Assembly (NCBI GenBank): GCA_002067965.1
Contig: MVRN01000050.1
Coordinates: forward strand, 1 to 64,000
Reading direction: 5' to 3'
Source: Pelotomaculum sp. PtaU1.Bin035
Lineage (GTDB): Bacteria > Bacillota > Desulfotomaculia > Desulfotomaculales > Pelotomaculaceae
DNA: 64,000 nucleotides
Below the pieces are notes generated by a model. It was not told the origin of the DNA and searched no databases. It saw only the letters and a program-made list of their open reading frames with translations. The position numbers and the translations under genes were made by a program. This document shows, one piece after another, positions 1-64,000 of the stretch (its first letter is position 1; each line of letters opens with the position of its first letter).

Positions 1-226
1 ATTTTGCACATTCAAAAGAAATGTTAAGCCTAATTATTCTGCAAATGGCTTGGACAAAGATTCTGCAAAATTACACATTAACTCGCCAGTTGATAAGTCA
101 ATCCCTTCACGTCGTATGCATTTTTTATTTACCATCAATGCCTTCTGCTGGGAAATATAAGGTGATTTTATACCAATCGTGTCATACAATTTTTCACCCC
201 CAATCGACCCTGAAAAGATAGCTGAG

Positions 227-269
227 TGTCACCCGTGACACCTTCGGGCGGTGTTACTGTGTCCGCCCG
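227..269. other. paired hairpins downstream of the integrase
   Basis: Two adjacent inverted repeats lie just beyond the integrase stop: TGTCAC/GTGACA with a 2-nt loop (227-240) and CGGGCGG/CCGCCCG (245-269). Neither is followed by a clean T-run on either strand, so they are weak terminators at best. I see no gene in bases 1-286. Confidence 0.35.
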
Positions 270-286
270 TAAAAACAACCCCTTTT

Positions 287-1258
287 TTAAACATCAAAAA
301 TAGGCCGATTCAGATTATCGACCGGACTAAATTTTCGATGCATTTTTTGCAAATCGCTTCCCCAAAGATTAACATAATGTCTGACCATATCCAGGGTAGA
401 ATGGCCCAGCAAAGCTTGAAGGCTAAAAGGATCGCCACCGCGCATTATATAAAGCTTGGAAAAAGTATGCCGGAATGTGTGGGGGCTTACCCTTACCCCT
501 TCGAGCCTTGCCTTTTTGCCGTATATCGTTAAACGTTCTTGAACATTCCTCCCCTTCATATGCTGGTTTTCAAAGTTAACAAAAAGGTATTGATTACCAG
601 GTATATCCCCCCGGGCTTTAATATACTTTCTAAGCGTGTCACGTGTCCTAGAAGACACAAAAACACGTCTGAACTTATCACCCTTCCCATGTGGTATTAC
701 AATCTCGCTATCAGCCATTTTCACATGTTGAAGCTCAATACTTACTAATTCTGATAGCCTTATGCCCGTATCAAGAAAAATAAGCATTATTGCATAATCC
801 CTAAGTCCTACAAACCGGTTTTTATTGGGTATAGACAATAAAGCCGTTAATTGCTGCTCCGTGAAAGCCTGGATTATCATTCCTTTTGACTTTTTCCTGT
901 CCAACTTTACAGTAGGATTATTAGCAACAAGTTTTTCATCAATCAGGAAATCATAGAATTGTTTTAATGTCCTGACCCGGTGATTTACAGTATTTGGTGA
1001 AAGGCCGTCATTAATCATTTTCAAAATGACATCTTTCAACATCGATTCGGTAACCATGGCCGGATTCGTCGGCAATTCTTTTAAACGTAAAGCCTTTAAA
1101 ACTGCTTTAAGATTTTCGCCATGCCAGCGCATGGTATGGTAAGCCAAACCCCTTATTTTCATATTGTTTAAAAACTGTTCGGTCATGTCTTCCCATGATA
1201 AATTTTTTGACTGACCGTCAAGCTCATCTTTAATCACAGTCCTTCTTTTAACCAACAA
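287..1258 (-). CDS. tyrosine recombinase / integrase
   Basis: Site-specific recombinase of the tyrosine (phage integrase/XerCD) family, 323 aa. An N-terminal SAM-like core-binding domain (about residues 20-110) precedes the catalytic domain. The catalytic set looks complete: Arg in TGIRLSE, Lys in HGKGDKFRR, HxxR in HTFRHTF, His in LLGHSTLD and the Tyr nucleophile in VRHYVNL. The TTG start follows AAGGAGG by 9 nt. The gene lies immediately downstream of the 3' end of tRNA-Leu, on the same strand, which is the usual position for an integrase of an element inserted in a tRNA gene. The body of such an element would lie to the left, outside the window. A resident Xer-like enzyme is the alternative. 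Confidence 0.9.
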   Translation of the reverse strand: MLVKRRTVIKDELDGQSKNLSWEDMTEQFLNNMKIRGLAYHTMRWHGENLKAVLKALRLKELPTNPAMVTESMLKDVILKMINDGLSPNTVNHRVRTLKQFYDFLIDEKLVANNPTVKLDRKKSKGMIIQAFTEQQLTALLSIPNKNRFVGLRDYAIMLIFLDTGIRLSELVSIELQHVKMADSEIVIPHGKGDKFRRVFVSSRTRDTLRKYIKARGDIPGNQYLFVNFENQHMKGRNVQERLTIYGKKARLEGVRVSPHTFRHTFSKLYIMRGGDPFSLQALLGHSTLDMVRHYVNLWGSDLQKMHRKFSPVDNLNRPIFDV

Positions 1259-1325
1259 AATTAGCCTCCTTAACGCTTTTCCCTTAATTAACGTACACGT
1301 CCATTTTTAACCATCCGACACGCAC

Positions 1326-1365
1326 AAAAAAAAACAAGGACGTGGGTTAAATCCTACGTCCTTGT
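1326..1365 (-). terminator. terminator of tRNA-Leu
   Basis: A perfect 10-bp stem (ACAAGGACGT with ACGTCCTTGT, 1334-1365) is followed on the minus strand by nine T residues. This is a strong intrinsic terminator directly after the tRNA 3' end. Confidence 0.85.
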
Positions 1366-1377
1366 TTTATAAGCTTT

Positions 1378-1460
1378 TGGTGTCGGAGACGGGACTTGAA
1401 CCCGTACGGTTGCCCACACGCCCCTCAAACGTGCGCGTCTGCCAGTTCCGCCACTCCGAC
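1378..1460 (-). tRNA. tRNA-Leu (anticodon GAG)
   Basis: Read on the minus strand, the acceptor arms GTCGGAG and CTCCGAC pair. The D arm, a five-pair anticodon stem (CACGT/GCGTG), a loop TTGAGGG giving anticodon GAG, a short class II variable arm and the T arm with GGTTCAAGTCC are all present. The CCA end is encoded (TGG at 1378-1380 on the plus strand). The 3' end faces the integrase gene. Confidence 0.95.
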
Positions 1461-1695
1461 ATATTAATTTTTATGAATAATCCACCTGTGCAAAAAGTAT
1501 TATACCAGACGGATATGTTGAAAGCAAGTGTAAGTATTATGCGTTAGAGAAAAATAAAGACCGGTTGTATTTAGCGGTTAAACAAAAAACTATTGTAATA
1601 GAATAAAAATTGAGTTAGACTTAACTTTACTAACTGTAGGATGTTAATTGAATATATTTTATTGCCCTTATAAAATACTTGTGGAGGAAAATCAG

Positions 1696-2445
1696 TTGTT
1701 CCCGCAAACTCACGTATATTTTGCCGAAACAGTACTGGGAAAGCAGGGAGATGCCGTTACATTGGGGAGTATTTTACCTGATATGCTTATCGGAATGGAT
1801 TTTAACCATTACGAGGCTCATAGCAAAGGCATAGAGATTTACAATTTCACTGGTAGGGATAGCTCATTGCGATATTTCGGAAATGCGGTTGCAACTCACG
1901 GATTTGTCCCTGAAGGTCTTGACTATTACGGAGATGAAAAATATCTGGATTTTGAAAAAGGTTATTGTTTTGAAAAAGCAAGGCCTTTTATTTTGAAGAC
2001 GGTAGATGCGTGCAATATCCCTCTGGAGATGGGTTGGTGGAAGGCTCATAATATCATTGAAATGGGCGTGGAGTTCCTTATTAGTTCAAAGGAACATTAT
2101 AGTGAGCGGGTCATGAGCGCCCTTTTTAACAAGTGTTTGATTGACGAGGTTGACGAAATGCTTCAAGAATTATGGAAAGAGAATAATTTTACATTTCCAA
2201 GGCGGGTTGAAAGGTTCGCCAAGCTTGTTGAGATAGAAAAGGCCACCGCAAGTTCGCTGGCAAATAAATACCGTTTACAGATGCAGTTGAGGCATCAGGT
2301 GGAAATAGACGTGACAAAGGTTGCCAAACTCATTGGCGATGCGGCAGAAAAAGTAAGTCTGGATTTAGAAGATTTTTTTAATATTACTACCGCAATGGTT
2401 AAATATAATATTTGGAAGCTTGACAAAAAAAGTAATATAGTATAA
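1696..2445 (+). CDS. zinc-dependent phospholipase C-like protein
   Basis: Soluble protein of about 249 aa. It has the spaced His/Asp pattern of the zinc-dependent phospholipase C fold: an N-terminal THVYFAE, then GSILPDM, a THGFVPEGLDYYGDE segment, and AHNIIEMGVE. The C-terminal third is charged and helical. I place the start at TTG 1696, which follows GGAGG (1683-1687) by 8 nt; reading from 1648 would add 16 unconserved-looking residues with no ribosome-binding site. There is no signal peptide. The gene stands alone between the tRNA locus and a strong terminator. Substrate unknown; the family call rests on motif spacing only. Confidence 0.55.
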   Translation: MFPQTHVYFAETVLGKQGDAVTLGSILPDMLIGMDFNHYEAHSKGIEIYNFTGRDSSLRYFGNAVATHGFVPEGLDYYGDEKYLDFEKGYCFEKARPFILKTVDACNIPLEMGWWKAHNIIEMGVEFLISSKEHYSERVMSALFNKCLIDEVDEMLQELWKENNFTFPRRVERFAKLVEIEKATASSLANKYRLQMQLRHQVEIDVTKVAKLIGDAAEKVSLDLEDFFNITTAMVKYNIWKLDKKSNIV

Positions 2446-2522
2446 CAATATATGTTTTTTCGACCCAATTCAATTAGGACGTCGTATTCTAGACCTCAGT
2501 TCTGTTTGTCCATCAAACAGCA

Positions 2523-2573
2523 GTGTTTCCCTTTGTATTTGATTCTGCCAGGAATCAAGGGAAGCACTTTTTT
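2523..2573 (+). terminator. intrinsic terminator
   Basis: GTGTTTCCCTT (2523-2533) pairs with AAGGGAAGCAC (2557-2567), with an inner GATTC/GAATC pair, followed by six T. It ends the transcript of the phospholipase-like gene. The rest of 2446-2827 holds no gene I can see. Confidence 0.85.
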
Positions 2574-2827
2574 ATTTTACCCGCTGGAAATGTAGAGCTG
2601 ATAAGAAGATGCAGGTTTTCAAAATAATTACTTTATTAACAATATCTAAGCAAGCAAAATAACATGCAATTCATTTGCAAAAGGGTTCTGTGCTTAATAT
2701 TATATACAGGTTTTCTAGAGAACTTTTTGAAAATGGCAATAAAAAATCACCCTGTTTCCATAGGTAGAATGAACGGTTTATATTACCGTTCAGGTTAAAA
2801 GTCAAAATATATGATAGGAGTGAAAAA

Positions 2828-3607
2828 ATGATTGAAGGGATAACCATCCTCCCGGGCTTGGACAAAGCAGGAAGCAAAGAAAGATTTGAAAAACTTACTT
2901 TAATAGCCGGGGAAACTGTCTCTATCGTCGGACCAACCGGAAGCGGTAAAACTGCATTAATTTCAGACATTGAATTGCTGGCCCAGGGCGATACCTCAAC
3001 CAAACGCCGTATCTTGATCAATGGAGAAGTTCCTGCCGAAGAAGTAAGATATAATCCCGCGCTGAAACCAATTGCCATGATTACTCAAAATACAAAATGT
3101 TTTACCGATTTGAGCACTGAAGAGTTTTTGCATATTCATGCCAAGGCCCGTAAGATTGTGGATAAAAAAATAATTTTGGACACTATCGAATTAGCAAACA
3201 AATTCACCGGGGAAAAGATTAATAAGGAAACCAGGGTCACCGTCCTCTCCGGAGGACAAACCAGGTCCCTATTGATTGCCGACGCGATTTTAATTGGTGC
3301 CGCCCCGGTTATATTGCTGGATGAAATTGAAAACGCCGGTATTTTTAAACAGGAAGTTATCGATATAATCCAAAGCACTTCCAAAATCATCATATTTGTC
3401 ACCCATGACCCGGTAATTGCCCTCCTAACCAAAAAGCGAATAATCATGGAAAACGGCGCAGTTAAAAAAGTCCTCTGTCAGAACGAATTTGAAACCAAAG
3501 CCGCTGAGAACCTTTTAGAACTGGATAAACGGGTAGGATTTATCAGAGAAGAATTAAGAGCGGGAAATGAAATTACCAAAGAACTAATTAGTGTGAGTTT
3601 TGCCTAA
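2828..3607 (+). CDS. ABC-type ATPase of a three-gene metallo-cassette
   Basis: Soluble ATP-binding cassette protein, 259 aa. The Walker A (GPTGSGKT, residue ~36), signature (LSGGQ, ~141), Walker B (VILLDE, ~161) and H-loop (VTHD) are all intact. No membrane segment is present and no permease gene lies nearby, so it is unlikely to be a classical transporter ATPase. It starts at ATG behind TAGGAG and is followed after 30 nt by a G3E-type GTPase and an overlapping Fe-S protein on the same strand. The trio suggests an energy-driven assembly, activation or repair role for a metal or corrinoid protein. That role is inferred from context; the ATPase assignment itself is secure. Confidence 0.8.
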   Translation: MIEGITILPGLDKAGSKERFEKLTLIAGETVSIVGPTGSGKTALISDIELLAQGDTSTKRRILINGEVPAEEVRYNPALKPIAMITQNTKCFTDLSTEEFLHIHAKARKIVDKKIILDTIELANKFTGEKINKETRVTVLSGGQTRSLLIADAILIGAAPVILLDEIENAGIFKQEVIDIIQSTSKIIIFVTHDPVIALLTKKRIIMENGAVKKVLCQNEFETKAAENLLELDKRVGFIREELRAGNEITKELISVSFA

Positions 3608-3637
3608 AATGCTGAAAATAAAAAGGGCGGTGATTTT

Positions 3638-4348
3638 TTGAAACTTTTGGTCATAGCCGGCCCTCCATCCGCCGGAAAAACATCTCTTACCAAGCAGATC
3701 ATAAAAAGATTTAAGGATGAACTGCGGGTGGCTTTTTTAAAGATCGATGTGGTCAAAGCTTATGAAGACATTGAGTTGAGCAGGGAATTTCAGATCATGA
3801 CCAGGAAGATTTATTCCGGTGATTTGTGCCCTGACCACGCCGGAGTAATGGTCCTGGGAGATGCTGTTGAGTGGGCGGAAAGCAAGGCTGCCGACCTGTT
3901 CATCGTTGAAAGCGCCGGGTTATGCTTGCGCTGTTCACCTTATTTGAACCAGGGCTTGGGGGTTGTTGTTCTGAGTTCTATGGCCGGAATCCATACTCCC
4001 GAGAAAATGGGTGCTATGGTAAGCCTGGCCGACATTGCCGTAGTCACCAAAATAGACCTGATAAGCCAAGCTGAGCGGGAAGTCCTGATACAAAAAATAA
4101 AAGACGTCCACCCGAATGTGATCCTTATGGAAACGAACGCTTTACAGGGTACTTCCTTACACCGCTTATACGAACTAATTAGTCATTCGGAAGATATTGA
4201 TAAGGATAACCTCTACCTAAAAGGAAACCCCCCTATTGGAACCTGTACAATATGTGTTGGTAAGAAAGAAATAGGCTGGAAACACCATTTCGGTGTGGTT
4301 AAAAAGCTGGATGGACAAATCGCCGAATATTTGTACCGGGGTGAGTGA
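3638..4348 (+). CDS. G3E-family (HypB/UreG-like) GTPase
   Basis: 236-aa P-loop GTPase with an N-terminal GPPSAGKTS Walker A, a switch-like acidic segment (FLKIDVVKAYED), VVTKIDL as the NKxD-equivalent base-recognition motif, and Cys pairs (LCLRC near residue 97; CTICVG near 206) that could bind metal. G3E GTPases such as HypB, UreG, CobW and MeaB deliver metals or gate cofactor loading. Start TTG at 3638 follows GGGCGGTG. It is sandwiched between the ABC-type ATPase and the Fe-S protein and overlaps the latter by 4 nt, so the three are probably co-translated. Client protein unknown. Confidence 0.8.
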   Translation: MKLLVIAGPPSAGKTSLTKQIIKRFKDELRVAFLKIDVVKAYEDIELSREFQIMTRKIYSGDLCPDHAGVMVLGDAVEWAESKAADLFIVESAGLCLRCSPYLNQGLGVVVLSSMAGIHTPEKMGAMVSLADIAVVTKIDLISQAEREVLIQKIKDVHPNVILMETNALQGTSLHRLYELISHSEDIDKDNLYLKGNPPIGTCTICVGKKEIGWKHHFGVVKKLDGQIAEYLYRGE

Positions 4349-5001
4349 GAATGCAATCAGCGCGATACTGGCTTCCTCCAGGGAAAAACTGCGGTTTATG
4401 CGGTGAAAAAAACTGCAAAAGCTTTATCCGTTTAGTTGGTGCCGGCCAAAAATTTTATACGGACTGTCCATATTACCAAGAACAATGGAACAGCCGGGAA
4501 GTTAACCCGGTAAAAGAAGCCAACTATTCAAATCATGATATTTTAGGCCATACCTATGATTTCATCTTAAGCCCTTTGCCTGGTGAAATCTCCGCACGCA
4601 AGATAGTCCTTCCCTTTCGGAGCGACCTGGTAGAAAAGATGGATATTAAAAATGGTGATTATGTCCTTGGCCGGCCAATGGGGGCAGGCTGCCCGATACC
4701 CCATGTCCTTAAAGTAATAGAGGCCGATACAGTTACCGGATTGCTTTACACCTGGGTAGTCGGCCCCAGGTATTCAAGAAACCAGGAAATCAAAGACGTA
4801 ACAGCGTACCACATGATCGGTTTTGAAGGTATTGCGGGAAGGATTATCAAAGAGCCCTCGCCGGGCTGCCGGGTAACCTTTCTACCGGGCTTTTGCATGA
4901 TGAACTTAAACCATACCGGACTGGTTAATATGGCTTTAGAGAAAAGTTATGGAATACATGTCCGGATTGAGGATATCCGGATTCTCGCCGCTAAAGACTA
5001 A
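4345..5001 (+). CDS. 4Fe-4S domain protein, CFeSP-like N-terminus
   Basis: 218 aa. The N-terminal 40 residues carry PGKNCGLCGEKNC followed by Cys in TDCPYY. This CxxCxxxxC...C pattern is that of the small 4Fe-4S domain of corrinoid iron-sulfur proteins and of related reductive activators. The remainder is a soluble domain I do not recognise, with a Gly/Pro/Cys-rich stretch (MGAGCPIPHV) and a late PGCRVTFLPGFC. Start GTG at 4345 overlaps the GTPase stop by 4 nt; an ATG six bases on is the alternative. A terminator follows. The cluster suggests a role in electron delivery or reductive activation (inference). Confidence 0.7.
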   Translation: MRMQSARYWLPPGKNCGLCGEKNCKSFIRLVGAGQKFYTDCPYYQEQWNSREVNPVKEANYSNHDILGHTYDFILSPLPGEISARKIVLPFRSDLVEKMDIKNGDYVLGRPMGAGCPIPHVLKVIEADTVTGLLYTWVVGPRYSRNQEIKDVTAYHMIGFEGIAGRIIKEPSPGCRVTFLPGFCMMNLNHTGLVNMALEKSYGIHVRIEDIRILAAKD

Positions 5002-5014
5002 AACAAAAACTTAA

Positions 5015-5048
5015 GGCGAAGCCGCTGGTTACAGCGGCTTCGCCTTTT
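5015..5048 (+). terminator. intrinsic terminator
   Basis: A perfect 13-bp stem (5015-5027 with 5032-5044) is followed by TTTT. It ends the ABC-GTPase-FeS operon. Confidence 0.9.
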
Positions 5049-5121
5049 AAGTATCTTTATTTTTCAAACGGCATACTGTTGTGAAAGTTAGTGAAGTTAA
5101 AAACTGCCGCGCTGCAAGTTT

Positions 5122-6546
5122 TCAGTGAATATTCTTTACTGCAGGAGGTTCCTGCTCAGCCACTCTTTCCATAAGCCAGTGGGGCAAAGCTTGGAAGCCT
5201 TCCCGGGCAAATTGCTGCTCTTCGTGAGAAAAGCCCGCATAATCCAGATCTAAAAACCAGGCTAAATCCTTATCCATACCAACGAGGTCTTCCCGGTTAA
5301 ATTGGGCCAGGTCAGTCTTTCCCAGAGCGTAAGCTGTCAACTTCATTTCTTCCACGCAGGACTTCAGGAATTTAGCCAGGTGTTCCGCTGCTTTTTCAAT
5401 ATTTAAATCTCCCTTAAATTTACCCAGGTATAGAGGAACCTGTGGAGCCGGTTCAAAAGGCAAAGCCTTGTTCATCTGGGTCTGCAACATTGCAATCAAC
5501 GCTATTGAACCGATATATACCGCATTTGCTCCAAGTGCCATGGCCTTAAGGAATTGCCCGGGATTGACCAGCCCGCCGGCGGCAATAACGCTGGTATAGT
5601 CTTTAATCCCTAATTTATTCAGGTGTTTTACCGTTCTGGACAAGGCATGAAGGGTAGGCAACCCCACGTCATCTTGTAAGATGGTGGGCCCGCCGTGGGT
5701 ACCCGCCTCTGCGCCATCAATAACGATGTAATCTACACCGGCTTCTGCCGCTATGTCCAGTTCCTTTTCCAGGTGGTGGGTAGCGGCAAACTTTAGCCCT
5801 ACGGGTACCCCGTAATCCTTACGAAGCTTTCCCACCAGCTTGATAAAATCCTGGGCACTGTTAACGTCTGCCAAGCGCGAATGGATTACCGCGTCTTCTC
5901 CCTGCTTTAAACGCTTGGCGTCGCGGAGATCTTCACCAATCTGTGTGGACTCTGTGCGCATCGGCGCAGCGGCCTGCGCCCCTTGTCCGAGTTGAATTTC
6001 AATCGCGTCAAGGCGGCTCAGTTGCTCGGGTGTATTCATCCAACCGCCACGGTTATATTGGCCGATGAAGTACTTTGCTTCCTTTCTTTCTTCTTCAAGC
6101 AAAGGGGCTTCACCGGAATTCGTGGCCGTTCCGGCCATGGATGCCCCCCGGGCCAGCGCTATCTTGGCTTTTAAGCTGAGCGCCCCCCCGTAAGACATGC
6201 CGCTAACGAGAATCGGGATCTCTAAGTGTAACGGTTTTTTAGCCCTCGGACCGATAGTTACCCCCGATTGGATTTCTACCCCGTCCTGAGTAGGCATCCT
6301 GAAAAGGTGGACGGGGTTAAAAAGCAGCTTTTCCCATGGGGAAAGGACTACCGGGCTTCCCAAAGGACGCTCGATTGGCTTTCCCGATTCTGCTCTCATT
6401 CCAGCTTCAACAATATTTATGGCCCCAATTTTTTTTGTAATAGGAAACATGGAAAACAAATTTTCAGTATACGGGTCCTGAAGCATCCGGTTCATCATGC
6501 CGTCTGACACAGCATTGGTAATTTTACGCGTAAGCCAAGAAAACAA
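5122..6546 (-). CDS. FMN-binding glutamate synthase family protein
   Basis: 474-aa stand-alone homologue of the FMN/synthase domain of GltB (Glu_synthase family). It has no amidotransferase domain. Recognisable motifs are SGMSYGGALS, GQGAQAAAP, GVDYIVIDGAEAGTHGGP and AAGGLVNPGQFLKAMALGANAVYIGS, which form the FMN-binding TIM barrel. The three closely spaced cysteines that hold the 3Fe-4S cluster in true GltB are not evident in the C-terminal part, so full glutamate synthase activity is doubtful. The N-terminus (VSDGMMNRMLQDPYTENLFS) is typical of the Firmicutes stand-alone group. TTG start behind AGGTGG. The gene is monocistronic and converges with the Fe-S operon. Confidence 0.85.
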   Translation of the reverse strand: MFSWLTRKITNAVSDGMMNRMLQDPYTENLFSMFPITKKIGAINIVEAGMRAESGKPIERPLGSPVVLSPWEKLLFNPVHLFRMPTQDGVEIQSGVTIGPRAKKPLHLEIPILVSGMSYGGALSLKAKIALARGASMAGTATNSGEAPLLEEERKEAKYFIGQYNRGGWMNTPEQLSRLDAIEIQLGQGAQAAAPMRTESTQIGEDLRDAKRLKQGEDAVIHSRLADVNSAQDFIKLVGKLRKDYGVPVGLKFAATHHLEKELDIAAEAGVDYIVIDGAEAGTHGGPTILQDDVGLPTLHALSRTVKHLNKLGIKDYTSVIAAGGLVNPGQFLKAMALGANAVYIGSIALIAMLQTQMNKALPFEPAPQVPLYLGKFKGDLNIEKAAEHLAKFLKSCVEEMKLTAYALGKTDLAQFNREDLVGMDKDLAWFLDLDYAGFSHEEQQFAREGFQALPHWLMERVAEQEPPAVKNIH

Positions 6547-6652
6547 GAAAGGCCACCTGCCCTTTGGGTAATTTAGTATCCATTAACCGGGGTAGCGCGA
6601 ATTAGATTCATTGCGCCAGGTTAGGCTTGGACCACACGGGAGGCTGTTTATA

Positions 6653-6931
6653 TTATGACCTTAGTTCAGGTTGTCTCACTAGTTTTTGCTCCCAGTTGAT
6701 AATAGCGCTTTCAATGGCCTGCTGTCCGGCTACCGGGATCTTATACCAGTCCCTTTGATGCATGCTGTGAAATATTTTTTTATGGAGGTTTTCTTCCTCG
6801 CCATGAAAATCATGTAAAGCTTCCCTCAAATGACTGTTGGCTGCTTCATTCTCAGCCGTCATGTAAGAATTAATAAGCTGCTTTTGCATTAGCAACATAT
6901 CCGCAATCATGTCCCTATCGTCAAGGTTCAC
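6653..6931 (-). CDS. spore coat protein, CotF family
   Basis: 92-aa helical protein matching the CotF-type coat/ferritin-like bundle: DRDMIADMLLMQKQLINSY, then ANSHLREALHDFHGEEE and HKKIFHSMHQRDWY. Such proteins are deposited on the spore in the mother cell. The GTG start follows AAGGAGATG. It lies 20 nt downstream of another small four-helix gene, so the two form an operon. The pair is evidence that the organism sporulates. Confidence 0.85.
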   Translation of the reverse strand: MNLDDRDMIADMLLMQKQLINSYMTAENEAANSHLREALHDFHGEEENLHKKIFHSMHQRDWYKIPVAGQQAIESAIINWEQKLVRQPELRS

Positions 6932-6951
6932 CTGTATTCATCTCCTTTCTG

Positions 6952-7158
6952 TTAATGAGCTTTGCCGTTCAAGCTGCGCATTTGTTCTATAAGTCCCTCC
7001 AGGTGACCCTGGTGAACCCTTGTGCTTTCCTGAAAAAACTTCTTTATTTCCGCATCCCGGCAATTTTCCGCGTAAAACCTGGATTTCTTCACCGCCAGCT
7101 CTTCAGCCCCCAACAACTCCTCGAGCTGAAGCAACTCCATCTGAGTAAGCTGTTCCAT
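6952..7158 (-). CDS. small spore-coat-associated helical protein
   Basis: About 68 aa, rich in Glu and Leu: MEQLTQMELLQLEELLGAEE, then AENCRDAEIKKFFQES and HQGHLEGLIEQM. This is the short partner commonly found upstream of CotF-like genes. I choose the ATG at 7158, which has AGGAG at correct spacing; an upstream GTG (7167) would abut the ribosome-binding site. Function beyond coat association is not visible. Confidence 0.75.
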   Translation of the reverse strand: MEQLTQMELLQLEELLGAEELAVKKSRFYAENCRDAEIKKFFQESTRVHQGHLEGLIEQMRSLNGKAH

Positions 7159-7308
7159 TTTTCCCACTCCTATATTTTTTTCTTATTTTGTCCGGCTTAT
7201 TGTAAATTATTCTATCGGATAATTTTCACAAATATCTGAAAAAATAATAATAACATGGTATCTCAAGGAAAGAGCTACGCCATATTAATCAAACGTTATT
7301 TATCATGA

Positions 7309-7485
7309 AAGGGATTAACACCTGATTTTGTCCAGTATGCAAAGTCCTGCGGAGCCGACGGTTACCGTATCGAAGACCCCGCAGACATCCGAAACACCAT
7401 CCGGCTTGCCCTCGAATCCGGGAAGCCCGCCCTGTTAGTAGTCACTTGCGTTGCTGTTGAACTGCCCAGGGCAAAAACACCCTAA
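7309..7485 (+). pseudogene. relic of a thiamine-diphosphate enzyme (C-terminus)
   Basis: An open stretch without a start codon reads DFVQYAKSCGADGYRIEDP, followed by residues ending in LESGKPALLVV, then a TAA stop at 7483-7485. This matches the C-terminal end of acetolactate synthase/pyruvate oxidase-type enzymes (DF..yAe..G..g.rVe.p......AL.sgkPaliev). An in-frame TGA at 7306 precedes it, and nothing upstream encodes the rest, so it is a decayed remnant of about 55 codons. Its stop overlaps the convergent oxidoreductase gene by 4 nt. Confidence 0.6.
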
Positions 7486-8591
7486 TGTTGTAAATAATCG
7501 CCATGGTCAGCAAGCGATCTACGTGCAGCGTCATACACCGGGATATAATCAACTTCTTGATCTACCGGCACCGTTTCACCATCGCGAATTGCCCTAAGGA
7601 TTTGAAATATCGTATTAGTATCGCCAAATTCCAACTCAGGGGTAACGGAAATTGGTTCGTTTCCGGCCGCTGCTTGATATAAATTAAGGAGTTCGTTATA
7701 GTAGCCCCGTTGAGGCCGGTAAGGTATTTGTTCAGACTTTCCATCGTTGTAAGCGATATTTACTGTCCCGCAATCTCTTTCCTCTAAAAAGATCATTCCC
7801 CTGGTGCCAAATATCCGCAAACCCACCAGGGGTCTTTGCATTTCCTTGCCACTGCAGAAGAAGGAAAACTGGCCGATAAGACCGCTTTTGAACATCATGT
7901 TCACACAAATAACTAAATACGGGGCAAAATCATACTCCTGGGGATATCCAAATCCCTGGACCTTTTCAATAGCGCCAAAAATATGTCTTAATGCGGCGAT
8001 GTCATGTACACCGGTATCTAAGATGGCACCTCCGGGAAATTCAGGGTGTTGACGCCATTCCGTTGACGGAAACGCGTTCTTGGTCATATCTTCGGGGAAA
8101 TTGACCACTCTGTTTTGCACGAAATATAAAACGTCGCCGATCCTTTTCCCCCCGACATAATCCCTGATTATATTAATTTCCTCATTATATCTATAATTTT
8201 CCGTAATCATAATCGGCACATGATATTTTTCGGGTAATTCCATAGCGGATTTTGCCTCTTCCAGGGTTGAAGCCAACGGTTTTTCACATATAATCCACTT
8301 CCGCGTGCCGGCTGCCATTGAGGCAACGTCCCTCGTAATCTTATAATTTAGCTCAATAGGGACCATAATATCAATGACGTCAATATCATCTCTCATTACC
8401 ATGCTCCGGTATTCTGAATAATCTTTTTGCTGGGTAAGGTTCAGTTTTTTTACCCAGTAATTAGCCTTCTTAGGATCCAGGTCGCAAATGGCAGCTATTT
8501 CGAATTTATCCGATAGTTCCTGGTAAGCAGGGTAATGTAACTGTTCAAACGCCATCCCGGCGCCGATAATTCCGACCCTTAATTTTTTCAC
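7482..8591 (-). CDS. Gfo/Idh/MocA-family NAD(P)-dependent oxidoreductase
   Basis: About 369 aa. An N-terminal Rossmann fold (VGIIGAGMAFEQLHYPAY) is followed by AAICDLDPKKA, the EKPLA motif near residue 104 that carries the catalytic Lys, and the C-terminal alpha/beta dimer domain with FPGGAILDTGVHDIAALR, where His and Asp are active-site candidates. Substrates of the family are sugars, inositols and similar polyols; which one cannot be told. I favour GTG at 8591, preceded by GAGGTG at 6 nt, over the GTG at 8600. It is divergent from the MFS gene. Confidence 0.85.
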   Translation of the reverse strand: MKKLRVGIIGAGMAFEQLHYPAYQELSDKFEIAAICDLDPKKANYWVKKLNLTQQKDYSEYRSMVMRDDIDVIDIMVPIELNYKITRDVASMAAGTRKWIICEKPLASTLEEAKSAMELPEKYHVPIMITENYRYNEEINIIRDYVGGKRIGDVLYFVQNRVVNFPEDMTKNAFPSTEWRQHPEFPGGAILDTGVHDIAALRHIFGAIEKVQGFGYPQEYDFAPYLVICVNMMFKSGLIGQFSFFCSGKEMQRPLVGLRIFGTRGMIFLEERDCGTVNIAYNDGKSEQIPYRPQRGYYNELLNLYQAAAGNEPISVTPELEFGDTNTIFQILRAIRDGETVPVDQEVDYIPVYDAARRSLADHGDYLQH

Positions 8592-8661
8592 ATTAATCAC
8601 CTCATCTTTTATTGTTTCCGAGCAAACCCAATCATATTAAACATTTTAAGGAGGAATCCGT

Positions 8662-9975
8662 TTGGCAAAAACATTGAATGCACAAAAACCGAAAAATAAT
8701 TTTTGGCTTGCCGTAGCAGCGCTTTCAAGCGTGCCATTTATCATGGTCTTGGGCAATTCGATGCTTATTCCCGTTCTGCCGGATATCAGAAACGCCTTAA
8801 ATTTGAGTCCTATCGGGGCAAGCCTATTGATTACTTTATTTTCATTACCGGCCGGCATAATTATCCCGTTCGCCGGCTTCCTATCGGACCGTCACGGCAG
8901 GAAGGTCGTGATCATTCCCGCCACTATTATTTACGGCCTCGGGGGGCTTATTGCCGCCTTTGCCTCAATTTTTTTAAAACAGCAGGCCTTTATAGTAATC
9001 CTGGCGGGCAGAATATTGCAGGGAGTTGGGGCGGCGGGGACCGCGCCGATTGCCATGGCTCTTTGCAGCGATCTCTTCCAGGAGAATGAGCGGAGCCGTT
9101 CTTTAGGAGCTATTGAATCTTCAAATGGCCTGGGCAAGGTTATCAGTCCCATTCTTGGTTCAGCCATCGGCTTGATTACCTGGTACGCTGCTTTTATTTT
9201 CTTTCCCGTAATTATTATTCCCGTTGTCCTCGGAATGTGGCTACTGGTTAAGGAACCCGGATCTAACCGCGCGCAACAGAAACTATCCGATTATCTAAAA
9301 TCAATAGTAAAAATCTTTAAGAATAAAACAGGTTTATTGCTGTCCTCCTATCTGGCAGGCGCAGTTATGTTGATGGTCCTTTTCGGGGTTTTATTTTATC
9401 TTTCGGAATACCTGGAACAACAATTCGGCCTGGATGGCGTAAAAAAGGGGCTTGTCCTGGCCATTCCGGTTTTATTCATGAGCGTCACCGCATTTGTCAC
9501 CGGATTTATAATAAAAAAGAAAAAGACTTTAATGAAGGGGCTGGTAGTAACCGGTCTGATGATAATTACATCCGCACTCGCATTCCTGCCTCTGGCCCAA
9601 GGAGTAATCATATATTTTGTGGCTATTTCCATAGCCGGTACTGGGACCGGTATAGCGCTTCCCTGTCTCAATACCTTGATTACCAGTGCCGCCTCCATGG
9701 AAGAGCGCGGTCTGGTCACTTCATTATACGGCAGCGTAAGGTTCCTTGGCGTAGCTTTCGGGCCTCCAGCCTACGGTTTCCTGATGGCGAGAAGCACCAG
9801 TTTGATGTTTTGGAGCTCAGCCGCACTTGCCCTGCTGGCCGCCGTAATCGCTCTGGTTTTCATAAAAACTCAGGGTGACACAGATACTCAAAAACAGGCT
9901 GCCGGGCAATCAGAAAAACAGCCGGGTACAACTTTTGTTTTTAAGCCAAGTCCGGCAAAAAAACCTGGAAAATGA
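8662..9975 (+). CDS. MFS transporter, DHA1-like drug efflux type
   Basis: 437-aa membrane protein with about 12 hydrophobic segments. It has the MFS loop 2-3 motif (GFLSDRHGRKVV), motif C-like GxxxGP-type helices (GRILQGVGAAGTAPIA) and a central cytoplasmic loop rich in Lys (residues ~195-220). This layout is typical of proton-coupled exporters with 12 TMs. TTG start follows AAGGAGG at 7 nt. The C-terminal 35 residues are hydrophilic and Gln/Lys-rich. Substrate unknown. It is transcribed away from the Gfo/Idh/MocA gene and may share a divergent promoter region. Confidence 0.85.
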   Translation: MAKTLNAQKPKNNFWLAVAALSSVPFIMVLGNSMLIPVLPDIRNALNLSPIGASLLITLFSLPAGIIIPFAGFLSDRHGRKVVIIPATIIYGLGGLIAAFASIFLKQQAFIVILAGRILQGVGAAGTAPIAMALCSDLFQENERSRSLGAIESSNGLGKVISPILGSAIGLITWYAAFIFFPVIIIPVVLGMWLLVKEPGSNRAQQKLSDYLKSIVKIFKNKTGLLLSSYLAGAVMLMVLFGVLFYLSEYLEQQFGLDGVKKGLVLAIPVLFMSVTAFVTGFIIKKKKTLMKGLVVTGLMIITSALAFLPLAQGVIIYFVAISIAGTGTGIALPCLNTLITSAASMEERGLVTSLYGSVRFLGVAFGPPAYGFLMARSTSLMFWSSAALALLAAVIALVFIKTQGDTDTQKQAAGQSEKQPGTTFVFKPSPAKKPGK

Positions 9976-10082
9976 ATAGATCAATCGCGGCGGGTAACCA
10001 TTTTTCTCAGCAAGAATACTATGTGATAAAAACTTGCCTTCGATGACACCAGAGTGTTGAATGGCCTGAAAGGAGTATCAAA

Positions 10083-10907
10083 ATGGGCGAACAACAAGCT
10101 AATAACGCATGGATGGAGTTACTGCATTTCCCACTCAAGGAGCGCAGTAAAAAGCCTCGTAGAAAAGGTCTGACCATGATCTTGGACAAGGGCTTGGGAC
10201 TGGAGGAAACAAAGGACTTACTAAATACCGCAGGTGACTATATAGACTTTTTAAAGCTAGGTTTCGGTACTTCTGCTTTATACCCCAAAAAGACGCTTGA
10301 AGAAAAAATAAGCCTTGCAAAAAATTTTCATGTCTATATTTACCCCGGCGGGACATTCCTGGAAATTGCCATCATGCAGGATAAGCTAAAGGAATTCTTC
10401 TTGATGGCAAAGGTCTTGGGATATACGGCGATTGAAGTCTCAGACGGTACGTTAAATATTTCCCCGGAAGTGAGAGCACAAGCGATTTCAATGGCCGCTG
10501 AAAAAGGATTTAAAGTTTTAACAGAAATAGGTAAAAAGAACCCCCTGGACAGAGTGCCCATCGAGCAAACTGCCGAACAAATTTGCCTTGACCTGAAAAA
10601 TGGCGCTTACAAAGTAATTGTTGAAGGCAGGGAATCCGGTAAAGATACCGGCCTTTACGACAAGGAAGGACATTTTATAGAAGATCATGTAGATCAAATA
10701 CTATCTGCCGTAAACAAGCCGGACCTCTTAATCTGGGAAGCGCCGTTGAAAGAACAGCAGCAGGAATTGATCCTGGAACACGGCCCGGACGTTAACCTGG
10801 GCAACATTCCGCCCCATGAAGCCATGGCACTGGAAGCGTTGCGTGTCGGCTTGCGAAGTGATACCCTGAGGTCGATTTTTAACGACTTGCCCGTTCACGT
10901 TTCTTGA
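10083..10907 (+). CDS. comA: phosphosulfolactate synthase
   Basis: 274 aa, ComA family (YitD in Bacillus). The enzyme adds sulfite to phosphoenolpyruvate to form phosphosulfolactate, the first step of coenzyme M synthesis in methanogens and of sulfolactate formation in sporulating bacilli. The TIM-barrel motifs are clear: MILDKGLG, DFLKLGFGTSALYP, YPGGTFLE, GYTAIEVSDG, EGRESGKDTGLY, and the C-terminal NLGNIPP before LRVGLRSDT. ATG follows AAGGAG. No comB or comC homologue is adjacent, so the sulfolactate/spore role is more likely than CoM synthesis. It stands alone. Confidence 0.9.
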   Translation: MGEQQANNAWMELLHFPLKERSKKPRRKGLTMILDKGLGLEETKDLLNTAGDYIDFLKLGFGTSALYPKKTLEEKISLAKNFHVYIYPGGTFLEIAIMQDKLKEFFLMAKVLGYTAIEVSDGTLNISPEVRAQAISMAAEKGFKVLTEIGKKNPLDRVPIEQTAEQICLDLKNGAYKVIVEGRESGKDTGLYDKEGHFIEDHVDQILSAVNKPDLLIWEAPLKEQQQELILEHGPDVNLGNIPPHEAMALEALRVGLRSDTLRSIFNDLPVHVS

Positions 10908-10992
10908 TCTGCTAATTATTTATATTATATGGTTACAAAGTAAACTCAGGTTGAATTGGAGTGACGTTTGCCAATAGTCTCATATTCATCCC

Positions 10993-11152
10993 TTATAAAT
11001 ACATGAGCTCGTTCCCTTCGGGCTCGGTCAAACCCGGCGCTATAGCGCTCTTCAAACAGTTCCCTCGCTTATCCTCAAGCACACTCTCTTTTTGAATCAT
11101 GGCTTTAAAATCGCCCTTATGGTAAGCGCCAATCCAACCTGAGCCAACATTT
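10993..11152 (-). other. short open stretch, possible relic
   Basis: Directly after the DUF47 gene, in the same direction, about 52 sense codons run to TAA at 10993-10995. They contain VGSGWIGAYHKGDFKAM and end in LTEPEGNELMYL. An internal ATG at 11100 would give a 35-aa peptide but lacks a convincing ribosome-binding site. I do not recognise it. It could be a gene remnant; the rest of 10908-11158 shows nothing. Confidence 0.25.
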
Positions 11153-11158
11153 GTAAAT

Positions 11159-11782
11159 TTATATTAAGCGAACGACGATCCTATGCAGAATATCTACAGA
11201 ATGGCTCAAATAATTCGCCGCATCTCTTAACTGACTGTTTATTTCGTGACGTTTTATCGCGTTCATAGCACCCGCCGTTTTAAATACAGCGGACATACTC
11301 TTATGGTAATAATCTTCCACAGCCCTATGAGCATTACGCATCTTCTGTATCTGATCCCGCGCCTTAATCGGTTCGCTTTCCAAAAAAGCCACAGCCTGCG
11401 CAAATGTAAATGTTCCTTCACTTAATTCTTGTATCATTTTAACAATATAATCGTCCGGCTGAATATCGTATTCTTTCATCGATTGCAAGGCAATCCGGGC
11501 ATGTTCAATAATCCGGTCCATTCGAACTGAAATATAGTAGATATCCTGCCTGTCAAAAGGTGTAGTAAAAGCCTCAATTAATTTTTCTTCCATTTCCATA
11601 CGGACCGTATCTGCTTGAGCGGCTAATTTTAACAACAGGTCATAATTATCAACTGAAGGGTCTTCCAGCCAGGTTAGTAATGTTTTAACCCCAAGCGCCG
11701 TTATTTCCGCCTGTTCACGAAGCATGCCGTAAAAATCATGTTTGGCCGGGAATAACCTTTCCAAAAAATTCCTCTTGCCCAT
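11159..11782 (-). CDS. DUF47/PhoU-like phosphate transport regulator
   Basis: 207-aa helical protein of the DUF47 family, related in fold to PhoU. Marker segments are LFPAKHDFYGMLREQAEI at the N-terminus, VRMDRIIEHAR, and acidic D/ExxxD repeats expected to bind metals. It lies 12 nt downstream of a Pit phosphate permease gene, the standard pairing in which the DUF47 protein modulates Pit activity. ATG start behind AAAGGAG. Confidence 0.9.
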   Translation of the reverse strand: MGKRNFLERLFPAKHDFYGMLREQAEITALGVKTLLTWLEDPSVDNYDLLLKLAAQADTVRMEMEEKLIEAFTTPFDRQDIYYISVRMDRIIEHARIALQSMKEYDIQPDDYIVKMIQELSEGTFTFAQAVAFLESEPIKARDQIQKMRNAHRAVEDYYHKSMSAVFKTAGAMNAIKRHEINSQLRDAANYLSHSVDILHRIVVRLI

Positions 11783-11794
11783 GCCATTTCTCCT

Positions 11795-12838
11795 TTACAA
11801 TAAATCAATCAACCATTTAGCCGGATAATATGCCATAGCGGCTACAGCCGCCGACGAAGGGATCGTGACCAACCACGCAACGATCATCTCCTGCCCGACG
11901 CTCCAGTTTACCATGCGATATTCGTCTGCAGCGCCAACACCAATTACACTTCCCGCTACTATATGCGTGGTTGATACCGGCACCCCTAAAACTGTAGCGA
12001 ACATAATCGCAGCTCCTGACGAAACTTGTGAATTAAGGCTATGGATTGGGCGGATATCAAAGATGCCGCTGCCCAATGTTTTCATAATTGACCAACCGCC
12101 GAACAAAGTCCCTGCAAACATGACAATACCCCCGGATAATCTTACCCATTCTGGCGTAACCTGTTGATGCAAATACCCGCCGGCCATCAATGCCAGGGTA
12201 ATTAACCCCATTATTTTTTGCGTGTCGTTGGCGCCATGACTATATGCCAGCACCGCCGCCATAATCCATTGCAGCCCCTTTAACCATTTGTTGACGGTAA
12301 ATTTGGCATTCCTCAGAGCAAAGCTTAATATCTTTTGCAATAAAAATGCAAAAGCAAAACCCAGAGTAGGTGAAATCAATAAAGCTGCGAATACTTTTAC
12401 AATTCCGGCAAGTTCATGCCGTACACCAAACAATTCCTCCCAACCCCACAAGATATGTTCAAACCCGTCCGATACCCATACTGCGCCGATAATTCCTCCC
12501 ACCAGGGCGTGTGTTGAACTGGACGGCAAACCAAGATACCATGTAATTATATTCCACATGACAGCCCCCAGCAAAGCAGCGAATAACACATTTAATAATG
12601 GCGGCTCGGCGGACAAGTTAACAATTTTAGCAACAGTATCCGCAACGGCACTGCCTCCAAGCAATGCGCCAATTAAGCCAAATATAGAGGCTAATCCCAC
12701 CGCCTGCAGAGGTGTCGCGGCACCGCAGGCAATAAATGTCGCCACAACGGAACTCGCGTCATGTAAACCATTTGTCAACGCAAAGACAAGTGCGGCTGTT
12801 ACTACAATTATCAGCAAAATAATAATATCAGGAGGCAT
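11795..12838 (-). CDS. pit: low-affinity inorganic phosphate transporter, PiT family
   Basis: 347-aa membrane protein with duplicated PiT signature halves: FALTNGLHDASSVVAT near the N-terminus and AVLAYSHGANDTQKIMG near residue 195. Two further PiT hallmarks are GLPSSSTHALVGGIIGA and GVPVSTTHIVAGSVIGVG. It moves Pi, or metal-phosphate, across the cytoplasmic membrane. It is co-transcribed with the DUF47 gene. No PhoP-like hexamer array is seen upstream, unlike the high-affinity pst region, consistent with housekeeping uptake. Confidence 0.93.
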   Translation of the reverse strand: MPPDIIILLIIVVTAALVFALTNGLHDASSVVATFIACGAATPLQAVGLASIFGLIGALLGGSAVADTVAKIVNLSAEPPLLNVLFAALLGAVMWNIITWYLGLPSSSTHALVGGIIGAVWVSDGFEHILWGWEELFGVRHELAGIVKVFAALLISPTLGFAFAFLLQKILSFALRNAKFTVNKWLKGLQWIMAAVLAYSHGANDTQKIMGLITLALMAGGYLHQQVTPEWVRLSGGIVMFAGTLFGGWSIMKTLGSGIFDIRPIHSLNSQVSSGAAIMFATVLGVPVSTTHIVAGSVIGVGAADEYRMVNWSVGQEMIVAWLVTIPSSAAVAAMAYYPAKWLIDLL

Positions 12839-12900
12839 ATTATTAATATCATATCTCTCCTTGTCATTTATATTAGGGTGATTTTGATTCAGAAAAGCGC

Positions 12901-12960
12901 ATGGCTCACCGGCGGGCCATAACTCAACCTATTGAGCTATAACTACAGCCTGTGAGCCAT
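12901..12960. other. 60-nt perfect-ended inverted repeat
   Basis: ATGGCTCAC (12901-12909) pairs exactly with GTGAGCCAT (12952-12960), enclosing a second stem (ATAACTCAA with TTGAGCTAT). It sits between the 3' end of RNase P RNA and the pit gene. On the minus strand it is followed by GCGCTTTTC, so it may end the RNase P transcript, but the T-run is poor. Confidence 0.5.
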
Positions 12961-12976
12961 TATAGATAAAGTTAAA

Positions 12977-13334
12977 GCGAGAAAATCGTAAGCCGAGTTC
13001 TGTCGTGGGTGATCATCTATCTGGGACGGCTGTTGCCAGCACGCCTCAAGCGACCTAACCCGGGAACTAACGACGGGCCGCCGCAAACATTCCCCTATTC
13101 GGTCTTGCTCCAGGTGGGGTTTACCTAGCCGGCCGGTCGCCCGGCCGCTGGTGCGCTCTTACCGCACCGTTCCATCCTTGCCGCACACTAGAAGTGTGGG
13201 CGGTCTGCATTTCTGTGGCACTATCCTTAGGGTCGCCCCCACTGGGTGTTACCCAGCACCCTGCCCTATGGAGCTCGGACTTTCCTCAGGCGTCACCTTT
13301 CGGCCCGACGCCCGCGATCACCTGATTTACTCAC
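12977..13334 (-). ncRNA. rnpB: RNase P RNA, bacterial class A
   Basis: The minus strand carries the conserved 5' core GAGGAAAGTCCGAGCTCC, the GGATAGTGCCACAGAAA region, a long GC-rich P12-like arm and the 3' core ACAGAACTCGGCTTACGA. Helix P1 is formed by GTGAGTAAATC (13334-13324) and GATTTTCTCGC (12987-12977), which sets the ends at about 358 nt. It is the catalytic subunit that matures tRNA 5' ends. Apparent open frames inside it are not genes. Confidence 0.95.
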
Positions 13335-13472
13335 TTATTATTTTATTTATGAATTATATCACATAGTCTATAACAATTGCAATACAGCTCAGCTTCCAGT
13401 CCCGGTCCCTTTGTACTCAGTACTATCTATCCCGGCAAAAAATGCTACCGCATTTTCTGGACTTTCCCAACC

Positions 13473-14585
13473 CTAAAGATATGCAAAGGGGTCCGTTTCA
13501 GTTTGTGAAACAAGTATCTGAATATCCGTATTCAGCTGGTGGCACCGCTCCAAGAGATACTGCCGCATTACCGGCATGATCACAGCTTCTGTGCCATGAT
13601 GCCCCGGGTCTATGAACTTTAAGCCGGCTGCCAGCATTTGCTGCGCCGCGTGATACTTGATGTCGCCTGTCACGAAAGTATCCGCTCCGGCTTTTATTGC
13701 TGCCCCCCATAAATCTGCTCCAGACCCGCCGCAAACGGCCACCGTCTTGACCCTTTCCTCTGGAGAGCCTCCCAGCCTTAGTGCCGAAAGGCCTAGGGAT
13801 TTTTTTACCATCCCGGTAAACTGGATGAACGACATGTCTTCAGCCAAAGCCCCAACCATACCTAATCCATGGGGCGGACCAGGGTTTTGGAGGAGATATA
13901 CGTCGTATGCCACCTCTTCGTAAGGGTGAGCCTTGAGCATTGCCCGGATGACCCCGTTTAACCTTCCGGCGGGAACCAGAGTCTCCAATTTTATTTCTGC
14001 CACCTGCTCGATTACCCCCTTACTGCCTATAAAAGGGTTCGTACCTTCCAGCGGCATAAATGTCCCTGTGCCGGATGTCATGAAAGCACAGTGGCTATAG
14101 TTGCCAATCCATCCAGCCCCGGCTTCTGCCATTGCAATCCGGACAGCATCAGCATGTTTTTCGGGAACAAAGACCATAATCTTGAAATAGGACTCATGCC
14201 CGGTTTCCTGTAAAACGGATAAGTTTTTCAGGCCGATCCTCTTGGCAAGAGACTGGCTCACTCCCCTGTTGGAGATGTCAAGGTTGGTATGGGCAGTGTA
14301 AACACTGATTTGATTAAGCATGAGGTAGCGGATTAATTCCCCTTGCGGACAGTCAAGATGAATGGATTTGAGAGGCTGGAAGAACAAAGGGTGATGGCTG
14401 ATAATGAGACCTGCGCCTAATTTTTTGGCCTCTACGGCAACGTTTAAATCTATATCAAGTGTAATCAAAATACAATCCACGTCCTGATTAGGGTCTCCTA
14501 TCTGCAAACCGCTGTTGTCCCACTGTTCCGCAAGGGAAAGGGGAGCAAACTCTTCAATCAAGTTAAAAATATGACTGCATTTCAT
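13473..14585 (-). CDS. Nif3-like dinuclear metal centre protein
   Basis: 370 aa, Nif3/YqfO family with the central inserted PII-like/CutA-like domain (about residues 130-235) typical of Gram-positive members. The metal ligands are visible: HHPLFF near residue 65, AHTNLD near 100, and GHHGTE plus the final acidic residues at the C-terminus. The biological role is not settled; GTP cyclohydrolase-like and metallochaperone roles have been suggested for the family. It overlaps the trmK stop by 4 nt (ATGA), so the two are translationally coupled. Confidence 0.92.
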   Translation of the reverse strand: MKCSHIFNLIEEFAPLSLAEQWDNSGLQIGDPNQDVDCILITLDIDLNVAVEAKKLGAGLIISHHPLFFQPLKSIHLDCPQGELIRYLMLNQISVYTAHTNLDISNRGVSQSLAKRIGLKNLSVLQETGHESYFKIMVFVPEKHADAVRIAMAEAGAGWIGNYSHCAFMTSGTGTFMPLEGTNPFIGSKGVIEQVAEIKLETLVPAGRLNGVIRAMLKAHPYEEVAYDVYLLQNPGPPHGLGMVGALAEDMSFIQFTGMVKKSLGLSALRLGGSPEERVKTVAVCGGSGADLWGAAIKAGADTFVTGDIKYHAAQQMLAAGLKFIDPGHHGTEAVIMPVMRQYLLERCHQLNTDIQILVSQTETDPFAYL

Positions 14586-15271
14586 AAATATTTCGCCACT
14601 TCCTTTATCTTTGCTACTTTGCGTTTCAAGTTTACAGCCTTCTCATGAGCTGCTTTGCTTGTCGCAGCAGAAAGTCCCGACAGAACACGTTCATACTTCA
14701 TAACGATTTTTTCTAGGTAAGCTTTCATCAACGGGTCTTTTTTCTCCAGCAGCCTTGGACCAAGCTCCAGATGAATAGGGTCCGCTGTTTCTTCCAGGCC
14801 TTGCTCGGCTGTTATAATCAGGTAAATACGGCCGTCTTCCTCAATCAACAGTTCATCCGCTATCTTCCAGCCATTTGCTGCAAGCCAAAACCTTAAGCCT
14901 GCCGCATCTGCCATCGGTTGGATCACTAGCCTCTTGGTCCAACATAAGATATGCGGAGACGCCGACAGGATTTCCCTGATCGTATTCCCCCCCATACCGG
15001 CCAGCACCAGGACATCCGCTTCCAACGGCTCCAACGCTTTCAGACCGTCCCCCTGCCTGAGAATAACTTTACCCTCAAGATTGTGTTCTTTCACTTTGCA
15101 GGACGCTGACCTGAACGGGCCATCTTTGATATCAGTGGCGATCACCACCGGGCAAATGCCTTTTTCAACTAAGAATATGGGCAAATAAGCGTGGTCGGTC
15201 CCGATATCAGCGGCAATACTGCCGGGTGGCACAAACGTTGCCAGGGAAGCCAGGCGCTTAGCCAATTCCAT
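14582..15271 (-). CDS. trmK: tRNA (adenine-22-N1)-methyltransferase
   Basis: 229 aa, TrmK/COG2384 family. The SAM-binding motif I is IAADIGTDHAYLPIFL, followed by ATDIKDGPF and the catalytic-region segment VLAGMGGNTIREIL. A C-terminal coiled-coil-like helical tail (KKDPLMKAYLEKIV) is typical. It methylates N1 of A22 in tRNA. The usual Firmicutes order trmK-nif3 is kept. Start ATG behind GGAGG. Confidence 0.93.
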   Translation of the reverse strand: MELAKRLASLATFVPPGSIAADIGTDHAYLPIFLVEKGICPVVIATDIKDGPFRSASCKVKEHNLEGKVILRQGDGLKALEPLEADVLVLAGMGGNTIREILSASPHILCWTKRLVIQPMADAAGLRFWLAANGWKIADELLIEEDGRIYLIITAEQGLEETADPIHLELGPRLLEKKDPLMKAYLEKIVMKYERVLSGLSAATSKAAHEKAVNLKRKVAKIKEVAKYL

Positions 15272-15632
15272 AGGTTCCTCCAGTATTTTTTACATTAGCA
15301 TCAGTATAGACCATATATAAAATAAATACAAACCCCGAGTCAACTAACTCCAGTCCAAGAAATAGAATTAATTACCAACCCCTTTGTCTCATATAAGCTA
15401 TATAATGTATATTAAGCAGATGGAACTTTGTCTTATTATTTATCATCTAATATACAGAAGGAACTGCTAAGATTTTTGAAACAGGCACTTGCCAAGGCAA
15501 ATTAAGGTAGGCATCCAATCCAGCCGGGCGCGCCTGTAAAATCTCCACTCGGGCTGGCGTTAGGCGGATCAATTTTTTTCTGGCGAGTGGATCACTTCTT
15601 TCTTGACAATCGCATTTTCAGGAGGCAATGAT
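15272..15632. other. divergent intergenic region
   Basis: 361 bases separate trmK and a lipoprotein gene. An interrupted inverted repeat (TCCACTCG near 15545 with CGAGTGGA near 15584) is visible close to the lipoprotein gene. I see no RNA gene or clear operator otherwise. Confidence 0.4.
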
Positions 15633-16562
15633 ATGAAAAAAACATTTTTGTTCGCTCTTGCCATATTGTTAAGTGTTTCTCTGTTTGGTTGCACAAGTTT
15701 AGGAAACAACACTCAGTCGAATAAAGAAGGGCAACCCCAAGATAAACAGCAACAAACCGATGTAAGTGATGAGGCGGCAGTTACGAGTCTGGTTGAGAAT
15801 TTCGGCAGTAAACTCCAAACCGTCTCGCTTTTAGCCCCTAAAGATATAGTGAATAAGAGTATCCAAGAGAACTACGGCGGTTTTGTATCCCCCACACTCC
15901 TTGCAGAATGGCAAAGCGATCCTCAAAATGCTCCAGGAAGGCTGACTTCAAGTCCATGGCCGGATCACATAAAAATTGAGACCATTAAGAAATTATCAGA
16001 ATATGAGTATGAAGTTAAAGGCGAGATAATTGAAATAACAAGCACGGAAAAAGTGAACGGCGGGGTCGCCGCACAGCGGCAAATTACACTCAAGATAAAG
16101 AAAACCGGGGAGCGATGGCTTATTGACTCAGCCACCCTCGGAGTCTACGCAGAAGCAAACTCAATCGTATATAGAAATACCAATTATGGTTTTAATTTTT
16201 CCTTGCCGGAGAGTTGGAAAGGTTATTCGATTGTAGCTGATAAATGGGAAGGCAACGCTTTCAAAGACCCCCAATCCGGCAAGATTGTTGAAACCGGCCC
16301 GATGATTTCCATCAGACATCCAGATTGGACTTCTCAAAATCCTCGACAGGATATTCCTATTATGATATTTACTCTTGCTCAGTGGAACATACTTCAACAG
16401 GGCGAATTCCACATTGGTGCAGCGCCTATCAATCCAAGCGAACTTGGCCGCAATACAAGTTACGTTTTTGCGCTTCCCGCGCGATATAACTATGCATTTC
16501 TACCAGGATATGAAGAAGTGGAAAATATTTTAAAAAGTAATCCTTTCCAGGCAAACGAATAA
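15633..16562 (+). CDS. secreted lipoprotein of unknown function
   Basis: 309 aa. The N-terminus has Lys-Lys, a hydrophobic core and the lipobox LFGC at about residue 20, so it should be lipid-anchored outside the membrane. A Gln/Asn/Asp-rich linker follows. Residues ~40-160 form a domain with repeated beta strands (EYEVKGEIIEITS, ITLKIKKTGERWLID) and the C-terminal half contains YGFNFSLPESWKGYSI, like the PsbP/DUF1795-type fold. ATG 15633 is chosen because CAGGAGG precedes it at correct spacing; reading from 15603 would put ten residues before the signal peptide. It converges with the large SLH gene. Confidence 0.7.
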   Translation: MKKTFLFALAILLSVSLFGCTSLGNNTQSNKEGQPQDKQQQTDVSDEAAVTSLVENFGSKLQTVSLLAPKDIVNKSIQENYGGFVSPTLLAEWQSDPQNAPGRLTSSPWPDHIKIETIKKLSEYEYEVKGEIIEITSTEKVNGGVAAQRQITLKIKKTGERWLIDSATLGVYAEANSIVYRNTNYGFNFSLPESWKGYSIVADKWEGNAFKDPQSGKIVETGPMISIRHPDWTSQNPRQDIPIMIFTLAQWNILQQGEFHIGAAPINPSELGRNTSYVFALPARYNYAFLPGYEEVENILKSNPFQANE

Positions 16563-16605
16563 ACAAAGATATATCCTGGGGAAAAAACAGTTATTCAACC
16601 AATGG

Positions 16606-19600
16606 CTAATATTTTTCAGCAAATCCAAAATGTTTTAATTGGCCTTTATATATTGTAAATGTAATTGTTTTATTATTTCCTGCTTTGTCGTAAGCTTCTA
16701 ATGTAATCAAGTTATCCCCTTCATTTAAACCAATAACTCCAGAGAAAGTAGAACCATTAATCTTTGCCTTCTTGTTGTTGATTATTACCGTAAAGTCTTT
16801 AGATTCAGTCGTTATATTATCTTCCAATACCCCTGTTATATTCGCCTTATTATTTTTAGTTGCGATGGCTATATTGTCGCCAGATAATATTTCTTCGTTT
16901 ACATTAATTTCTGAAACATCCGGAGGTGTAACATCGATAATCACTGTTTTGTTTGCTTTTTTATCACTACTGTCTGAACTATCATTTGTGTAACCAACAG
17001 CTTCTACCCATAGTGCATTGATTCCTTCTTTTAACTCAACACCAATGGAGAATTCTTTGTCAGATGCATCATCGGATTCATTAACATTTTTCTGCCCGTT
17101 TACATGCAGATATACCGTCGCCGGCTCACTTACCGTTCCCTGTAAAGTGTATATCCCTTCAATATTCTGCGGCAAACCGTCTTTTATTTTCTTTCCGTCA
17201 GGATCCAATACATTTTTTATTATTACTTTCGGAACCTTGTTGCCGCAAAGATATATTGTATACGTATCGCTGGATGCTGAGCTATCCGGATCGGAAGCCG
17301 TAACCACAACTTCGTTTTTACCTGGCTTGAGTTTTAGATTGTAGCTGAATTCACCTGTTCCGTCATTGTCGGCATCTGTTATCTTGGCTTTCTTGCCACT
17401 GACATTAACAAGAACTGTTTTTAGCGGATATGAAGCATCACTTACATAGCCGGATATTAAAATTGACTTGTCTTTTATTTGTATACCATCCATGTTGGGA
17501 TTAAGGTCCATGCCGTTAACCTTATTAACCCATTCCGTCAAGTCCAGGACAAATGCTGGTATTGTTACGGGTATACTTACTGTGTCGGCTTCGCAGCCGC
17601 TGCCGGAGAGCGTAAATACGAGATTAACGGTCTGCCGCGATTCCGGAGAGGTGATTGTGCCGTCTTTTGCTATTATTTCTTCATTGCTCGACGATTTAAT
17701 AGAAACAGTGAAACCGGCTGCTGCAGGCATTATCAGCTTTGTAGCATCCTTTGCCGGAACTGCCACTGATGTAATAGCCGATGCCGCCTGAGACAGTTCG
17801 GCCAATGAGCCCGCGGCCGGGTTTTTTCCGGCGTTTATAATTCTTACGTTTTGTAGCCTAACGGCTCCTGTAGAATTTTTCAGTCTCGCCGATGTATTCA
17901 TTTCGTAAACATCATATTTATTCTGGCCGTCAATAATTAATACATTTCCGCTACCGGCATTTATATCAAGAGCGCTTGTCAAACGCCAGTCTTCCTCAAG
18001 CCAAACGGTTTTTTCCGTACCTGCGCTCATGGAAGCGGCAAAACCTTCTTTGACAGTGCTCTCTTCATTTTTCACGGCCTCGATTGTATTTTCATAGTCA
18101 TTCATTTTTGATTTGTCAACGCCGTTCAAAACACGGGCATAGAAGACGGCAAATTCACCCCGGGTAATCTTCTCTTTTGGACTCAGGTTACCGTTTTCGT
18201 CACCTTTTAAAGCGCCTACGCTTACCAAATATGCCAACGTTGGCTTGCAAGGTTCGGAAATTTGCCCTTTATCGTTAAACTTGGCTAAAATAGCGTCGGA
18301 ATTTACATCTGATGTGTCTATGTCAAGCATTTTTAAAATTGCATAAGCAGATGCCTCTTTGGTGTCGGTGAAAGTGTTATTCGGGAAATAACCAAGGACG
18401 AGGGGGTCATTAGTCGGGTCATATCCTTCAAACCAGGCTCTTTTTAAATGGCGGTACGCAATAAATCCCGCAATCTCGTCTCCCAACTGCTCATCGGGCC
18501 TGAACGACCCATCCTCATAACCGTTTACATCCCCACGGTTATATAGATTCATTATGCCGTCATAATACCAGTCGGAGGGTGTGACATCAGAAAACACCTG
18601 ATGGGATACATTTGCACATGAGCCTCTTGTCGGCAAAGCTTTCACCATCAGTACCGCCATTTCGGCGCGGGTTACCGGACCGTTTGGATTAAATACAAGA
18701 TTTCCCTTTACATCGTGGATGCCATTCATGTAACCGGCATCCACAACGGATGCGATCTCTTTACGGTAATTTACAATGTCTGTGTCGTCTGAAAAGCGGG
18801 ATAAAACGGAGTTTACATCCGCCGGAATTGCAAGTTTGCACAGTTTTGCAATTGTATACGCGGTTACCTCACGGGTTAATTCGCTATTATAATTAAAATC
18901 GCCCGGCAACTTGCTTGTCACTTCACTGTCTGCAGCCGGGTCATAATCGCTGTCTCCATTACCTTTATATAAAATTCTGGCGATTATCCACGGTAAATCA
19001 CTATTCTTCACAACATCATCAGGTCTAAAAGTTCCATCCTGATAACCGTTTACAACTCCCCGGTTCACAAGATTCATTAACGCTATATAATACCAGTCGC
19101 CGGGCTTTACGTCGGAGAACCTGACACCGCCCACCCCGCCGCCGTAGTTTAACGCACGGTACAAAAGCACCGCTATTTCAGCGCGCTTTACCTCGTCAGT
19201 GGGATTAAATCTACCATTGCCGTCGCCTGTTAAAAAGCCTATTGTTGTGGCAAGGGCTACAGCGGGCTTGTACACGTTGTCAACGGCCGGCCAGTCCTTG
19301 GTATATTTTATCTTTGCTTCAGATGTGTTCACGCTGCTTGTATCAAGGTCCAATACTTTCACAAGGGAGAATGCGATTTGTTCGCGGGTCACCGTTCCGT
19401 CTGGGTTAAATGTATTGCCGGAGTAATAGAAATATTGCTTTGCGGCTTCTATGTACGGTATTTCCGAACCGTTTTCGGCATTCCACGCCGAGTCGCCGGA
19501 AAAGCTTGACGGAGCGTTATTATCAACCGTCAGCTTAAAGGCGAGGCACAACACCCTGGCAAACTGTGCGCGTGTAATATTCCCGCCGGGGTTAAAGTTG

Positions 19601-19791
19601 CCCGAATCATCACCTTGTATAATTCCGGCCTGTTCGAGTGCTGCCAGCGCATCGGCCGCCCATTCAAAACCTTCAAGGTCATTGAAGGCAAGTTCGGGCG
19701 TTGCAGCACTTGCAGCAGGTACAATACCTGAAAGCAAGCTTACTGTTATACACATTGCAATTAATAATAAGGTAAATATTACTTTTTGCAT
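16606..19791 (-). CDS. large S-layer homology (SLH) protein with Ig-like repeats
   Basis: 1061 aa from the ATG at 19791, which has GGTGG upstream and begins a clear signal peptide (cleavage near PAASA). Reading from 19860 would bury this signal. The N-terminal 600 residues hold about seven SLH or SLH-like motifs (for example ITRAQFARVL, VTREQIAFSL, VKRAEIAVLL, VTRAEMAVLM, ITRGEFAVFY), two with the long FSDVxPxDWYY form. SLH domains bind pyruvylated cell-wall polymer. The C-terminal 400 residues contain three Ig-like or cadherin-like beta domains ending in strands such as LKPGKNEVVVTASD and LNEGDNLITLEAYDKAGN. It is probably an S-layer or surface adhesin protein. Confidence 0.88.
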   Translation of the reverse strand: MQKVIFTLLLIAMCITVSLLSGIVPAASAATPELAFNDLEGFEWAADALAALEQAGIIQGDDSGNFNPGGNITRAQFARVLCLAFKLTVDNNAPSSFSGDSAWNAENGSEIPYIEAAKQYFYYSGNTFNPDGTVTREQIAFSLVKVLDLDTSSVNTSEAKIKYTKDWPAVDNVYKPAVALATTIGFLTGDGNGRFNPTDEVKRAEIAVLLYRALNYGGGVGGVRFSDVKPGDWYYIALMNLVNRGVVNGYQDGTFRPDDVVKNSDLPWIIARILYKGNGDSDYDPAADSEVTSKLPGDFNYNSELTREVTAYTIAKLCKLAIPADVNSVLSRFSDDTDIVNYRKEIASVVDAGYMNGIHDVKGNLVFNPNGPVTRAEMAVLMVKALPTRGSCANVSHQVFSDVTPSDWYYDGIMNLYNRGDVNGYEDGSFRPDEQLGDEIAGFIAYRHLKRAWFEGYDPTNDPLVLGYFPNNTFTDTKEASAYAILKMLDIDTSDVNSDAILAKFNDKGQISEPCKPTLAYLVSVGALKGDENGNLSPKEKITRGEFAVFYARVLNGVDKSKMNDYENTIEAVKNEESTVKEGFAASMSAGTEKTVWLEEDWRLTSALDINAGSGNVLIIDGQNKYDVYEMNTSARLKNSTGAVRLQNVRIINAGKNPAAGSLAELSQAASAITSVAVPAKDATKLIMPAAAGFTVSIKSSSNEEIIAKDGTITSPESRQTVNLVFTLSGSGCEADTVSIPVTIPAFVLDLTEWVNKVNGMDLNPNMDGIQIKDKSILISGYVSDASYPLKTVLVNVSGKKAKITDADNDGTGEFSYNLKLKPGKNEVVVTASDPDSSASSDTYTIYLCGNKVPKVIIKNVLDPDGKKIKDGLPQNIEGIYTLQGTVSEPATVYLHVNGQKNVNESDDASDKEFSIGVELKEGINALWVEAVGYTNDSSDSSDKKANKTVIIDVTPPDVSEINVNEEILSGDNIAIATKNNKANITGVLEDNITTESKDFTVIINNKKAKINGSTFSGVIGLNEGDNLITLEAYDKAGNNKTITFTIYKGQLKHFGFAEKY

Positions 19792-19898
19792 CAATATTTT
19801 TCCACCTATCTCAATTTTTGGCTCATTAATTACCCTGAAACCGAAGCCGGTAACGACCAAAAAAAATAATCTTACCGGCCTTTGCCTAAGCTATTTGA

Positions 19899-21350
19899 TT
19901 ATCGATCCAAAACCATAACAAAATTGACAAAAGGGTCAGAAGTACCTTGAAGAGTACATTTTTCTTGTTTAAGCATCTGTACATATTGGATAATTTCAGG
20001 TGTTATTACTTCTCCCATGCTGACCAGAGGAATTCCCGGAGGATAAACCATGATCATTTCACCTGATATTTCACCGGCGCAATGCTCAAGGGGTATTGAT
20101 ATCTTGGGGCTGTAGAACGCGTCTCTTGGTTGCATAACAATTTCCGGATTAAATTGTACGGTCTCAATTTTTTTGATTTTTCTTCTAACAGCATGCCGTG
20201 CTATATCCGTCAGGGCATTTATTAAGGCCTCCAGGTATTCCTTTCGTTCTCCCAAACCTGTGATAGCCAGGATATTGTACATGTCGGCAAGCTCGATAAG
20301 TATATTGTAGTCTCTGACCAACATTTCTTCAACTTCGTAACCGGTAAGTCCTATTTTCCGGACATTTATTAATAATTTTGTTTCGTCAAAGCTAAAGTTC
20401 CCGGATTCCTCAAAAAATACTTTGTCCGGTGCGAATAACCCGTCAATTTTGTTTATCTCTTCCCTGGACCACTCCAACAATTCCAAGAGCTGATCCAGTA
20501 TTTGCCTGCCTCTTGTAGCCAGTTGTTTTCTGGCGACATCCAACGAGCACAAAAGAATATAAGACGGACTGGTTGTATAGGCGAGATTGAGCACTTGCTT
20601 AACGTAGTTCGGATCAATACTGCTATCCCCTATCAGAAGCGCCGAACTCTGGGTCATTGAACCACCGGTTTTATGAAGACTTACTGCGCTTATATCGGCC
20701 CCAGCTTCCATAGCGGATAAGGGAAAATAATCATGAAAGTGCATGTGGGTGCCGTGAGCCTCGTCCACTAAGACCGGCATACCGCTGTGATGCGCTGTTT
20801 TCACAATTGATTTGAGGTTTGATGTTACTCCATAATATGATGGATTTATTGCCATAACTGCTTTAGCGGTTGAATTCTCTTCTAATGCAATACGGAGATT
20901 ATCTTCCGTGATACCAAGTACGATACCTAGAGCATCATTTATTTCCGGTAGCACATAAACTGGGTTCGCACCACTTAGAATAAGAGCGTTAAAAATTGAT
21001 TTATGGGCGTTTCTGGGAAGTATTATTTGATCTCCCGGCTTACAGGTGCTCATAATCATTGTTTGCACGCCTGACGTGGTGCCGTTGATCAAGAAATACG
21101 CGGAACTTGCTTGAAATGTTTTGGCAAGAAGTTTTTCAGCCTCTACAATAACTGAAGTCGGGTCCCAGATTATATCGATGCCTCTTGTTTGGTTCAAGTC
21201 CATTCTCAAAACATTTTCGCCGACAAACTCCTTATATTCTTCCAGTCCGTTTCCATGTTTATGGCCCGGTATCTGCAAAGGAACAGCGTTTCTTTGCACG
21301 TGATACTTTACAGCTTCAAAAAGAGGTGTTCTACTCTGATCAAATGACAT
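19899..21350 (-). CDS. PLP-dependent Orn/Lys/Arg decarboxylase family protein
   Basis: 483 aa, fold type I. The PLP Lys lies in AVSLHKTGGS, preceded by VDEAHGTHMHF; INGTTSGVQTMI is the cofactor phosphate region. The C-terminal decarboxylase domain has PGIPLVSMGE. Members act on arginine, lysine or ornithine to make polyamine precursors, or serve as SpeA-like arginine decarboxylases in Firmicutes. It lacks the N-terminal response-regulator-like wing of enterobacterial enzymes, as usual in Gram-positives. It is the last gene of a minus-strand run after the amidase and CofE-like genes. Confidence 0.88.
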   Translation of the reverse strand: MSFDQSRTPLFEAVKYHVQRNAVPLQIPGHKHGNGLEEYKEFVGENVLRMDLNQTRGIDIIWDPTSVIVEAEKLLAKTFQASSAYFLINGTTSGVQTMIMSTCKPGDQIILPRNAHKSIFNALILSGANPVYVLPEINDALGIVLGITEDNLRIALEENSTAKAVMAINPSYYGVTSNLKSIVKTAHHSGMPVLVDEAHGTHMHFHDYFPLSAMEAGADISAVSLHKTGGSMTQSSALLIGDSSIDPNYVKQVLNLAYTTSPSYILLCSLDVARKQLATRGRQILDQLLELLEWSREEINKIDGLFAPDKVFFEESGNFSFDETKLLINVRKIGLTGYEVEEMLVRDYNILIELADMYNILAITGLGERKEYLEALINALTDIARHAVRRKIKKIETVQFNPEIVMQPRDAFYSPKISIPLEHCAGEISGEMIMVYPPGIPLVSMGEVITPEIIQYVQMLKQEKCTLQGTSDPFVNFVMVLDR

Positions 21351-21383
21351 TTATTCCCATCCTTCTATGGACATTACCGTATT

Positions 21384-22040
21384 TTAAGCAAAATGTCTTA
21401 TATTTTGTTCAGATATCAGCACCACTATTGGTGTCTGCTGGTCGTCATTGCCATGCGGATTATCTTTAAGATAATCGAACAAAATATCCTGGACGACTCC
21501 ATCGGTGGCTGCCAGGATGTCTACCTTCCCGATATCATTTACATCAGTGATAACCGCCTCGGCTCCGGTTGCCTGCTTAATCCTGTCCACGACTTTTTGC
21601 GGATCCTTCGGACCGAGGACGATATGCCTGTCAAAGGGCCACATCGTACCCGCGAAATCGTCAATTTGGGCTAAATGCCGGCCTGCCACCCGGTAGAAAT
21701 CTCCCCTTCGCCCAATCAGCCTGCCCAGTCCCGCTGCCGCCACACCGAGGAGAAAACGCGGCAAACCGGCCTCCTGTATAGCCACTTGGATGGATGGCGG
21801 AGCGGCAAGACTACCTTCTTTGCCGGGAAAGTGGCATAAAATGCGGGCGAGTAAACCCGGCTTCACCGTTTCCGGCCGGATGGCCCGCCCCTGGCTAATA
21901 GCCACCACACTCTCGGCCACCGCAATAATGTCGCCCGGGGAGGCTATCTCACCAGCGTATTTTTTCGACACATCCACAATATCGTCGTTTTCTGTAATAA
22001 TGTGTGTTTTAATTGGTATTTTTCCAGAGATCATGAACAA
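21384..22040 (-). CDS. coenzyme F420-0:L-glutamate ligase-like protein
   Basis: 218 aa, CofE/FbiB-N-like fold: IPIKTHIITENDDIVDV, then GDIIAVAESVVAISQGR, and late VDRIKQATGAEAVITDVND and DILAATDGVVQDIL. CofE adds gamma-linked glutamate to F420. No other F420 synthesis gene is in the window, and such proteins in Firmicutes may act on another substrate, so I name only the family. It overlaps the amidase gene by 10 nt. Confidence 0.75.
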   Translation of the reverse strand: MFMISGKIPIKTHIITENDDIVDVSKKYAGEIASPGDIIAVAESVVAISQGRAIRPETVKPGLLARILCHFPGKEGSLAAPPSIQVAIQEAGLPRFLLGVAAAGLGRLIGRRGDFYRVAGRHLAQIDDFAGTMWPFDRHIVLGPKDPQKVVDRIKQATGAEAVITDVNDIGKVDILAATDGVVQDILFDYLKDNPHGNDDQQTPIVVLISEQNIRHFA

Positions 22041-22957
22041 TCACCCTTAGAATAAGTGCCGTTTTGGGCAAAGTATTTTATTAAGCCGTTGAAAATTCCT
22101 TCCGCCGCCCTTTTTTGCACTGTCAGGCCACGCAGGAATACCTCCTCCACTAAGTTGGTTATAGTCAGCACTTCCGCCTCTATCGCCGGTACTTCATTAA
22201 TCATGGCCAACTCCGCCTGTTCCGCGATCCCTCTGTCAGCAGCCTTCAGCTTTTTAATTAATCCTTCTTGTACGCAACGGGCCAAAATGGCGCTCTGCTT
22301 ATTAGTGGGAGCGTAAAGCGTGGCAACGCCGTCTTCATTTCTGCCGACACAAGAGCGGTTGTGAATTCCGATGTAAATATCGGCTCCCGCCTGTCCGACC
22401 AGGTCAAATCTCTTTTCCCTGGAAATATCCACATCCCCTTCCCTGGTAAGCACTACATCCGCGCTTGCCCGGCGCAGGATTTTTTCTAAATTCTTTGCCA
22501 TAGGCAAAACCACGTCTTTTTCCTGAAGGCTGACAGGTCCTTTTCCACCGGTGTCTTCACCGCCGTGACCAGGGTCTATGACGATTTTTTTCCCGCTAAA
22601 CAATTTGGTGATAATAGAGCGATCGAGAGTAATCTCCAACCGGAAGGGAAAGCCTTCAAAAGCTTCTAAACGGAACTCCGCCGGGTGTTCCAGCATCATT
22701 TTCACTAAAACGTTATCTTTACCATCCTGTTTTACGATCACTTCACGTAAAAGACCGTCATTTACCTCTGTCGTTCCCTCCGGCATATTCAGAATAACTC
22801 CTTTGCCTTCGAAAATAACCCTGTCTTCAGCATTACCGGCATCATAGGTATATGGCTTCGTCGACTCGATCACAACTTTGGAAAGCCATTCGCCTTTTTC
22901 TCCATCCACAATTTTTGACAACATGTTGGTTATTCTTGGTGCTTTTTTGCAAGACAA
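22031..22957 (-). CDS. N-acetylmuramoyl-L-alanine amidase (Amidase_3)
   Basis: 308 aa. The C-terminal 175 residues form the zinc amidase: IDPGHGGEDTG (first His), the Glu in LQEKDV, IGIHNRS (second His) and the Glu in VPAIEAEV. It would cut the lactyl amide of peptidoglycan. The N-terminal 130 residues resemble an AMIN-like beta domain (VNDGLLREVIVKQDGKDN). No signal peptide is seen from the TTG start at 22957, so it may act on spore or mother-cell cortex, or the true N-terminus may differ. The ribosome-binding site GGAGGGGGGAG is strong but 12-14 nt away. Confidence 0.85.
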   Translation of the reverse strand: MSCKKAPRITNMLSKIVDGEKGEWLSKVVIESTKPYTYDAGNAEDRVIFEGKGVILNMPEGTTEVNDGLLREVIVKQDGKDNVLVKMMLEHPAEFRLEAFEGFPFRLEITLDRSIITKLFSGKKIVIDPGHGGEDTGGKGPVSLQEKDVVLPMAKNLEKILRRASADVVLTREGDVDISREKRFDLVGQAGADIYIGIHNRSCVGRNEDGVATLYAPTNKQSAILARCVQEGLIKKLKAADRGIAEQAELAMINEVPAIEAEVLTITNLVEEVFLRGLTVQKRAAEGIFNGLIKYFAQNGTYSKGDCS

Positions 22958-23099
22958 AAAGGCTCCCCCCTCCTGCTACAGCTTGAATCCAGTAACATAA
23001 AAATAAAACCACCCAATAGAAATTCTCTAACTAAGAGAATTTTCCTGTCTTTTTATTGGTTATTGAAAAAAATATTAACATGTAAATCGAAGAAGATTT

Positions 23100-23345
23100 T
23101 GTCAAGCCAGGCCGCAGTTCCGCCAGACGTAGGTTAGGGTTAATTTGCTGCCTTTGAGCGTCCGGGCTTTCCCATGTCGCGCAGGGCTACCCACCTGAGC
23201 AGCCAATACCGGCTCGCTTGCGCTATGTTCCAAGTTTCCCCTTCGAAACACGGCAAAGGCAGACAGCCCAATCTGCTGTCTGCCTTCCCAAAGCCCACGG
23301 TTCACTTTGTATCCCGATGGACACGCGCCTAAACTCCCGGCCTGT
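23100..23345 (-). other. structured non-coding element
   Basis: Between an SLH gene and the amidase gene is a GC-rich block unlike its A/T-rich flanks. It contains a perfect 12-bp stem (23256-23267 with 23275-23286) and several shorter complementary blocks (GGGCTTTCCC-type). Open frames run through it but begin without ribosome-binding sites. It may be a small RNA, a dispersed repeat unit or an intron remnant; I cannot assign a family. Confidence 0.35.
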
Positions 23346-23371
23346 TGTTATTCAACTATTCAATTATTTCT

Positions 23372-24748
23372 TCATTGCTTCGTGGTAAATTTCCAGTCCT
23401 CGCCTTCAATTCCCGCGAAATTGTTTCCCGTGTCTTCTTCTTCAAGGTAGTCCGCCTTAATGGTTGCTTCAAACGTGTCTCCATTCTCCAAGGGATCTTC
23501 CAGGGTGACAATGATGGTGTCTCCGTCAATTTCAATCTTATCGATTTCCACATCTTTGTTGTCGCTCCAGTTGTAAACCTTTACAGCATCCAGCAGGGTT
23601 TTACCGGAGATCACCCGGATATCGCCGCTGAATTCCGCTTTGAGGACATGGGTGTCGTCCCCGTCAACATCATTCGCATCGTCCTTGGGGATCAAGCTGA
23701 CAATTCCAAAAGTCTCGCCTGTGTTGAATTTCCACTCGCTGCCGCTGATTCCATCAAAGTTTTCACCGGATTCCTTTGCTTCAATAATGTCCTCATCAAT
23801 GCTAACACTGTACGTTTTACCTTTTTCAAGGGACTCGTCAAGCTTGATGGTCAAGGTTTCATCCTCAATGTACACCTCGTCAATTTCCAAATTCTCATCA
23901 TCTGTCACGTTCTTGACTATTATTCCGTCTTGAACACTCTTCAGATCTTTTACGGCATTCACTTTCATATTGAACTTGACTACCAGTTCACCGGTATCCT
24001 TATCCACATTATCGCTGCCGTCAGCAGGCTTCAAGCTGTTTATTTTCAGTTCCTCACTGGTGTTGTCATTGCTATCGTTGCCGGCAGGCTTTTCTAGCAG
24101 AATCCTGTATAATACAGCCGCCATTTCAGCTCTGGTTACCGGTCTGTTGGGCTGGAAGAAGTTTCCGGGGTAACCGATCATATAACCATGTTTGTACATC
24201 CCCCCGACATATGGCCTTGCGAAATAGGGGATTTCGTCCAGGTCCTGGAACGAGAACTGATCATCCTGCTCCAAACCAATCGCCCTGGTGGCCCAGACTG
24301 CTGTCTCGTACCTTCTGGCAGGCGTCCAGCCGTTTAAGTCATCCGCCTCGTCTTCCGTTAATATTCCCTCGCTTACGGCATAGTCAAGGCAGTCGGTCAT
24401 CCAAGCGGGAACATCGCCGCCCCACGAACGATCCGAGTCAAAGGTGCCGGTAAAGCCTGACGCCCTCGAGATCATCATGATGGCCTCATATTTGGTTACA
24501 GGGACATCCGGCCTGAAAGTGAGGTCCGGGTACCCCAAAATAATTCCATACGAACACATAACCTGGATTGGCTGAGCCGCCCAGTGCGAATTAACATCCG
24601 TCAGTTGAACAGCTTTCAAATTGCCCTGGCCTATAAATTTCCAGTTTCCTTTCACCTTCCCCTTCCCGGGATCGGCATAGGACGTTACCGCTATTCCCAG
24701 CACCAAAACCATTGTCAAAAGCAAAGTAAGTAAATTCTTTTTAAACAA
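23372..24748 (-). CDS. SLH protein with two SbsA-like Ig domains
   Basis: 458 aa. TTG start 8 nt after GGAGG; signal peptide to about residue 25 (SYADP). Three SLH motifs follow (LTFRPDVPVTKYEAIMM; a divergent WTPARRYETAVW; FFQPNRPVTRAEMAAVLY), residues ~45-215. A linker rich in Asn/Asp leads to two copies of a ~110-aa Big_5/SbsA-Ig domain, each ending in EWKFNTG or DWKFTTK and each with a GENFDGI/GNNFAGI motif. It is anchored to the cell wall through the SLH motifs. The acidic Ig modules may bind calcium (inference). Confidence 0.88.
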   Translation of the reverse strand: MFKKNLLTLLLTMVLVLGIAVTSYADPGKGKVKGNWKFIGQGNLKAVQLTDVNSHWAAQPIQVMCSYGIILGYPDLTFRPDVPVTKYEAIMMISRASGFTGTFDSDRSWGGDVPAWMTDCLDYAVSEGILTEDEADDLNGWTPARRYETAVWATRAIGLEQDDQFSFQDLDEIPYFARPYVGGMYKHGYMIGYPGNFFQPNRPVTRAEMAAVLYRILLEKPAGNDSNDNTSEELKINSLKPADGSDNVDKDTGELVVKFNMKVNAVKDLKSVQDGIIVKNVTDDENLEIDEVYIEDETLTIKLDESLEKGKTYSVSIDEDIIEAKESGENFDGISGSEWKFNTGETFGIVSLIPKDDANDVDGDDTHVLKAEFSGDIRVISGKTLLDAVKVYNWSDNKDVEIDKIEIDGDTIIVTLEDPLENGDTFEATIKADYLEEEDTGNNFAGIEGEDWKFTTKQ

Positions 24749-24900
24749 TCATCACACCTCCAAGTTAATAATTTTCTAAATCAAAAAAAACAACTCAGTT
24801 TACAATTAAACGCCCCCTCCATTAATATTTTTTATTTCTTAATACGCTTTAAAAAAACTTTTTTAGGGTGGTAATGATTTTTTTCCAAGAATTCTATGCA

Positions 24901-24938
24901 AAAAAAACCGGAGGCAAATAGACATCCCTCCGGATTTT
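24901..24938. terminator. bidirectional terminator-like hairpin
   Basis: CCGGAGG (24908-24914) pairs with CCTCCGG (24927-24933), flanked by seven A on the left and TTTT on the right, so it could act on either strand. It lies between the DUF2680 gene and the SLH gene. Confidence 0.65.
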
Positions 24939-25029
24939 AAAGTTTTGAGCCAAAGTTCAACCGCAAGTCACATCGCTATTGTTCCCGTTTATACAGATAT
25001 TGTCATCTTAGTTTTACAACTTGAATCTT

Positions 25030-25058
25030 AAAAATTAAATGCCTCCCCGAAGGGAGGC
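25030..25058 (-). terminator. terminator of the DUF2680 gene
   Basis: GCCTCCC (25041-25047) pairs with GGGAGGC (25052-25058) and is followed on the minus strand by ATTTAATTTTT. It closes the DUF2680 transcript. Confidence 0.8.
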
Positions 25059-25086
25059 GGACGCAAATGGATGAAAGGAAGGTATT

Positions 25087-25755
25087 TTATTCATTATTAT
25101 TTGATGTATAGCCTGCCCCTCTATGACCGCGCCTCTCAAAACCTTGGCCTTTTGGACCTTGTTCTAATCTTTGCAGCATTTTGTCAGCTTGCTCCTGTGA
25201 GATCTTGCCGTCTGTGACAGCCTGAGAAATTTCGGTTTTCTTTAACTCAAGCATCTTTTCATGTATCTGATCCATGGTCATACCATGTTCGGTGGCAATT
25301 TGCTCCACATTTTTGCCTGATTCCATCTCGGCTTTAAGTTCATCGGCCGTTATACCCAATATACTCGCTATGCCATTGAGGTTAGGACCTTTTCCAGCAA
25401 AACCTTCCCCTTTGAATTTACCTTGCCCTTTAAATTTACCGTTCAGGAAACCAATTCCGCCACAGAATCCCCAATCTGAATTTGAGGAAATCCTATCGGC
25501 GTACTCCTGAGTGATTTTGCCTTGTTGAACAGCTTCATCAAGCATTTGCTTCTTAGTGGTATCCAGGGCTGCTGTTACAACGCTTTGCTCAATGCCAAGA
25601 TTTGCGGCTAACTTCGATACAAAGCTCTGGTACATGTCGCTTAATGTATTGTTATTTTGTTGGTCAGAACTAGCAAAGGACGCACCAGCAATAGCCCCGG
25701 TGAGGATAACCAGGGCCAAAAGAATAGCCCCAATACGCCATTTTTCTAATTTCAA
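25087..25755 (-). CDS. secreted DUF2680-type protein
   Basis: About 222 aa. An N-terminal signal sequence (LEKWRIGAILLALVILTGAI) is followed by a helical region with the repeated motif QGKITQEYADRI / DGKISQEQADKM, typical of DUF2680 (YckD) proteins, a Gly/Phe/Lys-rich middle (GKFKGQGKFKGEG) and ILGITADELKAEM. The TTG at 25755 is favoured since GAGGG lies 7 nt before it; ATG 25773 is possible. Upstream lies a six-unit 11-bp-phased PhoP-like array with a TATAAG -10 box, so the gene is probably induced by phosphate limitation. Function unknown. Confidence 0.75.
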   Translation of the reverse strand: MKLEKWRIGAILLALVILTGAIAGASFASSDQQNNNTLSDMYQSFVSKLAANLGIEQSVVTAALDTTKKQMLDEAVQQGKITQEYADRISSNSDWGFCGGIGFLNGKFKGQGKFKGEGFAGKGPNLNGIASILGITADELKAEMESGKNVEQIATEHGMTMDQIHEKMLELKKTEISQAVTDGKISQEQADKMLQRLEQGPKGQGFERRGHRGAGYTSNNNE

Positions 25756-25800
25756 CAAAACACCCTCTTTCATTTTTTTCAACCCAGTGCACCGGTCAGT

Positions 25801-25879
25801 CTTATATTAACATTTAAATGTAACTATTATGTGTATATTTTGTTTAGATCTTATTTAGACTTTGTGAACATTATGTGAA
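25801..25879 (-). promoter_or_regulatory. PhoP-type promoter of the DUF2680 gene
   Basis: On the minus strand six hexamers lie exactly 11 bp apart: TTCACA, TTCACA, TAAATA, TAAACA, TACACA, GTTACA (25879 to 25819). A -10 box TATAAG (25806-25801) starts 12 bp further on. The spacing and consensus match Bacillus PhoP boxes (TT[A/T/C]ACA every 11 bp). Regulator identity is inferred from the PhoB/PhoP gene at 32515. Confidence 0.7.
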
Positions 25880-26130
25880 CCATGGACCGTATTTATTCCC
25901 CACTTATAATTAGATGAGTTAAAAACGGTGGCCAATTGTAATTAACCCTTTGGTAATTTAACGAAATATTAAAATATTCAATGAAGCCGGCCTTCGCGAC
26001 CTAAAACCAGCTTTCAAGCCCTGGCACTGTAAAAGATGTTTCGTATCAACTGGTCCTTGGATGATTACTCTTCCAATCGGGGGATATTCTGGTAATATTC
26101 TGACAAACGGCTTAAATCTTTCTGTTAAGT

Positions 26131-26328
26131 TTATGTGGCTGAGTAGTTACGTTCATTAATTCCTTCACCATTATCATACATTTGGCAGTTTTCCAACTGG
26201 CAACGGACACACCGGCTTGCCACAATCCATCCGGTTCTACCGCATTCCGGGCATATCTGGATTCTTGCCTGTGGAATGTAGTCCAAATTCCATTCCCATG
26301 CGGGGCATGCGCAGTTTTTGCAAGTCAT
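26131..26328 (-). CDS. small Cys-rich zinc-ribbon-like protein
   Basis: 65 aa with eight Cys arranged as CKNCACP, CPECG and CVRCQLENC, suggesting one or two zinc-binding knuckles. ATG is preceded by AAGGAGG at good spacing, which supports a real gene. No transmembrane segment. I do not recognise the family. Confidence 0.65.
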   Translation of the reverse strand: MTCKNCACPAWEWNLDYIPQARIQICPECGRTGWIVASRCVRCQLENCQMYDNGEGINERNYSAT

Positions 26329-26414
26329 TTTTCCTCCTTCTTGTCCGGCCTTACCCCCGCCGAACTAGGGAAAGATTTCATATTTGATTAAATTCACCAG
26401 CTCAACACTTTCAA

Positions 26415-26834
26415 CTATGTAATTTTTTCAGCCGGTATACCCAAGATATCTGCAATTAACCTAGTACAGATATCCTGAGTAATAAGTTCCAGCGGCTCTT
26501 CCTCCATGATTCCTTTACTGACGGCGAGTATCCGTTTATCTATTAAGTTTTTTGATAAAAATTCGGGAAGCTGAACATCGGCGTGGTTTATCTCTACTTT
26601 GATGAAGTGGCCGGTTTTGAGATGGACTCCCTTATGGAGTTCAGGCCTCAACCCGTCTAAAAATCTAATGGCACTTCGGGCGTAAAGGCCTCGCTGGTCG
26701 TCCAGTCCTTTGAAATTATCCAGTTCGTGAATAACCGCCAGGGGCAAAATGATCTTACAGGGAGGGAATGAATCGATTATTTTTTCTATGGGGCGATCCA
26801 GCAGAACATTGGTATCTAATACTCTTATTTTCAA
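26415..26834 (-). CDS. PIN-domain protein (PhoH-associated type)
   Basis: 139 aa. It is the PIN nuclease fold found at the N-terminus of YlaK/PhoH2 proteins: RVLDTNVLLDRP (first acidic residue), AVIHELDNFKG, RSAIRFLD, DKRILAVS and LITQDICTRL. The acidic quartet expected for RNA cleavage is present. Unlike PhoH2, the gene stops where the ATPase half would begin and no ATPase gene follows, so it is a stand-alone or truncated form. TTG start behind AGGGGG. No antitoxin-like partner is adjacent. Confidence 0.75.
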   Translation of the reverse strand: MKIRVLDTNVLLDRPIEKIIDSFPPCKIILPLAVIHELDNFKGLDDQRGLYARSAIRFLDGLRPELHKGVHLKTGHFIKVEINHADVQLPEFLSKNLIDKRILAVSKGIMEEEPLELITQDICTRLIADILGIPAEKIT

Positions 26835-27004
26835 GTTTTTCCCCCTCTTTCATAGCCGTATGAGATATGCTTGTTTGGCTCAAAGCTATTGTAAAAGATC
26901 AATATTAAATTCAAAATAATGATTTATTAATTGTTGGTTATTTCTTTGTAAAGTGTTGTTTATCATGAATGCAGAATATTTCGGGACCAAAGACCATCCT
27001 TTTA

Positions 27005-28672
27005 TTATGTGGTTTTGAACTTAAGAAGATGACCCTGGAGATTTTGGGCCATAAAGGCCAACTCCTTGGCAAGTACCGCCACTTCTCTTGCCGAAGAGCT
27101 ATGATCATCCACGACTCCATCCGGTTCCAACTCTACTGTCCCGGCAACGGAGCGCATCGTCAACACTACCTGTCCGGTACCTGCGGAGATTTGTTCCATA
27201 CACCGGCTTATTTCCGTTATGCGTTCATTAGCATTCGCGATGGAATGATAGATATTATTTAAATATCCCTCAGCATTTCCGGTCATTAAGAGACCTTCTT
27301 TCGCACCTTTCCTGCCCCCTTCTACCTTTTTCAACACGGCTCTGCTTTCATCTTTGACAGCTTTTGTCAACTCGCTTATTTCTTTAACCGATTGTCCGGC
27401 GATTCCCGCGAGTTTCCTTATTTCATTGGCCACCACCGAGAAACCTCTGCCGTATTCCCCTGCCCGGGCTGCCTCTATGGAAGCGTTTAAGGATAAAAGA
27501 TGCGTCCTTTCTGATATATCTTTGATTATTCCCAACACTTTTCCAACTTTGTCCAGATGTCCGCTCAGAAGTTCAACAGAACGCGATTGGCCTTCTATTA
27601 GGGAGAAATTCTCATTGATGTTTTTGAGGATGCTTTCCAAAGCCGAACGCCCGTTTTCAACTGCCATTCGCACCTCGCGGCCAGCTTCTTCCGTCTCAGA
27701 AATCTTGCATGATATTTCCTGAATAGAGGAAGCCATATCATTAACCAGCAAGCCTGTCTGTTGGATTAACCCTACCTGGTTGCCTGCTACAAAATTGATC
27801 TTTTTACTATTAGCCAAAAGATCTTTTACCAAGGTTTGAAATTCATTTATCAATAATGCCAGATCTTTTAACATTTTATTAAAGCTTTTACCCAAAGCGG
27901 AATATTCCAAACCTATTCCTTCCTCATTGGCACGCACAGTCAAATCACCTGTTCCCGCTTTTCCTGTAATCTGCAGCATGGCGGCCAATGGTACGGCAAT
28001 CCTTCTGGAGACAAAAAAGCAAATCAAAAATGAAGCGGCAATAGCAACTAAACCGATAGCCAGCGTAATGTTTCTCAATTTATTGATAGGCGCCATGTAA
28101 TCATCTTCAGAAAGACAAGAGAAATATATCCAATTTTTCCCTGACACGTTAGTATAAGCAGCAGTGTACTTTTTCAACCCATTATTAAAATATAGAGTCC
28201 CGCTTTTATTCTTTACAATCTCCTCCATGGCAGGCTGGGGAATAAAGTCGGTTTGCTCTGCCTTATCACCCAACGCTATTACATTGCTGCCTTCACCATC
28301 AATCAACCGCAACTCGGCTCCAAACCTATTATTGCTAAAATATGACATTTCTTTAGTCATTAAATAACTAGACTTGTTTTTTATCTCCCTGCTATCTACT
28401 GTTGAAGTAAACAGTTCAATTTTTTCCCCGACATTTTTAACTGACGCATTTAAATTATCTATAATCAGCCTTTCCAGGTTGCTTTTTAAAATGAAGTATG
28501 TTGTGCCTCCCAATAAGAGCACAACAAAAATAATAAGCATAGTAAACATAACCATAATTTGAGTTTGAAACTTTAAGTTTAACCACCGTCTTCTAAATAA
28601 TTGAAACAGCCTTCCCTTATAAAATTTGCTCATTATGTCTTTTATTCTTTTTTTTGCTCCAAACAAATTCAT
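27005..28672 (-). CDS. methyl-accepting chemotaxis protein
   Basis: About 555 aa. A TM helix ([17 protein letters not shown]) precedes an extracellular sensor of the single-Cache type (~residues 60-200), a second TM ([18 protein letters not shown]), HAMP and the cytoplasmic signalling domain with the hairpin tip [21 protein letters not shown]. It feeds CheA. I choose ATG 28672 behind GGTGGGG. Its promoter carries a PhoP-like array, so it may direct movement under Pi limitation. The C-terminus is short after the tip and lacks a CheR-binding pentapeptide. Confidence 0.9.
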
Positions 28673-28701
28673 TTTCCCCACCGCCTCTATTTTTTTCTAA
28701 C

Positions 28702-28766
28702 ATATTACCAATATAATGTAAAATAGAGTTTAATATTAATTTAATTAGTTGTTAAATAAATATTAA
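28702..28766 (-). promoter_or_regulatory. PhoP-type promoter of the chemoreceptor gene
   Basis: Five hexamers spaced exactly 11 bp: TTAATA, TTAACA, TTAAAT, TTAAAC, TTTACA (28766 down to 28717), then 9 bp to TAATAT (28707-28702) as -10. The geometry is the same as at the regulator promoter at 33244-33319. Confidence 0.7.
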
Positions 28767-28768
28767 CT

Positions 28769-28810
28769 AAAAATAAGCAAGTAAACCTGGATTTTTCCAT
28801 GTTTACTTGC
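28769..28810 (-). terminator. terminator after the degenerate GGDEF gene
   Basis: GCAAGTAAAC (28777-28786) pairs perfectly with GTTTACTTGC (28801-28810), followed on the minus strand by TTATTTTTAG. It should end the transcript coming from the pstSCA side and insulate the chemoreceptor promoter. Confidence 0.8.
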
Positions 28811-28892
28811 TCATATAGCTGTTAAGCTATTCAATACTCAAACTATCGCTTATGGATTTATTCAAACTAAAGGCAATCCGCCAGCTAGTTCG

Positions 28893-29519
28893 TTACATGG
28901 TATCATGGATGTATATGCTGCCATTTGTGAATTTGGCATAATCTTTAAACTTATCCACTTTTCTTAATATAATTTTCAGATTATCACCATTCCCGCACTC
29001 AATTATACCCATAAATATACTGGGGAACCACTTTTCTTCACTATTTCGGCTATAACATAAGGTATTACTTTTTTTCCGATCTACCAACTCGCTAAACGCA
29101 ATCAAATGGTCAAAACACTTGGTAGCATGCTCACATAATGCTTCAGCACGCTTTTTTTCGGTTAAAATAATGAAAGTGTCACCTTTGATATGAACTAGAA
29201 AATCAGTTTCTCCACCGTATTTCTTCATTACATTGCTTAATAATTTTGACACAAATAGAATAATTCGTTTTCCGCCTAAAAAGCTATTTTCTCCTTTACA
29301 TGATTTAACGTAAATAACACTGAAAGGCAGGTTTTCTGACATTCGCCTTAATAACTCCTGTTTTAAAGCGATATCTCCGGGCAGGCCGGTAAGAGGGTTG
29401 ACGCCCCTGGCCAATTCAAAGCGGATCTTGGTTATGGTATCCGGAAAGGTCTGCTTTTTCGTTAAATAGCCAATAATGTGTTTGCCAAGAATAGAGGCCT
29501 TCTTAGAACTGGAACTCAT
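28893..29519 (-). CDS. degenerate GGDEF-domain paralogue
   Basis: 208 aa. It aligns along its length with the C-terminal GGDEF domain of the 779-aa protein at 33316: both share ELARG(V/A)NPLTGLPG, KLLS.V..KYG, AEALCE/ADTLCE, EKWFP and MGIIECG/MAIIECG. The active-site loop is KGDTF instead of GGDDF, and the substrate-binding stretch (YIDLDNFKIYNDKYG in the paralogue) is lost, so cyclase activity is not expected. A ribosome-binding site (AAAGGAGG) is retained. It may be a c-di-GMP or GTP sensor or simply decaying. It follows pstA1. Confidence 0.75.
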   Translation of the reverse strand: MSSSSKKASILGKHIIGYLTKKQTFPDTITKIRFELARGVNPLTGLPGDIALKQELLRRMSENLPFSVIYVKSCKGENSFLGGKRIILFVSKLLSNVMKKYGGETDFLVHIKGDTFIILTEKKRAEALCEHATKCFDHLIAFSELVDRKKSNTLCYSRNSEEKWFPSIFMGIIECGNGDNLKIILRKVDKFKDYAKFTNGSIYIHDTM

Positions 29520-29627
29520 AACGGATCCTCCTTTAAAAAGATTATGTTGACCGGCCCGGCAAAGCCGAAAATAACACTCATTATACGAATTTGAGCTACA
29601 GGCGATTATATCTTGAAATAGTTGAAC

Positions 29628-30512
29628 TTAAGTTGATGTCATGCGTTTATAAATTCTTCTACCCAGCCAGCGAGCCCCCAGGTTAAAGCTAAGCACGAAC
29701 AGGATCAGCACCGCCGCGGATCCATCCGCCACCCTTCTAAGGTCAGGGATAAGGCCCTCCGTATTGATCTTCCATATGTGCACAGCCAGAGTCTCCGCCG
29801 GGCGGAAGGGGTTCAGGGGCGAGGCAGAGTTAAAAATGTTCCACTGGCTGAAGTCCAGGGGCGGGCTGGACATACCGGCAGTAAATAACAGCGCCGCAGC
29901 CTCTTCAAATACCCTGCCGCAGGTAATAATGACTCCGCTAACCAGGCCGGGAAAGGCTGTAGGCAACACCACCCGGCAAATCGTCTGCCATTGGTTAGCG
30001 CCCAAGGCCAAGCTCGCCTCACGCAGGCTGCCCGGCACACCGCGGATGGATTCCTCAGTGATCCGGACCATGAATGGAAGGTTCAGCACTGTCAAGGCAA
30101 GAGCGCCCGAGATGAGCGAATATCCCCAGCCGGTCATATTGACGAAAACAAGTAGGCCGAAAAGGCCGACTACAATGGAAGGCAGTGAATTTAATGTTTC
30201 AATAGAAAGCCTGATTGCTTCCGTAAACTTGTTTGCAGTTGCATATTCGGATAAATAAACCCCGGCTAATAGGCCAATGGGGATTGTAATAGCCATAGAC
30301 ATTACCAGCAGGTAAAAAGAATTAAAGATCTGCGGCCCTATCCCTCCACCGGCGCTGATCACCTGTGATGGTCTTGTTAAGAAACCCCAGTTTATATATT
30401 TTCCCCCATGGTAAAGTAGATAACTAATCATGGAACCCAGGATAATTATCACTACGAGAGCCCCAGCCCAGAATATAACAGTTGCAATTCGATCAACAAG
30501 ACGTGAATTCAC
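29628..30512 (-). CDS. pstA: phosphate ABC transporter permease PstA (copy 1)
   Basis: 294 aa, six-TM binding-protein-dependent permease. The EAA loop reads REASLALGANQWQTICRVVLPTAFPGL. The periplasmic segment TRPSQVISAGGGIGPQIFNS is the PstA hallmark. It pairs with PstC upstream, overlapping by 4 nt. Together they form the Pi channel energised by PstB; no pstB lies next to this copy, so the single pstB at 36756 must serve it. Confidence 0.93.
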   Translation of the reverse strand: MNSRLVDRIATVIFWAGALVVIIILGSMISYLLYHGGKYINWGFLTRPSQVISAGGGIGPQIFNSFYLLVMSMAITIPIGLLAGVYLSEYATANKFTEAIRLSIETLNSLPSIVVGLFGLLVFVNMTGWGYSLISGALALTVLNLPFMVRITEESIRGVPGSLREASLALGANQWQTICRVVLPTAFPGLVSGVIITCGRVFEEAAALLFTAGMSSPPLDFSQWNIFNSASPLNPFRPAETLAVHIWKINTEGLIPDLRRVADGSAAVLILFVLSFNLGARWLGRRIYKRMTST

Positions 30513-31423
30513 CGGGCAACTCCCCCTTTACGCAATGTTAAACGTAAAACAAGAATAAAAAAACACGACATCATCAAGGTAAATAAGCCCATTGACCAAA
30601 GGGCGTTGTTCCACAGGGAACCCATCGGGGTGTTACCCATATCCATGGTAATAGCGCTGGTCAAAGTAATCACAGGATCGAGAATCGTCATTGGCATTTT
30701 TCTCATATTGCCAATTACCATCTGCACTGCCAGAGCTTCGCCGAAAGCCCTGGCCAGACCCAGGACGATTCCCGTGATTACCCCGGAGCGGGCAGCCGGA
30801 AGGAGCACCAGCCGGATGGCCTGCCAGCGGGTGGAACCAAGAGCCAGGGCCGCTTCCTTATATTCCCGCGGCAAAGATCTCAGGCTGTCCGTCAACACGC
30901 TGACAATAGTTGGCAGAATCATTATAGACAGCACTAAAAAACCTGCCAGTATGCTAAATCCCAGGCCGCCAAAACTATTTCGAATAAAAGGAACTAGCAG
31001 ACTTAAGCCGATATATCCGTATACAACAGATGGGATGCCGGCCAGAAGCTCGATCGAAGGCTGCAAAAACCGCTGCCCCCAAGAGGGCGCGATCTCGGTC
31101 ATAAACACAGCGCATATAATACTGAGCGGCGCACTAAATAGGACCGCCAGCATTGCGATAACTACTGATCCAAAAATAAAAACCAGTACGCCGACCTGAG
31201 GGCCGCCATCTTCCGGCAGACGGTCTGGCCACCAGCTAGTGGAGAATAAAAACTCTTTAACGCTTACCCCGTTGACTACAAAAGTAGACATACCTTTTAC
31301 GGTAATAAACCCCACAATTGTAATAACAGAAATAATTGCAAGAAACGCCGCCCCCGTAGTCAGGATTTTGCCCGGCAATTCACTATTCAGGCTGAAAGCT
31401 CCGGCTGCAAAGCTTTTCTTCAT
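30509..31423 (-). CDS. pstC: phosphate ABC transporter permease PstC (copy 1)
   Basis: 304 aa, six TM segments, EAA loop KEAALALGSTRWQAIRLVLLPAA. The motifs FGSVVIAMLAVLFSAPL and AGIPSVVYGYIGL are typical of PstC. ATG 31423 has GGGAGTG upstream. A short GC hairpin separates it from pstS, which probably lowers permease expression relative to the binding protein. Confidence 0.93.
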   Translation of the reverse strand: MKKSFAAGAFSLNSELPGKILTTGAAFLAIISVITIVGFITVKGMSTFVVNGVSVKEFLFSTSWWPDRLPEDGGPQVGVLVFIFGSVVIAMLAVLFSAPLSIICAVFMTEIAPSWGQRFLQPSIELLAGIPSVVYGYIGLSLLVPFIRNSFGGLGFSILAGFLVLSIMILPTIVSVLTDSLRSLPREYKEAALALGSTRWQAIRLVLLPAARSGVITGIVLGLARAFGEALAVQMVIGNMRKMPMTILDPVITLTSAITMDMGNTPMGSLWNNALWSMGLFTLMMSCFFILVLRLTLRKGGVAR

Positions 31424-31500
31424 TTCTATCACTCCCGAACAGATTAAAAGGAAATCTTACAAAATGATTTATGACAAGCAATCTCCGGTTTTTGAAAGAA

Positions 31501-31524
31501 GCAAGGCCGGGTACCCGGCCCTGC
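31501..31524 (-). terminator. pstS-pstC intercistronic hairpin
   Basis: A near-perfect palindrome AGGCCGGGTACCCGGCCCT lies in the 120-base gap after pstS. It is short on loop and lacks a clean T-run, so partial termination or mRNA 3'-end stabilisation of pstS is likelier than full termination. Confidence 0.6.
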
Positions 31525-31545
31525 TATATAAAGTTCATTATTTTG

Positions 31546-32442
31546 TTATTTATTTTTAATGTTGCCTTTCGCGTCTCTGACAATTTTCATTTCCGTACTG
31601 GGGATATAGCCAAGCTGAGGAATAAGGTTTTTCTGTACATCATCAGACATCAGATATTTCAAGAACGCGTCTGCCACGCCACTCGGGTTGCCCTTGGTGT
31701 AACAATGCTCGTAACCCCATACCAGGTACTTACCGGCAGTGATATTTTCTTTTGTAGGCGCCACTCCGTCCAAACTGACTGTTTTCACACTGCCGTCAAG
31801 GTAAGACAGCGCCAGGTAACCAATCGCGCCGGGAGTTTCTTTAATGATTTTACGGACCGTGCCGGAAGAATCTTCTTCGATGCCCGCGGCTTCTTCAGCG
31901 TCACCTAACGCATTTTTCTTAAACACAGCCCGTGTACCGGAGGCTTTCGGCCGGTTTACCAGGACAACTTTTTGATCGGGCCCGCCCACGCTTTTCCAGT
32001 TAGTCGTCTTCCCCGTAAATATGTCCACCAACTGCTGTTTGGTAAGGTTGTCAACCGTAATGGCCGGGTTTACCACAGCAGCCATGCCGACCACACAGAT
32101 CTGGTGGTCAACCAGTTGAGTGGCGTCAATACCATCTTTTTCTTCGGCAAAGAGGTCGGAATTGCCGATGTCGGCCGCCCCCTGCGAAACCTGGGTCAGT
32201 CCGGTGCCGCTGCCTCCGCCCTGCACCACGACTTTCGCATTCGGATTCCTAGCCATGAATTGAGTCGCGGCCTGTTCAGCCAGCGGCTGGATGGCAGTAG
32301 AGCCGACTGCCGTAATATTACCCGATAACTGTTGGGCTTTGTTATCCGCACCCTGTTTGACATCCTGCCCGCCGCAGCCGGCCAGCGCCACTAAAGCGGC
32401 CAAGCATATTACAGCGGCCATCATTACTTTCCATTTCTTCAT
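31546..32442 (-). CDS. pstS: phosphate-binding lipoprotein PstS
   Basis: 298 aa with lipobox LAGC at residue ~23. The Pi-binding loops are clear: AVGSTAIQPLAEQAA, QGGGSGTGL, DIGNSDLFAEE and NRPKASGTRAVF. It captures Pi outside the membrane for PstCA. It follows the response regulator gene and precedes pstC1 and pstA1. ATG behind AAGGGGG. It is the only pstS in the window although two permease pairs exist. Confidence 0.95.
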   Translation of the reverse strand: MKKWKVMMAAVICLAALVALAGCGGQDVKQGADNKAQQLSGNITAVGSTAIQPLAEQAATQFMARNPNAKVVVQGGGSGTGLTQVSQGAADIGNSDLFAEEKDGIDATQLVDHQICVVGMAAVVNPAITVDNLTKQQLVDIFTGKTTNWKSVGGPDQKVVLVNRPKASGTRAVFKKNALGDAEEAAGIEEDSSGTVRKIIKETPGAIGYLALSYLDGSVKTVSLDGVAPTKENITAGKYLVWGYEHCYTKGNPSGVADAFLKYLMSDDVQKNLIPQLGYIPSTEMKIVRDAKGNIKNK

Positions 32443-32514
32443 TAATTTTTCCCCCTTAATACTTTTTTGATATATTATTTAAGTGGCCTTAATAAAAAAG
32501 CCACAACGTTTTTG

Positions 32515-33219
32515 TCAACTTATTTCCCGGAAACGGTAACCCACTCCGCGTACCGTCTCTATATACTCCGGGTTATCGGGATCTTTTTCAATCTTTTGGC
32601 GCAAGTACCGGATATGCACGTCCACAGTACGTGTTCTGCGGTCGTAGTCGTAACCCCAGATCCTTTCCAGCAGGACGTTTCTGGTAAAAACCCGGCCGGG
32701 ATTGGCGACAAGCAGGTAAAGGAGTTCGAACTCTTTATGAGTTAATTCCAGTTTAACCCCGTCCAGCAACGCTTCATATTTCTCCAGCCGGATAACCAGG
32801 CTATTAACCCTGATTTCTTCCTCCACGGATTTCACATCAGCCGGGAGCGTGTCCTTACGGCGTAAATTGACTTTTACCCTGGCTAATAACTCCCTGGTTG
32901 AAAACGGCTTTGTAATATAGTCAACCGCACCCAGTTCCAGCCCGAGCACCTTATCCAGCACTTCATTCCTGGCGCTCAATAAAATGACGGGTATTGAGGC
33001 GCTTTCCCGGTTAGCTTTCAAAACACGGAGAATATCGTATCCGTCCATTTCCGGGAGCATAATGTCCAGAATAATCAAATCCGGCTTTTCTTCTCCGGTT
33101 AGCTTGATGGCATCATGGCCGTTTGTCGCGCCGATTACCTGGTAACCCTCTTTGCTCAGGTTAAACTTCAGAAGCTGCAGAATATTAACTTCATCGTCCA
33201 CAGCCAGGATTAACGGCAT
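32515..33219 (-). CDS. phoB: PhoB/PhoP-type response regulator
   Basis: 234 aa. The receiver domain begins MPLILAVDDEVN, with phosphoacceptor Asp in LIILDIMLPEMDG, conserved Ser (LLSAR) and Lys (YITKPF). The OmpR-type winged helix follows (ELTHKEFELLYLL, VLLERIWGYDYD, VDVHIRYLRQKIE). ATG 33219 is chosen for GAGGTGG at 6 nt. No phoR histidine kinase is adjacent; an EAL/GGDEF protein takes its place upstream. The promoter holds six PhoP-like hexamers, implying autoregulation. Confidence 0.92.
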   Translation of the reverse strand: MPLILAVDDEVNILQLLKFNLSKEGYQVIGATNGHDAIKLTGEEKPDLIILDIMLPEMDGYDILRVLKANRESASIPVILLSARNEVLDKVLGLELGAVDYITKPFSTRELLARVKVNLRRKDTLPADVKSVEEEIRVNSLVIRLEKYEALLDGVKLELTHKEFELLYLLVANPGRVFTRNVLLERIWGYDYDRRTRTVDVHIRYLRQKIEKDPDNPEYIETVRGVGYRFREIS

Positions 33220-33243
33220 ACTTAACCACCTCATCAATTTCTT

Positions 33244-33319
33244 ACTATAAGCTGTCCTGGTTAAAAGCATGTTACCGCATGTTTAACTATGTATTAATAA
33301 ACAATTAATATTCTGTTAA
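33244..33319 (-). promoter_or_regulatory. PhoP-type promoter of the regulator-pstSCA operon
   Basis: Minus-strand hexamers TTAACA, TTAATT, TTAATA, TTAAAC, GTAACA, TTAACC fall exactly 11 bp apart from 33319 to 33259, then 9 bp to TATAGT (33249-33244) as -10. The array overlaps the stop codon of the EAL/GGDEF gene. This is the strongest of the four arrays. Confidence 0.8.
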
Positions 33320-35655
33320 CTTTCCCGGTTCCTGCGGTCGTAAACATATACACTGCCGGGAATTGATTTGGCATAACATTTTACTTGCGCCGCTTTTTCA
33401 GATAAAATTCTTAAATCGGTAGTTTCTCCTTCCCCGCACTCAATTATGGCCATAGATATGGACATAAAAGGGAACCACTTTTCACGGCCTTCCCGGTCGC
33501 GCCCGAAAATCCTGCCCTCCTTGCGGTCCTCCGGCGCATAGAAAGACTTGATTAGACGGTCAAAATACTTGATAACGCGCTCACATAATGTGTCGGCCCG
33601 CCCTCTTCCGGTAATTAAGATAAAGTCATCTCCCCCGATATGCCCAAGAAAATCTTTCTCATCTCCGTATTTATTTATTACACTGCTTAACAGTTTCGAC
33701 GTAAATAGAATGACATTGTCACCATTTTCGAAACCGTACTTATCGTTATATATTTTAAAATTGTCCAAGTCAATGTAGACGATACTGTAAAGCATGTTTT
33801 CAGCCGTGCGCCTGAGCAGCTCCTGCTCTATGGCGATGTTGCCGGGCAAGCCGGTCAGCGGATTGGCTCCCCTGGCTAATTCCAAGCGTATCCTGGTCAT
33901 GTTGTCCAGAAGGGTCTGTACCGAAACCACTCCCTTTATGAGGTTGTTTTTCGTTACAATAATATAGTCGTAAAGCTTGACTTTGTCCCGGTTCATAGCT
34001 ACTTGAGACACCGTCTCAATGGGCAAATCCTCCTCCACGATAAGCGGGGAACCGTCCATAATCATCGCGATGGGCCGCTCGTAGTATAGAGGGACTCCAT
34101 ACTGCATGCCGAGAAAGCGATACAGGTGGTGGCGCATGACCAACCCCTTCGGCTCACCGTCTTCTGCCACTACTACTCCTGGAAGAAGCTCGTCTTTGTC
34201 GAATATCTTTTTGACTTCCCGCACCAGCATGCTTTTATGTACTGTAATGGCATTTTCTGCGATATACCCTACCGGGAAGGCGTATTTCCATATGCGGTTG
34301 CGCCCATTAGAAGCCATGCGCATTATTCTTGTGGAAACGTCTTCGCTAAGAAATGTTTTAGGATAAACAGGCATCCCTATATAAAAACCCTGGCCGCAAT
34401 GCACACCCATGTTGGCAATGGTATTAAACTCATCCTCTTCCTCAATGCCCTCGGCAATGATCCAACAACTGATCTTTTCAGCAAAGGTTGTGAAAGTTTC
34501 CAGGAGCGCCCGCTTCACCCTGTTGTTATGGATGCCCCTGACCAAAGACATATCGATCTTAATAAAATCCGGTCTTATTTCAGCAATTGATTGCAGGCAA
34601 GAAAAACCGGAGCCGACGTCATCAACCGCTACAAGAAAACCCTGGCCCCGGTAATATTCCAAAGTCCTGTTAAAATAAGGAAAATCGTTAATACTATGCC
34701 TCTCGGTTATTTCAAACACAATATTACGCGGTTTTAAACCCACTTCCTTTATCATTTTCATGGTTTCACCCCTGACAAAGTTCGGGTCATTAAGTGTGCG
34801 GGGGTGGATATTTAAAAATAACTTCTGTTCCGGACCGGTTTCCCCGAAATGGCTAATCGCGTTCTGACGGCAGAGCTTCTCCAACGGGTAAAGCATACTT
34901 ACCTCTTCAGCGAAGGAAAAGATAATATCCGGGCTGTTGAAATAGCTGTCCCGCGGTCCCCGCGTCAGCGCCTCCCACCCCAAAATACTGCCTGAGTGAA
35001 AAGAAACGATCGGTTGGTAAACAACATTGAAACACGAACCTTCAAGAAGCATATTAAATTCAGACAGCAGCTGCGTCTTTTGCAGGTCTATGAAGCCCTT
35101 AGCGATACCCTGCGCTGTCCTTACGGCCTGATATAGCTGGCTTTCCAGGTTTTCGGATTTATAATTGATTATGGCATGACCCACATGGATTTCAAGCGGG
35201 CCGCCAGTAAATCTTAGTACTTCTTGTTTTATGCTCTCGATGATACTGACACGCGAATCAGCAGAGACGTTATTCAGTTTTATAAGATCTGCTTCTTGTT
35301 CGAATGAGATTAGCGAAACAAAATCGTCTCCCCAAAGGTTTTCAACAGCCAGTATTTTTGCATTATGGAACAGTATTGGGATATTGCCCCGCAGGACATG
35401 ATTGAACATAGCCAGCACGCGCGCAGCGGCCTGTTGTCCGCTTACCTGTTCAATTACATGAAATTTGGCTATGTCAAAATAAAGCGCCACCACAGGTTTA
35501 TGTCTTTCCAGGCTTGCTTCGATCATTTTTAATAAATCCGGGTTTCTTAAACGCTGGTGGCCGAAATTAAACCTGTCTTTTTTTCCGGTAAAATCATTTA
35601 ACAACCGTTCGGCATAGCCTAAAGCTTTTGCAAAACCGGGGAAAATTATAAGCAC
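33316..35655 (-). CDS. GGDEF-EAL-CBS-GGDEF c-di-GMP enzyme
   Basis: 779 aa, cytosolic. Order: an N-terminal degenerate GGDEF-like domain (ALYFDIAKFHVIE ... LWGDDFVSL, ~50-190), an EAL phosphodiesterase domain (~205-450), a CBS pair (~455-590) and a C-terminal GGDEF (~600-770). The EAL residues look complete: EALTRG, LNIHP, FEITER, DDVGSG, FIKID and AEGIE. The C-terminal cyclase loop is GGDDF, potentially active. CBS pairs usually bind adenine nucleotides and could gate it. It occupies the place where phoR is expected next to phoB. The GTG at 35655 has a poor ribosome-binding site, so the start is uncertain. Confidence 0.85.
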   Translation of the reverse strand: MLIIFPGFAKALGYAERLLNDFTGKKDRFNFGHQRLRNPDLLKMIEASLERHKPVVALYFDIAKFHVIEQVSGQQAAARVLAMFNHVLRGNIPILFHNAKILAVENLWGDDFVSLISFEQEADLIKLNNVSADSRVSIIESIKQEVLRFTGGPLEIHVGHAIINYKSENLESQLYQAVRTAQGIAKGFIDLQKTQLLSEFNMLLEGSCFNVVYQPIVSFHSGSILGWEALTRGPRDSYFNSPDIIFSFAEEVSMLYPLEKLCRQNAISHFGETGPEQKLFLNIHPRTLNDPNFVRGETMKMIKEVGLKPRNIVFEITERHSINDFPYFNRTLEYYRGQGFLVAVDDVGSGFSCLQSIAEIRPDFIKIDMSLVRGIHNNRVKRALLETFTTFAEKISCWIIAEGIEEEDEFNTIANMGVHCGQGFYIGMPVYPKTFLSEDVSTRIMRMASNGRNRIWKYAFPVGYIAENAITVHKSMLVREVKKIFDKDELLPGVVVAEDGEPKGLVMRHHLYRFLGMQYGVPLYYERPIAMIMDGSPLIVEEDLPIETVSQVAMNRDKVKLYDYIIVTKNNLIKGVVSVQTLLDNMTRIRLELARGANPLTGLPGNIAIEQELLRRTAENMLYSIVYIDLDNFKIYNDKYGFENGDNVILFTSKLLSSVINKYGDEKDFLGHIGGDDFILITGRGRADTLCERVIKYFDRLIKSFYAPEDRKEGRIFGRDREGREKWFPFMSISMAIIECGEGETTDLRILSEKAAQVKCYAKSIPGSVYVYDRRNRES

Positions 35656-35800
35656 CCCCCATAGCCCATTTATTTATGAATGCTCATGAAAGGTTATAAT
35701 AAAACATATGTTTTTTTATATCTCTGCCATATGGGAACGTGCCGAATTATGATTTCAAATGAATAATGCCCCAAAACACATCCACATGTTTATGTAATGT

Positions 35801-35886
35801 AATATAGAACACTGGTGTTAAATTATGGTTATAAACTATAAAAATAATGTTAAATACACATTAATTTTTGGTTAGTAAACAATTAA
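35801..35886 (-). promoter_or_regulatory. PhoP-type promoter of the EAL/GGDEF gene
   Basis: Hexamers TTAATT, CTAACC, TTAATG, TTAACA, TTTATA, TAACCA, TAACAC lie at 11-bp steps from 35886 to 35815, then 8 bp to TATATT (35806-35801). The copies are more degenerate than at the regulator promoter. Transcription would start near 35795, leaving a leader of about 140 nt. Confidence 0.6.
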
Positions 35887-35902
35887 TTGAAAAACCATGA
35901 GA

Positions 35903-35937
35903 AAGGCCAGGTAACAGTGTAGCTGTCGCCTGGCCTT
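35903..35937 (-). terminator. terminator after phoU
   Basis: AAGGCCAGG (35903-35911) pairs with CCTGGCCTT (35929-35937), followed on the minus strand by TTTCTC. It lies 45 nt past the phoU stop, just before the PhoP-type array. Confidence 0.7.
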
Positions 35938-35981
35938 ACAGGACTCACCATCGCAATAGATATGGCTATTTTTTATTAAGA

Positions 35982-36641
35982 CTAGTCATTAAGTACCTCA
36001 CGCTTACCAGTCACCAGATAGATCACTCGCTCACCGATGTTCGTGGCATGGTCGGCAATCCGCTCCAGATAGCGACTGGCGAACAAGAGTGATGTAGCCT
36101 GGTTTATAGTTTTGGGGTTTTCCATCATTAAAACCAACAACTCACGGAAGACCTGGCTATGCAGGCTGTCCACCTGTTTGTCGTCTGTTGCCAAGTTGGC
36201 GGCAAGCCCTACGTCTTCCCGTACGTAAGCGTCCAGCGATTCTTTTACCATTTTCTGGGCCAGCTGAGCCATACGGGGAATGTCAATCAGAGGCTTGATC
36301 AAGGGCTGCCCCACCAACCGCTTGGTTATCTTAGCAATACCACAGGAATAATCCGCCATCCGCTCCAGGTCGGTAATGATCTTCAGACCCACTGCGATAC
36401 GCCGCAGGTCCTTGGCCATTGGTTGCTGAGTGGCAATAAGCTTCATGCACAAATCTTCGATCTCCAGTTCCAGATTGTCGATCAACACATCCCCGTCGAT
36501 AACACTCTGGGCCATGTTAACGTCCTGCTTAGCCATGGACTCCACCGCCCGGTAAATAGCCTCTTCCACATGAAACCCCATGCGTAAAATTTCCTGCTTA
36601 AGTTCACTCAGGGTCTGGTCAAAGGTTGTTCTAGTTTTCAC
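35982..36641 (-). CDS. phoU: phosphate-specific transport accessory protein PhoU
   Basis: 219 aa, two PhoU three-helix repeats. Motifs: FDQTLSELKQEILRMG, VIDGDVLIDNLELEIED, DLRRIAVGLKIITDLERMADY and ASRYLERIADHATNIGERVIY. The E/DxxxD metal-binding motifs are intact. PhoU couples Pst activity to Pho signalling. It follows pstB at the end of the pstC2-pstA2-pstB-phoU operon. GTG start. Confidence 0.95.
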   Translation of the reverse strand: MKTRTTFDQTLSELKQEILRMGFHVEEAIYRAVESMAKQDVNMAQSVIDGDVLIDNLELEIEDLCMKLIATQQPMAKDLRRIAVGLKIITDLERMADYSCGIAKITKRLVGQPLIKPLIDIPRMAQLAQKMVKESLDAYVREDVGLAANLATDDKQVDSLHSQVFRELLVLMMENPKTINQATSLLFASRYLERIADHATNIGERVIYLVTGKREVLND

Positions 36642-36755
36642 AGTCTGATTGCTCCCTCCCTCTTTACCCTCGTTTCTTAATAACGAAGCTGGATATCATA
36701 CGATATATATTCTTTCTATGCACTCAAATATATTTCTGATTACTGAAAAACCCTC

Positions 36756-37514
36756 TTATCCGAAACGGCCGGTTATATAGTCCTCAGTTCGCTGGTCTGC
36801 CGGTCTGGTAAAAATTACGTCGGTATTGCCGTATTCAATCAGATCTCCATTTAAGAAAAAAGCGGTAACCCCTGAAACCCGGGCTGCCTGCTGCATATTA
36901 TGAGTGACAATAACGATAGTGTAATCATTTCTCAACACTTGTATCAACTCTTCAATTCTTAAAGTTGCCAGCGGATCAAGGGCTGAGGTAGGCTCGTCCA
37001 TTAACAATACCTCCGGCTCCACCGCAAGCAGCCTGGCAATACATACCCTCTGCTGCTGCCCGCCGGACAGCCCCAGGGCGGATTTATAAAGCCTGTCTTG
37101 CACTTCATCCCAAAGGACTGCGGCACGCAAGCTCTTTTCTACAATTTCATCAAGTTTTCGCTTGTTTTTTTCACCATGAATACGAGGCCCGTATGCCACA
37201 TTATCATATACTGACATAGGAAAAGGGTTGGGACGCTGGAAAACCATCCCTACTTTCTTGCGCAGGTTTACCACATCTACATCCGGGCGGTAAATATCCC
37301 GGCCATCCAGAAGAATAACTCCGTCTACCCGCACCCCCTCAATTAAGTCGTTCATTCTGTTAAGGGTCCTCAAGAATGTCGACTTACCGCAGCCGGACGG
37401 TCCGATAAGCGCTGTAACCTGGTTTTCTTCTACTTCCAGGTTAACATTCTTTAAGGCCTGAAAATCTTTATAATAAAGATTTAAACTCTGTACGGATATT
37501 TTAGTAGATGTCAC
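36756..37514 (-). CDS. pstB: phosphate ABC transporter ATPase PstB
   Basis: 252 aa with GPSGCGKST (Walker A), [18 protein letters not shown] (PstB-specific Q-loop region), LSGGQQQR (signature), [13 protein letters not shown] (Walker B) and VTHNM (H-loop). The only pstB here, presumably shared by both PstCA pairs. GTG start after GGAGG. It sits 102 nt downstream of pstA2. Confidence 0.95.
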
Positions 37515-37616
37515 CCTTCTTCCTCCTTAAACTTAATAGTTATATTTTAAATGTTTTAGCGCTTCAGACAGTCCAAAGTCGTAAACCAGTGACTGTGGTG
37601 TTATCAAAGGTAATTC

Positions 37617-38477
37617 TCACTTATTGCCGGTCAGCCTTCGCTGGAGCAAGCGGCTGGGCAAGCCAATCGCCAGGTTAAAAATCAACACAACCAATACCAA
37701 TAAAGCGGACGTACCGGCTGCGATAGCGTCTTTATCCGGCGCCAGGGCCTCGGCATTTACATACCACAGGTGGACCGCCAAGGTTTCACCGGGAACGAAG
37801 AGATTAAAATCAAAAGCATGACGGGATACGCTTAATCCAGCGGTAAAGATCAAGATGGCTGACTCGCCGAGCGCGCGGCCGGCCACCAGAGTAACGCCCG
37901 TGATCAGGCCGGGAAAACATGCAGGCAAAATCACCCGCCTGATCGTTTGCCATTGGGTAGCGCCGAGGGCCAGGCTGGCCTCCCGGTAAGAAAAGGGCAC
38001 AGCGCGCAAGGTCTCTTCGGTAACCCGCACAAGCACCGGCAGATTTAACAAGGCCAGGGTTGCGGCACCGCCGAGAATTGTGAAGCCCAATCCAATAGCG
38101 TTTACAAAGATGATCATTCCAAAAAGCCCCAGTACAATCGAAGGAACTGTAGCCAGGCTTTCAGTGCTTAGCCTGACAATATAGGTGAGCCGGTTCGAAC
38201 GGGCATATTCAGCCAGGTAGATCCCCGCCCCCAGGCCGACCGGCAGGGAAAACAAAAGGGATAAAAAAAGAATATAGAAAGTATTGAAAAGCTCCGGACC
38301 TACTCCTCCCCCGGCTGCTACCTCCTTGGGAGGCGATAATAGAAAATGAGGGGTAAGGACGTTAATTCCTTTCCAAAAGATGAATATCAGGTAAAATAAG
38401 AGAATACCAAGGATGACAGCGCCAGCCAGCCAAAACAGCCCCGTGGCTAAGCGGTCCCCAAAGCGGCGGTTATTCAT
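37617..38477 (-). CDS. pstA: phosphate ABC transporter permease PstA (copy 2)
   Basis: 286 aa, paralogous to the copy at 29628 (shared AAGGGVGPELFNTFY, REASLALGATQWQTIRRVILPACFPGL). Six TM segments. Its ATG overlaps the pstC2 stop (TAATG). It ends in a basic tail (PSRLLQRRLTGNK). Both copies look functional, so they may assemble distinct transporters or be differently regulated. Confidence 0.93.
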   Translation of the reverse strand: MNNRRFGDRLATGLFWLAGAVILGILLFYLIFIFWKGINVLTPHFLLSPPKEVAAGGGVGPELFNTFYILFLSLLFSLPVGLGAGIYLAEYARSNRLTYIVRLSTESLATVPSIVLGLFGMIIFVNAIGLGFTILGGAATLALLNLPVLVRVTEETLRAVPFSYREASLALGATQWQTIRRVILPACFPGLITGVTLVAGRALGESAILIFTAGLSVSRHAFDFNLFVPGETLAVHLWYVNAEALAPDKDAIAAGTSALLVLVVLIFNLAIGLPSRLLQRRLTGNK

Positions 38478-39397
38478 TACACCATCCTCCTCCGGACCAC
38501 AACCCTGACTAGCAAAATTGTGGCCATTGATAACCCCAGCAGGGTAAAAGCCATCAAAAATAGAGCGTTATTAATTGTCGAACCGAATGGGGTATTCCCC
38601 ATTTCCACGACGATCCAGCTCGTCAATGTAGCGGTAGGTAAAACCAGCGAAGCAGGGAACTGTGGCGAGTTACCAATAACCATCTGGACGGCCATAGTTT
38701 CACCAATAGCTCTGGCCATAGCCAAGATGACCGCCGCAAGCAGCCCGGGACTGGCTGCCGGCAGCAGCACGCGCCTGATAGTCTGCCACCGGTTGGCGCC
38801 CAGAGCATAAGAAGCCTCTTCCAGACTTTGAGGCAGGGCACGCAACGAATCCTCGGAAATACTGATCACTGTGGGCAAAATCATCACCGAAAGCACGGTT
38901 CCCGCCGCTAGCACGCCAAAGCCGCTGCCACCGATATTATCTCTGATTATACCAACGAAAATAGTCATACCAATCCAACCATAGACCACGGAGGGGATTC
39001 CTACAAACAAGTCCGTGGCAGGCCGGAGTACATCTCTCACCCACTGTGGAGCGATCTTCGCCATAAATATGGCGCCGGCCAATCCCAGAGGAGCGCCAAT
39101 CAGCAAGGCCAGGAGGGTGGTGGCAAAGGAACTGAAAATAAAGGAGAAGATGCCGTAATGAGCTGGAGGACTCCATGTGGTATTTATAAAGAAATCCAAC
39201 GCGCTCGCCTCTTTAAATGTTTGCAGCCCCTGGAAGGCAACAAATAATATTATTGTAAATATTACCAGGCTAACCGCGGCGGCACTGCCGAAAAAAACGA
39301 ACTTGAAAAAGCGGTCGTATCTCAGCTGCAAGGACATTGATATCGAGGTCATAGTTGCTTTTGACTTTTTTTTCTTTATCCGCATTGCCAGATCCAT
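38477..39397 (-). CDS. pstC: phosphate ABC transporter permease PstC (copy 2)
   Basis: 306 aa from ATG 39397, which follows AGAGGGG; the frame is open further upstream into the flank of an IS200-type element, but those residues (WGGHDLATRRE) do not belong to PstC. A basic cytoplasmic N-terminus is followed by TM1 and by VGIPSVVYGWIGM and the EAA loop EEASYALGANRWQTIRRVLLPAASPGL. As first gene of the operon it would normally be preceded by pstS and a Pho promoter; here only about 35 bases separate it from the insertion element. Confidence 0.92.
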   Translation of the reverse strand: MDLAMRIKKKKSKATMTSISMSLQLRYDRFFKFVFFGSAAAVSLVIFTIILFVAFQGLQTFKEASALDFFINTTWSPPAHYGIFSFIFSSFATTLLALLIGAPLGLAGAIFMAKIAPQWVRDVLRPATDLFVGIPSVVYGWIGMTIFVGIIRDNIGGSGFGVLAAGTVLSVMILPTVISISEDSLRALPQSLEEASYALGANRWQTIRRVLLPAASPGLLAAVILAMARAIGETMAVQMVIGNSPQFPASLVLPTATLTSWIVVEMGNTPFGSTINNALFLMAFTLLGLSMATILLVRVVVRRRMV

Positions 39398-39429
39398 TTG
39401 GTGTATCCCCTCTCTTCTAGTTGCTAAGT

Positions 39430-40105
39430 CATGACCACCCCAAAATGGGGTGGCTTGCACGAGCCCTATAAGGGCTTATTACAAGCCAGCGCCTAAAGGA
39501 CGCTGGCTTAAACTTCGTTCAAGCCATGTGCACTGATTACTTGGCAGGACCCTTAAAAGGGTTCTCCAGTTCTTTAGTTGAAATTCTATCCATTATCTGG
39601 TCATGTTTATCTTGCTCGCGTATATACTTTGCTATCGTTTTTTCATTCAACCCTACCGTACTGACATAATATCCTTCGGCCCAGAAATGTCGGTTGCCAA
39701 ATTTATATTTCAGATTTGAGTGCCTGTCGAAGATCATCATTGCACTCTTTCCCTTCAGGTATCCCATTATCTGCGAAACACTATATTTCGGCGGAATACT
39801 CAACAACAGATGGACGTGATCCGACATCATATGCCCCTCTATTATTTCGATACCTTTCCACTTACATAAATCTTTTATAATCCCCTTTATATCTGCCCGC
39901 AACTCGTTATATATTATTTTCCTTCTGTACTTCGGGGTAAACACTATGTGATACTTGCACAGCCATTTGGTATGTGCTAAACTCTCTGCCATAAGCAACA
40001 CCTTTCTCCTGTTTTTTTGATGGCTTGAACAATCATCATTTTAACAGAAGGGTGTTGCTTTGCTTAAGCCTTGAATCCCACCCGCATAGCGGGCGGTTTT
40101 TTGTT
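39430..40105 (-). mobile_element. IS200-type insertion sequence (IS200/IS605 family)
   Basis: Bounded by hairpins: CCACCCC/GGGGTGG (39435-39453) near the 3' end and CCCGC/GCGGG (40081-40093) near the 5' end, with a further AGCCAGCG/CGCTGGCT terminator-like palindrome at 39484-39508. It carries only a Y1 transposase gene. Terminal inverted repeats are absent, as expected for this family. The exact ends are approximate. It separates the pstC2 operon from a truncated nitrogenase-like gene. Confidence 0.75.
39537..39992 (-). CDS. tnpA: IS200-type HUH transposase TnpA
   Basis: 151 aa, single-domain Y1 transposase. The HUH motif is in MMSDHVHLLLSIPP, and the catalytic Tyr in the C-terminal GYYVSTVG segment. 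KYHIVFTPKYRRKII is the family N-terminus. It transposes single-stranded DNA by cutting at subterminal hairpins. Full length, apparently intact. I choose ATG 39992 behind AAAGGTG. No tnpB accompanies it. Confidence 0.93.
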   Translation of the reverse strand: MAESLAHTKWLCKYHIVFTPKYRRKIIYNELRADIKGIIKDLCKWKGIEIIEGHMMSDHVHLLLSIPPKYSVSQIMGYLKGKSAMMIFDRHSNLKYKFGNRHFWAEGYYVSTVGLNEKTIAKYIREQDKHDQIMDRISTKELENPFKGPAK

Positions 40106-40275
40106 CTCCTGGCTAAAAACATGCCAGGAGAACTTACTAAAGTAGAATAAATGCTGCCGCCGCAGCCCATGGAGGCATGAAGAATGGGAACGGTATCCGG
40201 CAGCGCCAGAGCTGTGTGCAGGGCGCCGCCCAGAGCGCAGAAAGAACGGGGTCTCTCAATAAACCTGTCGCTCAT
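40036..40275 (-). pseudogene. truncated nifN/nifK-like nitrogenase component 1 gene
   Basis: The first 45 residues (ERPRSFCALGGALHTALALP, then VPILHASMGCGGSIY) match the N-terminus of nitrogenase component 1 beta-type subunits (NifK/NifN), with the two early cluster Cys. Homology stops near 40140; the remaining 34 codons come from a 31-nt hairpin and the IS200 end. No continuation exists on the other side of the IS, so an insertion plus deletion removed about 90% of the gene. It overlaps the upstream alpha-type gene by 4 nt, so they were one operon. Confidence 0.75.
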
Positions 40276-41789
40276 CTGTCCATCCCTCCTGCCTGGATAT
40301 ATTTGAAGGGGTCTTCCCCGTACCAGGACTGATAATAGGGCTGTCTTACGTTATTTCTCAGATGACGGTTAAATGATATATTCTTCAGTACCCGGTTGAT
40401 TCTTCTGGCAATGTCAAAGGCCCCGACGTAGCCGACGTAGGTATTGGCCCCCCCGTATATAGGCAGAATAGGGATTCCCAGCTTGGCGGCCCATATATTG
40501 TCCGACGAGTGGCCAAGATACAAATCCGGTCTGTGTCTTTCAATCAAATTGACGGTTTCATAAGGATGCACTGTCGCCACATTGACCTTCAAATCTGGAC
40601 TGACGGCAGCCAGTTTGTCTAGCTCCACCTCTCCAAACTCGTCGTAGTGATACGGCCTCACTGCAACAATTTCCATGCCCAGTTCCTGAAGCCAGACTGC
40701 GGTTGCAAATGTTCTGATTTCCCCGGCGCTGAGCATTGCTTTCTTTCCTCGCAAATTTTTACGAATAGGAGCAAGAGCCTCTTCCAGTCCAGCATTCTCG
40801 GCGGCAATCACTTTTTCGGCATTGTCTTCAAGAGCAAAGAACTTGGCAATATCCCTGAGCCACTGGTTTGTATTGTTAATGCCGATGGGCATATGCTTTA
40901 ATATATAAGGGATATGATATTTTTCCTGCAAATGGCTTAAGATATAGTCGTCATGTGTCGGACATGTACTGATGGACAATGCCGCCTCGGTTGCTTTCCA
41001 CATATCCTCCGGATGGGCGAAGCAGGGATAAATATTTACCTCCAGCCCAATTGCCTTGAGTATTCTCACCAATTCATTTTCGTCAAAGGGGGTCATGGAT
41101 GATACATTGAAAAGGTTAACCAGACGGCTTTTTCTGATTTTCTCCGCAGCCTCTTCCAGTTCATCAACAATAACGCGTTTTTCCTCCGGTGGAACATCCA
41201 GCAGATTTCTGCCAATAGCGTGATAAATTGCGTCATAAGCTGTTGCCATGATTTTTGTATTGAATCCCTCGCAATGCACCGGAAGAATGACCGCGTTGAC
41301 CCGCGGCTGAATTCTTGCCGCAACCGCGTCAATATCATCACCGATGATGCCCGGAACACAAGTGGATACGACTATGATGGATGCCGGACGGTATCTCCTG
41401 TCCGCCTCCAGAACAGCCTCTTCCAGTTTACCTTCTCCTCCGCTGACTACATCCATCTTATTCAGATTTGTCGTCAGCCACAAAGTTCCTTTGGGATTGT
41501 CACTTCCAGCCAATGACTGTCTCCAGCGGATACTGGCATTCTGGTTATGACCCGCGCCGCCGCATCCTAAAGAACCATGCACAATCACAACAGACTCCGG
41601 GATGGAGTTGAGGATAGCAGTTCCCGGCAGCAACTGGCATATGGAACCCTGGCAAAACCCGCGGCTGTTGTTTCTCAGGCATCCGCCAACAAATTGCTTT
41701 TTAAGTTCACCTGCCGTTCCGCCGAACTCTATGCAGGAACCAAGCCGTTCCTCGCGTTTGGGAGCAACTTTCTCATTAATATAATGCAT
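40272..41789 (-). CDS. nitrogenase component 1 alpha-like protein (NifD/NifE-like)
   Basis: 505 aa. Cys51, Cys76 and Cys144 have spacings (25 and 68) close to the P-cluster ligands of NifD, within CQGSIC, HGSLGCGGAGHN and STCVPGIIGDD. Cys276 (ISTCPTHDDYI) falls at the position of the FeMo-cofactor Cys ligand. The region of the cofactor His of NifD reads PIYGGANTYVGYVG, with no His, so this is not a Mo-nitrogenase catalytic subunit; NifE or a nitrogenase-like reductase fits better. ATG behind GGAGG. Operon: GS-like, this gene, truncated beta gene. No nifH in the window. Confidence 0.8.
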   Translation of the reverse strand: MHYINEKVAPKREERLGSCIEFGGTAGELKKQFVGGCLRNNSRGFCQGSICQLLPGTAILNSIPESVVIVHGSLGCGGAGHNQNASIRWRQSLAGSDNPKGTLWLTTNLNKMDVVSGGEGKLEEAVLEADRRYRPASIIVVSTCVPGIIGDDIDAVAARIQPRVNAVILPVHCEGFNTKIMATAYDAIYHAIGRNLLDVPPEEKRVIVDELEEAAEKIRKSRLVNLFNVSSMTPFDENELVRILKAIGLEVNIYPCFAHPEDMWKATEAALSISTCPTHDDYILSHLQEKYHIPYILKHMPIGINNTNQWLRDIAKFFALEDNAEKVIAAENAGLEEALAPIRKNLRGKKAMLSAGEIRTFATAVWLQELGMEIVAVRPYHYDEFGEVELDKLAAVSPDLKVNVATVHPYETVNLIERHRPDLYLGHSSDNIWAAKLGIPILPIYGGANTYVGYVGAFDIARRINRVLKNISFNRHLRNNVRQPYYQSWYGEDPFKYIQAGGMDR

Positions 41790-41817
41790 GTCAGTACCTC
41801 CAATTGCATAATCAAGA

Positions 41818-43119
41818 TCAAATCATTTCCAGATAACGGTCCCGCTCCCAGTCCGTCACGGCATCATCAAATAATTCAACCTCATGTTTTTCCAAAGTCA
41901 GAAACAATTTGACGAAATCCTCACCAAAATACTCTTTGGCAACCTCGTTCCCTTCCAGATAAGACAGAGCCTGCCGCAGGTTTCTTGGTAATAGCTGCGC
42001 TTCAGTTAAATAGGCGCTTTCCCGGGTGATCGGAGGTGGTATAAGTTCATTTTCAATTCCATAAAGCCCGGCAGCAATACTTGCCGCAATAATTAAATAT
42101 GGATTTGCGTCGGCAGAACCGGTGCGGTGTTCAAAACGGCTGCTGTTTCCGTTGCCCAGGAGCGAGCGCGTTGAAACCGTCCGATTGTCATCCCCCCAGG
42201 TCACTTTGGTAGGAGCAAAGGAATCGTCTTTAAACCGCTTATATGAATTAATTGATGGAGAAGCAAAAACCATAAAATCTCTGGCCTGTTGAACCAAACC
42301 TGCCAGATAATTCTGCGTGATTTTTTCATCTGTGTTGAAATAGTTTACCTTCAATTCCCTGTCCCAAAGGCTTTGATGAACATGGTATCCATTACCTGAT
42401 TCTTCAGCCCAGGGTTTGGCCATAAAGGTTGCATAAAGCCCGTGCTTTCTGGCGATCTCCTTCACGGCATTTTTGATCAGAACCGTATTATCCGCCATCT
42501 TTAAGGCATCAGTATATTCCGGAATGACCTCGATCTGAGCAGGTCCGTATTCGATGTGGAATGCCTCCAGTTCTATACCGAATTCCTCCAGGCCGGTTCT
42601 CATCTCCTTAATTACATATTCAAGTTCCGCACCCTTAAGCAGTGAATAGCATTGAATTCCCTGAAAAAGCGGTTGTTTATTGTTGTTAAGAAGATAGAAT
42701 TCAAGTTCAGACCCGACAAGGGGACGGAACCCCAGACCTTCAGCCCTTTTTAAAACTTTTTTTAGCACCTCGCGTGGCGCAACATCTATCGGCTCTCCAT
42801 GGTCATCGTACAAATCGCATAACGCAAACGCGCTTCCCTCTCTCCAAGGTATCTTCCTGAACGTTGATAGAATAGGCTTTGCAACCATATCAGGGTAACC
42901 ATTATTAAAGTTGGCAATTTTCGTATCGTCATAAACACCGCATTGAACATCCCAGGCAAAAGGTGCTTTGGCAAGGGCTGTTCCCAACTCAATATGCTTT
43001 AAAAAATGTCTTGCCGGTAGTCTTTTGCCTCTTAAAACACCGTAGATATCCGCAAACCCCAGTTCCACAGTATCTATTCCATGTTCCTCAATACATTTCT
43101 TGATATCATTAAAATCCAT
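41818..43119 (-). CDS. glutamine synthetase family protein (GlnT/PuuA-like)
   Basis: 433 aa. The N-terminal beta-grasp (ELGFADIYGVLRGKRLPA) is the PuuA/GlnA3-type. The catalytic barrel has GSELEFYLL, a metal-binding EAFHIEYGPAQIEV, GNGYHVHQSL, the ATP-side NSYKRFKDDSFAPT and RFEHRTGSADANPYL. These enzymes ligate glutamate to amines (polyamines, ethanolamine, anilines) more often than to ammonia. The adenylylation Tyr segment of housekeeping GlnA is not evident. ATG behind CGGAGG. It sits 28 nt before the nitrogenase-like gene, so its amine substrate may belong to that pathway. Confidence 0.85.
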   Translation of the reverse strand: MDFNDIKKCIEEHGIDTVELGFADIYGVLRGKRLPARHFLKHIELGTALAKAPFAWDVQCGVYDDTKIANFNNGYPDMVAKPILSTFRKIPWREGSAFALCDLYDDHGEPIDVAPREVLKKVLKRAEGLGFRPLVGSELEFYLLNNNKQPLFQGIQCYSLLKGAELEYVIKEMRTGLEEFGIELEAFHIEYGPAQIEVIPEYTDALKMADNTVLIKNAVKEIARKHGLYATFMAKPWAEESGNGYHVHQSLWDRELKVNYFNTDEKITQNYLAGLVQQARDFMVFASPSINSYKRFKDDSFAPTKVTWGDDNRTVSTRSLLGNGNSSRFEHRTGSADANPYLIIAASIAAGLYGIENELIPPPITRESAYLTEAQLLPRNLRQALSYLEGNEVAKEYFGEDFVKLFLTLEKHEVELFDDAVTDWERDRYLEMI

Positions 43120-43278
43120 GTCTCATTCCTCCGTTTCAGTCTTAACAGGACTGTGTTTTTTTAGATTCCTTCACCATCTCCTCCGGCAAGGTTATCACTG
43201 AAATGCTGGTGGACAAATTCGACATAATCCGCAATTCCCCTGACAATTTTTTATTATTAATTCAACTTTAGTACATTG

Positions 43279-44307
43279 CTATAAAACCAATTGGTGACCT
43301 GCTTTCACAAAAGCTACAATATTTTCTAGCGGAACACTTGATGCCAAATCGCACCCAGGCAGTAATACAAAACCATTTCTGCCATCAGCCTGTTTTTGAC
43401 AATCCAGACTCGCTTTTGCAACTTCCTCTGTTGTTCCAAACTGTAAAATATCTACTGGATTTACGTTTCCTGCAATACAGACTTTGTCGCCTACAATATC
43501 CAATGCTTTTTTCAAATCCACCTTGGAATCCACCGAGATACAATCAACCCCAGTATCGGGTATAAGTGCGAGTCTATCTGTTATGTCTCCACAGATATGC
43601 AGCATAACTGGTTTTCCCATGTCCTTAACTACCTTCACAACCTTTCGCAAATAGGGTATTACAAATTCTTTAAAATGCTTTACAGATATAACATCGCCTG
43701 ATGCGGTCGGGTCGGCAATAAACACGCCGTTAACAAGACCTTTACCCAACATCTCTTTGAAATAACATATGGAAACATGTGTCGTAAACTCCAAAAGCTC
43801 CTTGATAAAAACCTTATTCTTATAGATAGCTCTGCAGGTTTTTTCCAGACCGTACATTTGTGTTGCCAGTGTAAAAGGAGCACGCCCACTGGCCAAAACC
43901 ATTCTTTGATTTTGGGTCATGGATATTACTTCCTTTGCTGTTTGAACAAGCCACATGACAGCCTGATCATTCCAAAACTCCATTTTCCACAACTTTGGCA
44001 AAGACGATTCATGTTCTATCAATTCCCGAGTAATCTCCGGCGCACCTACCGGATTGAAACGTATTTCCCCACCCAGAGCTCTTATCGTAAGTGCTGTTGC
44101 CCCGGTTCCAACCATAATTAAGTCTGCGTTCAACAGCTCATTTACCTCAAAAAAAATCTTTGCCGTTTCCCGTGCCTTGCCAATCAGTGCATCCAGTGTC
44201 AGTCCGGAATGAATCACCGGCCAGCTTCCCCCAAGGAAAACACCCACTGGCGTCAGATCGTGAGGTTTTCTTTCAAATGCCTTTTTCACTCTTTCTTTCG
44301 GAGTCAA
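43279..44307 (-). CDS. MtaA/MtbA-type uroporphyrinogen decarboxylase-family methyltransferase
   Basis: 342 aa TIM barrel. The Zn-binding set HxC...C is seen in MLHICGD and PGCDLASS, which distinguishes corrinoid:thiol methyltransferases (MtaA, MtbA, CmuA) from true HemE. Other motifs: GVFLGGSWPVIHSG, ADPTASGDVIS, ISVDSKVDLKKA and GNVNPVDIL. It would move a methyl group between a corrinoid protein and a thiol. No corrinoid protein gene is in the window. TTG 44307 follows AGGTG by 6 nt; GTG 44316 lacks a ribosome-binding site. A leader with a terminator hairpin precedes it. Confidence 0.8.
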   Translation of the reverse strand: MTPKERVKKAFERKPHDLTPVGVFLGGSWPVIHSGLTLDALIGKARETAKIFFEVNELLNADLIMVGTGATALTIRALGGEIRFNPVGAPEITRELIEHESSLPKLWKMEFWNDQAVMWLVQTAKEVISMTQNQRMVLASGRAPFTLATQMYGLEKTCRAIYKNKVFIKELLEFTTHVSICYFKEMLGKGLVNGVFIADPTASGDVISVKHFKEFVIPYLRKVVKVVKDMGKPVMLHICGDITDRLALIPDTGVDCISVDSKVDLKKALDIVGDKVCIAGNVNPVDILQFGTTEEVAKASLDCQKQADGRNGFVLLPGCDLASSVPLENIVAFVKAGHQLVL

Positions 44308-44326
44308 GCTATTCACCTACTTAAGC

Positions 44327-44365
44327 AAAAAGGCCGTTATCCAAATCCTGGTTTGGAACACGGCC
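44327..44365 (-). terminator. attenuator hairpin before the methyltransferase gene
   Basis: On the minus strand GGCCGTGTTCCAAA pairs with TTTGGATAACGGCC (44365-44332), followed by TTTTT (44331-44327). Only about 20 nt separate the T-run from the start codon, which leaves no room for a promoter. Transcription must therefore pass through it, marking it as an attenuator and not an ordinary end of transcript. Confidence 0.75.
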
Positions 44366-44660
44366 TCTGGTTTTCCAGTTGGCTATGTTATTGCCGAGTG
44401 CTGACTCGGGCGACGCTGCTGTCATTGACAGTTTACTATCCTGATCAGATGCGTTGCCGGCTGGTTGCCGCATGCCCCAACATGCCCAAAGTGAGAATAC
44501 CCCAAATCTCTCTTGACATATTAGGTAGCTTTTACACTCACGTTTGCTGCGGGGATGTGCCGCGGTAACGGACAGGGGGGTGCCGCTACCAGCGATACCA
44601 AGTAAGCCTATATTCCCAATCAAACCGAGACTGGCAAATACCGTAAGAAATTGTGATTAC
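44366..44660 (-). promoter_or_regulatory. structured leader RNA, possible riboswitch
   Basis: Upstream of the attenuator the minus strand holds a run of hairpins: CTGGAAAACCAG, CCGAGTCAGCACTCGG, CTGTCAATGACAG, GCATGTTGGGGCATGC, plus a conserved-looking core with GCGGCAACC and CCGGCAACGC. An open frame exists across it but has no ribosome-binding site and unlikely composition. I tried the SAM-I and cobalamin riboswitch consensus; neither fits fully. Ligand unknown. Confidence 0.45.
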
Positions 44661-44744
44661 AAAAAATGGAATATAATTTCGTACCTCCCCTACGAAAGGC
44701 AGGAAAAATTTAATAACGATGGTTTAAGCAAAGCCTTGTGCCAT

Positions 44745-45116
44745 CTAGCTCGGTGAATGCCGAAAAGGAGTCAATTTCTTCAAAGCACCTTCATATGGAA
44801 TCAGTCGCTTTAGAGCATCTTCTATAAAATCGGGGATTACATGTGGCTGGATTCCCCGGGACAGCAGAGCGTCTATCGCCCCCGGACCGATCTGGCTCAC
44901 CAGCACTACCCGGCAATCGGAAATCAGGTCAACTGTTCTGGCCAGCAAGTCGCTATTGTGCGCACCACCATCGCACGGTGGGGTATTATCCCGCAGAACG
45001 AGAAAGAAAAACCCACCGTCATCTTTAATTTCAAAGATCAGAAATTGGCTGGCCCGTCCGAAATGCTGGTTTACAAACTTGCCGTCGCTACTGGCAACAG
45101 CCACTTTATACGACAC
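44745..45116 (-). CDS. NifX/NifB-C-like iron-molybdenum cofactor-binding protein
   Basis: 123 aa, dinitrogenase Fe-Mo-cofactor family (NifX/NifY/VnfX/NifB C-terminal domain). Motifs: VAVASSDGKFVNQHFGRA with the conserved His, PPCDGG, DLISDCRVVLVSQIGPGA and ALLSRGIQPHVIPD. Such proteins hold NifB-co or related Fe-S clusters. GTG start behind GGGGGAGG, 20 nt after nifB. It supplies in trans the domain that NifB lacks here. Confidence 0.85.
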   Translation of the reverse strand: MSYKVAVASSDGKFVNQHFGRASQFLIFEIKDDGGFFFLVLRDNTPPCDGGAHNSDLLARTVDLISDCRVVLVSQIGPGAIDALLSRGIQPHVIPDFIEDALKRLIPYEGALKKLTPFRHSPS

Positions 45117-45136
45117 AGGCCTCCCCCTTCCAAATT

Positions 45137-46027
45137 TCAGCCATGGGAAAATGTTGACAGCGGTTCCTCGTACAGTTCATCAGCCAAATCCACCCCGGTT
45201 CCAGGAACGCCGCAGGCATCCGCCCGGCACTGCCTGCAGTGCCTGAATACGGGCAAATGTTTTTCGGCAGCAGCCCGGGCAGCATTCAATTCATCACAAT
45301 CAGGCGGAGGGTATTTCTCCATGTCATGTTGGGGAATCAGCGGAATGATATTTATCAGTGAAGCCCCTGCCCCCGCCGTTGCCCTGGCCACTTCTTCCAC
45401 ATGATGGTCATTGACGCCGGGAATGAGCACAGTATTTATTTTTACCACCGCCCCGAGTTCGACAACTTTCTCTATGCCCGCAAGCTGAGCCATTACCAGC
45501 CAGCGGGCGGCATGTTCACCTGTAATATACTGTCCATTGTAATTGATGTAAGCGCAGATGTTTTTCAACACCGCCGGATATACGGCATTAACGGTTACCG
45601 TTACTGTCCTTACCCCGGCAGCAACAATCCGACCCGCTTTTTCTTTTAGTAACAATCCGTTTGTGCTGAGGCAGTTGATCAGATGGGGAAACCTCTTATG
45701 AATCAATTCGAAAGTTTCCAGCGCGTGATCGGTAGCCAAGGTGTCGCCGGGGCCCGCGACACCGACTACTGTTATCTGAGGACATAACTCAAGAGCCCGC
45801 TTGACAACACCTACAGAATCTTTAGGCTTGAGGAGAAAGCTACTTACTCCTGGCCGTTTTTCCCATTTATTGAAACCCCGTTTGCAAAACCGGCATTGGA
45901 TGTTGCAAGCCGGACTCACTGGCAGGTGGATGCGTCCGAAGTTATTATGCGCCTCGCCGTTAAAACATGGGTGCTTTTTAACCAGATGGCTGAATTTCTC
46001 ACCAAGTTTGGATTGTAGGCAATTCAT
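45137..46027 (-). CDS. nifB: radical SAM protein NifB
   Basis: 296 aa. HPCFNGEAHNNFGRIHLPVS followed by CNIQCRFC is the NifB N-terminal signature with the radical-SAM CxxxCxxC. VGVAGPGDTLA, LSTNGLLL and the C-terminal CRQCRADACGVPG (cluster ligands) also fit. NifB makes the Fe8S9C NifB-cofactor used by all nitrogenases. ATG 46027 follows GGGAAG; reading from 46147 would add 40 unrelated residues. It lacks a C-terminal NifX domain, which is encoded by the next gene. Confidence 0.9.
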   Translation of the reverse strand: MNCLQSKLGEKFSHLVKKHPCFNGEAHNNFGRIHLPVSPACNIQCRFCKRGFNKWEKRPGVSSFLLKPKDSVGVVKRALELCPQITVVGVAGPGDTLATDHALETFELIHKRFPHLINCLSTNGLLLKEKAGRIVAAGVRTVTVTVNAVYPAVLKNICAYINYNGQYITGEHAARWLVMAQLAGIEKVVELGAVVKINTVLIPGVNDHHVEEVARATAGAGASLINIIPLIPQHDMEKYPPPDCDELNAARAAAEKHLPVFRHCRQCRADACGVPGTGVDLADELYEEPLSTFSHG

Positions 46028-46123
46028 ATTTTCACTTCCCAAGGACTGATTTGTTATAGAAAAAACATTACATGTACAATAAGTTGTTTTTATCTTTTGG
46101 GGAACCGTTCCGTACAGATCAAA

Positions 46124-46157
46124 AGGCCAGGTAAGTACAAGTACCATAACCTGGCCT
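46124..46157 (-). terminator. hairpin upstream of nifB
   Basis: AGGCCAGGT (46124-46132) pairs with ACCTGGCCT (46149-46157), enclosing a GTAC palindrome, and TTTTG follows on the minus strand. It probably ends the yezD transcript. A TTGTAC/TATAAC promoter candidate lies between it and nifB. The stem resembles the phoU terminator stem at 35903. Confidence 0.65.
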
Positions 46158-46212
46158 CCAGTTTGTCCAGTTAGCCTACTTATATTATTAGTTAATTAAT
46201 ATAATAATTTAT

Positions 46213-46395
46213 TTAACAAAAACGTATTTTTTCGTTTCTTTCCATTTGCACCAATCTCTCATCCTGTACAATCAAGGTTACACTTCCATACCGCAGATTT
46301 CTTAATAACAAGAGCAGTTCTTTTAGCCAAGGTAATTGATCCGGGGATTCTAGATTTTTAATTTCACCTTCCACTATTAATTTTATTGCCTCCAT
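46213..46395 (-). CDS. YezD family (DUF2292) small protein
   Basis: 60 aa. The C-terminal half LRYGSVTLIVQDERLVQMER, then NEKIRF, is the DUF2292/YezD signature. Such genes usually accompany sulfur-assimilation genes in Firmicutes. It sits downstream of cysK, pdxS and metY. Molecular role unknown. Confidence 0.8.
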   Translation of the reverse strand: MEAIKLIVEGEIKNLESPDQLPWLKELLLLLRNLRYGSVTLIVQDERLVQMERNEKIRFC

Positions 46396-46516
46396 AAACC
46401 GAGTCCCCCTCTTACCCTATTTTATTGACACCACTTATATCAATTGATAAAACACATATCACCAATTGACTAACTAATATTTATCCGCAAACCTTGCTAC
46501 TTTTTTATAAGTTTTT

Positions 46517-47806
<1,290 letters not shown>

Positions 47807-47893
47807 TCATTCCTCCTTATAAAACAAAATCATTATTACATTTGTACAAGTAAAGTGAGCGCCGGCAAGTATTTTTCTTGCCGGTGTTCTTGT

Positions 47894-48778
47894 TTACCAG
47901 CCTCGTTCCTGCATCCGTGCCAACGCCGGGATAGACGCAATCTCCAGGCCCGGCATCGCCTCGCCAAGGTCACGGGAAACATCAGCCAGGATCTGTGGAT
48001 CATTGTAATGGGTGGTGGCGATAACAATGGCCTTCGCCCTGGCCGGCGCATTAGCCGATTTGAAGATGCCGGAACCCACAAAAACTCCATCCGCTCCTAA
48101 TTGCATCATCAGCGCCGCGTCAGCAGGGGTCGCCACTCCACCGGCGGCGAAATTAACAACGGGCAATCGCCCGCTCCGGGCGACCTCAGTCACTAATTCA
48201 TAGGGCGCTCCCATTTCCTTGGCTGCCGCCATCAGTTCTTCCCCCGGAAGCAACTGTAACCGCCGGATTTCCCCCAAGATGGCGCGTATATGAGTAACCG
48301 CTTCAACGACGTTGCCCGTGCCTGCTTCTCCTTTAGTCCTGATCATCGCCGCGCCTTCACCGATCCGGCGCAGGGCCTCACCAAGGTTGCGTGCCCCGCA
48401 GACAAAAGGAACCTTAAACTGGTGCTTATCAATATGATGCAGGTTATCCGCCGGTGTCAGGACCTCGCTTTCATCGACATAGTCAACCCCAAGGGCTTCA
48501 AGTATCTGTGCCTCAACAAAATGTCCGATGCGGGCCTTGGCCATTACCGGAATGGTTACAGCCTCCATGATGCGTAAAATCACGGAAGGGTCGGCCATCC
48601 GGGCCACACCACCGGTAGCCCGGATATCCGCGGGAACCCTCTCTAACGCCATGACAGCGCATGCCCCGGCCTCTTCAGCGATCCTTGCCTGCTCTGGCGT
48701 GGTAACATCCATGATTACTCCGCCTTTCATCATTTCGGCGAATCCCTTTTTTACAGTCATTGTCGCGTGTTGGGTCAC
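47894..48778 (-). CDS. pdxS: pyridoxal 5'-phosphate synthase subunit PdxS
   Basis: 294 aa, the highly conserved synthase barrel: [20 protein letters not shown], the Schiff-base Lys in [33 protein letters not shown]-type loop and [10 protein letters not shown]. It makes PLP from ribose-5-P, glyceraldehyde-3-P and ammonia from PdxT. No pdxT is adjacent. Placed between two PLP-dependent sulfur enzymes, it looks like cofactor supply for them. GTG start after GGGAGG. Confidence 0.97.
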
Positions 48779-48809
48779 ATCAATTCCTCCCGCGTTAGAT
48801 ATATCACTC

Positions 48810-49736
48810 CTATTCCTGAAACAGCGCTGTGCTTAAATATCTTTCACCGGTATCCGGTAATACCGCCACAATTAATTTACCTTTGTTTTCCGGCCTCTTG
48901 GCAATCTGCAGGGCGGCAAAAGCGGCAGCGCCGGATGAAATTCCAACTAATACGCCTTCTTCCCGGGCCAGCCTCCGCCCTGTTTCAAAAGCCTCTTCAC
49001 TCTTAACTTTGAAAATTTCATCAACTACTCCGAGATCCAACACGTCAGGCACAAATCCGGCGCCAATACCCTGAATCTTGTGCGGTCCGGGTGTGCCTCC
49101 CGACAATACCGGCGAGTCAAAGGGCTCCACCGCGATTACTTTAAATTCCGGCTTGCGTTTTTTGATCACTTCGCCAACGCCGGTAATCGTCCCGCCGGTA
49201 CCAACCCCGCCGACCAGAATATCTACTTTGCCGCCAGTATCTTCCCAGATTTCCTCCGCCGTAGTGGCCCGGTGAATCTCCGGGTTGGCCGGGTTTTTAA
49301 ATTGTTGGGGAATAAAGGAATTCGGCACCTGGGCCGCGAGTTCTTCCGCTTTCCGGATAGCCCCTTTCATTCCCTCCGCGCCGGGAGTCAATACAAGTTC
49401 CGCGCCGTAAGCGCTTAGCAGGTTGCGGCGCTCAACACTCATGGTATCAGGCATGGTCAGGATCAGCTTATACCCTCTGACCGCAGTGACAAAAGCCAGG
49501 GCAATGCCGGTGTTGCCGCTGGTAGGTTCGATAATAACGGTGTCTTTGGTTATTAACCCTTTTTCTTCAGCGTCTTTGATCATGCTCAAGCCAATGCGGT
49601 CTTTCACACTGCCGCCGGGATTAAATGACTCCAACTTGACAACTACTTCAGCCTCCAATCCGGCATTGACCCTATTCAGTTTTAGCAAAGGCGTTTTCCC
49701 GATTAAATCAGTCAGGTTGTTTGCAATCTTAGCCAT
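48810..49736 (-). CDS. cysK: cysteine synthase (O-acetylserine sulfhydrylase)
   Basis: 308 aa, fold type II PLP enzyme. The PLP Lys lies in [20 protein letters not shown] and [11 protein letters not shown] bind the cofactor, and [13 protein letters not shown] closes the C-terminus. It converts O-acetylserine and sulfide to cysteine. First gene of the cysK-pdxS-metY-yezD run. ATG behind TAGGAGG. Confidence 0.96.
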
Positions 49737-49825
49737 TATTACTTACCTCCTAGGTTTTCAATGTTTAGTTCCTTATTAATAACGTACGCGCCAATAAAAC
49801 GCATTGCCTTGTAACGGCCAGTCAT

Positions 49826-49852
49826 TTAGTCCCTGCGATGCCGGATATACAT
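49826..49852 (-). CDS. possible leader peptide of cysK
   Basis: An eight-codon frame MYIRHRRD with TAA stop lies about 90 nt upstream of cysK, preceded by AAGGA at 7 nt. It contains three Arg and no Cys codon. Such a tiny frame could be chance, but the ribosome-binding site and position suit a translated leader. The rest of 49853-50082 is A/T-rich with only a short palindrome near 50030. Confidence 0.3.
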   Translation of the reverse strand: MYIRHRRD

Positions 49853-50082
49853 GTATCTTTCCTTCTCACCTCCCAAACAAAATTGAATTGAAAGGTTAGT
49901 AATTATGTTTAGTTTATTTAATATTAATTCAATATGTTTATTAGATATTATAATCCATCAACTATTTTGTCAACTAGAAATTTAAAATAAATCTAAAATC
50001 TAAAAAATTATTTTCCATTAAAAAACATCCCCGCAACTAAATGGCAAGGGATGTTTTTGGGACAATATGATTTAACGGCGCT

Positions 50083-51144
50083 CTACTTTTCCGAGATTGA
50101 GGAAACTTTAATAACTTCTCCGTCCAATACTCCGTTGACCACAATAATTATATTACTGGATTTGGCTGTCTGATTAAGTATTTCCTTTGCTTGATTATGG
50201 CCGTCAGCGTCAAATTGATAAAATTCATACGTTCCGTCGGACCGCTTAACCGCCACACCATACCCGCTTGCTTCGCACGCAGCCATTTGCAGGCACATTT
50301 TTGTTTCAGCTGCGGGGTCGGCTTCAAGCGAGAAACAATGTTTGTCAATCAGCACTCCTTCAAAAACTTGTCCTTTATCTTCCATAGCACCGTCAACTTT
50401 TTGGGTACTTTCAGCCTGCTTTACATCGGCCCCAGCGCTGCCAACACATTTATCACTCTCACTGCTTTTGCATCCCGGCATCATATTGCTAGAATTTTTA
50501 TTATTTCCCGGTTCAACAACGGCAACAGGAGCCGGTTTGTCTGTTAATGCTCTATACAGAACCACTACTGCTTCCGCTCGCGTAATATTAACTGAAGGCC
50601 GGATCGTACCGTTATCATACCCATGAAAGTACTTTTTCATAATGACAGCATCCAGGATTGCTTTGTCTTGCTCAGATAAACCGGCAGCATCCTTAAACTG
50701 ATTGGCGGCGGGCACACCGGCGGAAGTATCCAGCCTTAATAAAACAGCTATCGCCTTCGCTGCTTCCAGCCTGCTTACCGGGTCATCCGGCCTGAATTCT
50801 CCTTTTCCATTACCTTTCAAATAACCTGCCGCCTTTGCCTTTGCCACATCCTCCGCCAGGGATGAATCAGCCGGCACATCTGAGCATTTTATTTCGGATT
50901 TTTCCGTCAGACCGAAAGCCCTGTTCGCTATATAGATAAATTCAGCCCTTGTGATACTGTCATCCGGCCTGCACAGCCCGTCATCATTGAGCGGCACAAA
51001 ACCGTTGTCAATAAAATCACTTATCTGTTGTTCCGCCCAATGGCCGCTGAGATTTACCGCTTGCGCAAAAACCGGTAAAGCGGTGAATATGAGCATAATT
51101 GCTACAAAAAACATAATTTTCCGGATATTTTGTTTTATTTTCAA
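50083..51144 (-). CDS. SLH protein with C-terminal Cys-rich domain
   Basis: 353 aa. TTG 51144 follows GGGAGG by 8 nt and begins a signal peptide ending near VFAQA. Three SLH motifs (LCRPDDSITRAEFIYIA; EFRPDDPVSRLEAAKAI; TIRPSVNITRAEAVVVL) cover residues ~25-195. After a Ser/Asn linker the C-terminal ~95 residues carry GVLIDKHCF, MCLQMAACEASGYGVAV and a final VVNGVLDGEVIKVSSI. This domain is a divergent copy of the Cys/His/Met domain repeated in the proteins at 57378 and 59566. It is anchored to the wall through SLH. Confidence 0.85.
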   Translation of the reverse strand: MKIKQNIRKIMFFVAIMLIFTALPVFAQAVNLSGHWAEQQISDFIDNGFVPLNDDGLCRPDDSITRAEFIYIANRAFGLTEKSEIKCSDVPADSSLAEDVAKAKAAGYLKGNGKGEFRPDDPVSRLEAAKAIAVLLRLDTSAGVPAANQFKDAAGLSEQDKAILDAVIMKKYFHGYDNGTIRPSVNITRAEAVVVLYRALTDKPAPVAVVEPGNNKNSSNMMPGCKSSESDKCVGSAGADVKQAESTQKVDGAMEDKGQVFEGVLIDKHCFSLEADPAAETKMCLQMAACEASGYGVAVKRSDGTYEFYQFDADGHNQAKEILNQTAKSSNIIIVVNGVLDGEVIKVSSISEK

Positions 51145-51439
51145 AACACTGTCCTCCCAATAATGAATGTTCCCCAATTACTTGCCCAAGTTAAATATTT
51201 ACCTCCGAATATATATTGGCCCATTAATAGCGTACCATCACCGGATGTCCATTTCCTACACCCCCTATCTCAATATTTGTATCTCTATCTCTTAATTTCT
51301 TCTTTTTTCAGCCTTTTTCATTTTGCCCAAGTTATTAATTAGATTAATATTTGTAACATTCATAAACATATTAGTAGTTATTTACCATACAGGCTTAGGC
51401 TTACTTAGAGATTTGAACTTTATTAACAATATTTACCTC

Positions 51440-52930
51440 TGTAAGCGTTGGCCTGCTCTCTGATCCTGAAGCAACCCTATCATGGCTCTCTGGGTATCTC
51501 GTGCAATCACAAGTCCCTACATTCCCTAGTCCTGCCTCTCAGGGCCAGCAGACGTAATATACTCGTATGCGGGGTCAGAATACCTCTGCCCTGGCGGGGG
51601 TGATCGTTATCGCTGTACAGATGGCCTTGTCTTTTTAAGATTTAAGCGGCAGCTATAGCTTTGTAGGCGGCTCGTTCAGGTTGATACCGGGTCTTTTTTT
51701 TTGACAGCACAAACATGATTCGCAATACTTTAACACTGATTGCTACAAGCGCTTGTTTCTTTTGAAGGGGCCGGTTCGAACGCCCGGTAAGTTGGTCATA
51801 GATGTATCTTAATTCTTTGTTATGAACGACAGCCATTAGCGCCAGTTGATATGCCAAGCTCCTTAGCGAGGCCCGGCCTCTCTTTGTGATTGTTCTTTTA
51901 CCTCGGTGCTTTCCGGAATCGTTTTCCCGGATATTCAGGCCGGCTAATTTTTGAATCTCACGCCAGTTATTGTAGTTTGTAGGGTCGCCGATTTCGGCCA
52001 GAAATAATGCTCCTGTGATTTCTCCCACACCGGGAATGCTTTGGATATACTCCGCTAGGCCGGTTTCACGGAAGGCTTCTTTAAGCCTTGTTTCTATTAG
52101 TTCTTGTTCTTTAAGATACTGTTCATATTCAGATATCAGGATGGCCATCCGCTGGGCGGCAGCATCACTGCCTTGACGGACACCGATGGACTCAGCGGCC
52201 AGTGTCATTAATTTTCGGGCTCGCTTTAATCCCTGGTGTCTGTTAGAAACTTGTTTTAAGCCGTTGGTCAGCGCTTCTTCCGACATGGACAGGATTTGCC
52301 GCGGAAAGGGTGCTGTAGCTAATAACCACCTGGTCGATTTAGCTGACATTGTTCTAAACAGTGTGGGCAACTCGGGAAAAAACTGGTCAATACTCGCCTT
52401 AATCTGGCATTTGACAGCTTTTATTTTTTCGATAACCATACTCCTGGTTTTGCCGTATTCTTCAAGATCGGCGTAAACGCCGGTCTTTCGGAGCGGCATT
52501 AGAAAATTGTTATCTCGAATCAGTTTACTAATGGTATAGGCGTCTTTACGGTCGTTTTTACTGGGACTGTTGTCGGCAAACTCTTTGCTTTTTTTGACAT
52601 GCATGGGATTTACCAGAACAAAATTGTATCCCCGGTCGACCAGATATTCGGCCAATGCCTTCCCATAGTGGCCGGTGGGTTCCATTCCAAATATCACGGC
52701 CTTAAGGCCCTGTTCTTTTAAGCACGCAGTGGCTCTAAGGACTAGATTTTCGAAGCCTTCTCTGGTATTCTGAAAAGAGTATGGTTTGCCCAATTTTTTG
52801 CCAAAGGGGTCTATGAACTGAGCCCAATGTAATGATTTGGCAATATCGATTCCCACCACAAGGTGTTCGGGGCCGACCACAAGTCTTTTCATATTGTTTT
52901 TTACCTCCTGGTATTTGGATTAGGTTGGCA
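51440..52930 (-). mobile_element. IS110-family insertion sequence
   Basis: A full-length IS110-type transposase is followed downstream by about 200 bases of GC-rich, structure-prone non-coding DNA (51440-51641) that differs from its A/T-rich flank and could encode a bridge RNA. IS110 elements lack terminal inverted repeats, so the ends are approximate. It splits the SLH gene from the ABC operon. Confidence 0.55.
51642..52892 (-). CDS. IS110-family DEDD transposase
   Basis: 416 aa. The N-terminal RuvC-like domain has VVGIDIAKSLHWAQF (first Asp), FGMEPTGHYG (Glu) and SKNDRKDAYTI (DxxD). The C-terminal Tnp20 domain has IPGVGEITGALFLAEIGD and KLAGLNIRENDSGKHRGKR, with the Ser nucleophile region GRASLRSLAYQLAL. 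It appears intact. ATG behind GGAGG. Confidence 0.95.
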   Translation of the reverse strand: MKRLVVGPEHLVVGIDIAKSLHWAQFIDPFGKKLGKPYSFQNTREGFENLVLRATACLKEQGLKAVIFGMEPTGHYGKALAEYLVDRGYNFVLVNPMHVKKSKEFADNSPSKNDRKDAYTISKLIRDNNFLMPLRKTGVYADLEEYGKTRSMVIEKIKAVKCQIKASIDQFFPELPTLFRTMSAKSTRWLLATAPFPRQILSMSEEALTNGLKQVSNRHQGLKRARKLMTLAAESIGVRQGSDAAAQRMAILISEYEQYLKEQELIETRLKEAFRETGLAEYIQSIPGVGEITGALFLAEIGDPTNYNNWREIQKLAGLNIRENDSGKHRGKRTITKRGRASLRSLAYQLALMAVVHNKELRYIYDQLTGRSNRPLQKKQALVAISVKVLRIMFVLSKKKTRYQPERAAYKAIAAA

Positions 52931-53273
52931 CCTTCTTTATACCAGGATTTTTTTATTCACTCAACCTCCCTCACAAGCATTACGGGAATGCTCAAATTTT
53001 AACTGGATTAAAAAAAATATATAGAATTATAATAAAAGGAGATGCGTTATAAAACAATGACTCAAAAGGGCCATTATTCAGCACCGCTACCCGCAATCTT
53101 CCCAAACTAATACGGCATATATTAAACAAAAACATTAAGCAATGCTAAATAGTAATTGTTAAAAAAACTGGGAGCATTCTTTCAGCAACAATTCCCCAGG
53201 CATCCAGTTAACCGGTCAGCTTAACATTTTATATCGTGCAGAAAATGATTCAAACCTAATAACTTTGAAATAA
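52931..53273. other. intergenic region right of the IS110 element
   Basis: A/T-rich with no convincing gene or RNA. It probably includes the right end of the IS110 element and the 3' flank of the DUF4340 gene. Confidence 0.4.
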
Positions 53274-54236
53274 TTAAAACTCCCGCAACGGTTTATCGAG
53301 ATAGTCAAAACCAGCCTCGCTTAAGGAGAAAATGTCGTTGACTCCCTCCACCATAGCGTAAAACTCATTGCCAACTTCCTTTTCATCACCGATCAACAAC
53401 TTTTTCCTACCGGTGGAATTCTCAAATTCCAGGCTGTAGGCAGGCTTTTTCAGACCAAAGCGGTCAAGATCCGGAGGGTTTTCGGCAATAAATTCTTTTG
53501 CCAGAACTTTAGATATTGAATTCAGTACGGGACTAATCATGTCGTTATCTATGTTGCCTTTTACCGGAGAAGTCATGGACCAAACACCGTCGGCCGCGTT
53601 TTTCCGGGCGGAAAAAACGGTTGTCCCGCCTTTTTCCATGGTTACGCTAAAAATGTCATCGGCCAGCATCCGCGGCCGCAGTTCACGGTTAAAGGACAAC
53701 ACGTTTTTATCCTTAACGCTTGTTTTAGTCAACAGAATTGAATTTGCCTTATCCCTGTCAATTATATAAATCTTGCCGCCGTTATTAACTTTTACATAAT
53801 ATCCGTCTTTAGCAGACGCTAAATTCCCCACCTTCAGGGTATTAAAATTACCGTCCACCGTTTTTACGGATATGACAGAAGGATGATCCAATCCGTATTC
53901 CGACAAATCATTTGACTTTTCATCAATTGTTTTGACAGACGCAAGGTAGAAAATGCTTAACGGCAGGCCATCCGCAACTGACTGATCATATTTAATACCG
54001 GAAGGTTCAGCGAGCGCCCAACCATCTTCTTTTTTTACAAACACCAGCTTATTGTTTTTATTGTCAATATCAATTTCATTAACCTTGTCCAAATCTATAT
54101 TTAATAAATTTATTGTCCCGTCATTGTTTTGATACGGATGATTTCCCGCCCTGTTTTTACCGGCGGGTAAAAGATATATTACCAAAAGCAGCACCGCGAC
54201 TGCCGCTAATATGATCGCATTACGGTACAGTTTCAT
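53274..54236 (-). CDS. DUF4340 domain-containing protein
   Basis: 320 aa. One N-terminal TM (AIILAAVAVLLLVIYLLPA) anchors a large extracytoplasmic beta domain of the DUF4340 type: NKLVFVKKEDGWALAEP, YGLDHPSVISVKTVDG and LKVGNLASAKDGYYVKVN. DUF4340 proteins are habitual partners of GldG-like ABC subunits. It overlaps the GldG-like gene by 4 nt (ATGA) and ends the operon. Confidence 0.85.
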   Translation of the reverse strand: MKLYRNAIILAAVAVLLLVIYLLPAGKNRAGNHPYQNNDGTINLLNIDLDKVNEIDIDNKNNKLVFVKKEDGWALAEPSGIKYDQSVADGLPLSIFYLASVKTIDEKSNDLSEYGLDHPSVISVKTVDGNFNTLKVGNLASAKDGYYVKVNNGGKIYIIDRDKANSILLTKTSVKDKNVLSFNRELRPRMLADDIFSVTMEKGGTTVFSARKNAADGVWSMTSPVKGNIDNDMISPVLNSISKVLAKEFIAENPPDLDRFGLKKPAYSLEFENSTGRKKLLIGDEKEVGNEFYAMVEGVNDIFSLSEAGFDYLDKPLREF

Positions 54237-55681
54237 AAATACCTCCTCCTCATCCAGACAGACAGGCCGCAGCCCAATATGGACAAAGGTAACGCCAGTA
54301 TTACCAGAAATCCTACAACATTCGCAGTCGACCGGTCTAACCTCAGTCTTCCGCTATGATAAGGTTTCGGACCGATAATCACGTCGCCGCTCCTGTCCTG
54401 CATCCAGTTAATCGCACTGGTAAAAAAATACATCCCATTGCTGAAATAAGGCATGTATTTTCGCTTAATATCTTCGGATAAGAAGAAAGCGCTGCCGGCA
54501 ACAAGTATTTTTGAAGAACCGGCCTCCCCCTGTTTCTCAACAGCCACCGCTAAATTAAGCGGCCCTTTTTTGTCATTGCCCCTGGTTTTGTCTATCTGCT
54601 CGCCGACAGAGCTATCACCGGTCGTTAGCAAAGGGCTGACAATAACCTGTTTCTTGTCATTTTTTAAAACACCTATGCTCCTGGCATTAACCATGAGCAT
54701 TCCTGAAAATTCCAACGGAATTATATTACTGCCGCCGGCATCAAGAAGAAGCGCGAAAGGGTCATCGGGCGTATGCCTCGCCTCATCATTTTCTTTTATC
54801 CTGTCATAGTCCAAGGTCAGGTTGTATCCGTACAATATTTTTTCAAATTGTTCAAACGCCGCGCCGGAATTAACATAGTCAAAAAGGAACGCCGCTTTCC
54901 CGCCATTATCCAAATATTTTTCTACTCTTTCCTTCTCGCCAGCCGACAAATCTTTTCTTGGCGACAAAAACACCAAAACACCGGCATCATCAGGGACTGA
55001 CCGCGCCGTCATAAGGTTGACTGATTTAACTAAATAATTGTTTTTCTCAAGAGTTTCCTTTACAGGAACATAACCGCTTTGCAAATCGCCCTCACCATGC
55101 CCCTCAGCGAAATATATTACCGGTGTTTTTCCGGAGGCAACATACTTGATCGCCCCTGTAAACGCCTGTTCAGCCAAAGACCCGGTAATATATTGAGAAA
55201 AAGAATTTTGATCCAGCTTCATCTGAAACAATTCTTCGTAAGACAATTTTTGATTTTTACCCCCACAGGTCACAACAAAGTCATTTTTCTTTAGTTCCAT
55301 CAAGCCGTCAGGATCAAGCTGTTTGATTATTTTCGTATCTTTGTCCGGATCTACGTATTTAGCGGTTATGTTTGATTTCGAATAGCTTTCATACTTATCC
55401 AGTAAATCTCTCACCCCCTGATAGTCGCTGTTGATCTTTCCGTCATCAAAAAGCCCGTAAATTACGACGTGCTGATCCAAATTACCGATAATATCCTTTG
55501 TGATGTCACCAATTGAATAAAGCTTATCGGCGGTTAAATCGAATTTTACCGGATATCGCTCCGCCAAAAGATTCACAAGTAAGGCTATCGCGATTACTGC
55601 TGCGACAAGTAATATTGAATTAGATCCGTAACGCAGGCTCCTGCTTTCTAAAATACCTTTTATTTTACCCACAATATTCAC
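54233..55681 (-). CDS. GldG-family ABC-associated protein
   Basis: 482 aa. TM helix near residue 25 (ILLVAAVIAIALLVNLL), a long extracytoplasmic region with LTADKLYSIGDITKDII and VLVFLSPRKDLSAGEKERVE (the GldG domain resembles a solute-hydrolase-like fold), and a C-terminal TM (VVGFLVILALPLSILGCGL) followed by a short basic tail. It probably forms a complex with the permease and ATPase. The substrate of GldAFG-type systems outside gliding bacteria is unknown. Confidence 0.85.
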   Translation of the reverse strand: MNIVGKIKGILESRSLRYGSNSILLVAAVIAIALLVNLLAERYPVKFDLTADKLYSIGDITKDIIGNLDQHVVIYGLFDDGKINSDYQGVRDLLDKYESYSKSNITAKYVDPDKDTKIIKQLDPDGLMELKKNDFVVTCGGKNQKLSYEELFQMKLDQNSFSQYITGSLAEQAFTGAIKYVASGKTPVIYFAEGHGEGDLQSGYVPVKETLEKNNYLVKSVNLMTARSVPDDAGVLVFLSPRKDLSAGEKERVEKYLDNGGKAAFLFDYVNSGAAFEQFEKILYGYNLTLDYDRIKENDEARHTPDDPFALLLDAGGSNIIPLEFSGMLMVNARSIGVLKNDKKQVIVSPLLTTGDSSVGEQIDKTRGNDKKGPLNLAVAVEKQGEAGSSKILVAGSAFFLSEDIKRKYMPYFSNGMYFFTSAINWMQDRSGDVIIGPKPYHSGRLRLDRSTANVVGFLVILALPLSILGCGLSVWMRRRYL

Positions 55682-56385
55682 CCCCGGCTCCAGCGCCTTT
55701 TTTCGATTACCCTTATGGTCAGGAATAAAAACACAAAAACAAAGCTCAAGTAATAGATGATCGTGTCCACGCCCAGAATTCCCCGGTTCAAGTCATCGTA
55801 TCTGGAAAATATCGAAAACCAGTTAAGCGCTTTCGATACGTCTCCTCCCACCGAATTGCCCAAAGGCTGGATAATCATCATGATTAAAAGACATACAAAG
55901 CTGATAATTGACGCCGCCACCTGGTTTTCAGTCAATGAAGAGATAAAAACGCCAAATGAGATCATTGCCGCTCCTAAAAGGACAAATCCAAGATATTCAC
56001 CCGCTAAAGGTATGACGGCCGGACGGGAAAAAATAAACAAGATCACTGGATAAATGAATGTAATTGCAGTCATCACCAAAAATACCGACAGAACAGCCAG
56101 GTATTTTCCTATAATAATGCCGGATAGGCTGACAGGTGACGTGATCAGCAATACTTCCATGCCATTTTTTCTGTCTTCCGCGATAGAACGCGAGGTAAGC
56201 ACAGGCACAATAAATAATAAGATTATGCTCATAGTGCTAAATAAACTGCTTAGATTCAAAGACTGGTTATAAATATTCCCCATAAAAAAATACACCGAGG
56301 CGACAAAAGAAAAGAACCCGGTTACAACATAAGCAAATGTTGAATTAAAATAAGATTTTAATTCACTTTTTAATACAGCGTACAC
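55678..56385 (-). CDS. ABC permease, GldF/ABC-2 type
   Basis: 235 aa with six TM segments: YVVTGFFSFVASVYFFMG, then SIILLFIVPVLTSRSIAED, where the cytoplasmic loop AEDRKNGMEVLL is the ABC-2 hallmark, and more TMs to the C-terminus. Start overlaps the ATPase stop (ATG shares its base). It is co-translated with GldG- and GldA-like genes. Confidence 0.88.
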   Translation of the reverse strand: MYAVLKSELKSYFNSTFAYVVTGFFSFVASVYFFMGNIYNQSLNLSSLFSTMSIILLFIVPVLTSRSIAEDRKNGMEVLLITSPVSLSGIIIGKYLAVLSVFLVMTAITFIYPVILFIFSRPAVIPLAGEYLGFVLLGAAMISFGVFISSLTENQVAASIISFVCLLIMMIIQPLGNSVGGDVSKALNWFSIFSRYDDLNRGILGVDTIIYYLSFVFVFLFLTIRVIEKRRWSRG

Positions 56386-57335
56386 TAACGGTTTACCTCC
56401 TTTTCATCAGAGACAAGCTGGATGAAAATATCCTCCAAGGACATGTCCAGAAATTGTAACTCCAGGATCGGATAGCCGGCCTTCACCAATGCGAAGCAAA
56501 GAGATTCCCGCACATCGATGTCCCTCCCCGACTTAATAACATAACTTACCGCACCGTTATCCCTGCTATCGTCAGCCTCCACACTGCAGACTCCCTCAAC
56601 TCCCCAAATTATTTTTTCAATTTTGTCTCCCGGTCCGGCAATCGCAACCCGCAGACCGGAGCCATTTCTCAATTTCCTTGAAAGTTGGTCTAAATTACCT
56701 GCCGCAATAATCTCACCCCGGTTAATAATAACAACCCGGTCACATACGGCTTTTACTTCGGAAAGGATGTGAGAACTGAACAATATTGTGTGCTCCTTGC
56801 CTAAGTTTTTGATCAGTTCCCTGGTTTCGATCATTTGTTTCGGATCAAGACCCACCGTGGGTTCGTCCAGGATCAGCACTTCCGGACTGCCGACAAGAGA
56901 CTGGGCAATGCCAACCCTCTGTCTGTAGCCCCGCGAAAGGTTTTTGATCAGTCTGTTTCCGGCATCCGCGACATCAACCTGTTCCATAATATGGATCAAA
57001 TGATTTTTTATCTGCTTTTTTTCAACAAGCTTTAACTCACAAATAAAGCCTAAAAATTCCATAACGGTCATGTTGGTGTAAAGGGGATTGTGCTCGGGCA
57101 AATAGCCGATGTGTTTTTTGACTTCCCTGGGTTTCTCCAGGATGTCCAGACCGCAAACTTTCACGGTCCCTTCCGTTGATGGCGTGTAGCCCGTGATGAT
57201 ATTCATCGTCGTCGACTTGCCCGCGCCGTTTGGACCTAAAAATCCCAATATTTCGCCTTTTGCCACTTTAAAATTAAGGTTGTTCAGCGCTTTCATCTTT
57301 CCGTAATATTTGGTTACTTTTTGTATCTCAATCAT
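56385..57335 (-). CDS. ABC transporter ATPase, GldA/CcmA type
   Basis: 316 aa: Walker A GPNGAGKST, signature LSRGYRQRVGIAQ, Walker B VLILDEPTVGLDP, H-loop SSHIL. The ~90-residue C-terminal extension, DUF4162-like, is typical for GldA/NatA-type ATPases. It lies 42 nt downstream of the cupredoxin/Cys-domain gene on the same strand, so the TauE-cupredoxin protein and this ABC system likely share one operon. Confidence 0.92.
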   Translation of the reverse strand: MIEIQKVTKYYGKMKALNNLNFKVAKGEILGFLGPNGAGKSTTMNIITGYTPSTEGTVKVCGLDILEKPREVKKHIGYLPEHNPLYTNMTVMEFLGFICELKLVEKKQIKNHLIHIMEQVDVADAGNRLIKNLSRGYRQRVGIAQSLVGSPEVLILDEPTVGLDPKQMIETRELIKNLGKEHTILFSSHILSEVKAVCDRVVIINRGEIIAAGNLDQLSRKLRNGSGLRVAIAGPGDKIEKIIWGVEGVCSVEADDSRDNGAVSYVIKSGRDIDVRESLCFALVKAGYPILELQFLDMSLEDIFIQLVSDEKEVNR

Positions 57336-57377
57336 CGCATCACCTTCTTTTTAAGACTTCGTGAAAATTACATTTGG

Positions 57378-58403
57378 TTACGGCAACCGGTTAGTTGAAA
57401 CCCCGTCGATATAAGCAGCTTCAATTGACGTTATATGAATACCGGCCAGGTAGTGATCTATCTTTGAGGCATCCTCTTCAGGCACGTTGGTTTCATCAGC
57501 GTTGACCGGTATTTTGCCGGCAGGATAACCTTTTACTTTTATCGTTATATTATTTTTCCAGTCATCGGGAAGATTCTGCAGGAACGTTTTGGCAACAGTT
57601 TTACTGGCGCCATCAAAAACTAAAAAATCGTTCATCGCCGTATAAGTGTCATTCGATTTACCGGGAACATAAGGAATAATCCCGAGGCCGCTGCTGTAAC
57701 AGGTGCTCATCAGGTTGCAGGCTTTGGTGTGTTTCACAGGATTAATACCAATACAATCCCGGTCAAAAATCCACCCCGCCCACATTTGAGTTTTTTCCCC
57801 CGCTTGTTCAGCACGGTTGCCCGGCAGCAGCTTCCCTTCGATCCATCCGGAGAGCGATTGAATATGATCATTTTCCTGCTTGGCAACATCATTATCCGAT
57901 CCGGTTTTCCCGGGACTTTGTTGCTGCTCCGCATTATTTGCCTCGTTTATTTCCGGGGCAGCAACCCGGCCGGCTGTATTGGCCGCCGCCGGCTCCGTAT
58001 TGACCGCGCCGCCCTGCGCTTTACTTAAAGCAGGCTCAACTTCAACAGCAGACTTTTGCACCAAATTGGGAACCACTTTAATTTTACTTTTAATCATGCC
58101 CATCCAGCATGTGTAAACAAACTCCCCCTCCTTATCCGGTATGAATTCCACCACATTGTCACCAATCTCAAATTTCTTTTCGATGTGATATGCCGGCAAC
58201 ACTATTGCTTTGTTGCAATCATTATAAACATCGCGGCTGACTTTGATCGTCCACCTGACTTTAACCCCCTGCACAACTTGAATGAGCGGGAAATAATCCA
58301 TGCCGATCTCGGTGGCGACAGTCTGTATGCCATCTGCGACAACCGAGATCGGCGTACTCTTGCGCCGTATTCTCTTTATCCGGCAGCATCGGCAGGGAGA
58401 CAC
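57378..58403 (-). CDS. cupredoxin-like + Cys-rich domain part of a frameshifted TauE fusion
   Basis: 341 aa as an open frame, but its first ~16 residues (CRCCRIKRIRRKS) are an out-of-frame reading of the TauE gene, and no ribosome-binding site precedes it. From STPISVVADGIQTV on it is a cupredoxin-type domain with the copper-site-like EFVYTCWMGMIKSKI. An Ala/Gln linker follows, then the Cys/His/Met domain: GWIFDRDCIGINPVKHTKAC, NLMSTCYSSGLG, KVKGYPAGKIPVNADET and IDHYLAGIHITSIEAAYIDG. TauE-cupredoxin fusions are a known architecture, so this and the upstream gene were probably one protein, now split by a +1 shift near 58350. Confidence 0.7.
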   Translation of the reverse strand: MSPCRCCRIKRIRRKSTPISVVADGIQTVATEIGMDYFPLIQVVQGVKVRWTIKVSRDVYNDCNKAIVLPAYHIEKKFEIGDNVVEFIPDKEGEFVYTCWMGMIKSKIKVVPNLVQKSAVEVEPALSKAQGGAVNTEPAAANTAGRVAAPEINEANNAEQQQSPGKTGSDNDVAKQENDHIQSLSGWIEGKLLPGNRAEQAGEKTQMWAGWIFDRDCIGINPVKHTKACNLMSTCYSSGLGIIPYVPGKSNDTYTAMNDFLVFDGASKTVAKTFLQNLPDDWKNNITIKVKGYPAGKIPVNADETNVPEEDASKIDHYLAGIHITSIEAAYIDGVSTNRLP

Positions 58404-59241
58404 CGATCAAGGCAAGCCCCCGCCCGATCATCACAAACCCGAGCACAGCCACCACAACCGCGCTGGTTTTTAGAATAATCTTTGAAAACTTCCGGCTTAT
58501 CATCGTGCTGAACGCTCCAAAAGCAAACAGCCCCGGCACGGTGCCCAGTGCAAACACGAACATCGAAGCGGCACCATAAACAACGCTCCTTGTCCCCAGT
58601 GCGTAAAGCTGCAGCATCTGCAGCGGCCCGCACGGCATCAAACCCGTCAAAAGCCCAATAATCAGAGGTCCATGGCTGCTGCCGCCACCCCTGATCCGCT
58701 TGGCGATAAACTTCGGCGCCGCCAAATTCAAAAACCTCAGCGCTGGGAATAGATCCAGAAGATTGACGGCCATAATAACCATAAAAATGCCGCCGGCAAT
58801 CGGGATCAAACCTTTTAACAAGCCTGACAGGGTCAACACCTGCCCGATCCCGCCAACAACCCCACCGACAACGGTATAGGAAATCATCTGGCCGGTGTTA
58901 TAAAGGACAGCAGGCAAAAGCATTACTTGCGGTTTGCCCTCCGCAGGGACATAACCGTCCTTTTGGACGCACTGTGTGAGCAGGATCCCGCCGCACATAC
59001 CGACGCAATGGATGGACGTCAGGAGACCAAACAGCAAAATCAGCCCGAAACCCGTATTGTTGCCGAGACTGGGCAAATACTTCAGATAAAACAGATCTCC
59101 CAAAAACGCCAACACGTCAAAATTGATCGTATGTTTCAACACCGCGCCGGCGGTTACCAGGCAGAGCAGCACGATCACCGCTGCAAACAGCTCGCTGTAT
59201 GGACTCTTTTTCAAATCTCTAATTTTTTGTAGAAAAATCAT
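58261..59241 (-). CDS. TauE/SafE-type sulfite exporter family membrane protein
   Basis: 326 aa as read; about 295 residues are genuine. At least six TM segments: FAAVIVLLCLVTAGAVL, TGFGLILLFGLLTSIHCVGMCGGI (the HCxGMCGG metal-like motif of DsbD_2/SafE proteins), and LLTGLMPCGPLQMLQLYALG. The final ~30 residues (LGCRRWHTDCRHRDRHGLF) are out-of-frame read-through; after DKENTAQE the +1 frame continues as TPISVVADG. Homologues with HCVGMCGG are linked to copper or metal handling. It starts the operon with the ABC genes. Confidence 0.8.
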   Translation of the reverse strand: MIFLQKIRDLKKSPYSELFAAVIVLLCLVTAGAVLKHTINFDVLAFLGDLFYLKYLPSLGNNTGFGLILLFGLLTSIHCVGMCGGILLTQCVQKDGYVPAEGKPQVMLLPAVLYNTGQMISYTVVGGVVGGIGQVLTLSGLLKGLIPIAGGIFMVIMAVNLLDLFPALRFLNLAAPKFIAKRIRGGGSSHGPLIIGLLTGLMPCGPLQMLQLYALGTRSVVYGAASMFVFALGTVPGLFAFGAFSTMISRKFSKIILKTSAVVVAVLGFVMIGRGLALIGVSLPMLPDKENTAQEYADLGCRRWHTDCRHRDRHGLFPAHSSCAGG

Positions 59242-59425
59242 TTTTAAACCCCCTGATCAACAAACCGTTTTCAACATATGCTACAGGAGTTCATTAGTAT
59301 AAAGCCGTAAATATTTTCAAATCTCAACACAATGGAGACTGGTGGTAAATTTATTACCAAAAACAGCCTCCGCTTCGTGCTGTTTAGTTATTCTTCAGGG
59401 TTTATCCGTTTTGACGTTCAACTCG

Positions 59426-59586
59426 TCAATAAACAGGCCATGTCGACACGCCGGGAATACTATCGCCATATGTTATACTAAATAGGCGGTTCGTCGTTCC
59501 GGAGCTTTGACTATTCCAAGTTTCACAATCGCTCGAGGTCAAAATAGTTCCATTATAACCTACTACTACAAATGTGTCCTTGCCAT
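59426..59586 (-). pseudogene. out-of-frame tail of the giant surface protein
   Basis: Beyond the frame break the minus strand still encodes one and a half propeller repeats (YGKDTFVVVGYNGTILTSSD; ETWNSQSSGTTNRLFSITYG) in another frame, ending at TGA 59426-59428. An extra AT (TATATGG against TATGG in sister repeats) explains the shift. Confidence 0.65.
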
Positions 59587-62500
59587 ATAGGTTATACTTT
59601 TAAGAGAGTTCGTCGTTCCGGAGCTTTGGCTGCTCCATGTTTTACCATCGCCTGAGGTCAGAATGGTTCCATTCTCTGCGAGTGCAACGAATATGCCATT
59701 GCCATAGTATACATTATTAATGGTTTGTATAGTTCCTGAGGTGCGCTTAATCCATTTTTGAAGATCCGGAGACTCCGGATTGATTAGCAACTGCAAGTCA
59801 GTGCTGACGCTGCCGGATTTACTGTCGGTCACAGTTATGTGAACAGTAAAAGTACCTGCTACGGTGGGTGTTCCATAAACCGTTCCATTCACAGTGTCTA
59901 TGCTCAAACTGTCTGGCAGGCCGGCGGCGGCCCAGGTGTAAGGGGCTGTTCCGCCAGTGGCGGTTAACGTAACGCTGTAAGCGGTTCCCGCCGTCCCGTT
60001 TTCCAGGCTGCCGGTGGTAATACTAAGCGGCACCGGCAGTATTATATTAGGGGAGGGTAGTGGATTCGTCGACACGCCGTCAATGTAAGCCGCTTCAATA
60101 GAGTTGATATGAAACCCGTCAAGGTAATGGCTTACCTGCGCGGGATCAATTTCAGGAACCTGGGTTTCATCCGCATTGACAGGAATGCCGCTCACATTGT
60201 AACCTGTTATTTTAACGGTTATGTTCTTTTTCCAGGTGTCCGGCAAGCTTAAGAGAAAGGTTTTGGCCAGAATTTTGCTCTCCGCGTCAAACACTTTGTA
60301 ATGTTCTAAATCAGAGGCAGTGGTAGACCCTCCCGTACCATAAAGATACAGGCCAAGTCCGCTGGCATAGCATCCTGTAGGTGGTGAATCATTTGCTCCC
60401 ATAAGGTTGCAATTCTTTGAATGATTTAAAGGATTCACACCAATGCAATCCCTGTCTAAAATCCATCCAATTAGGGTCTGAGCGGGGATTACCGCCTCCG
60501 ATGCTTCCGACTCTGCGCTTTCCACCTTACTGGCGGTGTAGAGTGCCGTTACAGTGAAGGTGTATTTGCCGTCTTCAAGTCCTTCGATCAGAATGTGGCT
60601 AAGAGGAGTTTCCGGGTTGTTATTAACTTCCATGGTCTTTACCACATCATCGCCAGCATACACATTCACCCTGTAGCCCTTAACGCCGAACTTCGGGGAT
60701 TTGGAGGCGGCGCTGATCGGCGCATCAAAGCTTAAGCTGATACCCGAAGCGGTGACCTCTGCCGTCACGTTTTGGGGCACCAGAGCCTCCAACGTAAGTT
60801 CATAGTCATTCTCCGCAAAACCGGGATAGCTGTTTTCACTGATAATAACGCCTCTGACCGAGAGCACGTGGAATCCACCGATGTAGTGGTCTGCTTCCCC
60901 ATCGAGATATGGTGCTATTGATTCGTCCGCATTCGCGGGGATATTGTCCACACGGTAGCCGGTCACTGCCAGGCTTAGTTTGTCGTTTGGCGTGGTTGCA
61001 TCGTTAAGATGGTCATGAAGCTGGAACAGGAAGGCTTTCAGCAGCTCTGCACTCTCCGCGTCAAAGGTCAGGTATTCGCCTGACTGGTTGTCTTCGGTGG
61101 GATTCAGCCATATGCCATGCCCACGGGCTTGGCAGCCATTAAGCATGGCGGTTCCGGCCGGACCGCCCGTCCCGCAAGCGACTGAGCAGCTTCCTGTGAG
61201 CGTTGTCCCCGAAGTGGGTTTGCAATGTCTGTCCTTGAACCACCCGGTCAATGTTTGAAGATTGGTTGCATCAATAATTTGTTGAACCGCATCCAGTCTT
61301 GTTGAAAGCTGAATCTTATCTGCACCATCCGGCAGCGCATTAACAAATGCTCTAGCAGCATCGACATCAGCCTGAGTGTGGCTGGCTTCCGCAGCAACAA
61401 CTGCTGCCTCGGTGTCAATTTCCGATAACGAAGATACCGTTATCACCGGGTAACTAATATCATTATAGGGAGAAATCTTAGTATCTCCAGTCAATGTACC
61501 TGTTACTGTAATAGATACATGATCTTGTTTTATAGTATTAAGAATTAAATTCCAAGCAACTAATTGTGAACCATTTCCGGTAAATGTGTTCGCCTTACTC
61601 TCTGCAAAAGTACCATCAAAATAATAATATTTATAGGTGCCATCACTCTGCGGAACTGCTATTCCAAAACCGCTCGCTGCGCAGCTGATCATTTTTAAAC
61701 AACCTTTTGAATCTTCACCAGGATTTGTATTATTATTTGGGTCAGAAAAATATACATAGCAATCCTCATCTTCAATATAGCCTGTGAAAGTCTGTACAAC
61801 CGGATTTTCAGGGGTTGTACCTGCTGCGTATACATCGATTGTATATGTGGCGGTTTTCCCTTCTGCAGTAATTATTAAGACCTGTCCAGTTGCTGGTTTT
61901 GAACTATCAAAGCCTGTTACGTTTGCCGCAGTAATTGGCAATACTGCTGTGCTGTTATCACTGTATGTTCCTATTATTTGCAGCCCTGTGATATCCAGTG
62001 TATCTCCAACTGTATAATTTAATTTATTGGCTTGAATTCCTATTGCAATGCTGTTAAGCACTACCGGTTCAGGGTTTTCATCACCTGACTGAAAAATGAT
62101 TCCGGATTCCCCTACCGCGACAAAAGTGCCATTGCCATAAGTTATTCCCAAAAGACTATCAGTCATCCCGGAGTGACGCCTGGTCCAGTTTATCCCGTCA
62201 TTGGAGGTCAGAATGGTTACATTTCCCCCTACAACAACAAATATACCGCCACCATAGCTAATACCAGTAAACCATTCAGTCGTTCCTGAGTTGTGACTAG
62301 CCCAACTTATCCCGTCAATGGAGGTCAGAATAGTTCCACTTCCCTCTACAGCCATGAATGTACCATCGCCATAAGTTATACCAGTAAGTGAGTTCGTCAT
62401 TCCGGAGCTTTGGCTGGTCCAGCTTATCCCGTCATTAGAGGTTAAAATAATTCCATTGTAGCCAACCGCTACGAATATGCCATTACCATAAGTTATACCT

Positions 62501-64000
62501 TTAAGGGTTTTCGTCGTTCCGGAGCTTTGGATGATCCAACTTATTCCGTCAATGGAGGTCATAATGGTTCCGCTTCCCCCTACAACTACAAATATACCAT
62601 CGCCATAAGTTATACCAGTGGAGTCCGTCGTTCCGGAGCTTTGGCTGCTCCAGTTTATCCCGTCATTAGAGGTCAAAATAATTCCATTGTAGCCAACCGC
62701 TACGAATATGCCATTACCATAAGTTATACCTTTAAGGGTTTTCGTCGTTCCGGAGCTTTGGCTGCTCCAGTTTATCCCGTCATTAGAGGTCAGAATGGTT
62801 CCATTCGCTGCAACTGCAACGAATATACCATTGCCATAATATACATTACTGAGATATTGAATAGTCCCAGAGGTGCGCTTAATCCATGTTTGAACCTCCG
62901 GAGACGCCGGATTGATCAGCAGTTGCAGGTCAGCGCCGACGCTGGTTGATTCACTATCGGTCACCGCAATGTGAACGGTAAAAGTGTCTGTTACGCTGGG
63001 TGTTCCATAAACCGTTCCATTCACGGTGTCTATGCTCAAACCGTCTGGCAGGCCGGCGGCGGCCCAAGTATAAGGACTTGTCCCGCCTGTTGCTGCCAGT
63101 GTTATATTGTAGGCAATTCCAACGGTCCCATCTTCAAGGCTGGCGGTGGTGATTTTTAATGAAGAATCCGTCGTTGATCCCCCGCCCCCGCCTGACGAAG
63201 GCAGGGCGTTGGTCGACACACCGTCGATACAAGCAGCCTCAATGGACTTAACATGGATTCCCTTCAAATAATGGTCGACTGCCGACTGATCCGTTTCCGG
63301 AACCTGGCTTTCATCAGCGTTGGCCGGTATATCGCTTACTACATATCCGGTAACTTCAACGGTTATGTTTTTCACCCATGTCGAAGGCAGGTTATCCAGA
63401 AAATCTTTCGCCAATTCTTTGCTTTCCGCATCGAAGATCAGATAATCGGGGTAAACATCAGACTGATAAGCGGTATACGCGTTACCCGGCACATATACCA
63501 CCAGACCAAGTCCGTTGTTATAGCAAGAATCCATCAAGTTGCAACTCTTCGTATGATTTATGGGATTCACGCCAACGCAATCCTTGTCAATGATCCAGCC
63601 TGTCCATGTTTGTGAGCTAGCGGAAGAGCCGCCGGATGGCTGAACGTTCGATTTATCTACTATTTGTCCTCCGATGAAAGCGTTAACACCTTCTTTTACA
63701 ACTACTTCCTTTGCTTCTTGTTGAATAACCACACCCGCGATATTAATTTCAGCCCTTTCAACACTACCCTCCCCTTTAACCTCAACCGGCGCGTTTGCTA
63801 TGATTTTTTTCAACACGGCTTCCTTGCCCAAAGCAACAGTAGTGCCTGAAGCTTCTTGCGAGATCTCCAAGGTCACGTTTCCCTTGGTTATATCAACATT
63901 TACAAGCGCGTGGATGATTACGTCGAAGTCTCCTGCTAATACCAATCCCTTGTTACTATTGAAGGCCGACGAAACCTGGACGGAACTGAACCCTGCCCCT
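59566..64000 (-). CDS. giant repetitive surface protein (5' end outside window)
   Basis: At least 1459 aa; the frame stays open to the right edge (VQVSSAFNSNKG precedes the first listed Leu), so the N-terminus is missing. Order: Cys/His/Met domain A (63615-63205); He_PIG-like Ig domain (63160-62900); about seven 36-41-aa beta-propeller repeats (62880-62090); Big_3-like Ig (62060-61830); Cys domains B (61795-61430) and C (61260-60850); Fn3-like domain (60785-60490); Cys domain D (60480-60060); second He_PIG (60040-59770); a new propeller run (59760-59570) cut by a frameshift. No SLH or TM is visible in this part. Probably secreted; function unknown. Confidence 0.85.
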   Translation of the reverse strand, partial: GAGFSSVQVSSAFNSNKGLVLAGDFDVIIHALVNVDITKGNVTLEISQEASGTTVALGKEAVLKKIIANAPVEVKGEGSVERAEINIAGVVIQQEAKEVVVKEGVNAFIGGQIVDKSNVQPSGGSSASSQTWTGWIIDKDCVGVNPINHTKSCNLMDSCYNNGLGLVVYVPGNAYTAYQSDVYPDYLIFDAESKELAKDFLDNLPSTWVKNITVEVTGYVVSDIPANADESQVPETDQSAVDHYLKGIHVKSIEAACIDGVSTNALPSSGGGGGSTTDSSLKITTASLEDGTVGIAYNITLAATGGTSPYTWAAAGLPDGLSIDTVNGTVYGTPSVTDTFTVHIAVTDSESTSVGADLQLLINPASPEVQTWIKRTSGTIQYLSNVYYGNGIFVAVAANGTILTSNDGINWSSQSSGTTKTLKGITYGNGIFVAVGYNGIILTSNDGINWSSQSSGTTDSTGITYGDGIFVVVGGSGTIMTSIDGISWIIQSSGTTKTLKGITYGNGIFVAVGYNGIILTSNDGISWTSQSSGMTNSLTGITYGDGTFMAVEGSGTILTSIDGISWASHNSGTTEWFTGISYGGGIFVVVGGNVTILTSNDGINWTRRHSGMTDSLLGITYGNGTFVAVGESGIIFQSGDENPEPVVLNSIAIGIQANKLNYTVGDTLDITGLQIIGTYSDNSTAVLPITAANVTGFDSSKPATGQVLIITAEGKTATYTIDVYAAGTTPENPVVQTFTGYIEDEDCYVYFSDPNNNTNPGEDSKGCLKMISCAASGFGIAVPQSDGTYKYYYFDGTFAESKANTFTGNGSQLVAWNLILNTIKQDHVSITVTGTLTGDTKISPYNDISYPVITVSSLSEIDTEAAVVAAEASHTQADVDAARAFVNALPDGADKIQLSTRLDAVQQIIDATNLQTLTGWFKDRHCKPTSGTTLTGSCSVACGTGGPAGTAMLNGCQARGHGIWLNPTEDNQSGEYLTFDAESAELLKAFLFQLHDHLNDATTPNDKLSLAVTGYRVDNIPANADESIAPYLDGEADHYIGGFHVLSVRGVIISENSYPGFAENDYELTLEALVPQNVTAEVTASGISLSFDAPISAASKSPKFGVKGYRVNVYAGDDVVKTMEVNNNPETPLSHILIEGLEDGKYTFTVTALYTASKVESAESEASEAVIPAQTLIGWILDRDCIGVNPLNHSKNCNLMGANDSPPTGCYASGLGLYLYGTGGSTTASDLEHYKVFDAESKILAKTFLLSLPDTWKKNITVKITGYNVSGIPVNADETQVPEIDPAQVSHYLDGFHINSIEAAYIDGVSTNPLPSPNIILPVPLSITTGSLENGTAGTAYSVTLTATGGTAPYTWAAAGLPDSLSIDTVNGTVYGTPTVAGTFTVHITVTDSKSGSVSTDLQLLINPESPDLQKWIKRTSGTIQTINNVYYGNGIFVALAENGTILTSGDGKTWSSQSSGTTNSLKSITYMARTHL
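62090..62880 (-). repeat. tandem propeller repeats in DNA
   Basis: About seven repeats of 36-41 codons with consensus SSGTT..L.GITYGNGIFVAVG.NGTILTSNDGI.W. Some are nearly identical at DNA level: the block from 62431 recurs at 62662 (231 nt apart) over roughly 85 bases, showing recent duplication. Unequal exchange would change the repeat number. Confidence 0.9.

Follow-up and report, generated by a model that had tools for sequence, protein, structure and literature searches.

A DUF2292-associated candidate attenuator module preceding sulfur-related genes in Pelotomaculum and other Firmicutes

Gene content of the locus and transposon remnants upstream of the module

The window, i.e., the whole stretch of 64,000 nucleotides analyzed from Pelotomaculum sp. 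PtaU1.Bin035 (contig MVRN01000050.1), carries between positions 40272 and 49736 a cluster encoding CysK-like, PdxS-like, MetY-like, DUF2292, NifB-like, NifX-like, URO-D, glutamine synthetase-like and NifD-like proteins, names such as CysK-like representing our own reading of Pfam matches. Judged from its gene content, this cluster resembles the mlp/MarHDK methyl-sulfur clusters, which Kountz and Balskus (PMC10418091) linked to methyl-sulfur metabolism and methionine salvage; the main text of their article makes no mention of a riboswitch, a terminator or YezD. The NifD-like gene (40272-41789) was found without a second nitrogenase-like gene, a partner located after it in seven out of seven relatives (L085-L091). 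The place of the missing partner is occupied by an IS200/IS605 transposase gene (39537-40001) and, because of this replacement, the window cluster may be truncated. An IS110 family transposase gene (51642-52892) and an RNase P class A RNA (12974-13333, minus strand, 303.8 bits) were also detected in the window. The features referred to below are the following:

43279-44316, minus strand: URO-D family methyltransferase gene (PF01208, E 4e-56)
44326-44383, minus strand: attenuator module before the URO-D gene (antiterminator hairpin plus terminator), 58 nt, 52.8 bits with model R1, conserved at the same place in L086 and L116/L291
44327-44367, minus strand: intrinsic terminator hairpin and T run (-21.3 kcal/mol, z -4.76), with covarying stem
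44363-44383, minus strand: antiterminator hairpin GCC-AA-CUGG-AAAA-CCAG-A-GGC, fold (((..((((....)))).))), -7.2 kcal/mol, with covarying pairs
44391-44541, plus strand: IS66 right-end remnant (TnpC C-terminus with stop codon and right inverted repeat ending at 44541), from tblastn and DNA alignments
44542-44673, minus strand: IS1182-like transposase gene remnant, from blastn, tblastn and alignment, its family taken from an intact copy
44745-45116, minus strand: NifX-like gene between both modules (PF02579, E 2e-19)
45137-46147, minus strand: NifB-like radical SAM gene led by the second module, its real start probably near 46027
46119-46175, minus strand: second module copy, before the NifB-like gene (46.1 bits with R1)
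46213-46395, minus strand: DUF2292 gene, immediately preceding the second module (PF10055, 58.2 bits, cutoff 22)

The URO-D gene scored below the cutoffs of MtaA/CmuA-type models. Its longest frame starts at GTG 44316; as deduced from the sequence context, TTG 44307 (MTPKERV..., preceded by AGGTGA) is the more likely start. From the end of the T run to this TTG there are about 20 nt, and to the GTG about 10 nt. The terminator hairpin (44367-44330, minus strand) consists of an 8+6-bp stem with a 2x2 internal loop and a run of five T on its 3' side, and none of 200 shuffled sequences was equally stable (-21.3 kcal/mol, z -4.76). This agrees with an earlier note on this DNA, which had placed a terminator with five T about 20 nt before the start codon. 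No sigma-70 promoter-like site was detected in a simple scan of positions 43900-44900; the terminator escaped the same scan, presumably because of its internal loop. A sigma-54 site, judged by eye, was weak and was dropped.

The earlier note had furthermore described a structured leader of successive hairpins, about 300 nt long, whereas homology identified this region as remnants of transposase genes. A blastn comparison of 401 nt with 60 relatives yielded two pieces that are found apart in other genomes, one being located in IS66 transposase copies and the other inside IS1182-like transposase genes. On the plus strand, positions 44391-44513 showed 68-78% protein identity to TnpC C-termini, including an in-frame stop (tblastn). 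The assignment to IS66 is based on this homology and on a right-end repeat aligning, in diverged form, with relatives. On the minus strand, 44674-44525 showed 62-64% protein identity to an IS1182-like transposase, with one stop and one inserted codon; the intact IS1182-like relative reached 42.1 bits to NF033551 (cutoff 270) and 26.9 bits to Pfam DDE_Tnp_1 (cutoff 23). In the DNA alignment, the IS66 right end at 44541 directly abuts the interrupted transposase at 44542. Judged from these alignments, both transposase genes are broken, and transposon debris would have landed between the NifX-like gene and the module, with the module surviving.

The upstream region of about 300 nt folds better than shuffled sequences (z -3.05), which would speak for a riboswitch leader of this length serving the methyltransferase gene. 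However, the opposite strand is nearly as well folded (z -2.75), transposase remnants occupy 44391-44673, and the stretch upstream of the module is not conserved before the other URO-D genes compared, making such a leader extremely improbable. Because the remnants fill the region, its fold z provides no evidence for leader RNA, and for the part upstream of 44384 the riboswitch leader is refuted by the transposase-gene homology.

Structure and covariation of the module

The module pattern was matched twice in the window, compared with 0.00 matches in shuffled sequences. Its first hairpin, 21 nt long, has the general form GYY-RA-P1-(A-rich loop)-P1'-A-RGC, and since ARGC is common to both hairpins, the antiterminator and the terminator are mutually exclusive. 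In alignment A2 (20 sequences), P1 and the terminator were 97.5% paired with a covariation of 0.518, compared with 0.170 after shuffling (0/500), the columns AAAC..GAGGC..GCCTTTT being invariant by construction, as they were fixed in the search. Alignment A5 (69 elements), which was fitted to the model, was 98.5% paired with a covariation of 0.624, compared with 0.189 after shuffling (0/500) and at most 0.193 for slid versions, and the antiterminator form (GYY:RGC plus P1) was 99.6% paired. With RGC shared and both helices paired and covarying to this extent, the module consists of mutually exclusive conserved hairpins, and the attenuator architecture is strongly supported. The proposal of the earlier note that a genuine attenuator lies just before the methyltransferase gene was thus borne out by a conserved, covarying module.

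Within the 69 elements, the flanks are nearly constant (G1 and A5 in 68, A26, G28 and C29 in 69), and the P1 pairs vary as CCGG/CCGG, CCAG/CUGG, CUGG/CCAG, CUAG/CUAG, AUGG/CCAU, AUUG/CAAU, CCCG/CGGG and GCAG/CUGC. GGG/CCC and CGCG/CGCG were added by the last locus set, with GYYRA and ARGC unchanged across all variants. In the first 30 DUF2292 loci that were positive in a P1-independent scan, the outer three base pairs of P1 were paired in 87 out of 90 cases (shuffle mean 70.3, 0/2000). Taken as isolated hairpins of the URO-D copy, the terminator (-21.3 kcal/mol) greatly exceeds the antiterminator (-7.2 kcal/mol) in stability, and the nifB copy has an antiterminator that is weak in isolation, at -2.4 kcal/mol. 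A shorter GTTGACTAGAGGCTGTG..GCAGCCTTTT variant without the P1 loop was observed in two genomes of one genus (L298, 3817-3863; L282, 4343-4389).

Searches against Rfam 15 at the gathering cutoff, covering the whole window, L086, 18 loci and 12 viral loci, revealed nothing over the element, and at E<=10 nothing was above cutoff on the element in 44200-44800 and 46000-46300. A match to drum RNA (20.8 bits, cutoff 43) was taken as chance. The Infernal/Rfam comparison proposed earlier is therefore in line with the accompanying remark that no known riboswitch fits. No description of the element was found in the open-access literature searched.

Distribution, genes led and association with DUF2292

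A blastn search with an 85-nt query gave no good relative, first among 25 and later among 113 genomes, and the assumption that the element is unique to its own genome was rejected after the URO-D upstream regions had been compared. In Clostridia bacterium SKW182 (L086), the module lies 60 nt before the URO-D orthologue (57% protein identity) and shows compensatory stem changes; the other seven of the eight URO-D loci compared are without the module at that place. In UBA4049 (L116/L291, with L085 on the same contig), the order is NifB-like gene, DUF2292, module and URO-D gene. Comparing leaders of homologous genes, as suggested in the earlier note, thus revealed the module in an equivalent position upstream of the URO-D orthologues of two other genomes. 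Missing conservation among relatives, which that note had regarded as speaking against a leader, applies to the rest of the leader but not to the module. The URO-D gene of UBA4049 (DFZT01000067.1; L085 about 3200-3943, L291 near 6205) seems to be split, its N-terminal part directly following the element and being followed by an integrase-like ORF, and its C-terminal part (residues 95-342) being separated from it by about 15 kb of the same contig.

Among 113 genomes of the class, the pattern search yielded 33 matches in 24 genomes, about half of them featuring GYYRA and P1, though these were absent from the search pattern. Model R1, built on A2, detected strong copies (>=28 bits, with GYYRA and P1) in 14 out of the 113 genomes, including five in the genome of the window and about fifteen in G018. 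At E<=0.01, R1 matched 49 of the 113 genomes, most weak matches being probably due to chance. Model R2, trained partly on DUF2292 loci of the phylum, matched 56 out of 398 phylum genomes at E<=1e-5.

Pfam matches for genes near or after the module comprised, in a first set, AOR, an NMT1-type substrate-binding protein, DUF4430, a prenyltransferase-like protein, B3/4 and phage terminase gpA. The second set contained MetK (two), PALP/CysK-like, NifH, radical SAM, B12-binding, ABC permease, ATP-sulfurylase and sigma-70 region 4 proteins, one out of ten being unmatched. In the third set, ten out of ten were matched, namely PAPS reductase (two), ATP-sulfurylase (two), FAD_binding_2, PALP, NMT1, ABC ATPase, permease and substrate-binding protein. 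As far as can be deduced from these matches, the genes led function mainly in sulfur acquisition, cysteine and methionine synthesis and methyl-sulfur metabolism.

The protein encoded by 46395-46216 reaches the Pfam gathering score for PF10055, its only Pfam match. In the 113 class genomes, 25 DUF2292 genes were found in 20 genomes, i.e., in 12 out of 14 element genomes compared with 8 out of 99 others, the matches in G057 and G005 (28-29 bits), which are without GYYRA or P1, being left out of this count. In an adjacency scan for motif plus terminator within 400 nt, not requiring P1 pairing, the module was located downstream of DUF2292 in 42 out of 110 loci (16/25, 14/28 and 12/57), compared with 8 out of 110 in the upstream control (3/25, 0/28 and 5/57). 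The 28 phylum loci are the best-scoring ones and come from genomes that played no part in defining the motif; R1, trained without them, matches most of them directly downstream of DUF2292. The 57 loci are lower-scoring DUF2292 genes added later, with 11 second domains of the same ORF left out. Two of their 12 downstream matches (L452, L482) are without P1 pairing and probably due to chance, and three of their five upstream matches (L441, L451, L482) look like real elements of neighboring genes. Since these lower-scoring genes gave 12/57 downstream and 5/57 upstream, typical members of the DUF2292 family show the strongest link to the module. Some of the loci are nearly identical to one another (L315-L318 of one genus; viral L350/L353 and L351/L363/L369), so that the locus counts are not all independent.

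At the genome level, 44 genomes contained both DUF2292 and the element, 24 DUF2292 only, 12 the element only and 318 neither (Fisher p 4.6e-30), a count that is not independent because R2 was trained partly on these loci. DUF2292 was therefore present in 44 out of 56 element genomes, and 24 out of 68 DUF2292 genomes were without an element at E<=1e-5. Because of these 24 genomes, and because only 12 of the 57 lower-scoring genes adjoin an element, DUF2292 must have other settings as well. Among the 12 element-only genomes, G033, G189 and G317 feature diverged DUF2292-like ORFs near the element, and G352, G311 and G381 feature convincing elements with no DUF2292 seen on contigs of only ~3 kb; the elements of the remaining ones look weak.

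The fold predicted for DUF2292 is a helix plus a beta hairpin (mean pLDDT 78). A PDB fold search with this prediction gave no significant match and no solved RNA-binding protein (best E 0.9), and a PDB sequence search, PHROGs, and plasmid and phage collections gave no lead. YezD is listed as 'Unknown' in a table of PMC6385201. Double-domain DUF2292 proteins, with two PF10055 domains in one frame, were observed in several families, mostly without an element (L452, L458, L461-L463, L465, L466, L469 and L470).

The element also occurs in phages. Most viral loci from one search were noise and were scanned by pattern only. Among 29 pattern-matched IMG/VR loci, 12 are preceded on the same strand by a DUF2292-like ORF, at a distance of up to 54 nt in eight cases, some of these loci being near-identical. 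The typical order is RusA-like ORF, DUF2292-like ORF, element, small ORF and ParB-like or terminase ORF, according to our own naming of the ORFs, and the copies precede genes of the middle/late region. Prophage-like copies were found in G033, G055 and G077. Judged from the phage copies, the proposed antitermination module may be portable.

Proposed mechanism, rival explanations and known systems

We propose that the module mediates transcription attenuation of sulfur-scavenging genes, with the DUF2292 protein as the likely RNA-binding antiterminator, and assign this reading a probability of roughly 55%. RNA polymerase would first make the 21-nt hairpin. If it is held, RGC would stay paired with GYY, no terminator would form and the downstream gene would be transcribed; if it is released, ARGC would pair with GCYU and transcription would stop at the U run. 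The DUF2292 protein (~55 aa, YezD-like) would act in trans by binding the invariant internal-loop region formed by GYY-RA and A-RGC. Regulated antitermination is suggested by the mutually exclusive hairpins, their orientation towards sulfur genes and the recurrent order DUF2292, module and operon. Since the genes led are mainly sulfur-related, the most likely use of the module is to switch on sulfur-scavenging operons when the cell needs them. The data establish the sequence, the covarying structure, the distribution and the adjacency of the module, and the direction of regulation, the binding by DUF2292 and the sulfur signal are inferred. A corrinoid, SAM or metal ligand, as guessed in the earlier note, found no direct backing; sulfur metabolism as a whole is indicated by the genes led, and DUF2292 as the partner by the adjacency.

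Several results speak against the attenuation reading with DUF2292 as antiterminator, namely the DUF2292 genes and genomes without an element, the three genomes with convincing elements in which no DUF2292 was seen, the fold search without a match to a solved RNA-binding protein, and the low stability of the isolated antiterminators. The adjacency could also reflect shared sulfur regulation. This is part of the main rival, a minimal riboswitch, in which the GYY-RA/A-RGC hairpin would be bound directly by a sulfur metabolite, or else by a tRNA or another small RNA ligand, and DUF2292 would be the co-regulated first gene of the operons. It would account for the mostly sulfur- and methionine-related genes led, for elements without an adjoining DUF2292 gene, including the window URO-D copy, and for the elements in the three genomes in which no DUF2292 was seen. 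We nevertheless regard it as unlikely, since only about nine constant bases outside the freely varying stem would hardly suffice for a metabolite pocket, the module follows DUF2292 and does not precede it, and phage copies adjoin DUF2292-like ORFs instead of sulfur genes.

In four loci (L330, L332, L337 and L376), the DUF2292 frame enters or crosses the RNA element, so that the RNA structure is also coding there. These loci, together with the many stop codons located within 60 nt of the element, would fit translation-coupled attenuation, in which a ribosome finishing the DUF2292 frame beside or inside the element sets the hairpin choice. This is improbable considering that no short frame lies just upstream in the window URO-D copy, L097, L286, L287, L292 and others, and that the distance to DUF2292 varies from overlap to >100 nt. 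An ordinary unregulated terminator, causing partial polarity between DUF2292 and the gene that follows, would explain the strong and conserved stem, but not the covariation of P1 and GYY/RGC pairing, which termination does not need, nor the elements standing alone in leaders of other genes; it is, by a shade, less probable still.

Extending the attenuation reading with DUF2292 as antiterminator, the protein may represent an unrecognised antiterminator family that targets the module, runs a sulfur-starvation regulon of Firmicutes and is exchanged with phages for the step into later genes, the position at which lambda carries Q. This wider proposal falls somewhat short of an even chance. If true, it would assign a function to the widespread DUF2292 family of unknown role, and would reveal a new attenuator class for sulfate assimilation, cysteine and methionine synthesis and nitrogenase-like methyl-sulfur enzymes, the regulation of such sulfur genes in these anaerobes being little known. 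DUF2292 as antiterminator would also constitute a new protein-RNA antitermination family, whose minimal 21-nt target with its freely covarying stem is easily testable at the bench.

The module works like known attenuators. PRD antiterminators (BglG, LicT and SacY) act on RAT hairpins, and the module shares with RAT a small hairpin that overlaps the 5' arm of the terminator and often adjoins the gene of its own regulator. A regulator working in trans on several copies is a further common trait, which for DUF2292 is a proposal. In contrast to RAT, the module probably has another sequence, and it has one asymmetric internal loop and sulfur rather than sugar genes downstream; no CAT RNA-binding domain protein was found next to the element, the adjacent protein matching only PF10055 in Pfam and giving no significant match in the PDB fold search.

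According to PMC3369931, the antiterminator hairpin of ANTAR/EutV systems likewise excludes the terminator hairpin, and the target RNA consists of two tandem hairpins with hexanucleotide loops carrying A at position 1 and G at position 4. The module differs by a single P1 hairpin with A-rich loops of mostly 4-5 nt (69 elements). LoaP, as described in PMC12691694, also needs a small leader RNA hairpin for antitermination; that of the dfn/mln leaders has a UNCG-type loop, compared with the A-rich loop columns of the 69 elements, and LoaP works on the elongation complex as well as on additional downstream terminators.

SAM, Moco and cobalamin riboswitches resemble the module in exerting terminator control before metabolic genes, whereas the element itself matches none of them in Rfam 15. 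In two loci (L117, 1561-1832; L127, 2897-3037), a cobalamin riboswitch directly follows the module, which suggests tandem control.
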